From an uncultured Pseudomonadales bacterium (GTDB taxonomy: Bacteria > Pseudomonadota > Gammaproteobacteria > Pseudomonadales > Azotimanducaceae), in the NCBI GenBank assembly GCA_951813515.1, contig OX638346.1, forward strand, positions 3,031,617 through 3,095,616: a stretch of 64,000 nucleotides of DNA. Reading direction: 5' to 3'. Position 1 is the first letter of the stretch; every line of letters starts with the position of its first letter. Below the pieces are notes generated by a model. The model was not told the DNA's origin. It did not search any database and was given only the letters and a program-made list of their open reading frames with translations. A program made the translations under genes and the position numbers. This document shows positions 1-64,000 of this stretch, in pieces.

Positions 1-23
1 GCTCCTGAGGCGGTCGCCTGCGG

Positions 24-3000
24 TCAGGCTCGTGAGGGTTGCAGCCCCGTGACCGGCACTCTTTTCATGTCCGCGACGATGTTGTACACGCACGGCACCA
101 GCACCAGCGTGATGACGGTCGCGAACAGGATGCCGAACGCGAGCGAAACCGCCATCGGAATGACCATCTGCGCCTGCATGGACGTCTCCGCGATCATCGG
201 TGCCAGGCCGAAGAATGTCGTAAGCGAAGTGAGCAATATGGGGCGCAGGCGCGCCGCGCCGGACTGAATCGCCGCCTCCATGGGCGACAGGCCGCTCGCT
301 GCCGCGCGGTTGACGAAGTCGACCATGATGAGGCTGTCGTTGACGACGACGCCGGACAACGCGATGAAACCGATGATCGAAACCGAGTTGAGGGCGAGGC
401 CGAGAATCATGTGGCCAACAACGGCGCCGACGATGCCGAACGGGATGGCGCTCATGATGATCAGCGGCTGGATATAGGAGCGAAGCGGAATGGCCAGCAG
501 CGCGTAGATCCCGAACAGCGCCGCCAGGAAGGCGTAGCCGAGTTGGCTCAGTCCCATGCGTTCGGCCATCGAACTGCCGGTGAGTTCCATGGTCACCCCC
601 TGGTACCGAAGCAGCAGGTCCGGAATGAAGTTCCGCCTGATCTCGGCAATGATCCGGGTGGGTTCCGCGACGTTTGTATCGGCGTTTGCCCTGACGGTGA
701 CAGAGTTTCGCCCGTCCAGCCGCTGCAATGAATTGTAGCCGCGCACCGTGTCGTATTCGGCGACGGCGTCGAAGGGGAGTTCGCGGCCGTCCGGCATGCG
801 GAACCACATGTTCTCAAGGTTGCCGACAGAACGGCGTTCCGAGCGCGGGTAGCGCACCATTACCCTGATTTCGTGACTGTCCCGCTGGATACGTTGCACT
901 TCCGCCCCGTAGAAGGCCTCTCGCACCTGGCGGGCGAGGCTCGCGAGGGTGACGCCCATGGCTTCGGCTTCCGGCTTGACCCTGAGCTTGATTTCTTCGG
1001 GCCCGGCCGCGGAGGAACTGCGGACTTCGAAGACGCCTTCGTAGTTGCGCAGGTGATCGGCGAGTTCTTCGGCGGCCGCCTCGACGCGTTCGTAGTTGTT
1101 GCCCAACAGCGCCAGTTCAATATTGGCCTGGCCGCCCATCCGCATGGAGGAAGAGAACCTCAGTTCCTTGGTTCCAGCGATTTCGCCGACCTTTTCACGC
1201 CATCTGTGTTCGACGTCCTTCAGCGTCACGGGCCGTTGGTCGCTCTTGGCCAGCTCCACCTGAATGGATGCTCTTGTCCCTTCGGTGACATAGGCGAACA
1301 TGTTCTCGGCCACGTCCATGTCGGTTCCGGTTTCGGCCTTGATCTCCTCGTTGATTTCGCGCAGGGCCGCATCCATGCGATTCACGATGTCCAGGATCAG
1401 GGCATCGGGGGCGCCCTCGTGCAGTTCGACCTCGGCCCTGACGAAGTCGCTGTCGATCTCGGGAAAGAACACGTAGCGCAGCGTGCCGCTGGCGACCACG
1501 CCGGCCACCAGGATCAGCAGGCTGACGAAGAATGCGAGAGTCGCGTAGCGGTACGTGATCGCTCTGCGAAGGAACGGCTTGTAGATGCGCTCCGAAAAAC
1601 GTTTCAGGTTGCGGTCGACCCAGTCGGCGACTCCGGCCTTGGGTCCGTGAGAGGACCGCATAGCCGCGAGATGCGATGGCAGGATGAGTTTCGACTCGAT
1701 CAGCGAGAACAGGAGGCAGAAGACCACCACCCAGGCGAGAGACTCGAACAGGGGTTCCATGCGTGAGCGGACTAGCAGCATGGGCGCGAAGGCGACCATG
1801 GTCGTCAATACGCCGAAGGTTGCGGGTATCGCGACGCGGCGCGCGCCGGCGACGATGGCGTCGAGGTGATAGCCGCGCTCCTCGGTGTAGGTGTAGGCGC
1901 TCTCGGCGATGATGATGGCATCGTCGACGACGATTCCCAGGACGAGAATGAACGCGAACAGGCTCATGATGTTGATGGACACGTCCACGTAGGGAACCGG
2001 CAGCATCGCCAACGCGCCAAGGAACGCGACGGGGAGACCGACCACCACCCAGGCCGCGATCTTCATGTGCAGGAAAATGCCGAGAATGCCCAGCACGAGC
2101 AACGCCCCGAGCGCCATGTTCTTCAGCATGAGGTTGAGGCGGCCCTTCAGGTAGTAGGTCCTGTCGGACCAGGCGGTGAGTTCCACGCCCTCCGGCAGGG
2201 TCGATTGGCGCTCTTCGATAAAGCGATGCGCCGCCTCGCTGATCGCTATCTCATTGCTGGTCCTGTCCCCCTTCACGTCGATGCCGAAACTGCGCTCGCC
2301 GTTGAAAAACGAGTAGATCTCGACCTCGACGAAGCCGTCGCGAATGGTCGCGATGTCACCGAGCCGCACGCGGGTTCCATCGGGCTGCGTCAGCAGGACG
2401 ATGTCCTCGAACTGCGCGCCGGTATACGCCTGGCCCTTGGTCCTGAGCCGAATCTGCCCGGCTTCGGACTGGATCGAGCCGCCCGGCAGGTCGATGGACC
2501 ACTGCCGTATGGTCTGGGCGACCTGGCTCAGGGTTAGCCCGTACTGGCGCAGCGTCTGCTCGGGGACCTCGATGGATATCTCGAACGGGCGTGATCCGCT
2601 CACCTCGGCCATGGGCACCTCCGGCAGAGCGGCGATCTCGTCGCGCAGGTCCTCCGCCAGTTCCTTCATCGAAGGCTCGTCCAGGTTTCCGTGGACCTGG
2701 ATGCTCAACACGCCGAACTCGTATTTGCGCTTGGAGATGACCGGTCTCTCGGTTTCCGCCGGGAATGTCGAGATACTGTCGACGGCCACCTTGATGTCGT
2801 TAGCGACCGTATTGATGTCGTAGCCGTGCTCGACTTCGGCGACGACACGACCCGATCCTTCCCTGGCTGAGGATCGGATCTCGCCAATGCCCTGGATCGA
2901 TTCGATCGCCTGTTCGATCTTCACCACGACGCCTTCCGCGACTTCCTGGGGCGCGGCGCCGCGATACGGCACGGATACGGTGATCTCGTCGGAGCCGAAG

Positions 3001-3155
3001 TCCGGAAAACTCTCTTTCTTGACGATGAAGAGCGACCAGAGGCCCGCGCCGATGATGCAGAACATCAGCAGGTTCGCCGCCACGTGGTTGCGGGCGAACC
3101 AGCCGATCAAGCCGCGCGATTCGAGCGGCACGGGCGGGGCCTGGGATTCAGCCAT
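24..3155 (-). CDS. RND efflux transporter, inner-membrane permease (AcrB/MexB-like superfamily)
   Basis: This 1043-residue protein has the length and layout of HAE-type RND pumps. A first membrane helix lies near residues 22-42, followed by a large periplasmic porter region, a central block of helices near 340-500, a second periplasmic region, and a final helix block near 860-1020. The helix-4 proton-relay motif VVDDAIIIAE is present near residue 410. The protein would use proton influx to export drugs or other amphiphiles through a tripartite complex. Its ATG overlaps the end of the adaptor gene by 8 bases, so the two are probably translated together. No outer-membrane channel gene is visible, though one could lie beyond the left edge. 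The substrate cannot be read from sequence. Confidence 0.93.
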   Translation of the reverse strand: MAESQAPPVPLESRGLIGWFARNHVAANLLMFCIIGAGLWSLFIVKKESFPDFGSDEITVSVPYRGAAPQEVAEGVVVKIEQAIESIQGIGEIRSSAREGSGRVVAEVEHGYDINTVANDIKVAVDSISTFPAETERPVISKRKYEFGVLSIQVHGNLDEPSMKELAEDLRDEIAALPEVPMAEVSGSRPFEISIEVPEQTLRQYGLTLSQVAQTIRQWSIDLPGGSIQSEAGQIRLRTKGQAYTGAQFEDIVLLTQPDGTRVRLGDIATIRDGFVEVEIYSFFNGERSFGIDVKGDRTSNEIAISEAAHRFIEERQSTLPEGVELTAWSDRTYYLKGRLNLMLKNMALGALLVLGILGIFLHMKIAAWVVVGLPVAFLGALAMLPVPYVDVSINIMSLFAFILVLGIVVDDAIIIAESAYTYTEERGYHLDAIVAGARRVAIPATFGVLTTMVAFAPMLLVRSRMEPLFESLAWVVVFCLLFSLIESKLILPSHLAAMRSSHGPKAGVADWVDRNLKRFSERIYKPFLRRAITYRYATLAFFVSLLILVAGVVASGTLRYVFFPEIDSDFVRAEVELHEGAPDALILDIVNRMDAALREINEEIKAETGTDMDVAENMFAYVTEGTRASIQVELAKSDQRPVTLKDVEHRWREKVGEIAGTKELRFSSSMRMGGQANIELALLGNNYERVEAAAEELADHLRNYEGVFEVRSSSAAGPEEIKLRVKPEAEAMGVTLASLARQVREAFYGAEVQRIQRDSHEIRVMVRYPRSERRSVGNLENMWFRMPDGRELPFDAVAEYDTVRGYNSLQRLDGRNSVTVRANADTNVAEPTRIIAEIRRNFIPDLLLRYQGVTMELTGSSMAERMGLSQLGYAFLAALFGIYALLAIPLRSYIQPLIIMSAIPFGIVGAVVGHMILGLALNSVSIIGFIALSGVVVNDSLIMVDFVNRAAASGLSPMEAAIQSGAARLRPILLTSLTTFFGLAPMIAETSMQAQMVIPMAVSLAFGILFATVITLVLVPCVYNIVADMKRVPVTGLQPSRA

Positions 3156-4305
3156 CGAGACGTACTCTCATGCCCGGCAGCGGATGGTCGATGGGGGTGG
3201 TCACGTAGATCTCGCCGTCGGCTACGCCGCCGTCCAGGTACGCGAGGTCCTCGTCGGTGCGCACCACGCCGACGGTGCGTGGCTGTATGGTCGAGTTTGC
3301 GTCCACTACCCATAACGTGGTTCCCCGGGACAGGGCGTGCCGGGGCACGGCGACCAGTTCGCCTCCCGGCAATCCGGTGATCGCCGCGGTAACGAACGTC
3401 CCCATGCGCAGCGGCTCCCGTTTGCTATCGGCGAGATCGTAGGGATCGTTCATTTGCGCGACGACGTAGAGAACCCTACTGCTGGCGTCGAAGACGCCCT
3501 CGGAGCGGACGACGCGCGCTTCCCAGTCGAAATGTTGATCACCGATGCTGGCGCTCAGCACCACCGGCAATTCCCCGCCGGCATCCAGTTTGCCGAGATC
3601 GAGGAAGCGCAGGTCCTTCTGCGTCACGGGTAGTCGAACCTCGGCCAGATCGACGGCGAACGTGCGCGCGAGTTGCGCGCCGACGTTCACGTACTGGCCG
3701 ACGTCGGCGAGCTTCTCGCGCACCATGCCGTCGTACGGGGCGCGGATGACTGTCCGCCGCAAGTCTTCCTCGACTTTTTCCAGTTCGGCCTCTTTCGATT
3801 CCAGTTCGGCCAGCGCCTCCTGGAGCTGCGGCTTGCGCAATGTGAGTTCCGATGCCGGTCCGGTCGCGGTGTTGAGTTCGCGCAGGCGTTCCCAGTCTTC
3901 GAATGCGTATCCGGCCAACGCGTTTTCGGTGGCGACTCCGGTACGAGCCTTTGCCACCTCGGCGCGGGCGCGTTTCACCACCGTCTCGTAGTTTCGCGGA
4001 TCGATGCGGATCAGCATGTCTCCCCGCGCAAAAAATCCACCGCTCACGAAGGCGGGCGACACTTCGGCGATCTGGCCAGACACCTCGGACACCAACGTCG
4101 TCTGCGTGCGCGGCGACACCAGCCCCCGGGACCGGACGACGAACTCTATGGGCTCTCGCCTGGCGGTCGCTACCGATACCAGCAATGCGGGTTTGGAAAC
4201 GGCTTCCTTCGGCGTCTCCGGACGGGTCTGGATCATGGCGAACGATGCCACCACCGCCGCGACGATGAACGCCACCGGCAGGATGATCTTGAGCAAGCGC
4301 GTCAT
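3148..4305 (-). CDS. RND efflux periplasmic adaptor (membrane fusion protein, HlyD/AcrA type)
   Basis: The chosen ATG gives 385 residues opening with MTRLLKIILP and a hydrophobic N-terminal anchor. Lipoyl/barrel-sandwich halves follow (for example SRGLVSPRTQ and APYDGMVREK), flanking a helical hairpin rich in Glu, Lys and Arg near residues 90-170. A beta-barrel and membrane-proximal domain end the protein. It should link the RND permease encoded immediately downstream to an outer-membrane channel. A TTG start 14 codons upstream (position 4347) is possible, but it adds only a polar tail before the signal-like segment. Confidence 0.9.
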   Translation of the reverse strand: MTRLLKIILPVAFIVAAVVASFAMIQTRPETPKEAVSKPALLVSVATARREPIEFVVRSRGLVSPRTQTTLVSEVSGQIAEVSPAFVSGGFFARGDMLIRIDPRNYETVVKRARAEVAKARTGVATENALAGYAFEDWERLRELNTATGPASELTLRKPQLQEALAELESKEAELEKVEEDLRRTVIRAPYDGMVREKLADVGQYVNVGAQLARTFAVDLAEVRLPVTQKDLRFLDLGKLDAGGELPVVLSASIGDQHFDWEARVVRSEGVFDASSRVLYVVAQMNDPYDLADSKREPLRMGTFVTAAITGLPGGELVAVPRHALSRGTTLWVVDANSTIQPRTVGVVRTDEDLAYLDGGVADGEIYVTTPIDHPLPGMRVRLDG

Positions 4306-4412
4306 GGGAAGGTGACCGTTTCCAGGCGAGGTAGTCTGGGCGGGCAATGATAGCGAAAAGACTTCCCCTGTTCGCCCACTCCGACGGCGTCGCTACCGGC
4401 CGTCATTCGACG

Positions 4413-5516
4413 TCAGATCCGACCCTTCTCCAGGTCCAGGCGCCCGCGGGCCAGGTTGAGTCGCAGGACGTCGCTTGCGCCTTCCGCCAGGCGCATGGCC
4501 CGAACGCGGCGATACAGCGTCTCCAGGGGATGTCCGACGGTCAGCGCCTTGCCGCCGACGAGTTGAATGGCCGTGTCGACGACTTCGCCGACCGCTTCCG
4601 TCGCGAAAACCTTGCAGGCGATGCCTTCGTTCACGGTGTTCTCGCCGTCGTCCGCGAGCCTGGCGGTCCGGTACACCATGCTGCGGGCGGCGTAGGCCTT
4701 GATGCGCAGGTCGGCGTAGCGCAGTCGCACGCCTTCGCGGCCGCCGAGGGGCATACCGCTGCGATGCGGGGCTTTCAGGTGCGCCGCGAGATACTCGAGC
4801 ACCCAGCGCATCAGGCCGACGGACTGGGCGGCGAAAGCGATGCGCGTGTCGCCGATCTGTCGCAGGGCGCGGGGAAGGCCTTCGCCCGGTTTGCCCACGA
4901 TGTGCGCCGCGGGAACCTGGACGTTGTCGAACTCGAACCAGGCATGGTGGGTGCCGTCGAGGGAGCCGAAGACCTGTCTTGTGCGAACCCCCGGGGCGTC
5001 GGTGTCGATGACGACCATCGCGGGACCCTGGCCGTCGATTTCTACCAGAGCGGTGACAAAGTCCGCTTGCGCGCCGCCGGTCACATAGGACTTCTGGCCG
5101 TTGACCGTCAACATGTCGCCGTCGATGCGCCCGCTGGTGGGACGCGTCGCGTCGTCGGGCTCGGTAAAGCCGAAAGCCCCGCGTTTCTCTCCCGCGATGA
5201 GAGGCGCCAGGTATCGGCTCGCTATGGGTTCGTCCGCGCCCGCCAGGACGCCGGGTCCGGGTCCGAATACGGGCAGGTGGGAGAGGTTGTGGCTCGCAAG
5301 GGTGTCTCGAACCACGGTCATGGCGAGCGTGCTCGCCTCGCTGCCCCCCAACGCCCTGGGCTGCGTCATGAAGAAGAGGCCGGTGGCCTTCGAGGCGTCG
5401 ATGATCCGTGTCCGGTTGGCAGAAACGTCGGCCGCGAGAGGCGCCAGCGTGCCGCGCGCGAAGGCGTGGGTCTCGTCGCGCAGTCGGCGCAGTTCAGGCG
5501 TTAGCGATTCCGGCAC
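4413..5516 (-). CDS. Acyl-CoA dehydrogenase family protein
   Basis: The 367-residue flavoprotein has the acyl-CoA dehydrogenase order: helical N-terminal domain, central beta domain (GAFGFTEPDDATRP near residue 135, the FAD/substrate loop) and helical C-terminal domain ending in a region rich in Leu, Arg and Ala. It should take two electrons from an acyl-CoA and pass them to ETF. The catalytic base is hard to assign by eye because the C-terminal helices differ from the short-chain enzymes. It stands alone between the efflux operon and a small membrane protein on the same strand, so the acyl substrate is unknown. Confidence 0.85.
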   Translation of the reverse strand: MPESLTPELRRLRDETHAFARGTLAPLAADVSANRTRIIDASKATGLFFMTQPRALGGSEASTLAMTVVRDTLASHNLSHLPVFGPGPGVLAGADEPIASRYLAPLIAGEKRGAFGFTEPDDATRPTSGRIDGDMLTVNGQKSYVTGGAQADFVTALVEIDGQGPAMVVIDTDAPGVRTRQVFGSLDGTHHAWFEFDNVQVPAAHIVGKPGEGLPRALRQIGDTRIAFAAQSVGLMRWVLEYLAAHLKAPHRSGMPLGGREGVRLRYADLRIKAYAARSMVYRTARLADDGENTVNEGIACKVFATEAVGEVVDTAIQLVGGKALTVGHPLETLYRRVRAMRLAEGASDVLRLNLARGRLDLEKGRI

Positions 5517-5525
5517 TTTGCGCCG

Positions 5526-5885
5526 CTACAGCGTCTGCCACATCAGGAAGGCAACGATGAGGAAACCGCAGAGCACCATGGCGCCGAAAGCGCTGACAAC
5601 GTACATCTCTCCCGTGGCGCGTCGCCGCACCCGGTTTTCGACTTCCTCGGGGTCCTGTGCGGAAGTTGTCGAGGTCAGCCGATAGCGGGTCAATCCATCG
5701 CGTTTCGGCAAACGGACGAAAAGCTCGGGCGTCGCGTCAAGGCGCTCTTTCACGTCCATCATCGCGATTCCGGTACGGCGCGCGATCTGTTGCGGATGCA
5801 GGCCGATCTCCGGTTCTTCGCGAAACACCCGGTGGATCGCAAGAATACGGCGCGTCTTGCCCCAGTAGCGCGGCGTCAGCAACAC
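5526..5885 (-). CDS. Small protein with winged-helix-like N-terminus and C-terminal membrane anchor
   Basis: I do not recognise a named family. From the GTG chosen at 5885 the product has 119 residues. Residues about 10-65 (RRILAIHRVFREEPEIGLHP, then QQIARRTGIAMMDVKERL) resemble a small winged helix. A charged stretch follows, and one strong membrane helix ends the protein (VVSAFGAMVLCGFLIVAFLM). The frame stays open upstream to 6050, but that would overlap the ppk start, and the extra residues are Arg-rich and look untranslated. The GTG has an AGGG eight bases upstream. The gene diverges from ppk with about 155 bases between them. Confidence 0.6.
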   Translation of the reverse strand: MLLTPRYWGKTRRILAIHRVFREEPEIGLHPQQIARRTGIAMMDVKERLDATPELFVRLPKRDGLTRYRLTSTTSAQDPEEVENRVRRRATGEMYVVSAFGAMVLCGFLIVAFLMWQTL

Positions 5886-6040
5886 GGCGCGGGCCCTGTC
5901 AGGGAACGTTCGCTCATGCCGACGATAATAGCCGGACACGGTTTGCCGGGACAGTGGTCCAGAACCGGCCGAAGTACGGCCTGCTATGCGGGCCGAGGGG
6001 TTGTCGTGGCATCGTCGGAGAGTTTTGGTATCTTGCCGGC

Positions 6041-8104
6041 ATGACCGCAAACGTCGACCTCGCCAATCCGGATTTCTACATCAATCGGGAAATCTCCTTT
6101 CTCCAGTTCAATCGGCGTGTCCTCGAGCAGGCGAAGATTGCCGATGTGCCGCTCCTGGAACGGCTTCGTTTCCTGTGCATCACGAGTTCGAATCTCGACG
6201 AGTTCTTCGAGGTTCGCGTGGCGGGTCTGAAGCAGCGATATGCGCTGGGTTCCACGCAGCGGGGCCCGGACAACCTGACGCCGGCGGAACAGTTGCGCGC
6301 CATTTCCCTCGAAGCGCACGCCCTGGTGGAAGAGCAATACCGGGTGCTCAACGACATGATGTTCCCGGCGCTGGAACAGGAGGGTATCCATTTCCTGCAG
6401 GGCGAGCGATGGAACAAGAAGCAGGGCAGGTGGTTGAAGCGCTACTTCAACTACGAACTGGAGCCCATTCTCACCCCCATCGGCCTCGATCCGGCGCATC
6501 CCTTTCCACGCCTCCTGAACAAGAACCTGACCTTCATCGTGACCCTGGACGGCAAGGACGCATTCGGACGCAACAGCGGCATGGCCATCGTGCAGGCGCC
6601 GCGGGCGCTCCCGAGAGTCGTTCGGTTGCCTGAAACCCACGCGGAGTCGCCCAACGACCTGGTGTTTCTTTCCGAGATCATCGAGACCTATGTCGACGAT
6701 CTCTTTTCGGGGATGCGTGTGTCGGGCTGCTATCAGTTCCGCGTGACGCGCAACAGCGACCTGTTCGTGGACGCGGAGGAAGTCGATGACCTGCTGCGGG
6801 CCGTCGAGGGCGAACTGCTCTCGAGAAGGTTCGGGGATGCGGTGCGCCTCGAGCTGGCCGAGGATTGTCCTGGTGATGTCGCACACTTCCTGCAGATGCA
6901 GTTCGACCTGACCGACGACGACGTCTATAGATGCGATGGCCCCGTCAACCTGATGCGGCTGAACATGATTCCTGATGAAGTACCCCGTCCGGATCTCAAG
7001 TACGCGGGTTTCACCCCGCGAACGTTGAGCCGCATCCAGCACGCCTCGGACCTGTTTGCGGCGATTCGCGAAGGAGACATCCTGCTGCACCACCCGTTCG
7101 ACTCGTTTCTGCCGGTGATCGACTTTCTGCGGCAGTCGGCGGCGGATCCGGCGGTGCTGTCGATTCGTCAGACGCTCTACCGCACGGGGGCCGATTCGGC
7201 GGTTGTGAGCGCCCTGATCGACGCGGCGCGCAATGGCAAGGAGGTCCTGGTCGTCATAGAACTGCGCGCCCGTTTCGACGAGGCTGCGAACATCGAACTT
7301 GCCACCAGCCTACAGGAGGTGGGCGCGCAGGTGGTCTACGGCGTCGTCGGATTCAAGACCCACGCGAAGATGTCCATGGTGATTCGCCGCGAAGGCCGGC
7401 GCCTGGCGCGCTATATCCACGTCGGAACGGGCAACTACCATACGCGCACCGCGCGCCTGTATACGGACTACGGGCTATTCACCTGCGACCCGGCGATCAC
7501 CAGGGACGTGGAGCAGGTGTTCAAGCAACTCACGACGATGGGGAAGGCCGGCAAGCTGAAGAAGATGCTGCAGGCGCCGTTCACCCTGCAAAGCACCTTG
7601 CATCGGCACATCGAGAGCGAGATAGCCAATGCCGAGGCGGGCCGTCCGGCGCGGCTGATTGCCAAGATGAACGCGCTGATCGATCCGGAGACGATCCGTG
7701 TTCTCTACCGAGCGTCCCAGGCGGGGGTCAATGTGGATCTCATCGTGCGCGGGCTCTGTGCGCTGAAGCCGGGTATCGAGGGCGTATCGGAGAACATTCG
7801 CGTGATCTCCGTGATCGGTCGGTTCCTCGAGCATACGCGCGTGTTCTATTTCGAGCACGGCGGCGAGCCCTTGATGTACATATCGAGCGCCGACTGGATG
7901 CAGAGGAACTTCTTTGATCGCGTCGAGACGTGTATCCCGATCGAGGACGAGGCGCTGCGCGACTCGCTGATGCGCGACATCAAGCTGTATTTGGACGATA
8001 CTGCGGCATGGGAGCTAAATCCGGACGGCGGCTACCAACGGCGCAAGGGTGGGCGCAAATCTCTCATTGCCCAGGAGCGGTTGCTGGAAGCGGCGCCGGG
8101 TTGA
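6041..8104 (+). CDS. ppk: Polyphosphate kinase 1
   Basis: The 687-residue product matches the usual PPK1 length. It starts MTANVDLANPDFYINREISF, and NREISFLQFNRRVLEQA is the classic N-terminal PPK1 signature. The catalytic half carries KTHAKM, HVGTGNYHTRTARLYTDYG and FLEHTR, which hold the histidines involved in autophosphorylation and catalysis in this family. The enzyme reversibly polymerises ATP gamma-phosphate into polyphosphate. The frame stays open upstream to 5657, but I chose the ATG at 6041 because similarity begins exactly there. It converges on the ppx gene with 26 bases between the stops, an arrangement that pairs polyphosphate synthesis and breakdown. Confidence 0.96.
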   Translation: MTANVDLANPDFYINREISFLQFNRRVLEQAKIADVPLLERLRFLCITSSNLDEFFEVRVAGLKQRYALGSTQRGPDNLTPAEQLRAISLEAHALVEEQYRVLNDMMFPALEQEGIHFLQGERWNKKQGRWLKRYFNYELEPILTPIGLDPAHPFPRLLNKNLTFIVTLDGKDAFGRNSGMAIVQAPRALPRVVRLPETHAESPNDLVFLSEIIETYVDDLFSGMRVSGCYQFRVTRNSDLFVDAEEVDDLLRAVEGELLSRRFGDAVRLELAEDCPGDVAHFLQMQFDLTDDDVYRCDGPVNLMRLNMIPDEVPRPDLKYAGFTPRTLSRIQHASDLFAAIREGDILLHHPFDSFLPVIDFLRQSAADPAVLSIRQTLYRTGADSAVVSALIDAARNGKEVLVVIELRARFDEAANIELATSLQEVGAQVVYGVVGFKTHAKMSMVIRREGRRLARYIHVGTGNYHTRTARLYTDYGLFTCDPAITRDVEQVFKQLTTMGKAGKLKKMLQAPFTLQSTLHRHIESEIANAEAGRPARLIAKMNALIDPETIRVLYRASQAGVNVDLIVRGLCALKPGIEGVSENIRVISVIGRFLEHTRVFYFEHGGEPLMYISSADWMQRNFFDRVETCIPIEDEALRDSLMRDIKLYLDDTAAWELNPDGGYQRRKGGRKSLIAQERLLEAAPG

Positions 8105-8130
8105 CACGGGTCCGCACTGGCTCGCGCCCG

Positions 8131-9657
8131 TTAGGGCGAAAGGTCTTGTGGCGCTCGCTTCGGTATCGCGAGTCGGATCGGCGACCACCGAAGGTACTCG
8201 GCTTCCTGTTCGAGGTCGAGCTGCGTCAGCGGATGCTGGCCAATCCAGTTCCTTGGAAACGACAGTCTGATGAAGTCGTCTTCGGCGCGGACGTCGAAAG
8301 CCGGCAGGGCCACGTCCGACCGGCTGCGATGCAGCACCACGGCGATCCGCAACAGTACGCTGAGCCTCGCGAGATCGAGCGCATCGACGAAGTCTTCGGC
8401 CGGGAACTTGCGCCGGTGGGCGCGCACCAGTAGCGAAAGGCGATGCTGTTCCGGACGCGAGAACCCGGGCATGTCCATGTTGTCCAGCAGGTAACCGCCG
8501 TGCTTGTGGTACTGGCTGTGGGCGATGTCGAGGCCGATCTCGTGTAGCGTAGCGCTCCAGCGCAGCAGGGGGACGAGGTTGGGATCGATATCGTTCCAAT
8601 AGGGTTGCACCCGATCGAGAAGATCCTGCGCCGTCGCCGCGACGCGCCCGGCGTGGTCCTGATCGACGTTGAAACGCCGCGCAAGGTCGAGCACCGTGTT
8701 CTCCCGGATGTCCTGCTCGTGAATCCTGCCCAGGAGATCGTGCAGCAGGCCTTCGCGCAACGCGCCGCCGGATACGGTCAGACGGTCGACGTCGAGGGCG
8801 TCGAACAGGGCCCGTAGTATCGCGACCCCGCCGGGGAATACGGGCGCGCGTTGGGCGTCCACGCTGGCGAAGTCGAGATTCCCGGTGTGGCCGCATTCGA
8901 TCAGCCGCTTCGTGACGTGGTCCAGGCCTTCGCGCGTAATGTCGTTGCCTGCGAGTTCCGACTCGATGATGTCGTGCACGGCGATGATGGTGCCGGAGGC
9001 GCCAACGGCATTGTCCCAGCCGCGGGCAAGAAAGATGCGCTCGAGGACCTCGAACTCCTGCCGCGCGACGCGTTCTGCCGCCGCCATGCCGGTCGCGTCG
9101 ATGCGGCCGTCCGCGAAGTAGCTGTCGGACAGGTCCGCGCAGCCGATATAGAGGCTCTCGGCCAGTTGCGGCTGAAAGCTCTGCCCCAGGATCAGTTCAG
9201 TGCTGCCGCCGCCGATATCTATGACGAGGCGCGTGTCGTGGTTGTCCTCCAGGGAGTGGGAGACGCCGAGGTAGATCAGCCGGGCTTCCTCTCGACCGCT
9301 GATGACCTCCACCTGGTGGCCGAGGATTTCCTCGGCGCGAGCGATGAACTGCTGGCTGTTGCGTGCCTTGCGCAGGGTATTGGTGCCCACCACGCGCACA
9401 TTGCGCTGCGGCAGCAGACGGAGACGCTGACTCAACCGTTCGAGGCATTCCAGTGCGCGGGCGGTGGTCTTGGGACTGAGCATGTTGGCCGGGCCAAGAC
9501 CCTCGGCCAGGCGCACCATTTCCCGGTGTTTGTCGACTACCTGAAGCCGGTCGCCCCAGTCCAGGGCGACGATGAGGTGAAAGCTGTTGGAACCGAGATC
9601 CAGCGCTGCGTAGGTTTGCTTTGCGTCGTTTTGCGGACGGGCGCTGACTTCGGCCAT
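8131..9657 (-). CDS. ppx: Exopolyphosphatase / guanosine pentaphosphatase (Ppx/GppA family)
   Basis: The 508-residue protein has the actin-like ATPase fold of Ppx/GppA. AALDLGSNSFHLIVA near residues 17-31 is the phosphate-binding loop, and VIDIGGGSTELILG near 145 is the second. A C-terminal HD-like helical region contains SATLHEIGLDIAHSQYHKHG. It removes terminal phosphate from polyphosphate or hydrolyses pppGpp, and sequence alone does not separate the two. It is encoded tail to tail with ppk, which favours exopolyphosphatase. The ATG at 9657 starts directly before the conserved first strand. Confidence 0.93.
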   Translation of the reverse strand: MAEVSARPQNDAKQTYAALDLGSNSFHLIVALDWGDRLQVVDKHREMVRLAEGLGPANMLSPKTTARALECLERLSQRLRLLPQRNVRVVGTNTLRKARNSQQFIARAEEILGHQVEVISGREEARLIYLGVSHSLEDNHDTRLVIDIGGGSTELILGQSFQPQLAESLYIGCADLSDSYFADGRIDATGMAAAERVARQEFEVLERIFLARGWDNAVGASGTIIAVHDIIESELAGNDITREGLDHVTKRLIECGHTGNLDFASVDAQRAPVFPGGVAILRALFDALDVDRLTVSGGALREGLLHDLLGRIHEQDIRENTVLDLARRFNVDQDHAGRVAATAQDLLDRVQPYWNDIDPNLVPLLRWSATLHEIGLDIAHSQYHKHGGYLLDNMDMPGFSRPEQHRLSLLVRAHRRKFPAEDFVDALDLARLSVLLRIAVVLHRSRSDVALPAFDVRAEDDFIRLSFPRNWIGQHPLTQLDLEQEAEYLRWSPIRLAIPKRAPQDLSP

Positions 9658-9882
9658 CTGGGCGAAATTCTACTCCGTCGCCGTCGCTCGCTACCACCTC
9701 GTGTCGAATCAATCGGAATCGACGAGCGGGGAGACTGCGCGCTGTGAGCCAGCGTCGCGACCTGCCGCCTGGCGTAAGCGAAACCGCATGGTTCACGTTC
9801 CCCGCGCGCATGACGAGTGCGGAGCAAGGGGAAGATCGGCACCAATCGGTGACCGCAGATTGATGGCCTAGGCTGGGTCTGA

Positions 9883-10218
9883 TCAGGCCTCGTGTTCGGC
9901 CCTTGGTCGCAGCCGGCCGGCGGTTGTCTGGCCGTGAATACCCTGGATCAAGCCCTCCAGCCGGGCAATGGCCGCCGCCATGTCTCGGAAGCGCTCGTCG
10001 ATGCGCCGGTCCATGGCATCCATGCGCCGGTCCATAGCGTCCATGCGCGCAGCCAGTCTGTCGAGACGTCGATCGACCTGTTCGAACCGGGCATCGATTT
10101 GGGCGAATCGCACGTCATTCGCCTCCGCGATCGCGCCGATGATGCTTATGTTGACGCCCATCGTTGCGGCGCCCACCAGCAGGATGGTGGCGATGAGCGT
10201 GATGAATTGGTTTTTCAT
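9883..10218 (-). CDS. Small membrane-anchored coiled-coil protein
   Basis: No family name is recognised. The 111-residue product starts MKNQFITLIATILLVGAATM, a single membrane helix or uncleaved signal anchor. A charged coiled coil of about 60 residues follows, including the heptad-like repeat RMDAMDRRMDAMDRRIDERF. A short Gly/Arg-rich tail ends it. Upstream in-frame starts exist (to 10452) but would place hydrophilic sequence before the anchor. The repeat-like coil makes a precise homology guess unsafe. A smaller protein of the reverse topology is encoded at 15329-15535. Confidence 0.55.
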   Translation of the reverse strand: MKNQFITLIATILLVGAATMGVNISIIGAIAEANDVRFAQIDARFEQVDRRLDRLAARMDAMDRRMDAMDRRIDERFRDMAAAIARLEGLIQGIHGQTTAGRLRPRAEHEA

Positions 10219-10415
10219 GGACACGCGGCGATTGTGGTTGAACACCGATGCCATTGTCCAGTTGCGATGTGCCGCTGTCTGCGCGACATCGCCCCTGATT
10301 TGATGAGGGAAATGTCTCACGGACATTCCGGGCAATTCCACAATTGCCAAGACATCCCGCCTCGTCACTCGCCCTGTGGCCGTGCGGTAACATGACTCAC
10401 TTACTGGAGGGATAC

Positions 10416-10904
10416 ATGACGGAATTCCAAGGTCGGGAGTTTCGCGACACAATGGGCCAGTTCTGTACCGGCGTCGTCATCGTGGCCGGTCTGGACGAGG
10501 GACAAATGACTGGATTCGCGGCCCAGTCTTTCGTGTCGTTGTCATTGGAACCACCGTTGATCGGAGTCTGCCCGGCGAAGTCAAGTACGAGCTGGCCGCG
10601 AATCCGGGATGCGGGCAGCTTCTGCATCAACGTGTTGTCGGACGACCAGCGCCAGGTCAGCGAAACGTTCGCGCAGAGCGGCCAGGTTGCCGACATCGGC
10701 TGGCGCCCGGGAGTTTCCGGGGCGCCCATTCTCGACGGCGTGCTGGCATACGTGGACTGCGCGCTGGAGGCGGAGCATGACGCGGGCGATCACACCATCG
10801 CCGTTGGCCGCGTGCTGGACATCGAGATACTCGACGGAACGCGCGGCCCGCTGCTGTTCTTCCGGGGTGGCTATGGCGGTTTTCTGGGGACCGGCGCGAG
10901 ATAG
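10416..10904 (+). CDS. Flavin reductase domain protein (HpaC-like)
   Basis: The 162-residue product is the size of the NAD(P)H:FMN oxidoreductase partner of two-component monooxygenases. The family pattern is visible: FRDTMGQFCTGVVIVAG at the N-terminus, GFAAQSFVSLSLEPPLIGVC (flavin phosphate-binding strand and loop), FCINVLSDDQ, and DHTIAVGRVLDIE near the C-terminus. It should reduce FMN or FAD for an oxygenase. No flavin monooxygenase is adjacent. The ATG at 10416 has GGAGGG five bases upstream. An alternative ATG at 10392 adds eight residues without similarity. Confidence 0.85.
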   Translation: MTEFQGREFRDTMGQFCTGVVIVAGLDEGQMTGFAAQSFVSLSLEPPLIGVCPAKSSTSWPRIRDAGSFCINVLSDDQRQVSETFAQSGQVADIGWRPGVSGAPILDGVLAYVDCALEAEHDAGDHTIAVGRVLDIEILDGTRGPLLFFRGGYGGFLGTGAR

Positions 10905-10989
10905 GGCCTAGAAAACGCCGGACGCGCTTGCGGGCACGCGGACGGAAACGGTATTTTGCCCGTCTTTTTGCGGCGGATAGCGAGGGATC

Positions 10990-13173
10990 ATGTCAGAACG
11001 GGTTCAGCGGGGCGGATTGCGGGTGGCCAAGGTGCTCGACGATCTGGTGGCGGAGCGCATGCTGCCGGACACCGGCATCGGGCTGGATGCATTCTGGAGC
11101 GGGTTCGAAGCTGTCGTCGACGACCTCACGCCGAAAAACCGTGCGCTGCTCGCCACACGCGATGCGCTGCAGGAGCGGATCAACGGCTGGCACCTGGCGC
11201 GCAGAGGACAGGCACACGATCCTGACGCCTACAAGGCATTTCTTTCCCAGATCGGCTACATCGTTGCCGAAGGCGGCGATTTTGAGATCGAGACCGCGAA
11301 CGTCGATCCGGAGATCGCTTCGCTTGCGGGACCGCAACTCGTCGTCCCGGTGATGAATGCGCGCTACGCGCTGAACGCGGCCAATGCCCGCTGGGGAAGC
11401 CTTTACGACGCGTTCTACGGCACCGACATCATCGATGAGACCCCCGGCCGCGAGAAGGGAGACAGCTACAACCCTGCCCGCGGCGAGTTGGTCGTGGCAA
11501 GGACCGCGCACGTTCTGGACGAGATCGTGCCGTTGGCCGAGGGGTCCCACGCGGACGCCTCGAGCTACCGTGTCGATGCCGCGGACGGAAGCTTCACGCT
11601 TGGCGTAGCGCTGTCATCCGGTGCTCTGACCGGGCTCGCCGATCCATCGCAGTTCGCAGGCTTCGAGGGGGAGGGCGAACCATCCGTCGTGCTGCTGCGG
11701 CACAACAACCTGCACATCGAGATTCAGATCGACCGCAACCACGACGTGGGTGCCGCGCACGCGGCGGGTGTCAAGGATGTCGTGTTCGAGTCCGCGCTTA
11801 CCGTGATCCAGGACTGCGAGGACTCAGTGGCCGCCGTCGATGCCGAGGACAAGACGCTGGTCTATGGCAACTGGCTCGGCCTCATGCGCGGCGATCTGAC
11901 CGAGACCTTTGACAAGGGCGGCCAGAGAATCGTGCGTCGATTGGCGCCCGACCGGACGTACACCGCCCCGGACGGCGGCTCACTGACCTTGCCCGGACGC
12001 AGCCTGATGCTGGTGCGCAACGTCGGCCATCTCATGACCAATGACGCCATCCTCGACAGCCGGGGAGACGAAGTGTTCGAGGGCATTCTCGACGCGGCCA
12101 TGACGGGCCTTGCCGCGGTGCACGACCTCAAGCGCAACGGCAGCTTCGTCAACAGTCGCGCCGGCAGCGTCTACATCGTCAAGCCGAAGATGCACGGCCC
12201 GGAAGAAACCGCATTCACCTGCGAGCTGTTCAACCGCGTGGAGGACATCCTCGGCCTCGACCGCAACACCCTGAAGGTCGGCGTGATGGACGAAGAACGG
12301 CGCACGAGCCTGAATCTGCGCGAATGCATCCGCGCAGCGCGAGAGCGGGTGGTGTTCATCAACACCGGTTTCCTCGACCGCACGGGCGACGAGATCCACA
12401 CCAGCATGCAAGCCGGCGCCATGGTCCGAAAGGAACCGATGAAGCAGGAGACCTGGATCACTGCATACGAGGACGCCAACGTCGATGCGGGACTGGCGAC
12501 CGGCTTTCCGGGAAGGGCGCAGATCGGCAAGGGAATGTGGCCGAAGCCGGACGAAATGAAGGAGATGCTGGAAACGAAGTCCAATCATCCATCCGCTGGC
12601 GCCGACTGCGCCTGGGTGCCGTCTCCCACGGCGGCAACGCTGCATGCGCTGCACTACCACGCGGTGAACGTCGGCGCCCGGCAGAGGGAGTTGACATCTC
12701 GACCCCGCGCGTCGGTGGACGACATCCTCAAGATACCCCTGCTTATGGGAGAGAACCTGTCGCCGGATGACGTGCAGGCCGAACTGGACAATAACGCCCA
12801 GGGCATTCTCGGCTACGTGGTCCGCTGGGTCGACCACGGCGTCGGCTGCTCCAAGGTGCCCGACATCAATGACGTTGGGCTGATGGAGGACCGCGCCACG
12901 TGCCGGATATCGAGCCAGCACATCGCCAACTGGTTGCACCACGGCATCGTCAGCCAGGCCCAGGTGCGCTCGACCATGGAACGCATGGCGGCGGTGGTGG
13001 ACGGGCAGAACGCCGCCGATGACCAATACCGCAACATGGCGCCGGAATTCGGCGACAGCGTCGCCTTTCAGGCGGCCTGCGACCTCGTGTTCAAGGGACT
13101 CGAGCAACCCAACGGCTACACGGAACCGATCCTCCACGCGCGGCGGCGGGAACTGAAAGCGCGGGAAGGATAA
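10990..13173 (+). CDS. glcB: Malate synthase G
   Basis: The 727-residue product matches the single-chain G isoform (about 720 residues) rather than the shorter A isoform. It condenses glyoxylate with acetyl-CoA to malate. Visible landmarks are the N-terminal clasp, the inserted alpha/beta domain, and the barrel segments [38 protein letters not shown] and [18 protein letters not shown], which carry the metal and catalytic residues. The C-terminal plug holds [20 protein letters not shown]. No isocitrate lyase is in the window. The last 56 bases of the gene are part of a 270-base direct repeat whose second copy lies 1206 bases downstream. Confidence 0.96.
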
Positions 13174-13387
13174 TGCGGGTCCCTGTCAGCGTGGTTCGAT
13201 CACCGTGAGGTCGATTCCCGCAAAGTCCCGCAGGTTCATCGTGGCGAGCGAGAGGTCGTTGCTCCTGGCGATGCCGGCAATCTGCGAGTCGGCGAGACCC
13301 ATGGGCGAACCGATTTGCTGACGATGGCTGCGGAACCGCGCACTTTCGATCGCTGCGTCCGTGTTGAACGTCAAGAGTCGCCCGGAG
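13118..13387. repeat. Direct repeat copy 1 (glcB 3' end plus vapC 3' part)
   Basis: This 270-base segment aligns without gaps to 14324-14593, with nine mismatches by hand count (about 97% identity). It holds the last 56 bases of functional glcB and the 3' two-fifths of a vapC gene on the other strand. The copies are in the same orientation at a constant offset of 1206 bases. Confidence 0.93.
13186..13387 (-). pseudogene. Truncated vapC (PIN toxin) fragment
   Basis: The reading frame encodes only the last 60-odd residues of a PIN-domain toxin (DTDAAIESARFRSHRQQ to the C-terminal LTVIEPR), nearly identical to residues 77-138 of the intact VapC at 14392-14808. The first two catalytic acids of the PIN fold are missing, and no antitoxin is attached. 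It lies wholly in direct-repeat copy 1, and similarity stops at the repeat edge. It is a duplication by-product, not a working toxin. Confidence 0.85.
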
Positions 13388-13461
13388 CAATTCCCCTGCC
13401 CAGCGGGACTGTTTCTAGGGGTTCACAAGAACCGAACCCTGATTGAGTCGACGTCGACCGA

Positions 13462-13749
13462 TCATGCTGTCGCAAACCGCTCCACCGTGAGTTCTCCGAC
13501 GCGGTCACGCGCATGCCAGAGTTCGTACGCCATCTGCATTCCTAGCCAGGTCTCCGGCGTCGAGCCGAACGCCTGCGACAACCGGATCGCCATCTCCACC
13601 GAGATGCCTGTGCGCTCGTTAATCAACTCGGAGAGCGCCTGCCGAGTGACGCCCAGACCCTGTGCGGCCCGCGTTACGGTTAGTCCCATCGGCTCCAGAC
13701 ATTGCCGCTTCACGATGCCGCCCGGATGCGGCGGATTGTTCATGCTCAT
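13462..13749 (-). CDS. higA: HigA-family antitoxin (XRE helix-turn-helix)
   Basis: The 95-residue product starts MSMNNPPHPGGIVKRQCLEP, the typical HigA/VapI opening. A helix-turn-helix follows (TVTRAAQGLGVTRQALSELI), then SVEMAIRLSQAFGSTPETWL. It should bind and neutralise the HigB toxin encoded just upstream and repress the shared promoter. The ATG at 13749 was chosen because GAGGAG lies seven bases upstream. A start at 13764 would overlap the toxin gene. As in other hig loci, the toxin gene comes first. Confidence 0.9.
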   Translation of the reverse strand: MSMNNPPHPGGIVKRQCLEPMGLTVTRAAQGLGVTRQALSELINERTGISVEMAIRLSQAFGSTPETWLGMQMAYELWHARDRVGELTVERFATA

Positions 13750-13760
13750 GGTCGATCTCC

Positions 13761-14039
13761 TCAATGGTAGTCCACATAGTCGACATCGACTGCCGTTCCG
13801 TCCTCGAACCGAAACGTCACGCGCCAGTTGCCCGACACCGATACCGCGTAGTGTCCTTTCATGTCGCCCTTCAGTTCGTGCAGCCGCAAGCCCGGCAGGT
13901 TCATGCCTTCCGGTCCCCGACTGCGATCGAGAACTGCCAGGATGTCCCGCAACTTCCCCACATGCGCCGGAGCCACACGCCGAGACGTTCTCCCTTCGTA
14001 GAGTGCCTTCAGACCGCGATGGCGAAACGATGCGATCAT
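13761..14039 (-). CDS. higB: HigB-family toxin (RelE/ParE superfamily mRNA interferase)
   Basis: The 92-residue basic protein has the short HigB pattern: MIASFRHRGLKALYEGRTSR at the start, LPGLRLHELKGDMKGHYAVS in the middle, and GNWRVTFRFEDGTAVDVDYV near the end. These match the RelE-fold core and the HELKG and WR-FRF motifs of this group. It is expected to cut ribosome-bound mRNA. It is followed 11 bases later by the higA start. The module sits between two copies of a 270-base repeat. Confidence 0.9.
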   Translation of the reverse strand: MIASFRHRGLKALYEGRTSRRVAPAHVGKLRDILAVLDRSRGPEGMNLPGLRLHELKGDMKGHYAVSVSGNWRVTFRFEDGTAVDVDYVDYH

Positions 14040-14323
14040 GGCACCACTGTAGCGCGTCGCCTGTCAGTTGACAACCGATGGTCGCGGAGGACTGGATGAA
14101 ATGACGAAAAGACGGGGAGCCAGCGATTCGTGGATTCTCCGGCCATGGGGAACCAACGCATCCCGCCTCTCCCTGATTCCCGCTTCATGCGCCCTACAAC
14201 CCCAGGTCCATCCCAACGTTCTTGGGGTGTTCTCGCACAGGGAGTTTCCGCTCGCCTCCCGGCACCTCGGCACGGTTCATTTCAGCGCCGCGATCCAATT
14301 GCTTTGTGCGACCGCGCTCAACA
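14040..14323. other. Non-coding spacer upstream of higB
   Basis: The 284 bases between higB and repeat copy 2 hold no convincing gene. A plus-strand frame from 14068 runs into the degraded glcB fragment, and its composition (scattered Ser, Pro, Arg) looks untranslated. The higBA promoter must lie here on the minus strand, but I could not pick out a clear -35/-10 pair. Confidence 0.5.
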
Positions 14324-14379
14324 ACACGGAACCGATCCTCCGCGCGCGGCGGCGGTAGCTGAAAGCGCGGGAAGGATAA
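14324..14379 (+). pseudogene. Relic of the glcB 3' end
   Basis: These 56 bases match the last codons of malate synthase G, reading TEPILRARRR before a premature TAG created by a substitution. There is no coding sequence upstream that belongs to it. It marks the duplicated edge of glcB and has no expected function. Confidence 0.85.
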
Positions 14380-14593
14380 TGCGGGTTCCGGTCAGCGTGG
14401 CTCGATCACCGTGAGGTCGATTCCCGCAAAGTCCCGCAGGTTCATCGTGGCGAGCGAGAGGTCGTTGCTCCTGGCGATGCCGGCAATCTGCGAGTCGGCG
14501 AGACCCATGGGCGAACCGATTTGCTGACGATGGCTGCGGAACCGCGCACTTTCGATCGCTGCGTCCGTGTCGAACGTCAGGACTCGCCCGGAG
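14324..14593. repeat. Direct repeat copy 2 (glcB 3' relic plus vapC 3' part)
   Basis: This is the second copy of the 270-base repeat at 13118-13387. Here the vapC part is continuous with a full toxin gene, whereas the glcB part is a stray fragment. Copy 2 is therefore ancestral for vapC, and copy 1 is ancestral for glcB. Confidence 0.93.
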
Positions 14594-14808
14594 AAAACGT
14601 CGATGATCCCGGTGAAGATTCGCGCCAGGCGACTCCTCCGCCGTCCGGGACGTAGAACTTCGATTCCGAAGGTGATTTCGTCGACTGTAACGGCGGACAA
14701 GAACAGGTCCGAAGCGGGTTGACGGTCCATCCAGCGCGTCACATTCGCATCGGCTTCGACTCGCATGCTCGCCGAGATCACGTTTGTATCCAGGAGGATC
14801 ATCCTCAA
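14392..14808 (-). CDS. vapC: VapC-family PIN-domain toxin (FitB-like)
   Basis: The 138-residue product is a complete PIN ribonuclease. The four acidic positions are visible: Asp in MILLDTNVISASM, Glu in VDEITFGIEVL, Asp in FDTDAAIESARFRS and Asp in GLADSQIAGIA. It should cleave RNA using Mg2+ when not bound by antitoxin. Its ATG overlaps the antitoxin stop by four bases, so the two are translationally coupled. Its last two-fifths is duplicated near 13.2 kb. Confidence 0.92.
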   Translation of the reverse strand: MRMILLDTNVISASMRVEADANVTRWMDRQPASDLFLSAVTVDEITFGIEVLRPGRRRSRLARIFTGIIDVFSGRVLTFDTDAAIESARFRSHRQQIGSPMGLADSQIAGIARSNDLSLATMNLRDFAGIDLTVIEPR

Positions 14809-15065
14809 TCCTGGCCGTATTCATCTGACGCGAAGTCAATTGGGCTTTCGATCTCGCGTCGGGGCAGTTCGAGGTCGATGCCATCGTCGCCGACTATCTG
14901 GCGGATCGTCGTGCCGAGAGGTGCCTCATTCACGACTGCGGCTCGCAGTATGCGTCGCACGGTTTCCTCCAACGAAAGGGAGTCACGCTTCGCTCGGGCC
15001 TTTAGTCGTGCCAGGGTCTCGTCCTCCAAACGACGTATGCTCAGGCTTGCCATAGGTTGCTGCAT
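14805..15065 (-). CDS. vapB: VapB/FitA-like antitoxin (ribbon-helix-helix)
   Basis: The product has 86 residues from the ATG at 15065. It contains MASLSIRRLEDETLARLKAR, the FitA-type ribbon-helix-helix start, followed by SLEETVRRIL. An acidic C-terminal tail (IESPIDFASDEYGQD) would occupy the toxin active site. The start at 15065 has AGAGAG about six bases upstream. The internal ATG at 15053 is an equally conserved alternative. It should autorepress the vapBC operon. Confidence 0.88.
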   Translation of the reverse strand: MQQPMASLSIRRLEDETLARLKARAKRDSLSLEETVRRILRAAVVNEAPLGTTIRQIVGDDGIDLELPRREIESPIDFASDEYGQD

Positions 15066-15328
15066 CAGTTCTCTCTTCGATTGGAACGATGCCATCACTT
15101 TGTATTAAATGCTAGCAATTGTGGAAAGAGACCCCGATGCAGCAGCTATTTGCACGTCGTGACGGAATCTCCCGGGGTTTGTTTGGGTCACCAGGTGTGA
15201 GATCGATCCGATGGGTCTTGTAGGAATGCTCCCACGCAGCTTGACAGGGGAGCGGGACGTGCCGAAGATTGCCCGTGACCGTTCACCATCGACAAATGGC
15301 GTGAACGCGAAATCGGGAGACTCGACAC

Positions 15329-15535
15329 ATGGCCACCGTCACGCTTGACCAACGCGTAGCTGCGATAGAAGCGGACATTGCAAACATCAGGACGACGATG
15401 GCGACCAAGACGGACATCGCTGACCTCAAGACCGTCATTGCCGAGAAGGAAGCCGCGCAGATTCGTTGGCTCCTCGGAATCATGTTGGCGGCGGCGGTCA
15501 CGATGGGTGTGGCCGTTTTCAAGACGTTCATGTGA
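15329..15535 (+). CDS. Small coiled-coil protein with C-terminal membrane helix
   Basis: The family is not recognised by name. The 68-residue product has a short coiled coil (TLDQRVAAIEADIANIRTTM, then KTDIADLKTVIAEKEAA) followed by one membrane helix (WLLGIMLAAAVTMGVAVF). This resembles small XhlA- or DUF1640-like proteins. A GGGAGA lies nine bases before the ATG. It stands alone between the vapBC operon and a transporter gene on the opposite strand. Confidence 0.6.
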   Translation: MATVTLDQRVAAIEADIANIRTTMATKTDIADLKTVIAEKEAAQIRWLLGIMLAAAVTMGVAVFKTFM

Positions 15536-15604
15536 GCTCAACCCACCGGGTCGCACATGTGGCTGGATTTGTAGCTGCGGCCCAACCACCACCCCAAGCG
15601 GCAG

Positions 15605-17140
15605 CTATTCGCTTGCGATGGACGTAGCCCACGCCGGCAATGCGCCCGGCTCGATGTCGAACACGACCAGCCCGAGCGTATAGACGACGCTCGCAATCAC
15701 GAGCGCGCCGATCAGGTTGAGGAATATCCCCGCCCGGGCCATCTCCGCGATGCTGATCCGGTTGCTGCCGAAGACGATGGCGTTCGGGGGCGTCGCGACG
15801 GGCATCATGAAAGCGCACGAGGCGGACATCGTTGCCGGGATCATGAGAACGAGAGGGTGCGTACCCGAAACCACCGCCACCGCCGCCAGGATCGGCAGGA
15901 TCATCTCGGTGGTGGCGGTGTTGCTCGTCAGTTCCGTCAGGAAAGTCAGCGACAGGCAGACCACGAGGATCAGCAGGAAAGTGGGCAGTTCGCCAGCGGC
16001 CCCGAACTGGCCTCCGACCAGTTCGGCGAGCCCGGTCTGCTGAAAGCCGGTAGCCAGCGCAAAGCCGCCGCCGATCAGGAGGACGACACTCCAGGGGAGG
16101 CGGGGAATGACCCCGGCGTCAAGCAATCGCGTCGGGCGACCTTCGGCGTCGCGCGCGGGAATGAAGAACATGAGCGATGCCATGGTGATGGCCACGGTGC
16201 CGTCATCGATCAGCTTCGGCCAGGGCATTAGGCGCGACCAGCCGGGGAGGGTGAATGCGCCGAGATTGAGATCGGCGCGGAACACCCACAGCAGGGCGGT
16301 GGAGATGAAGACCGTGAGGACCGCCCGTTCTTCGAAGGACATCGGCCCGAGGCGTTCGCGCTCGCGGTCGATGAGCGTGCGGTCAGCCGCGATTTCCGCC
16401 GGTGCCCGGTAGAGCACCTGGGTAATCAGGAGCCAGGTGATCAGCAGCATCAGAACGCCGACCGGAAAGGCGACGATCATCCATTGGCCGAAGGCGATTT
16501 CCGGCGCATCGGGAAACATGATCTGGAAGATGCGCGTGAACGACAGGTTGGGCGGCGTGCCCACTAGGGTCGTCATGCCGCCGGTGGAACAGCCGTAAGC
16601 GACGCCGAGCATCAACCCGGTCGAGAATGGACGCGCGCGGTCGCCGGCGCGTTCTTCCATCTGCGTGATGATGGCCAGCGCGATCGGCACCATCGTCACG
16701 GCCGTTGCCGTGTTCGAGATCCACATCGACAGGAATGCGGCGGCGACCATGAAACCCAGCACGATGCGGGCTGGCCCGCCGCCGACGTAATGGATGATAG
16801 CCAGCGCGATGCGCCGGTGCAGGTTCCACTTCTCCATGGTCAGCGCGATCATGAAGCCGCCGATGAACAGCACGATGATGCTGTTGAGGTAGATCGGCGC
16901 GGTTTCGCGCCCGGCCATGATGCCGAGGAGCGGGAAGAGCACCAACGGCATCAGAGCGGTGGCGAACAGGGGGATCGCTTCGGTGATCCACCAGACCGCC
17001 ATCAGCGCGGCCACCGCGGCAAGCCGGCTCGCTGCCGGGTTGGTCGGATCGACGGGAAACGCCAGCAGCAACGCAAACGCTGCGATCCCGAGCCAGAAGC
17101 CGACGACGCGCGCCTTGTCCCTGGTGGTTCGTTCGGTCAT
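15605..17140 (-). CDS. DASS/SLC13 family sodium:anion (dicarboxylate or sulfate) symporter
   Basis: The 511-residue membrane protein has about a dozen hydrophobic segments. Two SNT motifs mark the paired substrate and sodium sites of this family: WISNTATAVTMVPIALAI in the first half and LTSNTATTEMILPILAAV in the second. A typical DASS loop, VGTPPNLSFTRIFQ, lies between. It should import C4-dicarboxylates, citrate or sulfate with Na+. Sulfate is of interest given the sulfatases further along, but nothing here identifies the anion. Confidence 0.88.
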   Translation of the reverse strand: MTERTTRDKARVVGFWLGIAAFALLLAFPVDPTNPAASRLAAVAALMAVWWITEAIPLFATALMPLVLFPLLGIMAGRETAPIYLNSIIVLFIGGFMIALTMEKWNLHRRIALAIIHYVGGGPARIVLGFMVAAAFLSMWISNTATAVTMVPIALAIITQMEERAGDRARPFSTGLMLGVAYGCSTGGMTTLVGTPPNLSFTRIFQIMFPDAPEIAFGQWMIVAFPVGVLMLLITWLLITQVLYRAPAEIAADRTLIDRERERLGPMSFEERAVLTVFISTALLWVFRADLNLGAFTLPGWSRLMPWPKLIDDGTVAITMASLMFFIPARDAEGRPTRLLDAGVIPRLPWSVVLLIGGGFALATGFQQTGLAELVGGQFGAAGELPTFLLILVVCLSLTFLTELTSNTATTEMILPILAAVAVVSGTHPLVLMIPATMSASCAFMMPVATPPNAIVFGSNRISIAEMARAGIFLNLIGALVIASVVYTLGLVVFDIEPGALPAWATSIASE

Positions 17141-17322
17141 GGGTTCTTCAGGAATTGGAGTCCCGTTCCGTCTGAAGTGGTGTGGGGACGATCAGGAAGG
17201 GGCTTTCGCGGGATCGTAGCACAGGCTGCCTGCCGCCCAACCCTGCGCTGTCCCCGTATCCAGGCTTCCGCGCTACACTGGCCGCGCGACGCAGTGTAGT
17301 GCTCGATCAGCCGGATACCAAC

Positions 17323-17697
17323 ATGCCTATCGTTGACGTCGAAGTTGTCACGGACGCGACCGAACCCGATGTCATCGGCAAGGAGACGCTGCAACTCCTC
17401 GCCGACGAACTCGGAGACCTGTTCGGTAGCGAGTCCGGAGGCACGTGGGTCAAGCTGCGAACGATTGACCAGAACGCTTATGCGGAGAACAGCGCGGCGG
17501 TCGGGCCGGACGCGCGGCCGATCTTTGTCAACATATTGCGAGCCGAAACGCCGGAGCGGGGCGCACTACGACAGGAAATGGGCAAGATTGCGGAAATCGT
17601 CGCGCGAAGGCTGGACCGTCCCCGCGAAAATGTCCACGTGCTCTATGCGCCGCGCGCGAGCGGGCGCATCGGCTTCGGCGGCGAACTCCTGGAATAA
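17323..17697 (+). CDS. Tautomerase-superfamily (4-oxalocrotonate tautomerase-like) protein
   Basis: From the ATG at 17323 the 124-residue product starts MPIVDVEVV, placing proline second so that removal of Met exposes the catalytic Pro1 of the tautomerase fold. The rest shows a beta-alpha-beta pattern with ENVHVLYAPRASGRIGFGGE at the C-terminus. Upstream in-frame codons to 17182 would bury the proline and are rejected. The substrate is unknown, and the neighbours are a transporter and an ABC exporter on the opposite strand. Confidence 0.75.
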   Translation: MPIVDVEVVTDATEPDVIGKETLQLLADELGDLFGSESGGTWVKLRTIDQNAYAENSAAVGPDARPIFVNILRAETPERGALRQEMGKIAEIVARRLDRPRENVHVLYAPRASGRIGFGGELLE

Positions 17698-17717
17698 CCT
17701 TTCGGGCGACTTTCCCC

Positions 17718-19787
17718 TCAGCCGCTCTGCAGTTCGACGAAGTCGCGATAGGCACTGTGGGGCCTTGACATGAGTTCTTCGTGGCTGCCGAGATCCCGGA
17801 TTTCGCCCTCTTCCAGGAAGACGATGCGGTCAGCGTGGCGGATGGTGGACAACCGATGGGCGATGACGATGACGAGGCGATCTTCGGCAGCCGAGCGCAG
17901 CGACGCAACGAGCGCGTTCTCGGTTTGCGGGTCCAGTGCGGCGGTAGGTTCGTCCAGGATCAGGATCTTCGAATCGCGAACCAGGCCCCTGGCAATGGAG
18001 AGGCGCTGCTGTTGGCCTACCGACAGGCTGTCTCCCGAACGCCCCAGCTGCGTATCGATGCCGTCCGGGAGATCGGTGATGAAGTCCATGCAACCGGCTG
18101 TCTCCAGGGCCGCCATCATCTGCGCCTCGCTGGCATCGGGGTTGGCGAGCAGGAGGTTCTCCCGAATCGTCTCGGACAGCAGGACGTGTTCCTGGAAGAC
18201 ATAGGTGACGTGGCGCCGCAGGCTGTCGATGTCCAGTTCGCGCACGTCTTCGCCGTCGATCAGCACGCGACCGGTTGTCGGCGTCAGCAGCGAAGGGATG
18301 AGATAGGCGAGGGTGGTCTTGCCTGCGCCCGTCGGTCCCACGATAGCGATCAGTTCACCCACATTCAGTTCGAGATCGACATCGCGAAGCGCCTCCTGCC
18401 CGTCGGGGTAGGCGAAGCCGGTGCCTTCGAGTCGTACGCCGCGCCGAATGTCATCGACAGGGATACCGCCGACGCGATCCTGTTCGGAAGGATAGTCGAG
18501 GAAAAAGAAGACGCGGCGAACCGCCGCGATGACGTCCTGCAGCTTGATCCACCAGGCGCCGAAATATCCCGCGGGAATGGCGATACCCCAGAACACACCG
18601 ACAAGGACCGCGAAGTCGCCAGGCGACATCGAGCCTTCTATGACGGCGTTCGAGATAAGGATGGTCACGTATATGCCCGCGATGCCGAAGGCCGCACCAA
18701 CGATCAACGACACAACACCGACCACGAGGATGGCGTAGCGTTCCCGCAGGAAGGTCTGGCTGCTTCGTTCCGCAAAGCGTCGGTTTTCCTCCTTGCCTGC
18801 GCCGAGGCTCTGGACCGCGGTGATATTGCTCATGGATTCCTCCATGGCATTGGTCGTGGCCGCGCCAGCCGCGCGCTTGTTCTGGTTGGTCCGCCGTAGC
18901 GCGCCGGAAAATGGAAAGGTGATGGCAAAGGCCACGGGTACGGTCAGCCAGGCTATGACGACCAGTTCCGGCGACACATGGCCGTAGGAGTATTGCAGGA
19001 TGTAGAGGTTGATCCCGGCCTGGAGGAGCATGAAGAATGGCACCAACGTCACCCGAAACGCCAGGTCCGGCACCCCTGGGGCGTCGTAGAGCACGCGAAA
19101 GACACTGTCTCCCGTGCGCTGATCATCGAGTGCTGTCATCGGCAGATGCGTGAGACGGTCGAACAGGCGCGAACGCACGCGATTCGCCACGTTCTGGGTC
19201 AACCGAGTGTGCGCCATGAATTCGGCTACGCCCAGCAGCCCACCACCCTGGCTGTGACCGGAGCTGGTCTGATTTTCGGCTTGCGTGGCCGCGTCCCTGC
19301 CCTGCAATAGCCCGGCGTCGGTCTCTCCCATGCGACTTCCGACGGTAATGAGCATGACCAGGTAGATGACCGTGATGGTCAGCATGATGGCGAGAGGATC
19401 CTGTCCCTGGACCAGGTTCAGCAGGGGATACATGAATGGGGGATAGAGAACCTCCGTCTGGCCGAAGGGTTTCTGCAGCATGACATTGTCGACAACGATC
19501 TTGGCCAGCCATGGCAGCAGCAATCCCGGAACAATCATCAGGAGGTGCAGAAAAAACTTGATGCTGAGCAGCCATTTCACCTGCAAGAGCAGCTGGATGC
19601 AGCGGCCAATGATCGAGAGTGCTTCTACGGTCCTGATATCCGGCTGCGTATCGATGCGGTCATCGAAACGGGGCTTGCCGAAGACGTCCTTGAGGTAACG
19701 CGCCCCTCGCTTCAGCCAAGGTCTCCTGGGCGCGCCAGGGTCCTCAGGATTTTCCGGCACGGCTCCCGGCAGGGATTCATCACTCAT
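17718..19787 (-). CDS. ABC exporter half-transporter, second subunit
   Basis: The product has 689 residues from the ATG at 19787. It contains six membrane helices followed by a nucleotide-binding domain with Walker A GPTGAGKTT, signature LSVGQQQRLSIARG, Walker B ILILDEPTAALD and H-loop IAHRLSTIRHAD. All catalytic residues, including the Walker B glutamate, are present. Its start overlaps the stop of the upstream half-transporter in an ATGA junction. The two are therefore likely to form a heterodimer exporting lipids, peptides or drugs. The extra 65 codons of the open frame upstream lie within the partner gene. Confidence 0.9.
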   Translation of the reverse strand: MSDESLPGAVPENPEDPGAPRRPWLKRGARYLKDVFGKPRFDDRIDTQPDIRTVEALSIIGRCIQLLLQVKWLLSIKFFLHLLMIVPGLLLPWLAKIVVDNVMLQKPFGQTEVLYPPFMYPLLNLVQGQDPLAIMLTITVIYLVMLITVGSRMGETDAGLLQGRDAATQAENQTSSGHSQGGGLLGVAEFMAHTRLTQNVANRVRSRLFDRLTHLPMTALDDQRTGDSVFRVLYDAPGVPDLAFRVTLVPFFMLLQAGINLYILQYSYGHVSPELVVIAWLTVPVAFAITFPFSGALRRTNQNKRAAGAATTNAMEESMSNITAVQSLGAGKEENRRFAERSSQTFLRERYAILVVGVVSLIVGAAFGIAGIYVTILISNAVIEGSMSPGDFAVLVGVFWGIAIPAGYFGAWWIKLQDVIAAVRRVFFFLDYPSEQDRVGGIPVDDIRRGVRLEGTGFAYPDGQEALRDVDLELNVGELIAIVGPTGAGKTTLAYLIPSLLTPTTGRVLIDGEDVRELDIDSLRRHVTYVFQEHVLLSETIRENLLLANPDASEAQMMAALETAGCMDFITDLPDGIDTQLGRSGDSLSVGQQQRLSIARGLVRDSKILILDEPTAALDPQTENALVASLRSAAEDRLVIVIAHRLSTIRHADRIVFLEEGEIRDLGSHEELMSRPHSAYRDFVELQSG

Positions 19788-21838
19788 CGGGACCCCCGCG
19801 CCTGAGATCCGGACGTTTCGGCTCCAACAAAGGCGCGGTAGCGTCCGTCCGGCATGGCCATCAGCGCGTCGTGCGATCCCGACTCGACGATTCGTCCACC
19901 CTCTATCAGCGCGATCTGATCCGCGTTCCTGATGGTGGACAAGCGATGCGTGATGAGGAAGATGACCCTGTCTTTGCCCCAATCGGCGAGGTTCGCGAGA
20001 ACCTGTTGCTCGTTGCGCGCGTCCAGCGAGGCCGTCGGCTCATCGAGAATCAGGATCGGCGTGTCGCGCACGATGGCCCGGGCGATGGATAGCCGCTGTC
20101 GTTGTCCGGCGGACAGCTTGCCGCCGCGCTCGCCGAGTTCGGTGTCGTAGCCCTTGGGCATGGCCTGAATGAACGCGTCGGCGCAGGCAACCCTGGCTGC
20201 GGCTTCGATGTCGGACCGCTTGGCGCCCGATGTGCCGAAGCCGATGTTCCTGGCGACGGTATCCGCGAACAGAATGTTCTTCTGCAGTGCGATCGTCACG
20301 TTGGCGCGGATGTCGTCGACGGCCATGGCGCGCAGGTCGACGCCGTTGATCTCGACGGATCCGGCATCGGGTTCGTATAGCCGCAGCAGGAGCGTCATCA
20401 GCGTGGACTTGCCGGTGCCGGTAGAGCCGACGATGGCGGTGACAGTGCCGGCGTAGGCGTCCAGATCAATGCCCTGCAGCACGCGCCGATCAGCTTCATA
20501 GGCGAATTGAACGCCGCGCCAGCTCACGTGCTCGATGGGGCTCGGAAACGGCACCGGATCGTCCGGGTCCACGACTTCGGGCTCCTGGTCCAGCAGGTAG
20601 AACGCCCGCTCCAGGGCGAGGAAGAGATCCTGCATCCGCATCCAGATGCCAAGCAGGTCCCGGGCGCCTCCGGCCAGCCCCTCTATGCGCCCCCGTGCGA
20701 TCTGTACCGCTCCGAGATTCCAGACGACGAAACCGATGAACGTGGCGACGAGCGCACCGAGAAACGTTTCTCGCCCTTCAATCACCCACGAGACCATGAT
20801 GTATTCGGACAGAATCAACATGCCGCCGCCGAGCAACGCTACAGCCGTGGTCAAGAGGACCATGTCGAGGCGCAGAAAATACGCTGCGTCCAGTGCGCTG
20901 ACGGAGTCCCGGTCGAAGCGGTCGAATACGCGGGCCTCGGCGCGATTGGCCTTGACCACCTTGATTGCGGCGAACGCTTCCTGCAATCGGGACGTCAGGT
21001 TGCTGTTGGCGATGCGGTTGGCCAGGGCGCGTCGGCGAATTCGGGGCGTCGACGCTACCGTGAGCCAGCCGATGGGCAAGCCGACAATGACGACGATCAG
21101 GGCGAACCAGGGATCGAAGGCGGCTACGAAGGCGAGGCCGAGGAGAATCCAGTAGAGGGCCACCAGCGGGCTGATGATGGCGCCCTGGATCAGGTTGATG
21201 ATCATCGCGCTGTCCTGGTAGACCCGGAAAATGGCGTCGCCGACCCGGGAATCGTTGTGGAATCTGAGCGACAGGGACTCTGCGCGTTCGACCATGGCCA
21301 CCCGCAGATTCTGGTTGATGCTCTGCCAGACCCAGCTGCTGTAGTACCAGATGGCCATGCCGACAATCGCCGTGACGACACCGCTGACCGCGCCCCATAG
21401 CACAAGACGATTGCGCACCGTCTTGCGCTGCGCCTGGGTCAACTCCGGGTCTGCTTCCGGCAGTTCGACTCTTCGCTTACCTGTTTTGGACTTCCCGGTC
21501 GCGTGCGGGAGGTCAGTCTTGACCCCTTCCCCCAGCTTCAGGGGATCGGTCGTGACGTACTCGTCGCCAAGAAACAGCACGGTCGCCTGAATCGGTTGCA
21601 GTCCTTCTCCGAGCAGGACCTTATTGGTTAACAGGTCCGTACCGAAGAACACCCCGACCAGCCCAGCCAGACCGCCAGAGAACATGAAGGCGAGTAGCAC
21701 CAGAAGGTGCTTCAGCAGGGGACGCATGTGAGGCCATGTCTTGAGCGCGAGGCCGAACATCCGGCGGGCGGTCATTGTCGGCGACGCTTCCACGAGACCC
21801 TTGTCCGCGTAGCCGCCAATCAGTTGAAGATCACTCAT
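19784..21838 (-). CDS. ABC exporter half-transporter, first subunit
   Basis: The 684-residue protein is a membrane-domain/ATPase fusion with Walker A GSTGTGKST, signature LSAGQRQRLSIARA, Walker B ILILDEPTASLD and ITHRLSTIRNAD. An unusual hydrophilic insert of roughly 70 residues between helices 1 and 2 (containing KSKTGKRRVELPEADPELTQ) would project outside the membrane core. It is the first gene of a two-gene operon with a four-base overlap. Both subunits keep consensus ATPase sites, so neither half looks degenerate. Confidence 0.9.
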   Translation of the reverse strand: MSDLQLIGGYADKGLVEASPTMTARRMFGLALKTWPHMRPLLKHLLVLLAFMFSGGLAGLVGVFFGTDLLTNKVLLGEGLQPIQATVLFLGDEYVTTDPLKLGEGVKTDLPHATGKSKTGKRRVELPEADPELTQAQRKTVRNRLVLWGAVSGVVTAIVGMAIWYYSSWVWQSINQNLRVAMVERAESLSLRFHNDSRVGDAIFRVYQDSAMIINLIQGAIISPLVALYWILLGLAFVAAFDPWFALIVVIVGLPIGWLTVASTPRIRRRALANRIANSNLTSRLQEAFAAIKVVKANRAEARVFDRFDRDSVSALDAAYFLRLDMVLLTTAVALLGGGMLILSEYIMVSWVIEGRETFLGALVATFIGFVVWNLGAVQIARGRIEGLAGGARDLLGIWMRMQDLFLALERAFYLLDQEPEVVDPDDPVPFPSPIEHVSWRGVQFAYEADRRVLQGIDLDAYAGTVTAIVGSTGTGKSTLMTLLLRLYEPDAGSVEINGVDLRAMAVDDIRANVTIALQKNILFADTVARNIGFGTSGAKRSDIEAAARVACADAFIQAMPKGYDTELGERGGKLSAGQRQRLSIARAIVRDTPILILDEPTASLDARNEQQVLANLADWGKDRVIFLITHRLSTIRNADQIALIEGGRIVESGSHDALMAMPDGRYRAFVGAETSGSQARGSR

Positions 21839-22050
21839 GCAGCTGCCTTGTAGCGACCCCGCGGCCCGCGTAGCCGTTTGTTTGGGAGCGTCCTGTCCAG
21901 CGCCTACGGTATGGTTCTACCTAGCGCCGTCAATGACATGATTCCACAAGTCACCCAGATTTTTCCTCAACCCAGGACCAGCCCCCGGGTTGGAAATCGT
22001 TATTTCGATGGATGCGTAGCTGCGGCGCCAATGCTGGGCGCAGAAACGGC

Positions 22051-22908
22051 TCAGGCAGGCATCAGGACCGCGAGGATATCGGATTTCGCCCCGTGTAGCA
22101 CGGCATTGGCGGTGGAGCCGAGCAGGAGCCTGAGTCCATGCCGTCCGTGGGTGCCCAACACAACCAGATCCACTCCCAACTCGTCGGTCAGGGCATGGAT
22201 TTCGTCTGCAGGATGCCCAGTGCGGACCAGTCGCTCGCCCGTCAAGCCGAACTTGGCGGCCAGTTCGTCCAGACGCGCCTGCAGCTGTTCTTTGACTGCA
22301 TCGTCAAAAGGGGGTACCGGGCTTGTGGCCAGGTCCGCGCCGACATAGGTGTATTCGACTGGTCGTGCAACGGTGGCTACGGAAACGCGCGCCCCACTGA
22401 TCGCGGCGACCGCCACTGCGCGCGCGAGCACCGCGGGCGCGTCCTCGGTCGTGTCGACGGCGGCCAGCACGTGGCGGAACGGCTGCGGCTCCTCGGGAAT
22501 GTGTACGCAAAGCACATCGCAGACCCTGCCGTGCAGTACGGCACTTGCGGTTGAGCCGAGTAGCCGCCGCCAGCCGCCCCGGCCGTGCGCACCGATGACA
22601 ACAAGGTCCGCGCCCTGCGAGTCGGCATAGCCACAGATCCCTTTGGCAGGGTGGCCTTCAAGCAGTACGTGCCGCTCAATGCCGGCCGACGTGCACACGG
22701 CCTCCAAATGCTGAGCCGCCTGACTCGTGGCGTGTTCGCGTAACGCTACTTCAGGTCTGAAGGCGACATGTTCGCCGACGTAGGGAGGCAGGTCGACGAC
22801 ATGCATGGCCGTGATCTCCGCACCGGCGCCGATGTGCAGTGCACGTTGCACGACGTTCTCACTGGCGTCTGACATGTCCACGGCCGCAAGTATGCGCGAA
22901 TAGGTCAC
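22051..22908 (-). CDS. Tandem-domain universal stress protein
   Basis: From the GTG at 22908 the 285-residue product holds two UspA domains. The first has GAHGRGGWRRLLGSTASAVL and the second GTHGRHGLRLLLGSTANAVL, both with the G-2x-G-9x-G(S/T) ATP-binding pattern. It probably binds ATP and acts in stress survival. The GTG is chosen because GGAGG lies five bases upstream and the first beta strand (TYSRILAAVDMS) begins there. The open frame to 23118 adds a low-complexity Arg/Gly stretch that is probably not translated. Confidence 0.88.
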   Translation of the reverse strand: MTYSRILAAVDMSDASENVVQRALHIGAGAEITAMHVVDLPPYVGEHVAFRPEVALREHATSQAAQHLEAVCTSAGIERHVLLEGHPAKGICGYADSQGADLVVIGAHGRGGWRRLLGSTASAVLHGRVCDVLCVHIPEEPQPFRHVLAAVDTTEDAPAVLARAVAVAAISGARVSVATVARPVEYTYVGADLATSPVPPFDDAVKEQLQARLDELAAKFGLTGERLVRTGHPADEIHALTDELGVDLVVLGTHGRHGLRLLLGSTANAVLHGAKSDILAVLMPA

Positions 22909-23141
22909 CTCGTCCTCCAAGCCGTCCCGCTGCTGCGGAGATAATACTGTGCGGAAACTGCGCCGACCATGATGAGATATGGGGCCTGCCGCCGGCGTTA
23001 GCAAGTGACCGCTCGCGCCATAAAATCCATCGCCCTGACGGGCGCCGTGTTCTACCCCAGCCCCGGCCCTCTGTTTCGCCCATCCTGCCCGTCCGGGATC
23101 CTGCGCCCTGATCAGCACTACGTGCCGTTCTACGACGCACG

Positions 23142-23918
23142 CTAGCGTCCCTTGAATTCCGGGTCACGACCCTCCCGGGCTGCGGTTCGGGCTTCCTGGG
23201 TGTCCGAGGCCTTGCCCAGCACCGATAGCGCGAGCGTTTCGTATCTCACCTGGGTCTCTATGTCGGAGTGCAGGCCCTGCTTGAGACCGCGCTTGTTCAT
23301 GCGCACGGACAGGGGCGAGAAACCCGCGATGGTGGTCGCCGTTTCCCATGCCGTCTGCGCCAGCTGGTCGGCGGGCACGACCTGGTTCACGAGTCCGATC
23401 TCCAGGGCCTCTCGGGCCTCAACCGTCTTCGAGAGCAGGACCATTTCGGACGCCTTGCCCTGCCCGATCAGGCGCGGCAGCGTGTAGGTCGACCCGAGTT
23501 CGGCGGAGATGCCGAGTCTCGTGAAGGGAAGCAGGAAGCGCGCCTCCTCCGACGCGATGCGAAGGTCGCACAGCAGGGTCATGGTGCATCCGCCGCCGAC
23601 GGCCCAGCCGTTGATCGCGGCGATGATGGGTTTCTCCACGTCGTGGAACGACTGGAACATGCGTTCGGCTAGTCCGGGCGAGTTGCTGGCCCTGGGTTCG
23701 CTGGCACTTCCGCCCCGGAGGTCCGCGCCGGAACTGAATCCGCGCCCCGCGCCGGTGATGATGAACACCCGCGTGTCGTCGTCCTGGTCGTGCTCCGCGA
23801 GGGCGTCGAAGAGCTCGTTCGCGAGCTGCAGGTTCAACGCGTTCAGTCGCTCGGGACGGTTCAGCGTGATGGTCGTTACGAATTCGTTGTTCTCGACGAT
23901 GAGGGTTTCGTAGGCCAT
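23142..23918 (-). CDS. Enoyl-CoA hydratase/isomerase family protein
   Basis: The 258-residue crotonase-fold protein starts MAYETLIVENNEFVTTITLN. It has the CoA-binding and oxyanion-hole segments GAGRGFSSGADLRGG and INGWAVGGGCTMTLLCDLRI, then ARFLLPFTRLGISAELGSTY. Glu appears at the second catalytic position (ISAELGSTY) whereas the first is less typical, so isomerase or other crotonase chemistry is possible. The ATG at 23918 has GGAG eight bases upstream. It is monocistronic in appearance. Confidence 0.88.
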   Translation of the reverse strand: MAYETLIVENNEFVTTITLNRPERLNALNLQLANELFDALAEHDQDDDTRVFIITGAGRGFSSGADLRGGSASEPRASNSPGLAERMFQSFHDVEKPIIAAINGWAVGGGCTMTLLCDLRIASEEARFLLPFTRLGISAELGSTYTLPRLIGQGKASEMVLLSKTVEAREALEIGLVNQVVPADQLAQTAWETATTIAGFSPLSVRMNKRGLKQGLHSDIETQVRYETLALSVLGKASDTQEARTAAREGRDPEFKGR

Positions 23919-24260
23919 TCGAATCTCCGGTTTTCCAGCGCGGCAGTATATCCGGGAAGCGTTCGTTGCCACGAACGGAAGCTGTTGCCGAGTGATCGCT
24001 TGGGATGCCGTCTGCGGTTGGGACTTCCGCCAGAAGAAACGTCGGGTGGTTTCAGCCACTTCCTACATCGATGGGGGTCGTTGACTGGCAGAGCGACGTT
24101 CTCCCGTCGGCGACAATCGCCCTTGGCGTTTTGCTGGAGTGACACATGGCTGGTCGAGCTCGTGAATCGGGTGCCCCACCTCGGATTGAGCGCTCAAACG
24201 CCGCCGTGCTACGCTCGGCTGGTCGTCGGCAACGCCGGCGCCTGAAGCGAGATCGGACCA
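23919..24260. other. Intergenic region, no gene seen
   Basis: The 342 bases lie between divergent genes for an enoyl-CoA hydratase and an Uma2 protein. Short frames occur on both strands, but none has a start with a ribosome site or a recognisable product. Promoters for both neighbours should be here, though none is obvious by eye. Confidence 0.5.
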
Positions 24261-24944
24261 ATGAGCGAAGTGCTGCGTGCCGATTCCAGGATCGTTGAGT
24301 TTCCGACGTCGGACGGCAGACCGGTGGCGGAGACCCCACTCCACTACAAGCGCCTGTCGGACCTGGCGTATTGCATCACGACGTTCTTCAAACGGCGGGC
24401 GGACGCCTATGTCGGCGTCAACATGTTGGCGTACGACGATCCAAAGGAGCCGAGAAGACATCTGTCGCCGGATATCTTCGTGGCCTTCGGCGGCGCAAGC
24501 GAAAAAGAACGCGAGCGAGAGATCTACAAGCTCTGGGAGGAGCCGTCGCCAGCGTTCGTGCTGGAGGTGACCTCAAAGAGCACGCGCAGGGAGGACGAAC
24601 GCAAGAAGGCGCGCTACGCGAAGTGGGGCGTGGCCGAGTACTTCATGTATGACCCGCGCGGGGAATACCTGGCGCCGGCGCTGCAGGGTTTCGAACTGTC
24701 CAGCGGGGGCTACCGATCGATGCTCGAGCGCACGCTTGCCAATGGCGAACAGGGCTTGTCCAGCAGGAGACTCGGCCTTGATCTGTGGTTGGATGGCCCC
24801 GCGCTGCGCCTATACGATCCCGTTGCGGAGCGAAACCTGTTGACGCCGGATGAGACTCGACAACGCCTTGCGGCGGCCGAGATGGAACTGTCCGAGCTGA
24901 AGGCGCAGATCGGTGCCGCATCGCCCGAGAAGGACGGGCGGTAG
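24261..24944 (+). CDS. Uma2-family (DUF820) putative restriction endonuclease-like protein
   Basis: The 227-residue protein has the Uma2 core: LSPDIFVAFGG (Asp), FVLEVTSKSTRREDERKKAR (Glu-x-Thr-Ser-Lys) and YAKWGVAEYFMYDPRGEYL, which together form a PD-(D/E)xK-type active site. These proteins are common in large-genome and sponge-associated bacteria, and their biological role is poorly defined. A short coiled tail (RLAAAEMELSELKAQIG) ends it. It is 130 bases upstream of the FGE gene on the same strand. Confidence 0.85.
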   Translation: MSEVLRADSRIVEFPTSDGRPVAETPLHYKRLSDLAYCITTFFKRRADAYVGVNMLAYDDPKEPRRHLSPDIFVAFGGASEKEREREIYKLWEEPSPAFVLEVTSKSTRREDERKKARYAKWGVAEYFMYDPRGEYLAPALQGFELSSGGYRSMLERTLANGEQGLSSRRLGLDLWLDGPALRLYDPVAERNLLTPDETRQRLAAAEMELSELKAQIGAASPEKDGR

Positions 24945-25074
24945 CAGGCTACGAAGATCCTCCACGCTTCCCTCTGACGACAGACGAACGCATGGTGATG
25001 GTTGACGCCAGTTTGCAGGCGAGAAACCTGGCGGTTATCGAGCAGGATGTATCCGGTGCTGCGGCGAATCAGAC

Positions 25075-26133
25075 TTGACTTCTGACACCGACGATATGGT
25101 CCGGATTCCCGGAGGGGAATTTGACATGGGGGCCGCGGGCTTCTACGTCGAGGAGCGTCCTGTGGTTGCCGTCCGGTTGGATGGCTTCTGGATGGACCCC
25201 GCGCCGGTGACTAACAGGGACTTCGCGCGTTTCGTCGAAGCGACGGGCTACGTGACGGTCGCGGAGAGGGACCTGATCGCCGAGGACTATCCCGGTCTCG
25301 ACGAAGCGGATCTTGCGGCGGGGTCGCTTGTGTTCATCCAGACTCGCGGCCCCGTGGACCTGGACAACCCGGGCCGTTGGTGGCGATTCGTCAGGGGTGC
25401 CAACTGGAGAGAAGAGTCGGCCCATGCGGACCATCCCGTCGTGCACGTCGCCTACGAAGATGCGAACGCCTATGCCGACTGGCGCGGCAAATCGCTGCCC
25501 ACGGAAGCGGAGTGGGAATACGCGGCAAAAGGAGGCCTGGACGGGGCAACCTACCCTTGGGGTGACGATTTCCACCCCGGCGGCAAGGCGATGGCGAACA
25601 CCTGGGAGGGTGAGTTCCCGTGGCGCAATACCGCGCGCGACGGCCACACCCGCACCTCCCCCGTGGACACATACCCGCCCAACGGTTACGGCTTGTTCGA
25701 CATGGTGGGCAATGTCTGGGAATGGACGCAGGACTGGTGGAGCGCATCGCATGGGGCTCAGCCCGGGAGCGCGAGGGTGTCCCTCGCAGAAGAAGGCAGC
25801 GCGAGGGTGTCCCTCGCGGAAGAAGGCAGCGCGAGGGGGCACCTATCGCAGGAAGCAACCGATATGCCCTGTTGCGGATCAGTCAACCAACGCGCCGCTG
25901 GCCGCAGCATCGGGCGAACCGTCGTGCGAACCAATCCGCGCGGCGGGCCGGAGGGCGACAGCTTCGATCCATTGCAATCCGAGATAAGGATTCCGCGCAA
26001 GGTTCTCAAGGGGGGCTCGCATCTCTGCGCACCGAGCTACTGCCTGCGCTATCGTCCCGCCGCACGTATCCCGCAGATGATCGATACGGCGACATCGCAC
26101 ATCGGCTTTCGCTGCGTCGTTCGCGACGGCTGA
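25075..26133 (+). CDS. Formylglycine-generating enzyme (FGE/SUMF1 family)
   Basis: The 352-residue protein oxidises the active-site cysteine of sulfatases to formylglycine. Its N-terminus has the family opening MVRIPGGEFDMG, then LPTEAEWEYAAKGGLDGATYPWG and MVGNVWEWTQDWW. Near the C-terminus GGSHLCAPSYCLRYR (Cys318 and Cys323) aligns with the catalytic Cys pair of human FGE (GGSYMCHRSYCYRYR), so this is a true FGE and not a generic SUMF1 protein. No signal peptide is seen. The frame starts at TTG 25075, and ATG 25096 is the alternative. An in-frame 30-base tandem repeat (25768-25827) lies after WEWTQDWW. Four Cys-type sulfatases are encoded at 38.9-51.4 kb. Confidence 0.9.
   Translation: MTSDTDDMVRIPGGEFDMGAAGFYVEERPVVAVRLDGFWMDPAPVTNRDFARFVEATGYVTVAERDLIAEDYPGLDEADLAAGSLVFIQTRGPVDLDNPGRWWRFVRGANWREESAHADHPVVHVAYEDANAYADWRGKSLPTEAEWEYAAKGGLDGATYPWGDDFHPGGKAMANTWEGEFPWRNTARDGHTRTSPVDTYPPNGYGLFDMVGNVWEWTQDWWSASHGAQPGSARVSLAEEGSARVSLAEEGSARGHLSQEATDMPCCGSVNQRAAGRSIGRTVVRTNPRGGPEGDSFDPLQSEIRIPRKVLKGGSHLCAPSYCLRYRPAARIPQMIDTATSHIGFRCVVRDG
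25768..25827. repeat. In-frame tandem repeat inside the FGE gene
   Basis: Two 30-base units start at 25768 and 25798 and differ at one base. A third, diverged unit starts at 25828. Each of the first two contains the perfect inverted repeat GCGAGGG-TGT-CCCTCGC and encodes SARVSLAEEG in frame. The units sit in a loop region between the WEWTQDWW motif and the catalytic Cys motif. Confidence 0.85.
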
Positions 26134-26220
26134 TGTTGCCGGCAACGCCGTTGTTCACGCCTTTCAGGTGATGCTCGTGCACACCTTCCTATTGCTTGGA
26201 CACATCGATCACGCAGATGG

Positions 26221-28848
26221 CTATCTTCCGGCCCGTTTCTGTTGTGAGGGTCGCGACGAAGCGTTGTCTAGCGTTTGAAGCACCTGCTCAACATTGGCAT
26301 GGCGGAAATTTGCCTCCCGGCCAACCGCTCGCTGCCTGGTCTGCGCGCTCCGAATTCTTTCTCGCCAAGGACTCAACGATTCGGTTGCAGCGAGGACTTC
26401 CAGAGCTTCCGATGCTTCGGTCGACGCAATCGCCGAGAGTCTTCCTATAAGAAGTTCCACCAGCTCGGCTATCTCCATCTTCTCGGTGGCGATGAGTGCG
26501 CCAACTCCGGTCATGGGGCTCGAGGGCCTGTACGAACGCCCCAAAGATCGGATCAGGAGATCAAGTTCGGGCACATTCCACTTTCCAATCCACACTGCAT
26601 TGCCGTCGGAAGCAAGGTGCGAGGCGACGTGACGGACCCGTCTTTCGCCCCCTCCTGAGATCTCATTCTGCAATCGACTGGTGAACGCCGCCGGCTCCAC
26701 CAGCAATCCGGTGCAGCACCAGCAAATGCGTTGCGCCACGTCCATGCTTCGGATTGCCATTTTCCGATTGATGAATTGAACAAGTTCCTCCGCGGGACAA
26801 TGCCGAATCGCCGCCCGGAGCATGTGCTTCAGCGCGGGAAGTTGTCTCGACGTGGCACGTGGGGGGAATGATCGAAGTAACTGTAGTATCGCCAATGCGG
26901 CCACGGCAGCGTGTTGGTCATCGGCAAGTTCGGACAGTGTCGGGTGATCCACAATTTTCCGAGTCCAGCTTTGCCGAACCGTTCGGACGAGGATGTCCGC
27001 AACCAGGTCGGGTCGCTGCGACACGATTGAGGCGTACCACTCGATCTTCCCCGCCGGACGCAACCTGTTGAAATGGATGGTGAGCGCAAGGCGCATCTGT
27101 CTTTCGTCGAGTTCTGCGGGATCGAGTTCTTCCAGCCCAGCCATGAAAGGACAACTCAGATAGTGCACCTCGCCCTTTGATGCGAGCCGGACAATCTCGG
27201 ACTCTTCGGGCAGGTCGCTGCGAACGGTTGTTGAGCGAAAGGCCGCAATGACCGTGTCAACGAGTTCCCCGTCGCCTTCCAGCAGGTTCAGCAGTCGGCT
27301 TCCTGGCGTGTCGCCCTCGGCGTCGATGTAGTCGCCGAAGTACGCGGTAGCCAGGTGATGGAGAAGTGCAGGCGGCGCCCGGTTCTCCCGCAGGAAGGGC
27401 GCCTGGGACGCAACATGGTTGTGCCAGGCTTCTCGACGCTGCCGTTCCCCGGCATCGTATTCTCGGCTTGGTTCGACGGTTGTAGCCACCCTTTGTTCTC
27501 GAACCTGTAAGTCGTCTCCTGCCCGTTCCCCAAGCGCCGGGCGTTCGACCAGTCGCGCATTGAGGAACTTATTGCCAACTTCTTCCGAATCAAACCAGTG
27601 TCGTGCCGGGACCGACAGGAACTCCTCGATAGAAATGCCATCGCGTCCAACGAGCAGCGACCGTTCGGGGTTGAAACGCTTCGCGAACTGCCCTCGACCA
27701 CTGAGATTGATGCCGCGTCCGTTGCTCTTTACTTCGATTGACACCAGTCTCCGTCCTCGCTCGAGGACGAAATCCACCTCGTGGTTTCCGCGACGCCAGT
27801 AGTAGAGACGGACTTCGGGCATGCCGGTGTTGTACAGGTGTGCGCCGACGGCGCTCTCTACGAGTCTTCCCCAGAAGGTTCGGTCCGCCTGGGCCTCTTC
27901 GAACGTGTATCCCGAATGCACAGCCATCAATCCGGTGTTCAGTACGTTCAGCTTCGGGCTCGACGCGCGCTGGCGCCGGGCCAGACCTTCGTACTTGGAA
28001 AGTCCCGCCACCAGTCCAGCCCTTTCCAGCAATTGCAGGTAGCGGGCCAACGTCGTCGTATTGCCTGCGTCGTCGAGCTGGCCGACCATCTTGCTATAGG
28101 CAAGAATCTCGCCGGAGAACTCGGCGCTCAGTTCGAACAGCCGCTTGAGTAGCGCGGGTTTGTCGATTCGGTCCATGGCTACGATGTCGCGCTCGATATT
28201 CGGCTCCACCAGCGCGCTCGCCACGTAGTCGCGCCAGCGGGGCTCTTCGTGAATGTACGGGGCAGCGCCCGGGTAGCCACCGAAGTAGACGTACTGCGGA
28301 AAGTCGAAACCGAACGCCGTTGCCATTTCCTGGAAGGACCAGTGCGCGAGCCTGATGGATTCGAAGCGCCCGGCAAGGCTCTCGGTAGTGCCCTTGTGCA
28401 TCAATAGAGGGCTGGAGCCGAGCAGCACGACGTGCAGGGCTCGACGTTCCCGGCGGTCGGCGTCCCACAGTCCTTTGACAGTCTCCGACCAGTTTGGAAT
28501 CTTCTGAATCTCGTCGAATACCAGGACGAAGCCACGTTGTGATCGAGCAGCTTGAATTCGCGCGCGCTCCCAGGCCTGCGCGACCCATCGGGAGTCGCGT
28601 TCACCTGAGAACGTGGCCCGAGTGAAGCTCGAGGGCGCATCGTCCGGCAGGTTTCGAATTCGGGGGAGGGCCAATGACTCCGGTTCATCAACCGGCAGGT
28701 ATAGACTGGGCTGGTCAAGATGCTCGAGGGTTTGGTCGACAAGGGTTGTCTTACCGCACTGCCGGGGCCCCGTGACGAAAGTCAGCCGCTGCGGTGACTC
28801 ATTGAGCCGGTCGAGGAGCGTAGAGACGTGTGCACGCTCGAAACTCAT
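26221..28848 (-). CDS. AAA ATPase/DUF4143 protein with large helical C-terminal extension
   Basis: The first 415 residues or so follow the AAA_14 plus DUF4143 layout. Walker A is GPRQCGKTTL (near residue 27) and Walker B is VLVFDEIQKIP (near 112). A winged-helix-like middle follows, then a PD-(D/E)xK-like segment (NHEVDFVLERGRRLVSIEVK) ending near GRDGISIEEFLSVPARHW. Members normally stop there, at about 400 residues. This one continues for some 450 more, beginning ERQRREAWHNHV and RENRAPPALLHHLATAYFGD, all predicted helical. From memory this tail resembles C-terminal regions of NACHT/STAND proteins, which needs a search. The promoter overlaps a 38-base palindrome directly upstream. Confidence 0.8.
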   Translation of the reverse strand: MSFERAHVSTLLDRLNESPQRLTFVTGPRQCGKTTLVDQTLEHLDQPSLYLPVDEPESLALPRIRNLPDDAPSSFTRATFSGERDSRWVAQAWERARIQAARSQRGFVLVFDEIQKIPNWSETVKGLWDADRRERRALHVVLLGSSPLLMHKGTTESLAGRFESIRLAHWSFQEMATAFGFDFPQYVYFGGYPGAAPYIHEEPRWRDYVASALVEPNIERDIVAMDRIDKPALLKRLFELSAEFSGEILAYSKMVGQLDDAGNTTTLARYLQLLERAGLVAGLSKYEGLARRQRASSPKLNVLNTGLMAVHSGYTFEEAQADRTFWGRLVESAVGAHLYNTGMPEVRLYYWRRGNHEVDFVLERGRRLVSIEVKSNGRGINLSGRGQFAKRFNPERSLLVGRDGISIEEFLSVPARHWFDSEEVGNKFLNARLVERPALGERAGDDLQVREQRVATTVEPSREYDAGERQRREAWHNHVASQAPFLRENRAPPALLHHLATAYFGDYIDAEGDTPGSRLLNLLEGDGELVDTVIAAFRSTTVRSDLPEESEIVRLASKGEVHYLSCPFMAGLEELDPAELDERQMRLALTIHFNRLRPAGKIEWYASIVSQRPDLVADILVRTVRQSWTRKIVDHPTLSELADDQHAAVAALAILQLLRSFPPRATSRQLPALKHMLRAAIRHCPAEELVQFINRKMAIRSMDVAQRICWCCTGLLVEPAAFTSRLQNEISGGGERRVRHVASHLASDGNAVWIGKWNVPELDLLIRSLGRSYRPSSPMTGVGALIATEKMEIAELVELLIGRLSAIASTEASEALEVLAATESLSPWRERIRSAQTRQRAVGREANFRHANVEQVLQTLDNASSRPSQQKRAGR

Positions 28849-28850
28849 CG

Positions 28851-28888
28851 TGTTACATTATTGAGTAAATTAACTCAATAATGTAACA
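28851..28888. promoter_or_regulatory. 38-base near-perfect palindrome, probable operator
   Basis: Two 16-base arms, TGTTACATTATTGAGT and its exact reverse complement, flank AAATTA. The element ends two bases before the start codon of the DUF4143 ATPase gene and overlaps the predicted -10 box. It is AT-rich in a GC-rich neighbourhood. It could bind a dimeric repressor, possibly autoregulatory, or form a hairpin at the mRNA 5' end. Confidence 0.85.
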
Positions 28889-28908
28889 GGTAGCGACGTG
28901 AGATTCAA
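28880..28908 (-). promoter_or_regulatory. Predicted sigma-70 promoter of the DUF4143 ATPase gene
   Basis: On the minus strand TTGAAT (28903-28908) and TACATT (28880-28885) are separated by 17 bases. The -10 box lies in one arm of the palindrome, so a bound protein would block initiation. The transcript would begin inside the palindrome, leaving a leader of about 25 bases. Confidence 0.45.
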
Positions 28909-28931
28909 TTTGGGTCTGCGTTCAGCGATCA

Positions 28932-29924
28932 ATGGCGAATGGCAGGGTGATGCTCAAGGTCACGAAAGAAGAAAACGTCAGTGGCGACCGGAAGGCCGCC
29001 AGCCAGGGCTTCGGTCGTGTCAACGCCGGGTTCGCGGTGCATTTCGAGCCGGAAGGGCAGCGGGACGCCGCCTGTGACTATTTCGAGAAGCACGGGTTCG
29101 TTGCTCTGGACAATTGCCTGATTCCGGCGGAGATTGGGCATCTGAACGAGTTCTACGACCGCACGCAACGCGAGCGGCCGGAAGCCTGGGGCCTCTCCGG
29201 CGAAAGGAAGTACTTCCAAAGAAATGCGGGCATCATGTTTTCGCAGCCGCTGCTCGACCATCCGGAACTCGATCCCTACACCCGGCACCCGCGCTCCTAC
29301 CCGGTAGTCGCCCGGATCTTGGGAGGCGAAGAACGCGTCCGCTTCAGCGAGTTCAACTTCCGTGAAACACCGGTCGATGCGGGCAAGGGCGGCATGAATT
29401 TTCATCATGACAAGGCCGCTCCCGATCGTTTCGAACGGCGACCGTACAATCCCTGCGACTGGTTGTGCGCCATTCACTACCTGACCGACGTGGATCCGAC
29501 GACGCCGGCCTTCTGTGTCGTCCCGAACAGCAACCGCTACGTTACGCTCGGGGACGCGTTCGAGGGACTGGGCTCGGATTATCACGAGGTTCCAGTCTAC
29601 GGACGGGCGGGAACCTGCGTGCTGTATGACACCGCGATCTTCCATACTCGGCTGGACGGCGACGGCAGCAAGCGCCGCCGTACCTGGCATCAATACTATG
29701 CGCGCGGGGGCTGGCTCACGAGTTGGCTGCCGGGGGTCGGCAAATACCGACGCCAACCCTCGCCTGTCCTGACCGACTGGAACCTGTTTCCGGAACGCCT
29801 GGCGCTGCATCCGGACCCCGGGAAACGGCTGTTCTTTTCCCACTGGAACACCGCCCAGTGCGAGTGGGTCGCATCCGGATTCGATCCGGAAGTGCGCCGT
29901 TTGACGCCGCGTGGCGAGTATTGA
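28932..29924 (+). CDS. Phytanoyl-CoA dioxygenase (PhyH) family protein, 1
   Basis: The 330-residue protein belongs to the Fe(II)/2-oxoglutarate PhyH family. The iron-binding HxD is visible in MNFHHDKAAPD, the distal His in AIFHTRLDGD, and the 2-oxoglutarate-binding Arg probably in the following KRRRTWHQYYARGG. PhyH enzymes hydroxylate many small molecules, and the substrate is unknown. It is on the plus strand, facing the end of the 17-gene minus-strand block. ATG 28950 is an alternative start. Confidence 0.85.
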   Translation: MANGRVMLKVTKEENVSGDRKAASQGFGRVNAGFAVHFEPEGQRDAACDYFEKHGFVALDNCLIPAEIGHLNEFYDRTQRERPEAWGLSGERKYFQRNAGIMFSQPLLDHPELDPYTRHPRSYPVVARILGGEERVRFSEFNFRETPVDAGKGGMNFHHDKAAPDRFERRPYNPCDWLCAIHYLTDVDPTTPAFCVVPNSNRYVTLGDAFEGLGSDYHEVPVYGRAGTCVLYDTAIFHTRLDGDGSKRRRTWHQYYARGGWLTSWLPGVGKYRRQPSPVLTDWNLFPERLALHPDPGKRLFFSHWNTAQCEWVASGFDPEVRRLTPRGEY

Positions 29925-29944
29925 GAGCCCCGAAAGGGACTCTC
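29923..29944. terminator. Terminator-like hairpin between convergent genes
   Basis: GAGAGCCCC-GAAA-GGGACTCTC forms a nine-pair stem with one mismatch and a GNRA-type loop. It overlaps the stop codon of the PhyH gene and lies three bases from the stop of the opposing gene. There is no T-run, so intrinsic termination is uncertain. Confidence 0.45.
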
Positions 29945-29946
29945 CC

Positions 29947-30450
29947 TCAGGCGTCGAGGGTGTAGCGAATCATCACGCGGGAACCGTCGACCAGGCCCTC
30001 CTGGAAACGGGGACCCCACCTGCTCCAACCGGTCTCCGCGTACTTGCTGCCCATTGACTCCAGGATGCCGGCGTGTACCGCGGCGTCGGTTTCGATCGCA
30101 GCCGTCGCCATGTATTCCGGCGCGTCCCGAAATGCACCGTCCGCCTCCGTCCAGACGCCGAAGTCACCGACCCAGATTCGGGCCCTGGCCAGGCCCTGCC
30201 GCACCGCCTGGGCGCGCCAGGCGTCGGGGGGCGTCACGACGTAGACGTTGCCGGCGTCGTAGGCGAACCAGATTTCGGCCTTGCACCGGCTTTCGTCGCC
30301 ATTGCTCTTGATGGGCGTCAGGTATACCAGCCGGGAAGTGCGCAACTTGTCTTCGGCGGTCACGGTTCCGCTGGCCCAGGCAGCGCGAGTCAGCAAGGGA
30401 AAGGCTGGCGCCAGCGAGATGCCGGCGAGAATGGTTCTGCGCGTGGTCAT
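29947..30450 (-). CDS. Small exported protein with twin-arginine signal, possible flavin-type split barrel
   Basis: From the ATG at 30450 the 167-residue product starts MTTRRTILAGISLAPAFPLL, with a twin Arg and hydrophobic stretch that look like a Tat signal ending near RAAWASG. The rest (TPIKSNGDESRCKAEIWFAY, VVTPPDAWRAQAVRQGL) resembles FMN- or F420-binding split-barrel proteins in rhythm, but I cannot confirm this. It is the last gene of the long minus-strand block, 117 bases after the esterase gene, and could have its own promoter. Confidence 0.65.
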   Translation of the reverse strand: MTTRRTILAGISLAPAFPLLTRAAWASGTVTAEDKLRTSRLVYLTPIKSNGDESRCKAEIWFAYDAGNVYVVTPPDAWRAQAVRQGLARARIWVGDFGVWTEADGAFRDAPEYMATAAIETDAAVHAGILESMGSKYAETGWSRWGPRFQEGLVDGSRVMIRYTLDA

Positions 30451-30567
30451 GCGGACATCGTCTCTTGAGGGATACACGGAGTATTTATCGCAGATCCCAA
30501 CGCCGGACAAGAGAATCAATCGCTGGGACCAGTCGGCTGTTGTGCCGAAGCCCTCGTGCGTCGCCGC

Positions 30568-31443
30568 TCACTCCCAATCCGCCGCCCGCCGCAGCGACTC
30601 CGCGTGATAGTCGAACCACACGTCCCGGTACCTGTCGATCATCGGTTTCTTCCTGTGGCCCAGGCCTTCGATTTCCATGTACGTGTGGTCCACGTCAGCC
30701 TCCAGCAAGGCCTGGTGGAAGTCCCTCACGGTGGCCAGGTGGCCCATGTCTTGTGTCCCGCACCACATCTGGATGCGCAGTTTGCCCCTGATATCTTGCA
30801 GGTTTTTCCTGAGCAGTTCGTAGGCATCGTTGTCGATGTAGTTCTGCCGGTCGGGGCCGAGGTAGTTGTTGGGGTAGTCCGGCGCCGACGGGTCGAAGTG
30901 CGCAAGGGTGCGCGGCACGTTCCCCGCCAGGTTGAACAGCGAGCAAAACAGGTTCGGGTACTTCATCGCCAGGCGCGTTGCCCCGCGGCCCCCCATGCTG
31001 TGTCCTTCGATACACCGCCCCTTGCGCGCGCCGATCGTGGGCCAGGTCGCGTCGATGTGGGGAATCAGTTCGCGAATGATGAGCGTCTCGCTCTGGAAGC
31101 GTCCATCGTGGGAATCCTTGTAGAACGTGCGCATGCCGCCGTTGGGAAGCACTGCGATCATGGCCGGCCAGCGCCCCTCGCGGATGCCCGCGTCGAGCAC
31201 CCTCACGTCGTCGAAACCGTGCAACTCGTTGTCGCCGGCGCCATGCAGGTTGTAGATCACCGGGTAACGCCTGTCCGCCCGGGGGTCGTAGCCGGGGGGC
31301 AGGTAGATGCAGTAGCCCACGTCGGTTTGGTGCGCCCTGGAGTAGAAGGTGTGATGCGTCACGCCATCCGGCAGCTGGTCCTCGGGCTTGTTGACCCAGA
31401 CTGCCGAAGGACCGGTCGGTTGTTGTCGTGGCGTGAAGACCAT
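30568..31443 (-). CDS. Alpha/beta-hydrolase esterase (esterase D/PHB depolymerase-like)
   Basis: The 291-residue protein has the nucleophile elbow GHSMGGRGATRLA, an N-terminal oxyanion region (YLPPGYDPRADRRYPVIYNL) and a late catalytic His region (EIEGLGHRKKPM). It should cleave acyl or aryl esters. No signal peptide is evident. It starts two bases after the stop of the solute-binding protein gene, so it is in the same operon. Confidence 0.85.
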   Translation of the reverse strand: MVFTPRQQPTGPSAVWVNKPEDQLPDGVTHHTFYSRAHQTDVGYCIYLPPGYDPRADRRYPVIYNLHGAGDNELHGFDDVRVLDAGIREGRWPAMIAVLPNGGMRTFYKDSHDGRFQSETLIIRELIPHIDATWPTIGARKGRCIEGHSMGGRGATRLAMKYPNLFCSLFNLAGNVPRTLAHFDPSAPDYPNNYLGPDRQNYIDNDAYELLRKNLQDIRGKLRIQMWCGTQDMGHLATVRDFHQALLEADVDHTYMEIEGLGHRKKPMIDRYRDVWFDYHAESLRRAADWE

Positions 31444-31445
31444 CG

Positions 31446-33311
31446 CTATTTCCCCGCCGGTCTCAGCCTTCGGGCTTTATCCGGATCGATCCACCAACTG
31501 TCCAGGAGGCGCACGGCGCTGCCTACCAGGTACTCGTACTTCGCCACCGCCTCGTGCTCCGGCCTTTCAAACTTGTCCCAGCGCACGAATCGCTCCTCGT
31601 CGGGGATGTGCAGCGGGATGTGATAGAAGCCCCACAGCAACACGCGATCGAGCGCGTGGCAGGCGGTCATCGCTTGTTCGATTGTTGCCGCCTCTTGCTC
31701 CGCTTTCTCGATGAGCGCATCGACGATGGGATCGCGCAATCCCGCCATGTTCCCGCCCAGTTCCAGGTCCGCCGTGCCGGAGCCGAAGTAACTCTGCAGT
31801 TCCCCCAGCGGCGGATTCAGGAAGTCGTGCCCCCTGACATATGCATCGAAATTGCGTGCGCGCAGGTGGTTTACCCACGCCACGTTCTCCAGCAGTCGCA
31901 GCCGCGCGTCTATGCCGAGTGTCTTCAGGGACTCGATGTACGGCAGCAGGAGGCGACGCTGGGACGGGTTCTGGGTCGTCAATTCCAGTTCGAACTGCTG
32001 CCCGGCGGCATTGACCAGGCGTCCTTCCAGTATCGTCCAGCCGGCATCGGCAAGCAGGTCGCGCGCCCGTTCTAGGGCCGAGCGGTGCATTCCGGCGCCG
32101 TTCGAGGCCGGTAGCTCGAATGCCTCGGTAAAGACCCGCTCCGGCAGACGGTCGCGGTAGGGGGCAAGCAGGGCGAGTTCGGCTTGCGAGGGAAGTCCGC
32201 TCGAAGCAAAAGACGAGTTGGCGAAGTAGCTCGTCGCCCGCCGCTGTGATCCGTATTGAAAGACCCGGTTCTGCCACTCGAAATCCAGCGCCAGTGTCAG
32301 CGCCTCGCGGACCCGCACATCCTGGAATCTCTCGCGATCGAGATTCAGTACGATCGCCGACGCGAGGCCGATGAATTTCTGCAGGGAACGCGTTTCCATG
32401 ATGAGCGATCCCGCTTCCACCGCCGGGATATCGTAGGACGAATTCCAATGCCGAATATCGGATTCGAAGTAGATGTCGAACAGCCCCTTGCGAATGGCCT
32501 CCCTGGCCACCGTCGCATCGCGATAGACGTCGTACTGGATGACATCGAAGTTGTATCGACCGCGGTTTACCGGGATGTCCCGTCCCCAGTAGTCATGAAC
32601 GCGTTCGTAACGGACAAAGCCACTATCGAAGTCGACCACCCGATAGGGACCGCTACCCACCGGCGGCACCAGCGCGCGGGTGGAGTCCCTGCCCGCGTAA
32701 TAGTGCGCCGGCCGGATGGGGAACCAGGTCAGCGCCACCAGGTTCGAATTGGTGAACACCCCCCGGTGATGGACGACCAACTCCTTGTCGTTGACTATCT
32801 CCAGCGATTCGATCCACGACTGCAGGTAGACCTTGCCGAAGGGGAGCTTCAACAGTTCGTCATGGGAGAACTTCACATCCCTGGTCGTCACAGGCACGCC
32901 ATCGTGCCAGCGCGCCTTCTCGTGTATCCGGATGAAGACGGACTTCCCGTCCGCGGACAGCGCGACGCCATCGGCAAGCTGGCCGTATAGACCGGACAGT
33001 TCATCGGCCGAGCGGATCATCAGCCGGTCGACCGTCCTGCCGATGCCCTGTGCGCCCGGGACGCCCGTTCCCGGGACACCCGCGAAGTTGCGAATGGGCG
33101 TGGTGGTCGAGAGCTTCAGTTCGCCGCCCTTCGGCGCGTCGGGGTTGGCGTATTCGAAGTGCTCGAAATCGACGGGATACTTCAGTTCATGCAGCAGCGA
33201 GATGCCGTGCTGATAGGCCGGCTGTTCGGCCATGCACACGAGCGCCTGCAGCAGAACCACGCCGGGCAGGCAACGCTTGCGCAGCGAGGGCGATTTCAGG
33301 ACCGCCATCAT
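31446..33311 (-). CDS. Family 5 extracellular solute-binding protein (YejA-like)
   Basis: The 621-residue protein has a signal peptide (RKRCLPGVVLLQALVCMAEQ). The mature sequence follows the YejA branch of peptide/nickel/oligopeptide binding proteins: FEHFEYANPDAPKGGELKLS near the N-terminus, ARWHDGVPVTTRDVKFSHDE and a long lobe-2 region. It should capture a ligand in the periplasm and deliver it to an ABC permease, but no permease or ATPase of this class is in the window. Its start overlaps the CoA transferase stop by four bases. The ligand may be the substrate or a product of the surrounding pathway. Confidence 0.88.
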   Translation of the reverse strand: MMAVLKSPSLRKRCLPGVVLLQALVCMAEQPAYQHGISLLHELKYPVDFEHFEYANPDAPKGGELKLSTTTPIRNFAGVPGTGVPGAQGIGRTVDRLMIRSADELSGLYGQLADGVALSADGKSVFIRIHEKARWHDGVPVTTRDVKFSHDELLKLPFGKVYLQSWIESLEIVNDKELVVHHRGVFTNSNLVALTWFPIRPAHYYAGRDSTRALVPPVGSGPYRVVDFDSGFVRYERVHDYWGRDIPVNRGRYNFDVIQYDVYRDATVAREAIRKGLFDIYFESDIRHWNSSYDIPAVEAGSLIMETRSLQKFIGLASAIVLNLDRERFQDVRVREALTLALDFEWQNRVFQYGSQRRATSYFANSSFASSGLPSQAELALLAPYRDRLPERVFTEAFELPASNGAGMHRSALERARDLLADAGWTILEGRLVNAAGQQFELELTTQNPSQRRLLLPYIESLKTLGIDARLRLLENVAWVNHLRARNFDAYVRGHDFLNPPLGELQSYFGSGTADLELGGNMAGLRDPIVDALIEKAEQEAATIEQAMTACHALDRVLLWGFYHIPLHIPDEERFVRWDKFERPEHEAVAKYEYLVGSAVRLLDSWWIDPDKARRLRPAGK

Positions 33312-35602
33312 CGGGCGCTCAGGGGAACCGTGCCGGTCACGTCATCGATCACCAGGTCCGCAATCTCGTCAGACGACAGTCCGGCCTCGGCGCTTAGCAC
33401 TTCCTCGATGTGTTCTCCGAGCAGCGGGGCACGCGCATCAGGCGGCGGTACTGTTCCATTCAGGCGATACGGTTGTGCGGGATAGTGCAACACGCCGATC
33501 CCGGGGCGGTCCTGGGCGACAAATGCTTCCCGTGCCTCGAGGTGCGGATCGTGCAGGAGGTCGGGTCCGTTGAGCACGGCGCCGGCTGGAATGCCGGCGC
33601 GCTGCAGGTCATGCATGAGCGCGATCTTGTCGTGTCCGCTGATCCATCGGCCGAGCTTCGGTTGCAGGCCGGCGTCGCGATGGTGGATACCTGCCTTGTC
33701 ACAGAGCCGCTCAAGCTGGTCGTTCGTCTTGCAGGAAATGGCGATCCAGCCGTTGTCCCTGCACCGGAATGTCCCCTGCAGGGCGTAACCGGGATGCCTG
33801 TTGCCCCTTCGCCCCGGGTCGGTCTGCGCAAGCGACCACCCGGTCATCACGTCGCCGATATAGAGGTTGCAGGCTTCGATCTGGCTGAAATCGAGATGCT
33901 GACCCGTTCCGGTCCGCTCCCTGTGCCACAAGGCGGCTAGCACATCCACCGCGCCCATCACGCCTGCGAAGAGATCGCCTCCGGTCATCCCGGTGTATAG
34001 CGGCTCGCCGTCCTCGTAACCGGTGAGATGGCAGATCCCCGACATCTGCTCGGTAGACATCCCGAAGGCCACGTAGTCGCGCCAGGAAACATCGGCCCCG
34101 AACCCGGAAAGGGAGATCATGATCAGCTTCTGATTGATCTTGCGCAGTTCGTCGTAGGCGAGCCCAAACTCCCGCATCACCCGGGGCGTGTAGTTCTCGA
34201 TGACAATGTCGGCATCGCGCACCAGCGTTTTCACTATCGCAACACCGCGCGGATCCTTGAGGTTCAAGGTGACGTCGCGCTTGTTGCGGTTGACCCAGTT
34301 GAAGTAGGGCGACGTCTCCCAGGTCGGCACAGCGCCTGCCGTGTGCGCGCCGCTGCCCCGCCAGCCGTCGATGCGCTGGATGGACTCGACCTTGATCACG
34401 TCGGCGCCAGCGTCCGCCAGGATCTGTGCCAGGGAAGGGCCGGCGAAGAACATGGACAGATCAAGAACACGAAGGCCTTCCAGCGGCAGCGGATTCGGCT
34501 CTTTGCCTGCCGCGCGACTGTCAGCGGATGGTCCGGACTCTCGAAGTTCCTCGAGAATCTCTTGCGTATGCTCCCCGAGCAGCGGCGGTCGGGTGAGCTG
34601 GATCGACGCCAAGGTGGATTTGAACGGCACACCCGGCACCTTCACGGTCCCGCAGACCGGATGCTCGATTTCCTGGAAGAACTGGCGCTCACGATGGGGC
34701 TCGAGTTCGAAGAGGGTCGCCAGGTCGGCTACCAGGCCGAAGGGAATCCGATGCGCCTGGGCCTCGTGGAAAAGTTCGACCGCTGATCTGTCGCGTAATG
34801 CGGCCCGAAAGATCTCGCGGACCTCCTCGAGGCGCGCATCGGGGAACGCCCAATGGATGTCCCGGTAGTGCGCGTTCAATGCGATGTCTTCGCGGCCGAG
34901 AAACGCACACAGCATGCGCCACTGTGGCTGCGTCAGCGCATTCAGGCCGATATGACCGTCCCGAGTGGGCAGCATGTAGCCGGCACCGGCGCCGGCGCCC
35001 ACGCTCGAATAGCGCTCCACGATGATGTTGCGATATTCGAAACGCAGGCTCGGGATCTGCGCGCCGCAGAGCACGGCCTGCTGGACGCTGGCCTCCACGT
35101 GATCGCCGCCACCGTGGCGGGCTCGACCGAGAACGGCCAGCAGGGTTGCCGCAGCCGCGTAGGCGCCGCCGAGCGTTTCGGCGATGGCGCCCCCCACCTG
35201 CAAGGGTTCGCGCTCGGGAACCCCGCACAGATGCGTCCATCCTCCCAGGGCGCAGGCGATGAGATGGGAACTCCGGAACCCGGCGTAGGGTCCGTCGTCG
35301 CCGAAACCGGTCACCGAAGTGAACACCGCGGTCGGGTTCCAGGCGTGGATCTCGGCGTAGCCAATTCCTGAATTGTGCAGTCGCTCGCAGCCGATGATCA
35401 CATCAAAACGCTTCACGAGAGCCGCGAGCGTCGCCCGGCCCGCTGGTGCGGTGATGTCGAGCGCAATGCTGCGTTTGCCCGTGTTCAGGAAGAAAAAGCT
35501 GGCGCTTCGCTCGATGTCCGGATCGTCGTCCGGGAAGGGGCCGAACGTGCGGCTGATGTCTCCGCTATCCGGTCGCTCGACCTTGACCGTATCGGCGCCC
35601 AA
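33308..35602 (-). CDS. Family III CoA transferase, two fused CaiB/BaiF domains (5' end frameshifted)
   Basis: The open frame encodes 764 residues with two CaiB-type modules. The second opens with PLPLEGLRVLDLSMFFAGPS, followed by ADAGADVIKVES. The first begins abruptly at MGADTVKVERPDSGD, so its nucleotide-binding start is missing from this frame. The missing part is encoded just upstream in another frame (see 35603-35708). Family III enzymes move CoA between carboxylic acids, and two tandem domains in one chain may replace the usual homodimer. If the frameshift is real, the protein lacks roughly its first 35 residues. Confidence 0.82.
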   Translation of the reverse strand: MGADTVKVERPDSGDISRTFGPFPDDDPDIERSASFFFLNTGKRSIALDITAPAGRATLAALVKRFDVIIGCERLHNSGIGYAEIHAWNPTAVFTSVTGFGDDGPYAGFRSSHLIACALGGWTHLCGVPEREPLQVGGAIAETLGGAYAAAATLLAVLGRARHGGGDHVEASVQQAVLCGAQIPSLRFEYRNIIVERYSSVGAGAGAGYMLPTRDGHIGLNALTQPQWRMLCAFLGREDIALNAHYRDIHWAFPDARLEEVREIFRAALRDRSAVELFHEAQAHRIPFGLVADLATLFELEPHRERQFFQEIEHPVCGTVKVPGVPFKSTLASIQLTRPPLLGEHTQEILEELRESGPSADSRAAGKEPNPLPLEGLRVLDLSMFFAGPSLAQILADAGADVIKVESIQRIDGWRGSGAHTAGAVPTWETSPYFNWVNRNKRDVTLNLKDPRGVAIVKTLVRDADIVIENYTPRVMREFGLAYDELRKINQKLIMISLSGFGADVSWRDYVAFGMSTEQMSGICHLTGYEDGEPLYTGMTGGDLFAGVMGAVDVLAALWHRERTGTGQHLDFSQIEACNLYIGDVMTGWSLAQTDPGRRGNRHPGYALQGTFRCRDNGWIAISCKTNDQLERLCDKAGIHHRDAGLQPKLGRWISGHDKIALMHDLQRAGIPAGAVLNGPDLLHDPHLEAREAFVAQDRPGIGVLHYPAQPYRLNGTVPPPDARAPLLGEHIEEVLSAEAGLSSDEIADLVIDDVTGTVPLSAR

Positions 35603-35708
35603 GTCGGCCAGGAGCTTTGCACAGAACGGCCCCGCGATCCTCGGATAGATCGAGTATTTTTACGCCTTCTAGGAACACGCCTTCGAGGAACTGAATATTC
35701 GTCGTCAT
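35603..35708 (-). other. Displaced N-terminal coding segment of the CoA transferase
   Basis: From an ATG at 35708 the minus strand reads MTTNIQFLEGVFLEGVKILDLS. Then, near 35639-35645, a one-base shift moves to the main frame, which reads RIAGPFCAKLLADLGADTVK. Together these make a textbook family III start (LDLSRIAGPFCAKLLADLGA). One extra base explains the break. The FLEGV pair is a 15-base near-exact duplication. Confidence 0.75.
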
Positions 35709-35746
35709 CCGCGGTGGTCAATCGCGATCGCTGCCTTCTATGCGCC

Positions 35747-36589
35747 CTATGCGCTTGCCTGGTGCTTTGCGGCGTGGCCTCTCAGCATGGCAACGCTGGC
35801 ATCCACCTGATCCTCTTTAAGCCCGTGGAGAATGACCGGCACGTCAAACGGCAGGGCGCAGAGCAACGAAACGTAGCGCGCGTAGTCGAGCTTGCCGGTT
35901 CCGGCCGCCAGGTGGCCGGCGTCACCGTCGCGATCGAGGTCCTTGCCGTGTGCGATGGCGATGTGATCGCCGAGCAATTCAAACGCTTCGTCGAGTATCT
36001 CGGTCATGCGTGGCAAATCGCCCTCGCCGAATAGATTCGATGCATCCATGACGACTCCAAGACTCGGAGAGCCCATCTCGTCAATCAGTTGCCGAGCCTT
36101 CTTCGCCGTATCGACGACGTTGTTCACCTCCGGTTCGAAGGCGATGACGACACCGGCCGCTTCGGCAACCGGCAACACCTGTTCCAGCGTATTGCACAAC
36201 ACCCGCCAGGTTTCTTCCGTCCCGTTGTCCGGGTGCTTGCGCCACATGCTGTCGGGATCCCGGGACCCGGTGCACGTCGCGATCACCGAAGTGCCCATGG
36301 GGCCGCAGGCCGAGGTCAGGAGCTTCAGTTTCTCGATTGCCTGAACGCGCTGTGCCTCGTCGACGGCGACCATGTTGGCCGGACCGCCCACTGCAGAGAT
36401 CGTCATGCCGCGCTTTCGCGTTTCCTCGCGAACCGTCGGCGCTTTCGCGAGCTTGTCGGCCAGCGGCCCGTCCACGTTGACCGACCCCGGGTTGAATTGG
36501 AGATGACGGATGTCATGTCCGAGAATCGCATCGAGCGCTTCCTCCAGGGTGGGTCGCTGGAAGTGACCCGACATAATTCCTACCTGCAT
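35747..36589 (-). CDS. Sugar phosphate isomerase/epimerase-like TIM-barrel protein
   Basis: The 280-residue protein has the xylose-isomerase-like TIM-barrel pattern. Probable metal ligands are Glu in VVIAFEPEVNNV, Asp in LGVVMDASNLF and His in HIAIAHGKDLD. It probably interconverts keto and aldo sugars or sugar acids. It follows a four-carbon acid sugar kinase and a PhyH gene in the same block. By analogy with tetronate pathways (OtnI-type isomerase with OtnK and OtnC) it may act on a tetronate derivative, which is inference. Confidence 0.82.
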   Translation of the reverse strand: MQVGIMSGHFQRPTLEEALDAILGHDIRHLQFNPGSVNVDGPLADKLAKAPTVREETRKRGMTISAVGGPANMVAVDEAQRVQAIEKLKLLTSACGPMGTSVIATCTGSRDPDSMWRKHPDNGTEETWRVLCNTLEQVLPVAEAAGVVIAFEPEVNNVVDTAKKARQLIDEMGSPSLGVVMDASNLFGEGDLPRMTEILDEAFELLGDHIAIAHGKDLDRDGDAGHLAAGTGKLDYARYVSLLCALPFDVPVILHGLKEDQVDASVAMLRGHAAKHQASA

Positions 36590-36622
36590 GATGTGTCCTT
36601 CGTTTATTGAGCTGGATCGACA

Positions 36623-37603
36623 CTAGTTGAAAGGCATTACCACCGACCTGTTGCCACGGAACTTCTCCGGGATGGCGTCGAAATAGGGGATCGGCTCCGC
36701 AATGGCGTGCGCCGCCCCGGCCGGATTCGAACCCCATCTCTCGGGGATGACCGTACCCTTCCTGGCGAGCCTTGCGGCCAACGAGATTCTCCCGGACCGA
36801 ATGTCGGCATCCCTGCGGAGCTCCGGGTCGGGGGCACCGAAGTAGCCGGGCCGCCAGTCCTCCTCCCTGTGTCCGTATGCCAGGCTGCGATGCAGCAACG
36901 CAGAGTGGAAAACCGCGAATTCGCCTCGCTTGAGCGTCAGCGGAGTGATCCTCTCATGGACCACCTCCGGCATTTCATCGAACAGGCGCGGCATGTCCCT
37001 GTCGAAACCGTCGATGGGCAAATGCGATCCCCTTATGTATTCGATCCGGCCGTGTTCCATGCCCAGATCGGACAGGGCGACGACAAAGGAGAAGTGATTG
37101 CTGGTGTCATAGACCCGAATCGGGTCACTGCCGTTCTCGACAATGCGATCGTGGTGCCATCGGTTTTCTCCGACGCCTGCGTATTTCGGAAAGAACTTGG
37201 TCTGCCAGAGCACCAGGTCCTTGCCGAAACAGTCGGACACCACGGACTGCAGGTTGGCGTCGAAGAAGAGTTCCCTTACCACGTCGAACGCCATGTGCCG
37301 GTTGATCAACGTGGTGTGGCGCAGTTGATCTTCCTGTCCTGCCAGCGTCGCCAATGTATTCTGCCACCGTTGCAGTGACTGCAATCCGATGGCCACTTCA
37401 GACACCGCATCGAGTATCGACTTGTCGGCCAACTCGAACGGCCCGGCCAGGCCGTCGCGCTGCAATTGACTGGTAAAGCGGGGCGGCTCCGTCGGCTCCA
37501 TCGGCGCACCCTGCCCGGATGGCATCGACCGGTCGCGCGTTGATGGCCCGCTGCCCCTTTCGTTACGTCTTGCTGTCCCAATGTCAGATATGTCCGTTGC
37601 CAT
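36623..37603 (-). CDS. Phytanoyl-CoA dioxygenase (PhyH) family protein, 2
   Basis: From the ATG at 37603 the product has 326 residues. Iron ligands are visible as HxD in GENRWHHDRIVENG and the distal His in HSALLHRSLAYGH. It is a close paralogue of the plus-strand gene at 60937, sharing GRIEYIRGSHLPI, the ELADKS opening and the IPE-G-NPAG-AH tail pattern. It overlaps the kinase gene by 20 bases and has GGAAGGCGAG upstream of the ATG. The longer frame to 37843 would be internal to the kinase gene. Confidence 0.88.
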   Translation of the reverse strand: MATDISDIGTARRNERGSGPSTRDRSMPSGQGAPMEPTEPPRFTSQLQRDGLAGPFELADKSILDAVSEVAIGLQSLQRWQNTLATLAGQEDQLRHTTLINRHMAFDVVRELFFDANLQSVVSDCFGKDLVLWQTKFFPKYAGVGENRWHHDRIVENGSDPIRVYDTSNHFSFVVALSDLGMEHGRIEYIRGSHLPIDGFDRDMPRLFDEMPEVVHERITPLTLKRGEFAVFHSALLHRSLAYGHREEDWRPGYFGAPDPELRRDADIRSGRISLAARLARKGTVIPERWGSNPAGAAHAIAEPIPYFDAIPEKFRGNRSVVMPFN

Positions 37604-38900
37604 ACTCTCGCCTTCCGTCAATGTCCTGTTCTTCTGCCGCATCGGCTTCCCGCATGCGCCGCAGCGCGGCGTCAAAGAAATCCTCTTCGCCGGCGCCCCC
37701 CGCCTTGGTGACCAAGGATATGGGATCAGGTCCGGCCGCGTGGCAGTAGCCGCCTCCCAGGTAGTCGAAAGGGGAGACGCGAAGCCTGTCGATGCCCAGC
37801 GTGTCGATGACGGTGCCCGAGGTCTCGCCGCCGGCCACGACAAACTTGCGGACGCCGATTTCGTACAGGCGACGGGTCACGCGACCCAACAGGTCTTCCG
37901 CCAGGTCCGCCGCTCCCTGTCGGCCAAGCGCTCCCTGGGCGCGCTCGACGCCGTTGTGGTCGGTTGTGGTGGCAATACCAACCGGTCCCTGTTCCAACCG
38001 GTCCGCCGCCCAGCCGACGATCCTGTCCACCGTGCTCGAATCGCCGGCAGCCTGCGGCAGGTCCACCTTGAACAGGGGGTGCTGCCGTTCGAAAGCCCTG
38101 ATCTGGCGGTTGGTGTTGGGACTGCAACTGCCGGACAGCACCGCCTGGTATCCCGGCGCCGGCGGCAGCAACGTGCGCGGCTCCGGTTTTTCCTGACCCT
38201 GCCGCCAGTTGCGCGCCAGGTAAATCGGCAACCAATCCGCACCGGTGCTCAGCGGTGAATCGACCGCCAGTTCGGCGATTCGGTCGACATCCCCGCTCTC
38301 GATGGCATCCGCAATGAAAAAACATGTGCCGCCGCTTGCCTGCTCCGCGAGAAACGCCTCGGCGGCGGGTTTCCCGCGGTGAAGCACGCGAAGGGGCAAG
38401 AGGCCTACCCTGACCTGGCTCTGTGCCTGCAGCACCTGCAACAGGTTGGAATTGGTCATCGGTGTTGCCGGGTCGCGGCTCGCTCCCGACTCGTGCAGCA
38501 TCACGTCGTTCACAAAGAGGCGGCCCAGGTACACCGTGGCGCCGCGCCACGTTGGGCAGAAGAGGACTTCGTCGGCGCCGGTCAATGCCATCAGGCACTC
38601 CGATACGGGTCCGATGTTGCCTCTCTCGGTCGACATGAAGAGCGCGCTGTACTTGTAGTAGATCCGCTTCGTCCGCCTGGCTAGCAGCGCCTCGGCCGAT
38701 CGGCGGGCATCGTCAACGGCGTCTTCCGGCGGCAGTAACCGAATCTTGCGGCCGACGACAACCGCTTCGGCATCTTCGTCGAGTCCGGCAAGCCCTTGCG
38801 TGGACGTCACCAGCGGGCAGGCAACGCCTTCCCGTTCCAACAGGCTGGCCACCATCATGCCGCCGGTCAGATCATCCGCAATGACGCCCAGTTCAAGCAT
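37584..38900 (-). CDS. Four-carbon acid sugar kinase family protein (DUF1537, OtnK/DtnK-like)
   Basis: The 438-residue protein begins with the family signature MLELGVIADDLTGGMMVASL and has a C-terminal nucleotide-binding domain with RKFVVAGGETSGTVIDTLGI. Characterised members phosphorylate D-threonate, D-erythronate or 3-oxo-tetronate at the 4-position using ATP. In this block a class II aldolase (46305) and a TIM-barrel isomerase (35747) could be the partner decarboxylase and isomerase. The gene overlaps the sulfatase upstream by eight bases and the PhyH gene downstream by twenty. Confidence 0.87.
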   Translation of the reverse strand: MLELGVIADDLTGGMMVASLLEREGVACPLVTSTQGLAGLDEDAEAVVVGRKIRLLPPEDAVDDARRSAEALLARRTKRIYYKYSALFMSTERGNIGPVSECLMALTGADEVLFCPTWRGATVYLGRLFVNDVMLHESGASRDPATPMTNSNLLQVLQAQSQVRVGLLPLRVLHRGKPAAEAFLAEQASGGTCFFIADAIESGDVDRIAELAVDSPLSTGADWLPIYLARNWRQGQEKPEPRTLLPPAPGYQAVLSGSCSPNTNRQIRAFERQHPLFKVDLPQAAGDSSTVDRIVGWAADRLEQGPVGIATTTDHNGVERAQGALGRQGAADLAEDLLGRVTRRLYEIGVRKFVVAGGETSGTVIDTLGIDRLRVSPFDYLGGGYCHAAGPDPISLVTKAGGAGEEDFFDAALRRMREADAAEEQDIDGRREYGNGHI

Positions 38901-40509
38901 CCGGCGTCACCGTGATCTCGAATGTCTTTTCCTGGCTATCGTGATAGCCGATCCTCGAGACCACTGTCCTGAGGCGATGACTGCCCGCGGGCAGCCGGAT
39001 GGGCCCCGTGTACACCTGCCAGGAGGAATCCTCGCCGTCTTCCAGCGTGAAACAGATACTGCATCCCTGGGTCGGACTGAATAGCTGCAGCCGGTGATGC
39101 TCGGGCAAGCTGAATGCATCCGGCGCCCCGTCCTGCCCATACGAGTCCGCCGTGAAAACCAGGCACCGAGCTTCCGTGCAGATCGGTTTCTCTCCATTCG
39201 GATAGTGGATGGCCTTCATCACCCTTTCGTCGACCAGCCCAAGATCCCCGGTTTCTTTCTGCCAGGCGTCGAGTTCTTCCCGCATGCGGTCAAGCACCTC
39301 CCGGTGGCCCGCATCTTCCGCGAGGTTGTGGACCTCCCAGGGATCGGTGCGAGTGTCATAGAGCTCTTCCACGGGCCGTTTCTCAGCGAACATGATCGAC
39401 TGTGTTTCGTTGAGGGTGCCTTCCATCCAGCAGCGGTACCACTCCTGCATGATGGGATGCGTGTTCCGGAAGCGATTCCAGAGAAGATATGGCTTTTCCG
39501 GAAAGCCATTCTTGATGTACTTGTATGTCTTGTCCCTGACCGCTCGGACCATATCGTTGTCGGCATCGGAACGGTCTACCGAAGCATGGATGTATTTCCT
39601 CTCGGGTGCGGACTGCGCGCCCAGGAAGGCCTGTCCCTGCATGTGCGGCGGCACGGTGATGCCGCAGGCACTGAGCATGGTGGGACCGAGATCCACGGTG
39701 CTGACCAGCCTGTCGCTGGTGGTCCCCGGTTCGATCACCCCCGGCCAGCGAATGATCATCGGCGAGAGTATCCCCTGGTCGTAGGGGTGGCGTTTCCCCC
39801 TGGGCATCGGCCCGTGGTCGCTCCAGTGCACGACGATGGTGTTGTCGGCCAGGCCGTCTTCTTCAAGCTGCCCGAGTAACACTTCCATGACCTGGTCGCA
39901 GAGTGCCATGTTGTCGTAGTTCTTGGCGATACTCCTCCTGACCCTGGGCGTGTCCGGAAAGTACGGCGGCACCTCGACAGCATCCGGGTCGGCGGTTTCT
40001 TTACACCGAGGCCGAATGTAATCGAATGGCCAGGAGCGCTGTCCCTCCCACATACCGGACTCGTGGGTATATTCGGGGTTGAAGACAGCGAAAAAAGGCG
40101 CCGATGGATCGGGCCGGTTTCTCCAGTGCGCGGTATTGGAACAGTCGTCCCAGGCGGCAAAAGGCGGTACGAACTGGTAGTCCGTCTTGACGTTGTTCGA
40201 GCAGTAGTAGCCCTCTCTTCTGAAATACTCGCCAAGACACTTCACGTAGTGCGGGGCCGGTGCGTCGTAGGCCTGTCCCCGGGTCGTTCTCATGTGATGG
40301 GCGCCGATACTGGTGGGATACATCCCGGTGATCACCGCCGCCCGCGCTGGCGCGCAGATGGGGGCCGTCGAGAAAGCATCGGGGTAGATGCACCCTTCCG
40401 ATGCCAGCCGGTCCACGGTGGGCGTTCTGGCTATCGTGTCGCCATAGCAGCCGTATAGCGGCAGGCAATCTTCAAAACTGATCCAAAGAACGTTGAGTTT
40501 CCTGGCCAC
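38893..40509 (-). CDS. Sulfatase, Cys-type, 1
   Basis: From the GTG at 40509 the product has 538 residues. The AGGAGG nine bases upstream decides this start over the longer frame to 40584. The sulfatase signature CAPAR (Cys52) is the site FGE converts to formylglycine. Metal-site residues appear as SFED near residue 12 and WSDHGPMPRGKRHP in the middle. It should hydrolyse a sulfate ester. The C-terminal 80 residues form a beta-rich add-on (LRTVVSRIGYHDSQEKTFEI). There is no signal peptide, so it appears cytoplasmic. Confidence 0.92.
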   Translation of the reverse strand: MARKLNVLWISFEDCLPLYGCYGDTIARTPTVDRLASEGCIYPDAFSTAPICAPARAAVITGMYPTSIGAHHMRTTRGQAYDAPAPHYVKCLGEYFRREGYYCSNNVKTDYQFVPPFAAWDDCSNTAHWRNRPDPSAPFFAVFNPEYTHESGMWEGQRSWPFDYIRPRCKETADPDAVEVPPYFPDTPRVRRSIAKNYDNMALCDQVMEVLLGQLEEDGLADNTIVVHWSDHGPMPRGKRHPYDQGILSPMIIRWPGVIEPGTTSDRLVSTVDLGPTMLSACGITVPPHMQGQAFLGAQSAPERKYIHASVDRSDADNDMVRAVRDKTYKYIKNGFPEKPYLLWNRFRNTHPIMQEWYRCWMEGTLNETQSIMFAEKRPVEELYDTRTDPWEVHNLAEDAGHREVLDRMREELDAWQKETGDLGLVDERVMKAIHYPNGEKPICTEARCLVFTADSYGQDGAPDAFSLPEHHRLQLFSPTQGCSICFTLEDGEDSSWQVYTGPIRLPAGSHRLRTVVSRIGYHDSQEKTFEITVTPDA

Positions 40510-40546
40510 TGGCAGCGACCTCCTGTTTTTGCTCTGGTCTTTTGTG

Positions 40547-41485
40547 CTATCCGTTGTCCGCGCCCGCCGCATCCAGGCGGTCAAGAATCTCGTCGGACAG
40601 GGTCAGATCGAAACCGATCAGACTCTCGCTTAGCTGCTGCGCCTTGCTGGCGCCGGATATGGGAATGACGCCGCGCCCCGTGAGCCAGGCGAGGATCACC
40701 TGGTTGGGCGTGGCGCCGATCTCTTCGGCGATCTGAAATAGCGTTGCCTTGCGTGCATCGGAATCGGCATGCCGATACTGCCGCTGGATCGGCCGGTCTT
40801 CCCGGATGTATGCACCGCCCAACAGGGGAGAGTAGGCGATCAACTGAAAGTCACGCTGCCTGCAGTATTCGAGCAGATCGTCGTTGGTGGATTTCTGAAA
40901 TCCGAAATCCGCATCCACCCGTGGCCGCAGGTAGGTATGGCGCTGCTGCACGCAGCAGAATGCGGTGATGTTGTTGGCCGCGCTCACCGCCGCCGCTTCT
41001 GCCAGGCGCCAGGCGCGGAAGTTGCTGGCGCCGACGTGACGCACCTTGCCTTCCCGGACCAGTTCGTCCATGGCGCCGAGTTGGTCCTCGAGCGGCACGG
41101 AACGGTCGTCACAGTGGAAGTAATACAAGTCGATGTGATCGGTCCGCAGCCGTTTCAGGCTACGCTCGCACTCGCGGCGAATGTGTTCCGGTTTCGATGA
41201 CATGGGGGCGTCCTTTGCGCGGCCGCCCATCTTGGTTGCAAGGACTATCGCATCCCGATTGCCGCGGTCGGCCAACCAGTTGCCGAGCATGGTTTCGCTT
41301 TCACCGCCTTCCCCGTTCCAGATGGCGTAGTTGTTGGCGGTATCCAGAAAGTTGCCGCCGCCGTCGACAAACTGATCCAGCATGGCATAGGAAACGGTCT
41401 TGTCGTCGCGGGAACCGAAGCTCTGGCCGCCGAGGCAGAACATGCTGACGTGAAGGTCCGTGTTTTCAATGGTGGTTGTTTTCAT
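40547..41485 (-). CDS. Aldo/keto reductase, 1
   Basis: The 312-residue TIM-barrel oxidoreductase shows the catalytic tetrad: Asp and Tyr in FLDTANNYAIW, Lys in VLATKMGGR and His in LYYFHCDD. It should reduce an aldehyde or ketone, or oxidise an alcohol, with NAD(P)H. The C-terminal cofactor region (VIPISGASKAQQLSESL) is typical. It lies between two sulfatase genes, with 15 bases to the upstream one and 37 to the downstream one, so it may act on the desulfated product. Confidence 0.92.
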   Translation of the reverse strand: MKTTTIENTDLHVSMFCLGGQSFGSRDDKTVSYAMLDQFVDGGGNFLDTANNYAIWNGEGGESETMLGNWLADRGNRDAIVLATKMGGRAKDAPMSSKPEHIRRECERSLKRLRTDHIDLYYFHCDDRSVPLEDQLGAMDELVREGKVRHVGASNFRAWRLAEAAAVSAANNITAFCCVQQRHTYLRPRVDADFGFQKSTNDDLLEYCRQRDFQLIAYSPLLGGAYIREDRPIQRQYRHADSDARKATLFQIAEEIGATPNQVILAWLTGRGVIPISGASKAQQLSESLIGFDLTLSDEILDRLDAAGADNG

Positions 41486-41500
41486 TTGCGATGGGGGACT

Positions 41501-42871
41501 CTAGCTCTCGTATAACTGGCTCTGGGTAATCCGCTCGAGAACCCTGAGCCGCATCGCATCCGCAACGCCGCGGTGCTCGCTCAGGCCGGCAAGATTCTGT
41601 TCCTCGTTGGGGTCATTGTTGCGGTTGAACAGCATGCAGGTCTCGCCTTCGCTGTTGAGCGCGATCTTCCATTCGTCGTTCATCAGCATGAACTCGCCCT
41701 CGATCTCCGACAGGGCGTCTTCGCGATGCGGGCTGCCGTCAAGCGCGCCGGTCAGGGATTTCCCGAACTGGAGATACTCGAGTGCGCCCCCGGCGAGTTC
41801 CACCAGCGTCGGTCCCAGGTCGACGGTTTCAGCCGGACTGTCGTTCACGATCCCCGAATGCTCGGCGCCCGGCGTCCGGACGATCAGCGGCACCCGGACC
41901 GCGCCGTCATAGAAGTTGCTCTTGGCGATCAGACCATGATCGCCGTTCATTTCGCCGTGATCCGAGGTGAAGGCGATGACCGTGGAGCCCGTTTCTCCGC
42001 GTTCTTCGATGACGCCGAGAATCTCGCCGATCTGATCGTCGATCAGGGAGACGCTACCGGCATAGTCAGCGCGCATCGCGCCCACTTCGCCGGCCTCGAA
42101 GGCCGGCAAGTTCCGTCGGTGCTCGAACATTCGGTCGATCCGTCCCCTTGGCCGGGCCAGGTCGGTCCCGTGCTTCGCGGGCTGCGGCATCGACTCGGGA
42201 TCGTACATGCCCGCGTAGGGTTCGGGGGTGTCCCATGGCTGGTGCGGACCGCCCCAACTGACCCAGCAGAACCAGGGCTCGTCCCTAGCATAGGATGACA
42301 GGTACCGCTTGGCCTGCTGGCCTACATAGACGTCGTAGTAGTCCGGGAGCGGCAGGACCGAGGGGCGAACGACGTGTGGCTTGTTGGAGGACCGCTCCCT
42401 GAAGTCTTCACGGTATGCTTCGAGCAGACCCTTTTCCTTCCACATCGCCGTCATATGGCTCATGCCGACCGTGGACGCGCGAGGACCACCGATCTCGTCC
42501 ACATCGTCCAGACCCAGGGCATGCAGTAGATCCTCCTTGTCCCGAAGGTCCGACGGGCCGTGCGGGTGCAGATGCGTCTTGCCGAACAGGCTCGTTCGAT
42601 AGCCGAGGTTCCTGATTTCGCGAATCCAGTGGTCGGCGTCCGCCGGAACGGAGTAGGGGATGTGGCCCCAGACGCCGTTGTTGTGCGGGTACCTGCCGGT
42701 TGCCAGGGTCACCCGTGCCGGCACGCACAGCGGCGATGTCGTGACGGCGCTGCTGAAGCGCACGCCCTGCCCGGCGATACGATCCAGGTTCGGCGTATTC
42801 ACCCAGCCGCCGCTGGAACCCATCGCGTCCCAGCGCTGCTGATCGGTCATCAGGAAGAGAATATTGTGCAT
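41501..42871 (-). CDS. Sulfatase, Cys-type, 2
   Basis: The 456-residue protein carries CVPAR (Cys49), the formylglycine site. MHNILFLMTDQQRWDAMGS opens it, with a single Asp and Gln at the metal site as in choline-sulfatase-like enzymes. FTSDHGEMNGDHGLIAKSNF supplies the later metal ligands and the Lys. No signal peptide is seen. A decayed copy of its 5' end lies at 43983-44035. It forms a unit with the aldo/keto reductase genes on either side (9 and 15 bases). Confidence 0.93.
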   Translation of the reverse strand: MHNILFLMTDQQRWDAMGSSGGWVNTPNLDRIAGQGVRFSSAVTTSPLCVPARVTLATGRYPHNNGVWGHIPYSVPADADHWIREIRNLGYRTSLFGKTHLHPHGPSDLRDKEDLLHALGLDDVDEIGGPRASTVGMSHMTAMWKEKGLLEAYREDFRERSSNKPHVVRPSVLPLPDYYDVYVGQQAKRYLSSYARDEPWFCWVSWGGPHQPWDTPEPYAGMYDPESMPQPAKHGTDLARPRGRIDRMFEHRRNLPAFEAGEVGAMRADYAGSVSLIDDQIGEILGVIEERGETGSTVIAFTSDHGEMNGDHGLIAKSNFYDGAVRVPLIVRTPGAEHSGIVNDSPAETVDLGPTLVELAGGALEYLQFGKSLTGALDGSPHREDALSEIEGEFMLMNDEWKIALNSEGETCMLFNRNNDPNEEQNLAGLSEHRGVADAMRLRVLERITQSQLYES

Positions 42872-42880
42872 CCCGCAAGC

Positions 42881-43924
42881 CTAAACACCCGGCTCAAGCG
42901 GGTCATAGTCGGGGTGGTAAGACGGCAAGACCCGGTCCAACTCCCTTTCGGTCCATTCCCAGCTTGTTGGCACGGGACGCCGCGGCGCGCCGATCAGTTG
43001 ATTCACTTCCTTGAGCTCATCGGGTGTGAGTTCCCACTCGCCGGCTTCTACGTTGTCCTCGAGCTGGGTCAGTTTGCTGACACCGGCGATGACCGAACTG
43101 ACCATGGGGCGGTGCAGCAGCCAGGCAATCGCGAGTTGTGCAGGGGTGTGACCGCGGGCCCGTGCAAATTCCGCCAGCGCTTCGATGGTGTCGTAGCCGG
43201 CTTTGGTGCCGTAATAATCAAAATAACGCGTCGAACCGGCCCGCCCGGATCCTGCCCTGCTGTCTTGCGGGGGTTCCTCTCCGCGCGTATATCTTCCAGC
43301 GAGGAGTCCGCAACCCAGCGGGAAAAAGGGCAATATGCCAACACCGGCCCATTGGCAGTACTGACTGACGTCCGACTCAACTTCCCGCTCGAACATGTGA
43401 TAGTGCTGTTGCACGCTGATGGCCCTGTCCCAGCCATGGAACTCGGCCAGATCGTTGCAGCGGCAGAGCTGCCAGCAATAGATATTGGACAGGCCCACGT
43501 AGCGGACCTTGCCGCTGCGCACCATGTCATTCAGCGTTTGCATCATTTCCTCCATGGGAAATGTTGCGTTGTACAGGACGTGCACCTGGTACAGGTCGAC
43601 GTAGTCGGTTTTCAGCCGTTTCAGGCTGGTATCGAGTTGTTTGGTGAGATTGACCCGGTTCGGCACGCCGTGGGCATGGTGTCCACCCTTCGTTGCGATC
43701 ACGAATTCGTCTCGGCGGCCCGCGATGCTGCTGCCGATGAACTCTTCGGAATCTCCACCACCATACAGATACGCCGTATCGATGAGCGTAATCCCCATGT
43801 CACTCGCTGCGCCGACAATCTTGTTTACGGTCCGCTTGTCTACACGGCGGCGGCTGAAAGTATCGGTACCAAGGCCGACCGTAGAAACTTCAAGACCGGA
43901 TGTTCCCAACGTGCGGTGCTTCAT
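42881..43924 (-). CDS. Aldo/keto reductase, 2
   Basis: The 347-residue protein has the tetrad Asp and Tyr in LIDTAYLYGGGDS, Lys in VIATKGGHH and His in LYQVHVLYN. VSSVIAGVSKLTQLEDNV near the C-terminus is the NADP-binding region. It is only distantly like the other aldo/keto reductase in the block, so the pair is not a recent duplication. It starts nine bases upstream of sulfatase 2 and follows a 128-base gap containing a sulfatase relic. Confidence 0.9.
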   Translation of the reverse strand: MKHRTLGTSGLEVSTVGLGTDTFSRRRVDKRTVNKIVGAASDMGITLIDTAYLYGGGDSEEFIGSSIAGRRDEFVIATKGGHHAHGVPNRVNLTKQLDTSLKRLKTDYVDLYQVHVLYNATFPMEEMMQTLNDMVRSGKVRYVGLSNIYCWQLCRCNDLAEFHGWDRAISVQQHYHMFEREVESDVSQYCQWAGVGILPFFPLGCGLLAGRYTRGEEPPQDSRAGSGRAGSTRYFDYYGTKAGYDTIEALAEFARARGHTPAQLAIAWLLHRPMVSSVIAGVSKLTQLEDNVEAGEWELTPDELKEVNQLIGAPRRPVPTSWEWTERELDRVLPSYHPDYDPLEPGV

Positions 43925-43982
43925 CTGAACCCCCTGAATTTAATGTACTGGTCGTGTATCACATCACACCGTCACTCGCGGG

Positions 43983-44035
43983 AGCCCATCGCGTCCCAGC
44001 GCTGCCGATCGGTGACAAGAAAGAACATTGTGCAC
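43983..44035 (-). pseudogene. Relic of a sulfatase 5' end
   Basis: These 53 bases closely match the first 55 bases of sulfatase 2 (42817-42871). The relic reads GTGCACAATGTTCTTTC, then after a two-base deletion ACCGATCGGCAGCGCTGGGA. Similarity fades beyond about codon 18. The fragment lies between aldo/keto reductase 2 and sulfatase 3 and cannot be translated into a sulfatase. Confidence 0.75.
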
Positions 44036-44052
44036 GGGTCCCGGTATTGTCA

Positions 44053-45504
44053 CTAGTCGTTCCAGGGAAACCGATAGGCGAAAGCAGCCTCCCTCATCGC
44101 ATGATCAAGCTGACCGCGACCGGTAACGGGCAATCTGGATCCATCGAGTTCGGGGTCCACGTAGCTGGCGAACCAGTCGTCCAGTTCCCGCCGCAGGGCG
44201 CGAATGCGCTCGGCTTGGCCACGCTGGCCGAAGAGGTTGACGCGTTCCGCCGGGTCTTCGCCGACGTTATAGAGTTCATGCGCCCCCGCCGGGTAGCGCC
44301 AGACCAGCTTCCACTCCTCGGAGCGAATCATGCGTACCGGTCCGTACTCGTCGAATACGTAGATGCTTCTTCGTTCGCCGATGGGCCGACCGTCAAGGAG
44401 CGGTGAAAACGAACGTCCAGGCAAGCCGCCGGGGACGCGCTCGGGAGCGCCGGTAAATTCCATGAGGGTTGGCAGCCAGTCGTACTGGCTCAGGAGGTCA
44501 GTGTTGACCTGGTTTTCCGGGACATGTCCCGGCCGGCTGATAAGACACGGCACCTTGACGCTGGTGTCGAACATGTTCTGCGGCCAGGTCGCATTGCCCT
44601 TTCCGTAGAGGCCGTGGTGCCCCATGTTCATGCCGTTGTCGCTCATGAATACGACCAGCGTATTGCTTCTCAAGTCCTGTTCTTCAAGCCAGTCCAGCAG
44701 CCGGCCAACATGCCGGTCCATCCCTTCGATGGCGGCGAAATAGCCGGCAAGATTCTGTCTTCGCGTTTCGGTATCGACGGTGCCGGCGTTGAAGCCGACC
44801 GGCAACGGTTCGTCCGGGCCCGGGACCGAGTCGAAGGGGCAGCGGTCGTAGTAATCGTCCCACAACGCCTGAGGATGATGCTCGCGTCCCCATGGCTTGT
44901 GCGGCGCCGTGTAGTGGACGGCGAGGCAGAACGGTCGCTCTTCGCTCAGTTGTGCCTCAAGGAAATTCAGCGCGTTGTCCGTAAACAGCTCGGTTGCGTA
45001 GGTCTCGTGCTTTTCGATTTGACCGCTTGCCACGACGGGCACGTTGAAATAGTTGGTGCCACCGTAGGGCATGGGGTTCCACGTGTCGAAACCGCATCGC
45101 GGTTGGAGGCCGTCGCCGAGATGCCACTTGCCCGACAGGCAGGTGTCGTAGCCGCGGTCGCGAAGCAGTTCCGCGTATGTCGGCATGCCGAGCAGGAACT
45201 GCACGCGGTCCGCCGGCACCTCGCGGTCGAGCCCGCCCTTGCTCGTGTCCGACTGCCACATCAGGGCGTCGTGCACCCCATGCTGGGATGGAATCCTGCC
45301 CGTCAGAATCGACGCCCGGGCCGGTGAGCAGACCGGCGATGTGCAGAAAAAATTGTCGAAGCGGATTCCTTCCCGCGCCAGCCGGTCCAGGTTGGGCGAC
45401 CTGATTTCCGCATTGCCGGCACAACCCATGGCCCACGCGCCCTGGTCATCCGTCAGGACGAACAGGAGATTGGGTTGGTCCGTGTTACGACTGGCCATCG
45501 GCAT
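44053..45504 (-). CDS. Sulfatase, Cys-type, 3
   Basis: From the ATG at 45504 the product has 483 residues. CSPAR (Cys59) is the formylglycine site. FVLTDDQGAWAMGC supplies the first metal ligands and FMSDNGMNMGHHGLYGKGNA the later ones. It is a cytoplasmic-looking sulfatase of the heparan/iduronate-sulfatase-like S1 group by general feel, but the substrate is unknown. It overlaps the NTF2-like gene by 20 bases, so the two are coupled. An alternative ATG lies two codons further in (45498). Confidence 0.92.
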   Translation of the reverse strand: MPMASRNTDQPNLLFVLTDDQGAWAMGCAGNAEIRSPNLDRLAREGIRFDNFFCTSPVCSPARASILTGRIPSQHGVHDALMWQSDTSKGGLDREVPADRVQFLLGMPTYAELLRDRGYDTCLSGKWHLGDGLQPRCGFDTWNPMPYGGTNYFNVPVVASGQIEKHETYATELFTDNALNFLEAQLSEERPFCLAVHYTAPHKPWGREHHPQALWDDYYDRCPFDSVPGPDEPLPVGFNAGTVDTETRRQNLAGYFAAIEGMDRHVGRLLDWLEEQDLRSNTLVVFMSDNGMNMGHHGLYGKGNATWPQNMFDTSVKVPCLISRPGHVPENQVNTDLLSQYDWLPTLMEFTGAPERVPGGLPGRSFSPLLDGRPIGERRSIYVFDEYGPVRMIRSEEWKLVWRYPAGAHELYNVGEDPAERVNLFGQRGQAERIRALRRELDDWFASYVDPELDGSRLPVTGRGQLDHAMREAAFAYRFPWND

Positions 45505-46276
45505 CGTTTCCCGAAGTGCGCCTCGAAATACCGGCGATCCGCCAGGTGCCGGAATCCCTGCCGACCACGACGATGGTCTGCTCGCCGCCGCCGGACGCAT
45601 AAGCCGCAGTCACCGCCACATTGATCCCTTGGGGACCGGACTGTGCTGCGGTGATGTTCAGGTTGCTGCTGATCTGCGTCGTTTGCCGGCGGACCTGCCG
45701 CGCCAGCTCGATGCCACTCCCGATTCGGGTGGCCTCGCCAATACCGACGTCGACCATGGGAAACCGGCAGAGTTCGGCGCAGGCGTCGCCATCGCCCCTG
45801 GCCAGTGCATCGTAGTAGCGCCTGACCAGGTCGGTTGCGGCTTCGGCGGCCAGGCGGGTACGCGCTTCGTCGTCGCTACCATCGTAGGAACCCAGCGCGA
45901 ACCGCGCCTGGATACCCCACGAATCGTCGGGCCTGGTGAGGACATAGGTGACCCGGTTCCACAGGATGGGTTCGTCCTGGGCGTTGAATCGAGTCCAGCC
46001 GCCGAGCAGAAGGACCCGGTCGGAAGATTCGTGCAGGCGGACCGGCTCTCGGCCCCGCGTCCGCACCCAGCCGGTCGCTACTCTCGAGTTCCAGTCGGCG
46101 GCATCGGCGTAGTCGGTTGCCGTTTCGAAGTAGTGGACTTCACCCGATGCGGCGACACGCACGTGGGGATAGCTCATCACGGCAGCCCAGGCGTCGCCGT
46201 CCTGCGCAGCATCGGCCTCAAAAAAGCCAAAGTACGCATCTTCCGGCGTATCGAAGTGTGTCGGGTATCTGCTCAT
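45485..46276 (-). CDS. NTF2/SnoaL-like two-domain protein
   Basis: The product has 263 residues from the ATG at 46276. It seems to contain two cone-shaped NTF2-like repeats: one around PEDAYFGFFEADAAQDGDAW and one around DLVRRYYDALARGDGDACAE. Both have the helix-Asp-Gly-Asp pattern typical of SnoaL folds. Such proteins act as small isomerases, dehydratases or ligand binders. It lies in the operon between an aldolase and a sulfatase. A GTG at 46297 would lengthen it by seven residues. Confidence 0.7.
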   Translation of the reverse strand: MSRYPTHFDTPEDAYFGFFEADAAQDGDAWAAVMSYPHVRVAASGEVHYFETATDYADAADWNSRVATGWVRTRGREPVRLHESSDRVLLLGGWTRFNAQDEPILWNRVTYVLTRPDDSWGIQARFALGSYDGSDDEARTRLAAEAATDLVRRYYDALARGDGDACAELCRFPMVDVGIGEATRIGSGIELARQVRRQTTQISSNLNITAAQSGPQGINVAVTAAYASGGGEQTIVVVGRDSGTWRIAGISRRTSGNDADGQS

Positions 46277-46304
46277 CTGCTGCGATCCGCGGGCCACGCC
46301 ATGG

Positions 46305-46961
46305 TCAGCCGTTCCTGGCGTACGCCATTTCCTCCGCCTTCTTCTCGAAATCCTTCCAATCGTCGGCAGTCAGCCGTTTCGGTTCTCCCAGTTGCCGCGC
46401 CAGCACGTACTGCCGGCACATGATCTCCAGCCGCTGGGCCTGGTTGACCGCGCGCTGCAGGTTCGGTGCGCGGGCGATCATCCCGTGGTTCCCGAGCAGG
46501 CACGCCGTGCGGTTCGCGAGCGCCTCGGATGCATCGTCGGCGAGCTTCTGCCTACCGAAGGTGGAGTAGGGGACGCAGGGGACATCGTCGCCGCCGAACA
46601 CGCCCACGAGATAGTGAAAGCCGGGCAGCCGCGTCACGTGGCTCGCGACGGCGACGCAGTAGTCCGAGTGGGTGTGCACCACCGCCCGGGCGTCGGCGTA
46701 CTTCTGGTAGATGGCCGCATGCATGCGCCACTCCGAAGAGGGCAGGCGCGTGCCCTGATAGGTGCCGTCGAAAGAGGTGTCAACCACGGTGTCGACGGCG
46801 ATGGATTCCCCGGTTGCCCCGTTCGGGGAGATCAGCATCCTGTCGCCGAACCTGACGCTCAGGTTGCCCGACGACATTTCGTTCAAACCGAGGGACTCGA
46901 CTCTCCTGTATTGCGCAACCAGTTGTTCGCGCAGGTGCATCTCGTTATCGGTGTCCGCCAT
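46305..46961 (-). CDS. Class II aldolase/adducin family protein (OtnC-like)
   Basis: The 218-residue protein follows the fuculose-phosphate aldolase fold. SSGNLSVRFGDRMLISPNGA is the phosphate-binding start, WRMHAAIYQKYADARAVVHTHSD gives the first zinc ligands (HTH), and LLGNHGMIARAPNL the later His. It should cleave or decarboxylate a phosphorylated sugar acid. With the four-carbon acid kinase in the same block it is a good candidate for a 3-oxo-tetronate 4-phosphate decarboxylase. That assignment is inference from context. Confidence 0.85.
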   Translation of the reverse strand: MADTDNEMHLREQLVAQYRRVESLGLNEMSSGNLSVRFGDRMLISPNGATGESIAVDTVVDTSFDGTYQGTRLPSSEWRMHAAIYQKYADARAVVHTHSDYCVAVASHVTRLPGFHYLVGVFGGDDVPCVPYSTFGRQKLADDASEALANRTACLLGNHGMIARAPNLQRAVNQAQRLEIMCRQYVLARQLGEPKRLTADDWKDFEKKAEEMAYARNG

Positions 46962-46999
46962 ACCGGCCTCCAGGGTGATTGGTTACTGCGCTCCGCGCG

Positions 47000-48073
47000 T
47001 TACGCGACATCTGGCTGGTTCATCATCAGTTCGGTGATCTCCCGCTGCTGTCTTGCATCGAGCTCGCGATAGACGGGACTCTCATGCAGTCGCTTGCAGA
47101 CGGGCCGCGTATCCCGCTTGGGTATCACGTCCGCCGTCTGGAACGACATCAGCATCGCGGCCCGCTTGCGGTCGCTGTGGTTGAAGCCGGCGCGGTGCCA
47201 GGTCCTGGCGTCGTACAGGACGATGCTGCCGGCCGGCGCCTCGATCACATCGGCCTCCGGGCCGCTGTAGGGCCGCGCGTTGGGGTCGGGCCCGTGGCGG
47301 GCGGGATTCCACTCCGGTGGCGGCAACGTATCGGCCAGGTGCGAGCCCAACTTGTACGCGGTTGCGCCGTTTTGCCTCGTGAAGTCGGATACGCAGACGT
47401 TGCGCTGCACCGCCTTGATCGGTCCTTTTCGGTCCGCGACGAGGTTCCCGCCCACCGATGGAATGTACGGGATGTCGGAATGCCAGCCCTGCACGGGACG
47501 CTTGCCGTCCCAGGGCGCGAGGGAGCGGCAGTTTGCCGGATGCCCCAGGTGGAGGTCCCGGGTCTGCACATATTGCCGGATGAGCCAGAGGGATATGGGT
47601 TCGCAGATGGCCCTGCCGACGGCGCTGTGCTGGCAGACCATGGGCATGTCGCCGATCGTCGGCGCGCCTTCGTGGCGATCCGAACCGGCGACGCGCTGGA
47701 GTCCGTCGACGATTTCTGGCGACAGGACGCTGGTGAGGCATACCCAGCCTTTGCGCTTCAGGTGTTCGAGATATTCGGAGGGCAGCTTCTCTGGGCCGTG
47801 CGTGATCGTGAAGGTCCCCTCATCTGAACCGAGGGGGAGTGTGCAGGCGTCTTCATCGATATCGGCTGGTACGACTCGGCCGGTTGCGACGTGCCTCACG
47901 CCACCTGGCGCCCGGTCCCAGATCACGCGGTCGTCCGCCTCGTCGAACAGGGCGGGTTCCCCGCTATCGTCGAGACCAAGCATGTCGCCGTCTGGCGCGA
48001 CCAGGAAGACATGGTGGTTTTCGGGGCGTTCAAACGTGACTCGCCGCTCCTGGAATTCCTGCTGATTTTCCAT
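47000..48073 (-). CDS. Phytanoyl-CoA dioxygenase (PhyH) family protein, 3, with extra N-terminal domain
   Basis: From the ATG at 48073 the product has 357 residues. The PhyH core begins near residue 90 (LEHLKRKGWVCLTSVLSPEI). HxD is in QGWHSDIPYIPS and the distal His in ARTWHRAGFNHSDRKR. The first 85 residues (FLVAPDGDMLGLDDSGEPAL, then IWDRAPGGVRHVATGRVVPA) are a beta-rich module not seen in the other five paralogues. It could bind a substrate or partner. The gene overlaps or nearly abuts the sulfotransferase gene. Confidence 0.86.
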   Translation of the reverse strand: MENQQEFQERRVTFERPENHHVFLVAPDGDMLGLDDSGEPALFDEADDRVIWDRAPGGVRHVATGRVVPADIDEDACTLPLGSDEGTFTITHGPEKLPSEYLEHLKRKGWVCLTSVLSPEIVDGLQRVAGSDRHEGAPTIGDMPMVCQHSAVGRAICEPISLWLIRQYVQTRDLHLGHPANCRSLAPWDGKRPVQGWHSDIPYIPSVGGNLVADRKGPIKAVQRNVCVSDFTRQNGATAYKLGSHLADTLPPPEWNPARHGPDPNARPYSGPEADVIEAPAGSIVLYDARTWHRAGFNHSDRKRAAMLMSFQTADVIPKRDTRPVCKRLHESPVYRELDARQQREITELMMNQPDVA

Positions 48074-48092
48074 TCCTGTGACTCCTGGGTAC

Positions 48093-49055
48093 CTAGAGGG
48101 CATACCCGTACTTCTGCAGTTCCAGGTGCAGTTCGGTTACAAGCCAGTTATTGCCTTCTCGTGAAGCATCCAATATCCGTTGTGCGGTCTCGGGGGACAG
48201 TTCCACTGAAGCGGGAGAATCATCGGCAACCGTGGACTGGATGACACCGTCCCTGTCAGAGAACCCTATGGATTTTTTCTTTCTTTCCACGCTGGACAGG
48301 CGCCATGCCAGGCGACCGACAAGCGACGAGTTTATCGCCTGCATCCTGTTGACCTGCGACTCGAACAATCGGGTGTGCAGATGCTGACCCTCGGCTAGGT
48401 CGATGGTCTCTTGCGCATCGACACCCAGGAAACCCGAGACATCCTGCAGGTATTGCTCGGGGTCGGACCGGAATGCCTCGAAAAGGAAAACACCGACATT
48501 CGCTGCGCCCAACAGCCGCACGGCCACCTCTACATACTCGCGATAGGCAAAGACATCCTGCAGGCTTCCAAGCCGTTGCTCCTGTAAATCCAGCCATTCA
48601 TCAAAGGTGACGTACGTTCGGGCCAGTTGCTTCTGATTGCCCCGGAGGTGCTGCAAGTACATCGATGGCAACCGGGTGAGCGGGTCTCGGAGGCTGATCA
48701 ATATCCTGCAGGCGCCGCACGCCGCCACGAGGCGTTGGAGGGACGCTTCGAAGGATGCTATTCCCTGCTGGCCCAGACCCTCCCATGAGCCGAGAATGAT
48801 CTGGTTCGCACCTGCCCCCGGCGCAAGTGTTGCAGCAAAAAAGTCGCTCGCAGCGGCGATGTTGCAGGGCTGATCTGTTCGCCACAGCAGAGGTGCCAGA
48901 AACTCATAAGTGTCGGCGGAGACGCATTGACGGCCGTGCGTGCTTCCGGCGATCTTTCCCAGATAGGAGATCTGCGAATGGTTCTGAAAGACAGCGCGTT
49001 GCAGCGTGGTCGTGGCGGTCTTCGAAAGACCTATGTGCAGCACCATGCCAGTCAT
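48093..49055 (-). CDS. Sulfotransferase family protein
   Basis: The 320-residue protein starts MTGMVLHIGLSKTATTTLQR. HIGLSKTATTTLQ is the 5'-phosphosulfate loop that binds PAPS. ILISLRDPLTRLPSMYLQHL near residue 120 is the 3'-phosphate motif. It should transfer sulfate from PAPS to a hydroxyl or amine. A sulfate-adding enzyme inside a cluster of sulfatases is unusual. It lies 48 bases after sulfatase 4 and is followed directly by a PhyH gene. Confidence 0.85.
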   Translation of the reverse strand: MTGMVLHIGLSKTATTTLQRAVFQNHSQISYLGKIAGSTHGRQCVSADTYEFLAPLLWRTDQPCNIAAASDFFAATLAPGAGANQIILGSWEGLGQQGIASFEASLQRLVAACGACRILISLRDPLTRLPSMYLQHLRGNQKQLARTYVTFDEWLDLQEQRLGSLQDVFAYREYVEVAVRLLGAANVGVFLFEAFRSDPEQYLQDVSGFLGVDAQETIDLAEGQHLHTRLFESQVNRMQAINSSLVGRLAWRLSSVERKKKSIGFSDRDGVIQSTVADDSPASVELSPETAQRILDASREGNNWLVTELHLELQKYGYAL

Positions 49056-49103
49056 GAGTCCAGATGCAGCAACCGTTCAGGCGATGGATCGATAGACGGC
49101 ACC

Positions 49104-51350
49104 TTATGGCCCGGTCGCGACGGTTATATCCACGCAGTGAATGACTCCGGTGAACTCGAACGGTGGTTTGTAGGCGTGGGTCATGGGGGCTTGCCGGTCG
49201 TGACCGACCTCCGCGCCGCGCATGCTCGTGATTTGCGTCACATCCGGCATGGGGATCGTGTCGAGTTCCCGGTCCTGAGCCACGAGGGTGAATCTCCCCG
49301 TGTCGCCATCGCCCGGTTCGAACACGACGCCCACGTTGACACGGCCCGTGGGTAGCTCCATCGCGGCGCGACGCAAGGTCGGGTTCCCCAGCACCCTGTA
49401 CGCGAAACACAAGGATCCGTCCTGTATGAACAGGGAGATGCCGTTCCGGAACGATCCTTGCGAATAGATGACGCCTTCGGTTTCCTTGCCCCGAAGTTCG
49501 ACCTCGGCCATGACGGACCACTTGCGCCGGCCGAGCGCGGGTGACTGTGCCCTGGGTATCCGCGAGAGCGGCGGGACGAAACGCCAGGTCAGCGAATCAT
49601 GACGGGCCGGGCGGCGCTGCCCGGCGCGATCGTCCAATGGCAAGACGCCGTGGCGTCCGGCCTCCACCCACCACAGGTCGATCATTCTTCGCAGCCGATT
49701 CGGCTGGGCTGCCGCAAGGTTCACGACTTCCGAGAAGTCTTCGTCCAGGTGATACAGCTCCCAATCGTCGTCGTCGTAATCATCCCCCGGTTCGTGTCGC
49801 GTGACGGCCTTCCAGCCATCGCACCATAGCCCGCGTTTGCCCATCATTTCAAAGTGCTGAATGGGTTTTCTGGTCGGACATTCCGCATCGTCCAGCGTAT
49901 AGGCGAGGCTGGTCCCGGCGATGGGCATCTGGTCGTATCCCCGGTAGTGTGATCGCGGGCGCACGTCGGCGATCTCCAGTATCGTCGGCGCTATATCGGT
50001 GACGTAATGGAACTGATCCCGGATACCCCCGGGGTCCGTGATTCCCGGCGGATAGCGAATGATCATCGGCACCTGCACGCCGCCGCCGTGCGTGTCCTGC
50101 TTGTACCAGCGAAGCGGCGTGTTCCCCACCTGCGACCAGCCCCACGGAATGTCGCAGTTGCTGTTGGGGCCGCCGATGTCATCCAGTTTTTCCTGCACCG
50201 CGTCGAAATCCTCCAGCGGCACCGGCCGACCGAGTTTCTCTCCCAGGGTCCGCCCGTCGTTTGCCGCGTTGCGCATGCCCCCCGGCTGGGCGTGCATGAC
50301 GCCGTAAGGCCCGCCGTTCTGGCTGGTGCCGTTGTCCGCGGTGAGGATGACCACGGTGTTGTCGAGTTGGCCGATGGCGCGCAGATGCTCGATGAGGCGT
50401 CCGATCTGCGCATCGGTATGTTCGAGGAACCCCGCCCACGCCTCCTGCAGCCGGCAGACGAATCTCCTTTCGTTCTCGCCCAGCGTTTCCCAGCGCGGCA
50501 CGCCGGGATTGCTTGGCGGCAGCCGCGTGCCCGGCGGTACGATCCCGAGTTCGACCTGTCGGGTGAAATATCGCTCGCGCAGGACGTCCCACCCTTCGTC
50601 GAAACGGCCGCGGTACTTGTCGATGTACGCCTTCGGCGCCTGGTGCGGGTAGTGCATGGCGCCGGTCGCGAAGTAGGTGAAGAAAGGCGTCTCGGGCCGG
50701 ATGGCCTTGAGGTCATTGATGAACTCGATGGCGTGGTCCACCAGGTCATCCGTCAGGTGGTATCCCTGCTCCGGTGTTTTCGGAGGCGCTACCGGATGGT
50801 TGTCGCAGGTCAGGTCCGGATCGAACTGGGGGGTCGCCCCGGGCAGGAATCCGTAGAAGCGGTCAAAACCGCGCTGCAGCGGCCAGTCGTCGTAGGGTCC
50901 TGCGGCGGAGCCCGCTGGGTTGGGATTGAGATGCCATTTTCCCAGCGCGAACGTGGCGAAGCCTTCCTCGCTCAGCATCTCGGCCAGGTTTGCCGCGTGT
51001 CGGGTGATCCGTCCCCGCTGGTTGGGATACCCGCTGTCGCCGAATCCGGTGATGGTCGAGATGCCAACGGCGTGGTGGTTGCGGCCCGTCAGCAGGGACG
51101 CGCGGGTGGGGGAGCAGAGCGGCGTGACGTGGAAGTTGTTGTAGCGCAGGCCGTTTTCCGCCAGCGCGTCCATGTGGGGCGTCTCGATGGTCGAGCCGTA
51201 GCATCCCAGGTTGCCGAACCCGGTGTCGTCCAGCAGGATCAGGAGAACGTTGGGCGCGCTGCCCGGCGAGGCGGTCTCAGGCCAGTCGGGTTCCGAGTCC
51301 TCGTAGGTGACTCCGATCCGGCCGCGAAAAGTCTCTGTTGCCACGCGCAA
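49104..51350 (-). CDS. Arylsulfatase-type sulfatase, Cys-type, 4
   Basis: The 748-residue protein is the longest sulfatase here and is of the AtsA-like group. VLLILLDDTGFGNLGCYGS supplies metal ligands, PLCSPTRASLLTGRNHHAVG the formylglycine site (Cys79), and VILTADNGTSQNGGPYG the later ligands. The C-terminal 200 residues form a beta-sandwich-like domain (SVMAEVELRGKETEGVIYSQ). There is no signal peptide. It is the first gene of the 17-gene minus-strand block. Confidence 0.93.
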   Translation of the reverse strand: MRVATETFRGRIGVTYEDSEPDWPETASPGSAPNVLLILLDDTGFGNLGCYGSTIETPHMDALAENGLRYNNFHVTPLCSPTRASLLTGRNHHAVGISTITGFGDSGYPNQRGRITRHAANLAEMLSEEGFATFALGKWHLNPNPAGSAAGPYDDWPLQRGFDRFYGFLPGATPQFDPDLTCDNHPVAPPKTPEQGYHLTDDLVDHAIEFINDLKAIRPETPFFTYFATGAMHYPHQAPKAYIDKYRGRFDEGWDVLRERYFTRQVELGIVPPGTRLPPSNPGVPRWETLGENERRFVCRLQEAWAGFLEHTDAQIGRLIEHLRAIGQLDNTVVILTADNGTSQNGGPYGVMHAQPGGMRNAANDGRTLGEKLGRPVPLEDFDAVQEKLDDIGGPNSNCDIPWGWSQVGNTPLRWYKQDTHGGGVQVPMIIRYPPGITDPGGIRDQFHYVTDIAPTILEIADVRPRSHYRGYDQMPIAGTSLAYTLDDAECPTRKPIQHFEMMGKRGLWCDGWKAVTRHEPGDDYDDDDWELYHLDEDFSEVVNLAAAQPNRLRRMIDLWWVEAGRHGVLPLDDRAGQRRPARHDSLTWRFVPPLSRIPRAQSPALGRRKWSVMAEVELRGKETEGVIYSQGSFRNGISLFIQDGSLCFAYRVLGNPTLRRAAMELPTGRVNVGVVFEPGDGDTGRFTLVAQDRELDTIPMPDVTQITSMRGAEVGHDRQAPMTHAYKPPFEFTGVIHCVDITVATGP

Positions 51351-51452
51351 GGCTCCGTCTACATCATGCCCCTTGGACCCCCATGACTATTGGCGAACAG
51401 CACGTCTGACGCAATGAGCAGCCACAAGGCACAAGGCGCGAAGGCACGCGTT

Positions 51453-51498
51453 CCCTGATGACGCCGCCTCTTGCGAGATGCGACATCATCAAGGTACC
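51453..51498. repeat. Copy 2 of a TonB-receptor 3'-flank repeat
   Basis: This segment reads CCCTGATGACGCCGCCTC and then CATCATCAAGGTACC. It matches 54708-54758 (CCCTGACGACATCGCCTT, then CATCATCAAGGGACC) with small gaps. Each copy lies downstream of a TonB-receptor gene. Together they support tandem duplication of receptor plus flank. Confidence 0.6.
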
Positions 51499-51509
51499 GC
51501 CTGAATCCC

Positions 51510-51539
51510 GCGACGTCGCCTCGATCGAGGCGACGTCGC
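51510..51539. terminator. Perfect 30-base palindrome after TonB receptor 1
   Basis: GCGACGTCGCCTCGA is followed at once by its exact reverse complement. It lies 10 bases past the receptor stop on the minus strand and would fold into a very stable GC-rich hairpin. It has no T-run. It may be a terminator, an mRNA 3'-end stabiliser or a binding site. Confidence 0.6.
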
Positions 51540-51549
51540 CAGGAAAGAC

Positions 51550-54321
51550 CTACATCTTGAAGCGCACGCCGAACTGGAATCGCCGCCCGGCGTTGATCGC
51601 GCTGGAGAAGTGGTCCTGCTGGCCCGATCCGACCCGATTGTAGTAGTAGACGCTCTCGTCGGTCAGGTTGATCCCTTCCAGGGCGAACGAGAGTCTGTCG
51701 TTCGGCGCATAGCCGAAGGACGCGTCATATTGCTTGTACGGGTGGACGAAATAGGGATGTGGTTGCCACGCGACCCCAATATTGTCCAGGAAATCGTCAC
51801 GGGAGTTGTAGGAGATCCGGCCGCTCCAGGGGCCCTTCTCGTAGAACACGGTGAAGTTGATCGTGTTCTCGGACAGTCCCGGGATGCTGTACGAGGCCAT
51901 CGTTTTGGCGCTCTCGAAGTCAGCCCCGGAGTTGATGTAGGTGTAGTTGGCGATCACACCGAGCCCATCGAACGGCGCTGGCAGCAGACCTTCCATCGTC
52001 CGCTGGAACGCCAGTTCCATGCCGACCAGGCCGGACGATCCGGTGTTCAGCGGCCTGAAGGCTTCCAGGACCAGGGGTTGGTTCGTTTCGGGATCGGTCA
52101 CACCGGGGAACGGGACCAGTTCGATGTCATTCTGAATGAACCCTTCTATCTCCTTCGTGAAGAGGCCGAACGACGCAATCGAGTAGTCCGCGAAATACCA
52201 TTCCAGCGCCAGGTCGAACTGCGTTCCCACGGTGGGGTCGAGCTGGCCGTTGCCGCCCGACATGGTTCGGTTGTTTGGCTGCACGCTGGCATTTGGATTC
52301 AGCTCCCGGAACGCCGGTCGACTGAATACTCTTGCGACCGCAACCCGCACAACGACATCGTCACGCGGATCGAATCGAAGATTCAGGGAAGGCAGCAGTT
52401 CGGTGTACTCGTGACCTACCTCGAGATACTCGGGTGCCGCCAGAATGAGCTCTGGCGCCGTCGGGTCGGAATAGTCGATCGAGAGGGGTTGCACGATCAG
52501 CCCCTCGGAGCCGGTGCTGTTGTCCACGTAGCGCACCCCGACATTGCCGGAGTACGGCGTGCCGTTCATGTCTCCGCTGAACGTGACCATGGCGTAGACC
52601 GCGTTGCCGTCGTCCTCGTGATTGATGTCTTCGTTGAAGCGGCCCGAGGTGTATTCATCCAGGGACTTGCCGGTTCCCGTGTTGAAGCCGCCCCCTGCCC
52701 GGATATCGTCGGCGCGGGTAATGAAGGTCTCCTGCAGCGCGTCGAAGTTGGGGCTCAGGACAGGCGAGGGAAACTCGGCGCCCAGCGCGGCCAGGAAGTC
52801 CGACTCCGCCGGAAACGGCAGACCGCCACCGAACGCTGTAATCGGCTGATTGATGAAGGCCCTGCTGTTCAAGTATCTCGCCCGGTCACGGCGTTCCTGC
52901 CTGTAGGTCCTGACACCGGCCTGGACCGTATCGAGCCAGCCGGCGTCGAATTGATAGATCGCATCGGCCCTGAACTGAACGTTCGAATCATCGACCAGGT
53001 GCTCCTGTATCGACTGTTTCACAACGCTCCAATGGTTCACATCGGTCAACGGCGAAGACGAAGTCAACGACGGAACCGCACCCACACCGTTCTGCCGGTA
53101 GGTCATCTGCGTGCGGGTGTTTCGCATCAGGGCGTCCCGGTTCTGGATCGGAACTTCCGTATCGGACACCGCCACGTCGAAGTTGAGGGAGAGGCGATCT
53201 GTCGCCTGGAACTGCAGGTTGACGCCGTAGTTCGCCGCCACGTTGTCGACCGTCTCGGTGGCGTGCTGGATGAACGCGCCCGCGCCGGAGGTGGAAAGCA
53301 TGGTGAAGATGCCGGTCCCGTTGTCATCAGAGACCGCTGCGTCGGTGACCCGCGAAAGCCCCTGCGATATCCGCATGGACCGCAGGTATTCGGTTTCGTC
53401 GGCCACGTTGCTAGCATACAGCACGTCGAATGTCACGTCGACGCGATCCGATGGTCGGAATTGCAGCGAAGAGGAGACGTTGAGGCGATCACGATCCGTG
53501 AGGTGCATGATCCCGTTGAGATGGTTCAGGGAGTAGCCGGTCATTTCCACGCCGTCGACAACGACGGTCCTGGGATCACGAATGTACCCATTCTGGTGCA
53601 GGGCGTCTGACCGGAAGACCCGGTTGTCCCACTGCGCCGAGACCATCACGCCGACGGTATCGCTCAACACGTCGCTGAACAGCGCGAATACGCCGGGCGC
53701 CGTGTCGTTCGACAGTTCGTTTACCGTCGTGTCGAGGGACAGTGCAACGTGCCGCTCTCCGAGATCCATGGGTTTGCGCGGCTGGATGTCGACGAAGCCA
53801 CCGAGGCCGCCCTCGACGTGATCGGCGCGCGGCGACTTGTGGATTTCCACCGCTTGCACCAATCCGGACTGGAAGCCGTGAAAGCCGACTGCGCGGGATT
53901 TCGGGTTCGAGTTGCCCCTGCCGTCGTGGCTTCCCGGAGCAACGTTGGACGCCGAGACACGCCCGCCGATGGTCGTTGCCACGAACTGGGGTCCGAGACC
54001 GCGAACGCTGACAAACGCGCCTTCGCCGCTCTTGCGGTCGATGGCGACGCCGCTGATCCGCTGCAGGGCTTCAGCCAGGTTTTGATCCGGAAACGCGCCG
54101 ATGTCCTCGGCGGTGATCGCGTCGACAAAGTGGTCGGCGTTTCTCTTGCGTTCCAGCGACTGCTGCATGCTGCCGCGGATGCCGGTCACGACGATCTCTT
54201 CGACGATGCCAGCCTCTTCTTCGTCCGCGTCGGCCTCTTGGGCAGACGCTGTGCCGCAGAGCAGCACGGCGGCAAACGCCGCGGCGACCAGCCCCAGCGT
54301 ATCCTGTAATTTCGTACTCAT
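51550..54321 (-). CDS. TonB-dependent receptor 1
   Basis: From the ATG at 54321 the product has 923 residues. A signal peptide (GLVAAAFAAVLLCGTASAQE) leads to a TonB box (EEIVVTGIRGS) and a plug region (GAFPDQNLAEALQRISGVAI). A 22-strand barrel follows, ending in the aromatic-rich GRRFQFGVRFKM expected for outer-membrane insertion. It lacks the STN signalling domain of its neighbour. It imports an unknown ligand using TonB energy. A GTG at 54336 is possible, but GGAGAG upstream favours 54321. Confidence 0.93.
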   Translation of the reverse strand: MSTKLQDTLGLVAAAFAAVLLCGTASAQEADADEEEAGIVEEIVVTGIRGSMQQSLERKRNADHFVDAITAEDIGAFPDQNLAEALQRISGVAIDRKSGEGAFVSVRGLGPQFVATTIGGRVSASNVAPGSHDGRGNSNPKSRAVGFHGFQSGLVQAVEIHKSPRADHVEGGLGGFVDIQPRKPMDLGERHVALSLDTTVNELSNDTAPGVFALFSDVLSDTVGVMVSAQWDNRVFRSDALHQNGYIRDPRTVVVDGVEMTGYSLNHLNGIMHLTDRDRLNVSSSLQFRPSDRVDVTFDVLYASNVADETEYLRSMRISQGLSRVTDAAVSDDNGTGIFTMLSTSGAGAFIQHATETVDNVAANYGVNLQFQATDRLSLNFDVAVSDTEVPIQNRDALMRNTRTQMTYRQNGVGAVPSLTSSSPLTDVNHWSVVKQSIQEHLVDDSNVQFRADAIYQFDAGWLDTVQAGVRTYRQERRDRARYLNSRAFINQPITAFGGGLPFPAESDFLAALGAEFPSPVLSPNFDALQETFITRADDIRAGGGFNTGTGKSLDEYTSGRFNEDINHEDDGNAVYAMVTFSGDMNGTPYSGNVGVRYVDNSTGSEGLIVQPLSIDYSDPTAPELILAAPEYLEVGHEYTELLPSLNLRFDPRDDVVVRVAVARVFSRPAFRELNPNASVQPNNRTMSGGNGQLDPTVGTQFDLALEWYFADYSIASFGLFTKEIEGFIQNDIELVPFPGVTDPETNQPLVLEAFRPLNTGSSGLVGMELAFQRTMEGLLPAPFDGLGVIANYTYINSGADFESAKTMASYSIPGLSENTINFTVFYEKGPWSGRISYNSRDDFLDNIGVAWQPHPYFVHPYKQYDASFGYAPNDRLSFALEGINLTDESVYYYNRVGSGQQDHFSSAINAGRRFQFGVRFKM

Positions 54322-54531
54322 GGAAGTTCTCTCCACTCCTGTTACGTTCCTTGACCCCGGAGCTTTATCGAGCGGGTCGAGCGGGTCGAGCCGGTTGATG
54401 CCAGCGTGGCGCCAACAGCGGCGGCTACTGCTTCAATAGCCGTTGATCGGCCATCCTCTTCAAGGACGGCATATCAATTTCGAATCTCGAACGCTCCCAG
54501 GTTGTTTTCGGGATGGCTACACAGAAACAAC

Positions 54532-54624
54532 CATCCTCGACATACCTAGACGAAGCCGATCCGGGTTCCCTCACCCGAAGTTTCAAATTTTTGCACGACA
54601 GCCGCCCAGGGTACGCCCCAGGCC
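54532..54624. repeat. Receptor-associated element, copy A
   Basis: This segment contains CCTAGACGAAGCCGATCCGG, GTTCCCTCACCC and GCACGACAGCC. The same order and spacing recur in copy B at 54783-54873. Copy A lies about 210 bases upstream of the receptor 1 start. Confidence 0.6.
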
Positions 54625-54707
54625 ATCCGTCGAATAGATGAAAATACAACTATATCAATAGATTGCTCTATGTTTACTGGCTTGGGAAGACGGCCAAGAA
54701 AGCGGAT

Positions 54708-54758
54708 CCCCTGACGACATCGCCTTGTGAGAGGTGAGGCGAGCATCATCAAGGGACC
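54708..54758. repeat. Copy 1 of a TonB-receptor 3'-flank repeat
   Basis: This is the partner of 51453-51498. It lies past the hairpin downstream of TonB receptor 2, just as copy 2 lies past the palindrome downstream of receptor 1. Confidence 0.6.
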
Positions 54759-54768
54759 CATGGCCAGC

Positions 54769-54784
54769 TGGGCGGAAACGCCCA
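54769..54784. terminator. Short hairpin with GAAA loop after TonB receptor 2
   Basis: TGGGCG-GAAA-CGCCCA is a perfect six-pair stem with a GNRA tetraloop, 116 bases past the receptor 2 stop. It has no T-run. It occupies the same relative place as the larger palindrome after receptor 1. Confidence 0.4.
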
Positions 54785-54873
54785 TCCTTCGACACCTAGA
54801 CGACGTTGGCCCGGTTTCCCTCACCCAACTGCTTGATCTTTTTTGCGACAGCCCGGTCAGGACGCGGTCCAGG
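54783..54873. repeat. Receptor-associated element, copy B
   Basis: This is the second copy of the element at 54532-54624. It is diverged but in the same orientation, sharing CACCTAGACGA, TTTCCCTCACCC and GCGACAGCCCGG. It lies just downstream of the receptor 2 stop. Confidence 0.6.
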
Positions 54874-54899
54874 CCCTGCACCGGGTAGCGAAATCCGGA

Positions 54900-57800
54900 T
54901 TAGAGCTTCACGCGCACGCCCAGCTGAAACCGGCGTCCGGCATGGATCGCACTTGAGATGTGCTCCTGCACGCCGGTTCCCAGGCGGTTGTAGTAGTAGA
55001 CGTTTTCGTCGGTCAGGTTGATCGCTTCCAGGGCCAGGGAGAGCTTCTCGTTCAGCGTGAAGCCAAAGGACGCATCAAGCTGGTCGTACGCGTCGACGAA
55101 ATAGGGGTGTCCCGAAAAGCCGCCGTTGATGTCATCCAGGAAGTCGTCGCGGAAGTTGTACGAGATCCGGCCGCTCCACGGACCCTTCTCATAGAACAGC
55201 GTGAAGTTGATCGTGTTCTCGGACAATCCGGGAATGCTGTAGGAAGCATTCGTTTTCTCGTTCTTGAAATCCGAGCCGGAAACGATGCGCGCATAGTTGG
55301 CGATTACGCCCAGACCGTCGAAGGGCGACGGCAGCAGGTCCGCGAACGTTCGCTGAAACGCCAGTTCCATGCCGACCAGGCTCGATTCCCCCGTATTCAG
55401 CGGCAAGAAGGCGGTCAGGACAAGCGGCTGGCCCGTATCGGGATCGATGACACTGGAGAACGGTACTACCTCGAGGTCGGACTGGACGAAACTCTCGATG
55501 CGCTTGGTGAAAAGGCCGACCGAGGCGATCGAGTAGTCCGCGAAATACCATTCCAGCGCCAGGTCGAACTGCACCGCCGTCGTCGGGTCGAGTTCACCGT
55601 TGCCGCCGCGCATGGTCCGGGCATTGGCCTGGACGGTGAGCCTGGGACTCAGGTCGAGATACCTGGGTCGGCTCATGACCTTGGCTACCGCCGCCCGCAC
55701 GACGAGGTCCTCCCGCGGATCGAAGCGGAGGTTGAGGGAAGGCAAAACCCGGGTGTAGGCATGGCCTACGAGGACGAACTCGGGGGTGGACAGAATGATA
55801 TCGGGCGACGACGGGTCGGAGTAGTCGATTTCGATGGGTTGCGTGATTTCCCCTTCCGAGCCGGTGCTGTTGTCGACATACCGCACCCCGACGTTGCCGG
55901 AGTAAGGCGTGTCGCTTAAGGACCCGCTGAACGTGACCATGGCATAGACCGCGTTTCCGTCGTCCTCGTGGTTGAGGTCTTCGTTGAAGCGGCCGGACGT
56001 GAATTCGTCCAGGGACTTTCCGCTGCCGGTGTTGAATCCGCCTCCTGCCCGGATTTCGTCCGCCCGGGTGATGAAGGTCTCCTGCAGCGCGTCGAAATTC
56101 GGGCTCAGGACCCGTGACGGAAACTCGACGCCGAGACCGTCGAGGAAGTCCGATTCGGCCGGAAACGCAAGACCGCCGCCGAATTCGGTGATGGGGCGAT
56201 CGATGAAAGCCCGGCTGTTCAGGTACCGGGACCGGTCGCGGCGTTCCTGCCGGTACATCCTGACGCCCGCCTGGACCGTGTCGAGCCGGCCGCCGTCGAA
56301 CGCATAGGTCGCGTCGGCCCTGAACTGGGAAATCCGGTCATCGACCAGGTGTTCCTGCACCGACTGTTTCACGACGCTCCAGTGGTTGACGTCGGTCAAC
56401 GGCGAAGACGAGGTCAACGACGGAAGCCCGCCTGGACCGTTCTTGCGGTAAGTCACCTGGGTGAGGGTGTTCCGCATCAGGGCATCCCGATTCTCGATCG
56501 GCGCCTCGGTGTCGGACACCGTCACGTCGAGGTTGACGAACAGGTTTTCGGTAGCCTCGAACTGCAGGTTGGCGGCGTAGTTCACGAACGCGTTATCAAC
56601 GTCCTCCGTGGCGTGCTGCATGAACGCGCCCGCGCCGGAGGTGGAGATCATGGTGAAAACGCCGGTGCCGTTGTCATCCACAAGCGTTGCGTCGGTGATC
56701 CTCGAGTGCCCCTGCGCTATGCGGAAGGATCGCAAGTAATCGGTCTCGAAGGCTGCGTTGCTGGTATACAGCACATCGAATGTCACCTCCGCGCGGTCCG
56801 AAGGCCGCCATTGCAGGGACGAGGAGACATTCAGACGATCCCGGTCCGTGGTGTGCAACTCCCCAAGGACTTGAGACGGGTAATATCCGGTACCTGTCTC
56901 GACGCCGTCGATCGTGACGGTGCGGGGGTCTCCCAGGAACCCGTACTGTTCCAGGGAATCCGATCGGAAGACCCGATTGTCCCACTGCGCCGACAGCATG
57001 ACTCCGACCGTGTCGGTCAACACGTCGCTGAACAGTGCGAATACACCGGGCGCCGTGTCGTTCGCCAGCGCGTTGCGCGTGGACTCCAGGGACACGGCAA
57101 CATGCCGTTCTCCGAGATCGAAGGGTTTGCGCAGCTCGATGTCTACGAAACCGCCGAGGCCACCTTCGACGTGATCCGCCCGCGGTGACTTGTGAATGTT
57201 GACGGCCTGCACCAGCCCGGACTGGAATGCGTGAAAGCCGACCACTCGGGATTTGGTGTTGGTCGCGCCTCTGCCATCGTGGCTTCCCGGCGCGACGTTG
57301 GACGCGGAGACGCGCCCACCGATGGTGGTCTGGACGAACTGCGGGCCGAGGCCGCGAACGCTGACGAACGCGCCCTCGCCGCTCTTGCGGTCAATGGCGA
57401 CCCCGCTGATCCGCTGCAACGATTCGGCCAGATTCTGGGCCGGGAACGCGCCGATGTCCTCGGCGGTAATGGAATCGACAAAGTGATCGGCATGTCTCTT
57501 CCGGTCGAGAGACAGGCGCAGGCTTCCGCGAATGCCGACGACGACGATTTCTTCGATCTCTCCCGATCTCTCGGCACCCCCGCTGCCGGAAGACGCATCG
57601 GTTCCCGGCGGCGCGGATGCAACGTCGGAGGCTGCCCGTTCAAGGACTCTTCCGGGCGCTGGTCCTGGCGACTCGGACGCCTCGCCGGCGGTGACCTGAA
57701 TCTGGCTTCCGACCAGGATGGTGTCGAGATCGGTGATTCGGTATTCCAGCCCCGTGTTCGCCAGCAGCCGGTCCAGCGCCGCAAGCGGGTGATATTTCCC

Positions 57801-58061
57801 CGAGACCTCGGACGTCGACTTGCCGGAAATCTCGTCTTCGACAAACAGGATTTCCTTGCCGCTCTGCAATGCGAACTGATTGAGCGCGCTGCCGAGATTC
57901 TGCGCTTCTATATGGAAATCGACATGGAAATGGACAGCCTCGGCCGCGTCCGTTTCCTGTGCGGCATCCGACGCTGAGACACCGACAGACCCGGCCATCA
58001 GCGTGAGAATCGATGCGAGGAGAGCCGTCTTGAGTCCGACAGCCGCAACCACTGCTTGCAC
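54900..58061 (-). CDS. TonB-dependent receptor 2 with STN signalling domain
   Basis: The 1053-residue receptor has a signal peptide (LLASILTLMAGSVGVSASDA). A secretin/TonB N-terminal (STN) domain spans about residues 43-120 (AQNLGSALNQFALQSGKEIL). After an acidic/Ser linker come a TonB box (EIEEIVVVGIRGS), a plug and a barrel ending GRRFQLGVRVKL. The STN domain should contact the FecR-like protein encoded 27 bases upstream and report ligand binding. From the plug onward it is strongly similar to receptor 1. The ligand may be iron chelate or carbohydrate. Confidence 0.94.
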   Translation of the reverse strand: MQAVVAAVGLKTALLASILTLMAGSVGVSASDAAQETDAAEAVHFHVDFHIEAQNLGSALNQFALQSGKEILFVEDEISGKSTSEVSGKYHPLAALDRLLANTGLEYRITDLDTILVGSQIQVTAGEASESPGPAPGRVLERAASDVASAPPGTDASSGSGGAERSGEIEEIVVVGIRGSLRLSLDRKRHADHFVDSITAEDIGAFPAQNLAESLQRISGVAIDRKSGEGAFVSVRGLGPQFVQTTIGGRVSASNVAPGSHDGRGATNTKSRVVGFHAFQSGLVQAVNIHKSPRADHVEGGLGGFVDIELRKPFDLGERHVAVSLESTRNALANDTAPGVFALFSDVLTDTVGVMLSAQWDNRVFRSDSLEQYGFLGDPRTVTIDGVETGTGYYPSQVLGELHTTDRDRLNVSSSLQWRPSDRAEVTFDVLYTSNAAFETDYLRSFRIAQGHSRITDATLVDDNGTGVFTMISTSGAGAFMQHATEDVDNAFVNYAANLQFEATENLFVNLDVTVSDTEAPIENRDALMRNTLTQVTYRKNGPGGLPSLTSSSPLTDVNHWSVVKQSVQEHLVDDRISQFRADATYAFDGGRLDTVQAGVRMYRQERRDRSRYLNSRAFIDRPITEFGGGLAFPAESDFLDGLGVEFPSRVLSPNFDALQETFITRADEIRAGGGFNTGSGKSLDEFTSGRFNEDLNHEDDGNAVYAMVTFSGSLSDTPYSGNVGVRYVDNSTGSEGEITQPIEIDYSDPSSPDIILSTPEFVLVGHAYTRVLPSLNLRFDPREDLVVRAAVAKVMSRPRYLDLSPRLTVQANARTMRGGNGELDPTTAVQFDLALEWYFADYSIASVGLFTKRIESFVQSDLEVVPFSSVIDPDTGQPLVLTAFLPLNTGESSLVGMELAFQRTFADLLPSPFDGLGVIANYARIVSGSDFKNEKTNASYSIPGLSENTINFTLFYEKGPWSGRISYNFRDDFLDDINGGFSGHPYFVDAYDQLDASFGFTLNEKLSLALEAINLTDENVYYYNRLGTGVQEHISSAIHAGRRFQLGVRVKL

Positions 58062-58088
58062 CCCCTGTAGCCGCGCCGAAACGCGGTT

Positions 58089-59204
58089 TCAGTCTAGCGG
58101 GTTTGCTGGTTCTTTTCCGTCGGACGTTGCGTCAAACCAGACCAGGGCGACCCGGTCTGCCGAGACCCGTTGGGCCTGGACGGGATAGAGTTCCTCTACC
58201 GCCGCGACGAATGACTCCGTGCTGCCGGCCCTGAAAACGCCGCCAATCTGAATGCCATCGAGCCGCTCATCGTCGACGACGACGAGCTTCTTCGTACTGT
58301 AGCGGTTGATTTCCTTGACCACATCGCGCAGAGGATCGTCCCGGAACACAAGCTGGCCTTCACGCCATCCGATGACCTGCTCGACGTCCACGGCGATCAC
58401 TTCGGGCGGCGCATCGGGCTTTGCGATGCACTGCTCTCCTTCGCTGAGTACCGTCCCGGCGATGGCTTCGGCAGGCGTACCCACGGGTGGTTCCGACGCT
58501 GGGGCGACTGTTGCGGCGTCTCGAACCCCATCCTCGTGGACGGAGACGCGACCCTCTACCAGCGTCACCCGGACGCCGAGATCCTCGTCAATCCGAACAT
58601 CGAACGCAGTCCCCAGCGCGACAATACGTTGACCGCCCGCCAACACTTCGAACGGACGGGAGTCCTTCTCCACGGCGAAGTGCGCCTGTCCGCGTACCAG
58701 GACCAGGCGGCGAACGTCGGCGTTTCGGACAACTTCAACCAGCGAATCGGTATTGAGGGTCACAACAGAGTCGTCCGGCAAGACCACGGTCGAACGCTCG
58801 CCGACCGCGGTCTCGAAGCGGCTCTCTATCATCCGCGCTTGCTGATCGATATCAGGTCTCACGTCATCCTGCAGTAACGGCACGAGAGCCACGACCAGGG
58901 CGCAGGCGACAGCGAGCCCGATTCCCAAGGAACGGAAGAGTGGCCTGCGCGACGTCGCTGATTCCTTGAACACGCGTTCGCCGAGGTCCGTCAGTTCGCT
59001 GCTGCCAAGATTCTGATCGACGATGGCCAGCGCCCGACGCGCCCGCGCAAATGCCTCGGCATGCGACGCATTGGCGGAGCGCCACTTTTCGAACGCGGCG
59101 CGGTCGGCCGGCCGGCAGCCCGGTGCGTCGAGCCGCACGATCCAGTACGCCGCCGCTTCCTCCACCGGGCGTCCCGCAATCTTGTCGATGCTGACGAGTT
59201 TCAT
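58089..59204 (-). CDS. FecR-family anti-sigma/sigma regulator
   Basis: The product has 371 residues from the ATG at 59204. The cytoplasmic N-terminal domain (AAYWIVRLDAPGCRPADRAA, then FEKWRSANASHAEAFARARR) binds the sigma factor. One membrane helix (LGIGLAVACALVVALVPLLQ) crosses to a periplasmic FecR domain (TVVLPDDSVVTLNTDSLVEV). The C-terminal region should touch the STN domain of TonB receptor 2. It starts one base after the sigma gene stop. The frame opens earlier, to 59240, inside the sigma gene. Confidence 0.92.
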   Translation of the reverse strand: MKLVSIDKIAGRPVEEAAAYWIVRLDAPGCRPADRAAFEKWRSANASHAEAFARARRALAIVDQNLGSSELTDLGERVFKESATSRRPLFRSLGIGLAVACALVVALVPLLQDDVRPDIDQQARMIESRFETAVGERSTVVLPDDSVVTLNTDSLVEVVRNADVRRLVLVRGQAHFAVEKDSRPFEVLAGGQRIVALGTAFDVRIDEDLGVRVTLVEGRVSVHEDGVRDAATVAPASEPPVGTPAEAIAGTVLSEGEQCIAKPDAPPEVIAVDVEQVIGWREGQLVFRDDPLRDVVKEINRYSTKKLVVVDDERLDGIQIGGVFRAGSTESFVAAVEELYPVQAQRVSADRVALVWFDATSDGKEPANPLD

Positions 59205-59205
59205 T

Positions 59206-59733
59206 TCATCTTCTGCCGAGGACAGATGCCAGATGGGCAATCGCCCTGATCATGTGTTTCTCTACCGCGCTCACAGAGACTCCGAGCCGCTTCGCAACGC
59301 TCTTCTGTCTAATACCTTCGACGCGGCAGAGCACAAAAACCTGACGCGTGCGTTTCGGCAGTTCGCCCAGCGCGGCCAGAACGGCATCGACGGATTGCCT
59401 CCCCTCCAGTTCCCTGGCAGGCCCGTTTTCCTCGAGCAGATAGCCTTCGATGTACTCCTCGTGCGCTTCCTCCGCGTGCGTTCTCTTCTTGCGCAGAAAG
59501 TCCCGCCACACGTTCGTGGCCGTACGCATCAGGTACGCTTCGGGCTGTTCTATGCTGTCGTAGTCGCCGCGAACGGCCAGGCGCACGAGCACGTCCTGGA
59601 CAAGGTCGTCGACATCGGCATGCCGGTCCGCACGTTTACCGAAGTAACGTCGGAGCGCTGGTCGGTACTCCCGCGCCAGCGTCTCGAGCCGTTCGGCTCC
59701 TGTCGTCGCCTGGCCCTGTTGCCCTGCGGCCAT
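59206..59733 (-). CDS. ECF RNA polymerase sigma factor, FecI-like
   Basis: The 175-residue protein has region 2 (DVDDLVQDVLVRLAVRGDYD, then AYLMRTATNVWRDFLRKKR) and region 4 (LGELPKRTRQVFVLCRVEGI, then SVSAVEKHMIRAIAHL). It is the FecI/iron-starvation type. It should direct transcription of the receptor genes when the receptor and FecR signal ligand. It is the first gene of the fecI-fecR-receptor series, with a good predicted sigma-70 promoter 30 bases upstream. Confidence 0.93.
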   Translation of the reverse strand: MAAGQQGQATTGAERLETLAREYRPALRRYFGKRADRHADVDDLVQDVLVRLAVRGDYDSIEQPEAYLMRTATNVWRDFLRKKRTHAEEAHEEYIEGYLLEENGPARELEGRQSVDAVLAALGELPKRTRQVFVLCRVEGIRQKSVAKRLGVSVSAVEKHMIRAIAHLASVLGRR

Positions 59734-59762
59734 CTGGGTTCCGCTTCCCGGGAGTCACGTCG

Positions 59763-59792
59763 ATCATACGGACTAACCCTGCGAACTGCCAA
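59763..59792 (-). promoter_or_regulatory. Predicted sigma-70 promoter of the ECF sigma gene
   Basis: On the minus strand TTGGCA (59787-59792) and TATGAT (59763-59768) are spaced by 18 bases, ending 30 bases before the ATG. Both boxes match the consensus in at least five of six places. A housekeeping promoter fits a FecI-type gene, which is often under other control such as Fur, but no Fur-like box is obvious. Confidence 0.55.
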
Positions 59793-59796
59793 GTTC

Positions 59797-60681
59797 TCAT
59801 CCGGTGTCGGCAAGGCGCCGCGGCATCTTGCCTCGCCGGGGATTCAGCCGGGGCATTCCCGGCGGCGCTGGCCGTGTCGGCGTGCAGCACAGGCGCTCGA
59901 TTTCCGCACGCTCGCGCTCGGTGAGGCTGCGGGCGACCGGCGAATCCGCGAATGCCTTGCCGATCCTGCTCTTGTCGAACATCGGTCGGATATGAGATGG
60001 CGCCACGGCGTTCAGAATGGCGATGCGGTCACGGCCGCTGGTGTTCAACTCGGGGCAGGCACGGTGCCACGTAAGCGAGTCGTAGATGATCGCCGCGCCG
60101 GCGGGCGCCAGCAACTGCCGCACTTCGGCGTGCGGACCCTGGCCCATGCGCGTGCCGCCGGTGTTAAATTCGCTCGGTGGGCGTTTCCTGCTGCGGTGCG
60201 ATCCTGGCACGTACTGGGTGCCGGCGTTGTCGGATCGGAACGCATCCACGCAGATATTGAACTGTACGCCGAGTAACGGGTACTCGGGCCAATAGTCCTC
60301 TGAAAAGACGTCGGGATGATAGGGGTAGTCGGCGTGCCAGCCTTGTTCGGGAAAGGTGCCCGCGAGCCGGTCGGCGGGTTTCATGGTCGTGATCACGGGC
60401 TGATGGCAGAAATGGATCTCTTCGGTGCCGAGGTACTCCCGAATGATCCAGAGCGCCGCCGGATGGCTGGCGGCGCGCGCGACTTCCACGCTCCAGATCA
60501 GCGAATCGACCATCCAGAAGACGCCGTCGTGACTGCTCTCGTCGGTGTAGCGTTCGGCCCGTTCCCTGCTGACGTCAGCCTTCAGCCGCGCGATCGCGGC
60601 ATCGTCCATCACCTGCGGCACAACGGTAAAACCCTGGGAACGGAGTTCGTCGAGATGCGAGGACGGCGTCTGTTGCTTCAA
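59797..60681 (-). CDS. Phytanoyl-CoA dioxygenase (PhyH) family protein, 4
   Basis: About 294 residues of PhyH core begin near SSHLDELRSQGFTVVPQV. HxD is in QGWHADYPYHPDV and the distal His in LTWHRACPELNTSGRDR. HFCHQPVITTMKP resembles the strand before the 2-oxoglutarate site. The start is unclear: the frame is open to 60921, but upstream residues look untranslated, and a TTG at 60681 (before KQQTPSSHL) is the first reasonable start. No ribosome site is visible. It diverges from PhyH gene 5 across about 250 bases. The C-terminus is Pro/Arg-rich. Confidence 0.75.
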   Translation of the reverse strand: MKQQTPSSHLDELRSQGFTVVPQVMDDAAIARLKADVSRERAERYTDESSHDGVFWMVDSLIWSVEVARAASHPAALWIIREYLGTEEIHFCHQPVITTMKPADRLAGTFPEQGWHADYPYHPDVFSEDYWPEYPLLGVQFNICVDAFRSDNAGTQYVPGSHRSRKRPPSEFNTGGTRMGQGPHAEVRQLLAPAGAAIIYDSLTWHRACPELNTSGRDRIAILNAVAPSHIRPMFDKSRIGKAFADSPVARSLTERERAEIERLCCTPTRPAPPGMPRLNPRRGKMPRRLADTG

Positions 60682-60936
60682 ATCTGATTGCGTTGGCGAG
60701 ACATGTTCGCGAACAATTCTGCCAATTGACCGTGGCGATGGGAACAGGGCTCGTTCACGGGATGCGTCAGGTTTTCGTGCGCCGTCGCGTCGAAATACCC
60801 AAGAGCGCCGCCAAAAGGGGCATGCCCGGACGGCGGCCAGTCCATCCTGGCGGTCTGGAGAGAAGCCGGCATATGGCGGATCGCCGGGATTTCGGGAATG
60901 CTGAAATAGGCGTAACGGCACGTTACGGGAGGATCA

Positions 60937-61698
60937 ATGATGTCCATGGATCAATTGCGTAGGGACGGGATCACCGGCCCGCACGAACTGGCGGACAAGT
61001 CGGGACTCGATGCGGCATGTGAAGTCGTTCTGGAACTGAAGGCCCTGCAGCGGCAGAAGAACAGGGTGGCGAGGATTACGGGCCTCCCGAACGAGGGCCC
61101 GAACCCACTGATAGACAGGCACATGGACGTGGACGTCCTCAGGAACCTGTATTTTGACGACAATCTGCAGGCCGCGCTCGCGGAACACTTCGGCAACGGT
61201 CTTTTCATCTGGAGGACCAACTTTTTCGTCAAGAGCGAAGGCACCGGACAGAACAAGTGGCATCACGATCGGCACTTCGAGAACGGCAATGCGCCGCTCA
61301 ATCTCTTCGATACGAGCAATCACTATTCGATCACGATCGCGCTGACCGATATCGACCTTGACGCGGGGCGAATCGAGTACGTGAGGGGATCGCATCTGCC
61401 GATCGAGGGATGGGACCGCGACATTCCGCGGCATATCGACGAAGTGCCGGAAGTTGTTCAGGACAGGGTCACCCCGCTGCCCATGAAACGCGGCCAGTTC
61501 GTCCTGTTTCACGGCCAACTGTTGCATCGCAGCCGGGCCTTCGGCCACGGCGAGGGAAGAATCTCAATGGCAGCCAGGGTCTTGCGCACCGGGACGCAGA
61601 TTCCGGAATACGGCATACCGAATCCGGCTGGCGGGGCGCACTCTGCCGCAGAGCCTGTCGCCGAGTTTCGGAGATCCGGGATACTGCCTCTTAACTGA
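60937..61698 (+). CDS. Phytanoyl-CoA dioxygenase (PhyH) family protein, 5
   Basis: The 253-residue protein has HxD in QNKWHHDRHFENG and the distal His in HGQLLHRSRAFGHGE. It is a shorter, clear paralogue of the gene at 36623, with shared GRIEYVRGSHLPI and ELADKSGLDA. GGGAGG lies four bases before the ATG at 60937. Two further ATGs (60940, 60946) are close by. It is followed 35 bases later by a dehydrogenase gene, so it may be the first gene of a three-gene plus-strand group. Confidence 0.88.
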   Translation: MMSMDQLRRDGITGPHELADKSGLDAACEVVLELKALQRQKNRVARITGLPNEGPNPLIDRHMDVDVLRNLYFDDNLQAALAEHFGNGLFIWRTNFFVKSEGTGQNKWHHDRHFENGNAPLNLFDTSNHYSITIALTDIDLDAGRIEYVRGSHLPIEGWDRDIPRHIDEVPEVVQDRVTPLPMKRGQFVLFHGQLLHRSRAFGHGEGRISMAARVLRTGTQIPEYGIPNPAGGAHSAAEPVAEFRRSGILPLN

Positions 61699-61733
61699 AA
61701 TGATGTGACACGACACTAGCAAGGTATTAGAGG

Positions 61734-62945
61734 ATGAGTGTTGCGAAGATCGCGCTGGTGGGTTGCGGCAACCCCGCGCGGCGCTGGCACCTGCCGACCT
61801 TGAGCGAACTGGCGAAGAGGGGCGTGATCGAGTTTGTCGCGCTGTGTGACCTCGACGAGGTGCTCGCAGCCGAAAGCGGCGGGAAATACGGTGTTCCGCA
61901 CTACACCGATATCGACGAGATGCTGGACCGTCACCAGGACATCATGGCCGTGGATATCGTGACGGGGGACCCGACCCATCACGTGATCGCGAGGCAGATC
62001 GCAGAGCGCGGCAAACACGTCATGGTCGAGAAGCCGATGGCGATCACGCGCGGCTGCTGCGATGTGATCATCGATGCGTGCCGCCGCAACGGCGTGCACT
62101 TCGAAGTGGCCGAGAACTACTTCCGCATGCCGAAGCAGCGCATGATCCTCGATCTGATCGACAGGGGGATCCTCGGCGAAATCGTGCGCGTCTACTTCGT
62201 CGAGGCGAAGGCACGGAATCCGTTCGAGCCGACCGTGACGCACCGCGGGCTGACACGTCCGTTGTCGAAGTTCGGCAACTCTTCCGGGATGTGCATGGAC
62301 ATGGGCTCCCACCGGTTGTCACAGCTTCGCCTGTATGCCATGAGCGAACCCCGGCAGATTTCTGGGACGGTCAGACGCTACCGATCGAGCGCCGAGTTCG
62401 TTCACGAGGACTGGGCGCATGCCATGATCGATTTCGAGTCGGGAGCGGTCGGCGTCTACGAGACGTCCCGGCTGGGAGAGTCGCTTCACTACTACCAGAT
62501 CACGGGCACGCAAGGCAGCATCTGCGACGACGACTGGTCCGGCCCGGCGATCCCGCTGCGCCTGCAGGTCGGAGACGGGATGGAGGATGTCCCGGTCGAG
62601 TTTGAGCGTCATCGAGTGGACGGCGTGGATGTCCTGTCCAGGATCGTCGTCCATACAGACCCCGAGATCGTCTATGTCAATCCGTTCCGGGAGTGCGCCA
62701 TCGACGACTGGTCCGTCGGTCATGCCGCCGAGATCATGAGCCTCGCGAACGCCGCGCTCAACGATGAAGCGCCCGAATACGGTCTCGCCGCCCGACAGGA
62801 CGTGGAGATGGCGATGGCGATCTACGAGTCCTCGCTCAACGGGACGGCGCCGGTCAAACTCCCGATCGAGGGCATGACCTCCTACGAGCGGATGCTCCAC
62901 GAGGACTACCGCGAGCGGTTCGGCCGCAGCTTTGACGCCGCGTAG
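61734..62945 (+). CDS. Gfo/Idh/MocA-family oxidoreductase
   Basis: The 403-residue protein starts MSVAKIALVGCGNPARRWHL, a Rossmann start with GCGNPA. It carries the family motif VEKPMAI near residue 105 and a C-terminal alpha/beta domain (GLTRPLSKFGNSSGMCMDMG). These NAD(P)-dependent enzymes act on sugars, inositols or related cyclitols. It is 35 bases after PhyH gene 5 and 64 before PhyH gene 6. AGAGG abuts the ATG directly, unusually close, so translation may depend on coupling. Confidence 0.88.
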   Translation: MSVAKIALVGCGNPARRWHLPTLSELAKRGVIEFVALCDLDEVLAAESGGKYGVPHYTDIDEMLDRHQDIMAVDIVTGDPTHHVIARQIAERGKHVMVEKPMAITRGCCDVIIDACRRNGVHFEVAENYFRMPKQRMILDLIDRGILGEIVRVYFVEAKARNPFEPTVTHRGLTRPLSKFGNSSGMCMDMGSHRLSQLRLYAMSEPRQISGTVRRYRSSAEFVHEDWAHAMIDFESGAVGVYETSRLGESLHYYQITGTQGSICDDDWSGPAIPLRLQVGDGMEDVPVEFERHRVDGVDVLSRIVVHTDPEIVYVNPFRECAIDDWSVGHAAEIMSLANAALNDEAPEYGLAARQDVEMAMAIYESSLNGTAPVKLPIEGMTSYERMLHEDYRERFGRSFDAA

Positions 62946-63009
62946 CCCGATCACCACGAGACAACCCCGCGTGTGAGATAGAGTCGAAATAGAAAAGCAA
63001 CGTTAGACT

Positions 63010-63855
63010 GTGCGCATGGACGCCGCATGCCTCAACCACCGCCTCACTGCCGGGGAGCGCCGGGAGTTCGACGAGCGGGGCTGCTTCGTAGTCAGGAATG
63101 CGCTGCCGCCGGACCTGGTCGACCGCCTGGAGGATGCCACCGACCGGCTCGACGCGGCGAATCGATCGCCTGGCGATACCCGGCCGATCAACCATCTCGA
63201 CTGTATCGGCTACGACGACGCGTTCCTCGAACTCCTCGACTGGCCGAAGACCATCGCGAAAGTCATCGACATTCTTGGCTGGCACATCCAGCTCTATCAC
63301 AGCCACGTCATGGTTTCGCCGCCGCTGCCCGAAGGCTACCGGTCGAAGACCAGGCGCATTGGCTGGCACCAGGACAGCGGTCGCCTGAACCTCGACCTGG
63401 AGGGCAATCCGCGGCCGAGGGTATCGCTCAAGGTGGGGTTCTTTCTGACCGACACATCGGAGGTTGGTCGCGGGAACTTCCACTACATTCCCGGCAGCCA
63501 TCTACGCGAGACGGCGTTTCCCGCCGACGAAAGCGAGGAACACCCGCAAGCCACCCCGATATGCGCCGCTCCGGGCGATGCGCTCCTTTTCGACCGTCGC
63601 CTGTGGCACGCGGGCGGACGCAACCGCTCGGATGTCACGCGAAAAGTGGTTTTCTTCGGCTACAGCTACCGCTGGCTGCGGCCCCGGGACGACATGACGG
63701 TGGATCGCTACCTGGCCGATGCCGATCCGATCCGGCGCCAATTGCTGGGCGCCAGTCCGACTGGAGGGTTCGGCTATACGTCACCCAGTGAAGAAGACAT
63801 TCCCTTGAGATCCTGGCTCGTCGAGCACCTAGGAGAGGAGGCGGTCGCGCCCTGA
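63010..63855 (+). CDS. Phytanoyl-CoA dioxygenase (PhyH) family protein, 6
   Basis: The 281-residue protein has HxD in RIGWHQDSGRLNLDL and the distal His in RRLWHAGGRNRSD. The start at 63010 is a GTG followed at 63016 by ATG (MDAACLNHRL), and the ATG may be the real one. Its LSPPL-like loop and DLEGNPRPRVSLKVGFFLTD differ from the other paralogues. It closes the plus-strand group after the dehydrogenase. Confidence 0.86.
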   Translation: MRMDAACLNHRLTAGERREFDERGCFVVRNALPPDLVDRLEDATDRLDAANRSPGDTRPINHLDCIGYDDAFLELLDWPKTIAKVIDILGWHIQLYHSHVMVSPPLPEGYRSKTRRIGWHQDSGRLNLDLEGNPRPRVSLKVGFFLTDTSEVGRGNFHYIPGSHLRETAFPADESEEHPQATPICAAPGDALLFDRRLWHAGGRNRSDVTRKVVFFGYSYRWLRPRDDMTVDRYLADADPIRRQLLGASPTGGFGYTSPSEEDIPLRSWLVEHLGEEAVAP

Positions 63856-63963
63856 TAAGCCCGAAGGCGCAGCTCGCCGAATCCGCATGAGTTCTGCTGT
63901 GGATGCCGTGCCGCCGACACCGTGAGCGGCATAATTGGCTGTGGCGTCAAGCGGAGATCGCGC

Positions 63964-64000
63964 ATGATGAAGGGCTCCCTTTCCCTTGCTTGCGTGCTGG
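63964..64000 (+). CDS. Start of a truncated gene, probable exported protein
   Basis: The frame opens ATG ATG at 63964 and reads MMKGSLSLACVL before the window ends. A Lys followed by a hydrophobic run with a Cys is how lipoprotein or Sec signal peptides begin. CGGAGATCGCGC lies just upstream and may include a ribosome site. Only twelve residues are visible, so no function can be given. Confidence 0.4.
   Translation, partial: MMKGSLSLACVL

Follow-up and report, generated by a model that had tools for sequence, protein, structure and literature searches.

A DUF4143 gene joined to the helical region of an EruA-like NACHT gene, very probably through deletion in a two-gene operon

How did a DUF4143 ATPase come to carry a long helical extension, and does the composite protein still work? 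The question is raised by an open reading frame in the 64,000-nucleotide stretch of DNA analysed here (the window), which belongs to a genome (G000) consisting of one contig of 4.3 Mb. A sequence-only reading had taken the encoded protein for a defence candidate with an inherent ATPase-nuclease-sensor design. We confirmed the frame as a genuine gene; it is uninterrupted, and its GC content by codon position is coding-like along the whole length.

Pfam places AAA_14 at residues 21-175 (2e-24) and DUF4143 at residues 219-376 (2e-29), both far above cut-off, and the PADLOC model for PDC-S01, PDLC04791, spans residues 1-419 end to end with 529 bits. The full-length profile match, the AAA_14 Walker motifs and the DUF4143 core together assign this half of the protein to PDC-S01/DUF4143. 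Walker A (GPRQCGKTT), Walker B (DEIQ) and the EVDFV...IEVK stretch are intact, as the sequence-only reading had recognised, and their residues are invariant or nearly so in an alignment of 14 close homologues. Since these homologues are only 415-426 aa long, the ~450 extra residues of the window protein are unusual, in line with the earlier remark that such proteins normally end near residue 400. The module shows an omega of 0.13 (window versus the related loci L020 and L021), and AAA_14 is the only P-loop in the window protein. About 17 DUF4143 genes are present in G000.

Residues 420-875 gave no Pfam match. In NCBIfam, however, residues 461-864 match positions 734-1142 of NF058535, the 'NACHT domain-containing antiphage protein EruA' (E=6e-43, 147 bits). 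The resemblance of the tail to NACHT sensor regions, noted in the sequence-only reading, was thus borne out by a profile search as homology to the EruA helical region. A search with the tail alone returned two near relatives (72-77% identical), and matches in other genomes of the phylum lie mostly within long frames of ~1,355-1,396 aa. In L021 (gammaproteobacterial MAG RHO1_bin_43), the intact orthologous gene (5892-9860) encodes a protein of 1,323 aa, P0001, with a NACHT domain, the helical region and a C-terminal PD-(D/E)xK motif. P0001 matches NF058535 over its full length (909 bits, 5e-273), just below the curated cut-off of 1000 bits, a whole-protein score that is exceeded by L024, L111 and L116 (1146, 1318 and 1440 bits) and that the window protein, with its 147 bits, does not reach. 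A score under the cut-off was rejected as a sign of DUF4143 linkage, because the solo relatives L025-L027 also fall under it.

An alignment of 13 full-length relatives revealed a conserved NACHT-type Walker A (GxPGxGKT/S), a conserved Walker B (LFIDGLDE) and a conserved C-terminal core (RADxR...ExK...QLI) typical of PD-(D/E)xK nucleases; the NACHT and PD-(D/E)xK assignments in EruA-like proteins derive from these motifs and the NCBIfam name. The NACHT domain, present in all 13, is missing from the window protein, and of the PD-(D/E)xK-like core only an out-of-frame 3' scrap is left. The helical region (model ~734-1142), in which conserved positions are kept, is the only one of the tested EruA features that the window protein possesses. 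Judged by these features, the window gene is to be regarded as a derived form and not as a member of EruA, and a search of G000 gave no further EruA-like copy. The putative antiphage function of the EruA-like parent is taken from the NCBIfam name; our search found no primary paper for antiphage EruA/HyoA, and a paper titled EruA in E. coli concerns an unrelated regulator.

The tail is predicted to be an all-helical, HEAT/ARM-like solenoid with moderate confidence (pLDDT mostly 60-88 over residues 460-860), which agrees with the helical character noted from the sequence. Model quality was poor for the DUF4143 half, moderate for the tail and low to moderate for the NACHT half. Foldseek searches with these models of low-to-moderate confidence retrieved only generic HEAT/ARM solenoids (Z up to 9.8); the weak matches included Avs3 and a STAND protein. 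Against solved-structure profiles, the EruA-like alignment gave no meaningful match and the DUF4143 alignment matched recA P-loops only. A PADLOC search with the EruA-like protein matched no family, Avs included, and an Rfam search of the region gave no match. Avs and bNACHT STAND proteins carry their effector at the N-terminus. The parent gene resembles them in its NACHT-type switch and helical sensor, whereas the PD-(D/E)xK motif of EruA-like proteins resides at the C-terminus. The window protein itself departs from the Avs/bNACHT STAND layout in having no NACHT/STAND NTPase alongside the sensor.

The same locus in L021 consists of two genes, one for a DUF4143 protein (4624-5895, 423 aa, 89% identical) and one for P0001, which starts at 5892 and thus overlaps the first by 4 bp. 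Synteny extends to both sides of the locus when the window is compared with L021 and with L020 (MAG COS4_bin_29). The window lacks two segments of L021, one at 5883-8022 (~2.1 kb), which encodes NACHT together with the initial half of the helical region, and one at 9315-9791, which accounts for most of the nuclease. We consider it very probable that deletion turned a two-gene operon, DUF4143 plus EruA-like, into the fused ORF of the window. In the ancestor, an operator-like palindrome would have been followed by the DUF4143 ATPase gene and then by an EruA-like STAND gene overlapping it by 4 bp, whose product would have comprised an N-terminal NACHT ATPase, a long helical sensor and a C-terminal PD-(D/E)xK nuclease motif. 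The ~2.1-kb deletion would have taken out NACHT as well as the first half of the helical sensor, leaving the remainder in frame after DUF4143 residue ~419, and a second deletion would have removed the nuclease. Of the EruA-like 3' remnant, only the first part lies inside the ORF, in the wrong frame and followed by the TAG codon, while the rest lies beyond the stop; in tblastn, residues 1288-1323 of P0001 match window positions 26192-26299. An inherent ATPase-nuclease-sensor design does not hold, as DUF4143 and the NACHT protein are encoded by two overlapping genes in orthologous and paralogous loci and the layout in the window is secondary, by deletion.

Table 1 Features of the DUF4143-EruA fusion locus and its surroundings in window coordinates.
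Feature	Position	Strand	Evidence or remark
Uma2 gene (Pfam PF05685)	24261-24944		between FGE and crotonase genes
Out-of-frame remnant of the EruA-like 3' end, would read RKIAICVIDVSKQ	26189..26262	(-)	DNA alignment with L021 9792 onward
Window ORF	26221..28848	(-)	875 aa; ATG start; TAG stop at 26221-26223
EruA-like helical (HEAT-type) region, ~ residues 712-1143 of P0001	26263..27563	(-)	DNA 79% identical to L021 8023-9314; NF058535; all-helical model
Junction, residues ~420-428	27564..27591	(-)	no match detected to L020 junction or L021
AAA_14/DUF4143 module, residues 1-419, PDC-S01 type	27592..28848	(-)	Pfam; PADLOC PDLC04791; conserved motifs; omega
38-bp palindrome TGTTACATTATTGAGTAAATTAACTCAATAATGTAACA, operator-like	28851..28888	(.)	2 bp before start codon; conserved upstream of DUF4143-EruA operons

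In principle, the join could also be an assembly chimera at residue ~415-420, where the known relatives of the first half end. An assembly fault was excluded, because the independently assembled L020 MAG contains a similar fusion of 848 aa with slightly different ends and ~82% DNA identity to the window over the ORF. In addition, synteny with L020 and L021 holds on either side of the join, and we regard a chimera as exceedingly improbable. The sequence-only reading had itself envisaged a tail that is really a separate gene, attached by an assembly join near residue 415; the separate-gene origin proved correct, while the join is genomic.

The two fusions differ at their 3' ends, and a comparison of their junction fillers detected no homology; the fusions may go back to one event or to two. 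The L020 and L021 flanks are 84-99% identical on both sides, whereas the L020 tail is ~83% identical to the window tail versus ~77% to that of L021, a local flip of the phylogeny over L021:8023-9314. The dS between window and L020 is 0.46 for the tail versus 0.50 for the flanks. As the L020 tail is closer to that of the window and its dS is flank-like, the window and L020 tails appear to descend together. The pattern suggests that the EruA-like gene of L021 was re-acquired by recombination or allelic replacement.

Is the tail still of use? Its omega for window versus L020 is 0.29 (bootstrap 0.21-0.40), with branch values of 0.37 for the window (0.21-0.73, loosely bounded) and 0.25 for L020. 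Near-invariant tail positions are kept at 18 of 19 sites in the window and 17 of 19 in L020, and the family-profile scores of both tails nearly equal that of the intact L021 tail. The tail contains no stop codons; if the fusion is shared, ~7 would be expected from neutral drift per 0.2 substitutions per site. If one old fusion is common to the window and L020, selection has acted on the tail from then on, and the absence of decay suggests that the fused protein still works. We lean slightly towards this conclusion, with a role as a regulator or reduced sensor appearing most likely. Alternatively, two separate recent deletions would account for equally intact tails even in the absence of selection. 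The tail would then be a passive leftover, a translated readthrough of an EruA fragment that has not decayed since the deletions in the two strains were recent and separate, and DUF4143 would be the sole working part. This explanation, which we hold to be possible but short of probable, fits the non-homologous fillers, the dissimilar 3' ends, the loss of both active EruA modules and the further broken or split copies in our survey (L112; L058). It sits less well with the common descent of the two tails at the rate of the flanks and, if the fusion is shared, with the missing stops. Since NACHT and nuclease have both been deleted, the window protein is no longer capable of the EruA reaction; it would act at most through DUF4143 with a tethered HEAT-type solenoid.

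The arrangement seen in L021 is not confined to this locus. DUF4143 lies directly upstream of an EruA-like gene in L021 and 12 further loci (L022, L023, L056-L064, L110), with DUF4143 proteins 54-65% identical to that of the window in the latter, and in nearly all mapped pairs the DUF4143 stop overlaps the EruA-like start by 4 bp. A tree built from 27 NACHT regions groups the 13 DUF4143-linked proteins without exception in one clade of 16 rows (support 99/99). The other three rows are exceptions to the linkage, one of which, L109, is truncated by the end of its contig. EruA-like genes that are more distant, plasmid ones included, stand alone, and some adjoin AbiE, Abi, SIR2 or Ppl genes. The parent locus is an apparent two-gene anti-phage operon. 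It differs from known EruA in that the parent genes follow a DUF4143 gene, which was not the case for the solo genes of this type that we inspected (e.g., L024, L111, L116). It also differs from PDC-S01, which is listed as a single-gene candidate and is here translationally coupled or fused to (part of) an EruA-like gene. EruA and PDC-S01 have each been described already; on their coupling, a limited literature search, which is no proof of novelty, found no paper. In L058 (7063-11899), three overlapping genes encode DUF4143, a NACHT half of 588 aa and a helical-plus-nuclease half of 605 aa, corresponding to a split EruA-like gene.

The palindrome preceding the window gene, with the dyad core TATTGAGTAAATTTACTCAATA, is found before all 15 examined DUF4143-EruA operons or fusions. 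About ten of these have a strong dyad score, and L057, L058, L061, L062 and L063 carry a more degenerate version recognised by eye. At up to two mismatches, the palindrome is present in a single copy in the genome. It is absent before the 12 solo EruA-like genes examined, and versions of it also precede related DUF4143 genes that were found independently of EruA (L077, L079, L080, L082, L083). The palindrome accompanies DUF4143 and not EruA, and this co-occurrence makes DUF4143 its likeliest binder. Dyad scores were higher for 30 DUF4143 entries, not all of them independent, than for 34 window controls (Mann-Whitney p = 7e-6). One control reached a high score of 17; it is presumably the divergent neighbour at 28932, which shares the window palindrome.

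While gene order, overlaps, deletion, motifs and palindrome can be read from the DNA itself, we infer how the parent operon might work. The DUF4143 protein would bind the palindrome and control expression, and the EruA-like protein would sense a phage trigger with its helical region, oligomerise through NACHT and cut DNA with the C-terminal nuclease. What the window protein retains is an intact ATPase/nuclease-like DUF4143 module to which a sensor solenoid is tethered. Tentatively, we propose that DUF4143 (PDC-S01) is a self-regulated partner that licenses EruA-like NACHT nucleases while binding its own promoter palindrome, and that the fused DUF4143-solenoid proteins are pared-down but functional forms in which regulator and sensor stay in contact while the suicidal effector is gone. 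In a different scenario, which we judge unlikely, the fusion product serves specifically in defence, as the sequence-only reading had proposed, with the solenoid detecting a phage component and activating the PD-(D/E)xK-like site of DUF4143. The catalytic-looking DUF4143 residues are all intact, the tail is sensor-like and conserved and DUF4143 is a PADLOC defence candidate, all of which would suit such a function; however, nuclease activity of DUF4143 is putative, just two strains were seen to carry the fusion and other loci have an evident effector on the EruA side.

The parent operon, which offers a possible role for the very common but unvalidated PDC-S01, is more interesting than the fusion in the window. 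PDC-S01 is reported to rank fourth in frequency among the predicted defence systems of prokaryotes, and most PDCs await validation (PMC12988326). One of its subfamilies is translationally coupled, behind its own operator-like palindrome, to a relative of EruA, a protein designated antiphage by NCBIfam, and this gives rise to the testable hypothesis that DUF4143 serves a STAND nuclease either as DNA-binding regulator or as partner.

From the fusions, the EruA solenoid (residues ~712-1143) also emerges as a unit that can be separated from the rest. Together with the split gene in L058 and stand-alone genes for the helical domain, they identify it as a separable module whose boundaries recur near residues 712-760. 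The stand-alone genes (L104:8725-10029, L105:8529-9767, L106:8302-9444, L107:8460-9590) encode 377-435 aa and match no Pfam family; two of them, from two related genomes, share the same gene context.

The Uma2 nuclease gene that had been pointed out ~1.3 kb away across the FGE gene is indeed located there. Its link to the system was rejected for lack of conservation, as neither L020 nor L021 has a Uma2 gene between the FGE and crotonase genes.

Among the other DUF4143 genes of G000 (L002, L003, L004, L005, L007, L008, L124, L127, L128, L130), most have a long dyad of ~20-40 bp. The sequence of these dyads is different each time, and they are centred ~10-45 bp before the start codon. Such upstream dyads may serve DUF4143 genes in general as regulatory or recognition elements.

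Follow-up and report, generated by a model that had tools for sequence, protein, structure and literature searches.

Type II toxin-antitoxin systems are short operons of overlapping genes whose promoter is covered by a palindromic operator. PDC-S01, in which an ATPase is joined to a PD-(D/E)XK domain, ranks fourth in frequency among prokaryotic defences in the excerpt of PMC12988326 used here, and the same excerpt gives experimental validation as pending for most such defence candidates. In Thermus thermophilus the gene TT_P0211, which has AAA_14/DUF4143 motifs, was up 6.6-fold with plasmid, only in Argonaute cells, according to the excerpted text of PMC4406477; it was not placed in the subfamily described here. 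That paper was the sole one naming DUF4143 in our literature search, in which subscription journals were thinly covered, and neither a DUF4143 operator nor the NACHT protein EruA was the subject of a paper found there; the EruA gene of PMC12839154 is, by the excerpt, an unrelated E. coli regulator and was set aside. In the literature searched we found no earlier description of either the self-carried operator family or the DUF4143-EruA operon reported below.

The window, the whole 64,000-nucleotide stretch of DNA that was analysed, contains a palindrome at the start of a gene whose first part is of the PDC-S01 type. The palindrome is probably an autogenous operator of this gene, to which the gene's own product would bind and thereby repress its expression.

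The palindrome and the gene it precedes

The palindrome at 28851–28888 reads TGTTACATTATTGAGT-AAATTA-ACTCAATAATGTAACA. It has the 16-base arms and the 6-base centre of the original prediction; the arms pair without a mismatch and the centre matches in two of its three pairs, giving 18 of 19 pairs. Its edge lies two bases from the ATG (28848) of the minus-strand gene, as had been stated, and its GC content (8/38, 21%) is low against the approximately 60–65% across the window, which agrees with the description of an AT-rich site in GC-rich surroundings. None of 100 shuffles of the window gave a matching palindrome, dinucleotide shuffling of the start region, done 60 times, never equalled its score (z 11.8), and in the 4.31 Mb genome it is single-copy even if three mismatches are allowed. 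The palindrome is more than a local oddity, since relatives of the gene carry its core upstream of their start. The features of the locus are collected in Table 1.

Table 1. Coordinates of the features at the locus, in window positions
Feature	Position	Strand	Basis
875-aa fused gene (P0001)	26221..28848	-	ORF
Gene 1 module, residues 1-419, AAA_14 + DUF4143, PADLOC PDC-S01 (PDLC04791)	27592..28848	-	Profile matches
Winged helix within the DUF4143 region (residues 231-302), putative operator-binding domain	27943..28158	-	Secondary structure of the model, our reading
Nuclease core of PD-(D/E)XK type (residues 347-374)	27727..27810	-	E357, D359, E372 invariant (56 sequences), K374 nearly so
Gene 2 fragment, EruA-like, about residues 744-1186 of 1368, in-frame fusion, alpha-helical solenoid	26263..27555	-	Profile, alignment, model
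Probable remnant, in another frame, of the far C-terminal end of gene 2	26192..26281	-	E 0.016 and 50% over 30 residues, weak by itself
38-bp AT-rich palindrome, proposed operator	28851..28888	none	18/19 pairs, conserved in relatives
Conserved core of the proposed operator, TGAGT-N6-ACTCA (window: TGAGTTAATTTACTCA)	28862..28877	-	Conserved in relatives
Proposed -10 hexamer TACATT, inside the left arm of the palindrome	28880..28885	-	17 bp from the -35; promoter predicted from sequence
Proposed -35 hexamer TTGAAT	28903..28908	-	Conserved offset in clade I; at least 4/6 to TTGACA in 12/22 loci
Divergent PhyH-family gene, bystander	28932..29924	+	Family match; absent from other family loci

The downstream gene had been called a DUF4143 gene. 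This module is present, but the 875-residue reading frame is a fusion of the DUF4143 module (gene 1) with a fragment of a second gene. The module matches positions 1–394 of the 395 in the PDC-S01 profile PDLC04791 (E 1.1e-159), and Pfam together with an alignment of 56 sequences identifies the combination that defines PDC-S01, an AAA_14 ATPase and a DUF4143 region with PD-(D/E)XK residues; G27, K33, D112, E113, E357, D359 and E372 are invariant among the 56. An AlphaFold2 model of the module, built with the same number of sequences (pLDDT 91.6), runs from the ATPase through three helices and a wing (residues 231–302) to a PD-(D/E)XK-type sheet, the domain names being our reading of the model. 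The best solved matches in Foldseek were the archaeal ATPases Sso1545 and PABY2304 and the DNA-bound Orc1/Cdc6, with MalT at rank 18, and a sequence search of the PDB with the module gave generic ATPase matches only.

On the other side, the ATG of the PhyH gene (28932) is 43 bases beyond the palindrome. The distance given originally was right, but the gene is a bystander: no PhyH relative is present at any other family locus, and the palindrome as a PhyH control site was dropped for this reason. Elsewhere in the window, the plus strand has at 25075–26133 a reading frame with the in-frame repeat SARVSLAEEG, which by motif we take to be formylglycine-enzyme-like.

Conservation of the core and two site architectures

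As relatives we counted homologues of the first 419 residues, that is, of the gene 1 module. Among 398 genomes of the phylum, ten besides the window's own hold a relative, and related sites precede its start. When public genomes were scanned with a nine-sequence alignment, the best 80 loci belonged to many phyla. In the set used to count the core (91 loci, L022–L112, with genes placed by tblastn), TGAGT-N6-ACTCA was found upstream of the gene exactly in 57 and with at most one mismatch in 71, compared with 0 and 12 among 8571 control windows of equal size elsewhere in the same loci. When 245–247 genomes around each of two outliers had been added, the enlarged set of 141 genes had 73 exact cores and 100 with at most one mismatch upstream; inside the gene the numbers were 0 and 1, and after the stop codon no core was present at either level among 137 genes. 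The exact cores come from hosts labelled as at least 15 phyla, so a host-specific regulator is unlikely. The original prediction had named a search before other DUF4143 genes as its check and lack of conservation in relatives as its refutation; across this range of hosts, the conservation is clear.

It might also be possible that the site is the end or the target of a mobile element carrying the gene and not the site of a regulator. Many phyla have the gene unit, which is also present on a few plasmids and one phage-labelled contig, and the window's genome contains many DUF4143 genes; both observations would suit such an element. Yet the core is missing after all 137 genes, there is no matching repeat around the window gene, the spacing between the site and the promoter is fixed, and solo copies of the site are absent from the window's genome. 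We regard this explanation as very improbable, and terminal repeats or transposon ends were dropped as candidates, there being no far-end repeat in the window or after the 137 genes.

Forty-one of the 141 genes are without a core at one mismatch or less, and eight are without any of the half-site types counted; some of the core-less genes have misplaced starts and others have different sites. Upstream of position 4001 in L102 the core is absent and a perfect CCTAATTAATTAATTAGG palindrome precedes the start. Altered half-sites (TGCGT, TTAGT, CTAGT) occur in single lineages (L161, L162, L163, L169, L177, L252 and L254) and provide material for a recognition code. The plasmid- or phage-labelled loci that were inspected have a related site in three of three cases, with changed half-sites in two. 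Ten weak relatives on viral contigs (20–26% identity) were left out of the analysis.

A tree of 88 proteins separates clade I, which includes the window's gene, from clade II with support 100. Clade I comprises 22 rows, and L204, which is outside the tree, was joined to it later by similarity; an automatic label for long palindromes also caught some arrays and was unfit as a clade marker. In clade I the site consists of one palindrome with outer arms, and a half-site with at most one mismatch is absent from the 22-bp register in all 22. Clade II mostly has arrays of three to four half-sites with a 22-bp period, TTACTCA..TGAGTAAAATTACTCA..TGAGTAA.

The arms of the clade I palindromes covary. 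Over 23 sites, the 16 pairs are kept in 86.1% of cells versus 71.8 (sd 1.5) after shuffling, and two-sided changes number 55 versus 21.2 (sd 3.5), a count that none of 500 shuffles reached. Slid registers of the dyad gave 46.5% pairing at most, and a separate swap test found 8.17 of 11 outer pairs versus 5.74 (sd 0.30). At dyad positions 7, 8, 10 and 11 the base varies and the pairing is mostly kept. Such covariation would fit a symmetric protein with a drifting preference, but a hairpin or cruciform would fit as well.

The protein itself offers a hint at recognition. An arginine at the residue equivalent to S252 is found in six of the 141 genes, and in all six GAAC replaces the GAGT half-sites, on two separate branches; two further GAAC loci (L049, L159) lack the arginine. 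With two origins and two counterexamples the cases are too few for significance, and protein-DNA co-evolution at this position was dropped as proof.

Promoter position and the likely regulator

A consensus promoter scan of the region found nothing in the window. The claim that the palindrome covers the -10 box nevertheless holds, because the alignment with relatives puts a -35/-10 pair here with the -10 in the arm. At the single offset of the clade I -35, seven of 22 loci match TTGACA in at least five of six positions, compared with three such matches over 34 other offsets. In 70 array loci, 21 hexamers of this quality lie 16–18 bp before the TAAAWT of the core, and nine other spacers together gave two. 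In the family the core is found on or beside the putative -10 box, and the start codon comes 2 to 80 nucleotides after it. In a Nitrospirota subclade (L197, L198, L201, L205 and L206) the site is shifted approximately 50 bp upstream, before what is by eye a TTGAC/TATATT-like promoter. This shift and the fixed promoter register suggest that the site tracks the promoter instead of the start codon. In L043, L044, L053, L057 and L071 the downstream half-site overlaps the start, and the first codons (ATG AGT AAA or similar) are also operator sequence. What is expected of an autogenous operator, overlap with the gene's own promoter, here one placed from sequence alone, and conservation with the gene, is found in this family.

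The promoter position bears on two further explanations. One is control at the RNA level, in which the transcribed palindrome would form a hairpin over the start codon and set translation or the life of the message. Folding the strand gives -29.4 kcal/mol (z -5.6), the arms covary symmetrically as those of a hairpin would, and the palindrome stops two bases short of the ATG. However, since the predicted -10 is located in the left arm (clade I) or in the core (clade II), the transcript should start within the palindrome and carry its right half only; in addition, the clade II sites are half-site arrays with a 22-bp period and not single hairpins, and the Nitrospirota sites precede the promoter. 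Control by such a hairpin is therefore improbable, and a known RNA family was dropped after an Rfam search gave no match. The other explanation sees the site mainly as a loading or sensing platform for the AAA+ nuclease, comparable to Orc1/Cdc6 on origins, from which the protein would sense invasion or act on DNA, with promoter control being secondary. The resemblance of the fold to DNA-bound Orc1/Cdc6, the clade II arrays and the conserved nuclease residues would agree with a platform, but the tight register with the -35 and -10 does not call for such a role, and we give it little credence.

An operator bound by the gene's own product is the reading that we prefer, and the distribution of the site in the genome points in the same direction. 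In the window's genome the core is found exactly at one site and within two mismatches at three: at the window gene, 57 nucleotides before a further DUF4143 gene (L124; Pfam E 2.6e-11), and elsewhere. The 16-mer TGAGTAAAWTTACTCA, a narrow pattern that misses variants including the window's own core, is present in just two of the 398 phylum genomes: in one it precedes a DUF4143 gene, in the other it falls within a glycosyltransferase-like reading frame. A global regulator of the host with a regulon was dropped on these grounds. Since the site accompanies the gene across phyla and no regulon is seen here, the product of the gene is the likely ligand.

The gene L124 (G000:C1:2353472) had been missed by the family search; besides the near-core before its start, its upstream region carries the direct repeat TTGA[AC]TAAATTTAG. 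With it, the window's genome (G000, 4.3 Mb) has at least 22 DUF4143 genes (21 + L124). At a threshold of 1e-15 it has 19 matches, and among 59 genomes no other has more than four. Among 34 DUF4143 genes of other subfamilies (17 from this genome and 17 from elsewhere), a palindrome at the start beats all 60 shuffles in 14, which is a lower bound because the statistic misses known sites (L136, L141); the background in mechanically called reading frames is 19 of 353, and three of these 19 are DUF4143 genes. One other subfamily has CTTGYAAWT..AWTTRCAAG, often over the start codon, in the window's genome, in other phylum genomes and in one Ignavibacteria contig; eight of its 15 loci pass (0/100 shuffles) and seven fail, and a second search largely returned the same loci. 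Other DUF4143 subfamilies thus appear to have different palindromes at their starts, and a genome with so many of these genes, several with palindromes of their own, is a natural test of how self-regulation is insulated.

The two-gene operon and comparison with described systems

In the window's clade, gene 1 opens a two-gene operon with an EruA-like NACHT gene. Counted over loci with at least 300 nt downstream (one clade I locus and six others were too short), this gene 2 comes directly after gene 1 in all 22 clade I loci versus 0 of 113 others; the query proteins came from three of the 22, and one of the 22 is the window. In most cases it overlaps the gene 1 stop codon. When intact, gene 2 encodes about 1350–1370 residues with, by eye, a P-loop and an end of PD-(D/E)XK-like appearance; in three relatives it matches the EruA model NF058535 over its full length with 972.1, 980.7 and 997.3 bits, just below the NCBIfam cut-off of 1000, so that these proteins are near EruA and by rule outside it. 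A close relative (L034, 3106–6460) has a gene 2 of 1118 residues, apparently without the N-terminal P-loop part, which appears to be a second reduced partner or an assembly error. On plasmids, four of four EruA-like genes inspected, from 28 records, have no DUF4143 neighbour; such NACHT genes are found beside Ppl and Abi genes (L215) and beside a TIR-domain gene (L217).

In the window, gene 2 is a remnant. The fused protein reaches 147.3 bits against the EruA model, below the same cut-off and over model residues 734–1142 only, and its residues 432–862 align to residues 744–1186 of gene 2; the P-loop/NACHT part and most of the nuclease end are lost, and the helical middle is kept. The model of the fragment is an all-helical solenoid (pLDDT 87.9) for which Foldseek gave no match under 0.001, and no other relative of gene 2 was found in the window's genome. 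The divergence of the fragment from its relatives is as expected from gene 1 (-1.9 sd versus the nearest), thus either the loss happened recently or constraint on the fragment persists.

The position at the promoter, the covariation of the arms, the winged helix and the lack of a regulon are consistent with an ATPase that represses itself, and we regard this idea, already put forward in the original prediction, as well supported, although binding and repression are predicted from sequence and model. The AAA+/winged-helix/PD-(D/E)XK protein would bind the palindrome through its winged helix as a symmetric dimer or higher assembly, and since the site covers the -10 and the expected transcription start region, the bound protein would block RNA polymerase. 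Repression would presumably be lifted when invasion draws the protein off or shifts its nucleotide state, so that expression would rise in a burst. What the operator would govern in the window's clade is a defence-type operon of two genes, the DUF4143 ATPase-nuclease and the EruA-like NACHT protein; in the window's genome gene 2 has decayed to the fused helical fragment, with gene 1 and the operator intact. A link to defence is consistent with the PDC-S01 and EruA matches.

A broader version of this proposal is tentative and, taken as a whole, rather unlikely. DUF4143/PDC-S01 proteins would be AAA+ nucleases bound to their own operators, with the complex at the promoter itself acting as the sensor; if an invader titrated or remodelled the bound ATPase, its transcription and, for the window's clade, that of the NACHT nuclease partner would be released, and an operator code for each subfamily would insulate it from the paralogues of the genome. 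If this were true, the fusion in the window would join an operator-bound ATPase to the helical sensor of its partner.

The surroundings, that is, the operator family and the DUF4143-EruA operon, are more interesting than the palindrome itself. A control site that has travelled with an ATPase-nuclease family across phyla suggests that common defence-candidate genes switch themselves off, and a conserved operator carried by the gene is a cheap and direct handle on the binder, the release and the inducing signal of PDC-S01. In addition, the operon joins two defence families that have been catalogued separately.

The closest described relative is the candidate defence family PDC-S01, since residues 1–419 of the window protein match PDLC04791 over its whole length. 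PDCs are described as single-gene systems in the excerpt of PMC12988326, whereas clade I always has the EruA-like gene next to gene 1; moreover, most members of the window's family carry their own operator, and the copy in the window has a remnant joined to it. With EruA, a NACHT antiphage protein, the full-length match of intact gene 2 is shared, and the window retains the part corresponding to 734–1142; the differences are that all three intact proteins fall just short of the cut-off and that the inspected plasmid genes stand without a DUF4143 partner. The arrangement is similar to that of type II toxin-antitoxin systems in the short operon, the overlapping genes and the palindromic operator over the promoter, but gene 1 is a 420-residue ATPase-nuclease and not a small antitoxin. 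Defence loci can also be repressed locally, among others by WYL regulators, which we take to be of the BrxR type. Such loci, with WYL regulators, RptR or CapK/CapS, likewise have a repressor at the defence locus (excerpts of PMC9122601, PMC12255303 and PMC13373217); there the regulator is a separate protein, whereas here the ATPase-nuclease is itself the proposed repressor.
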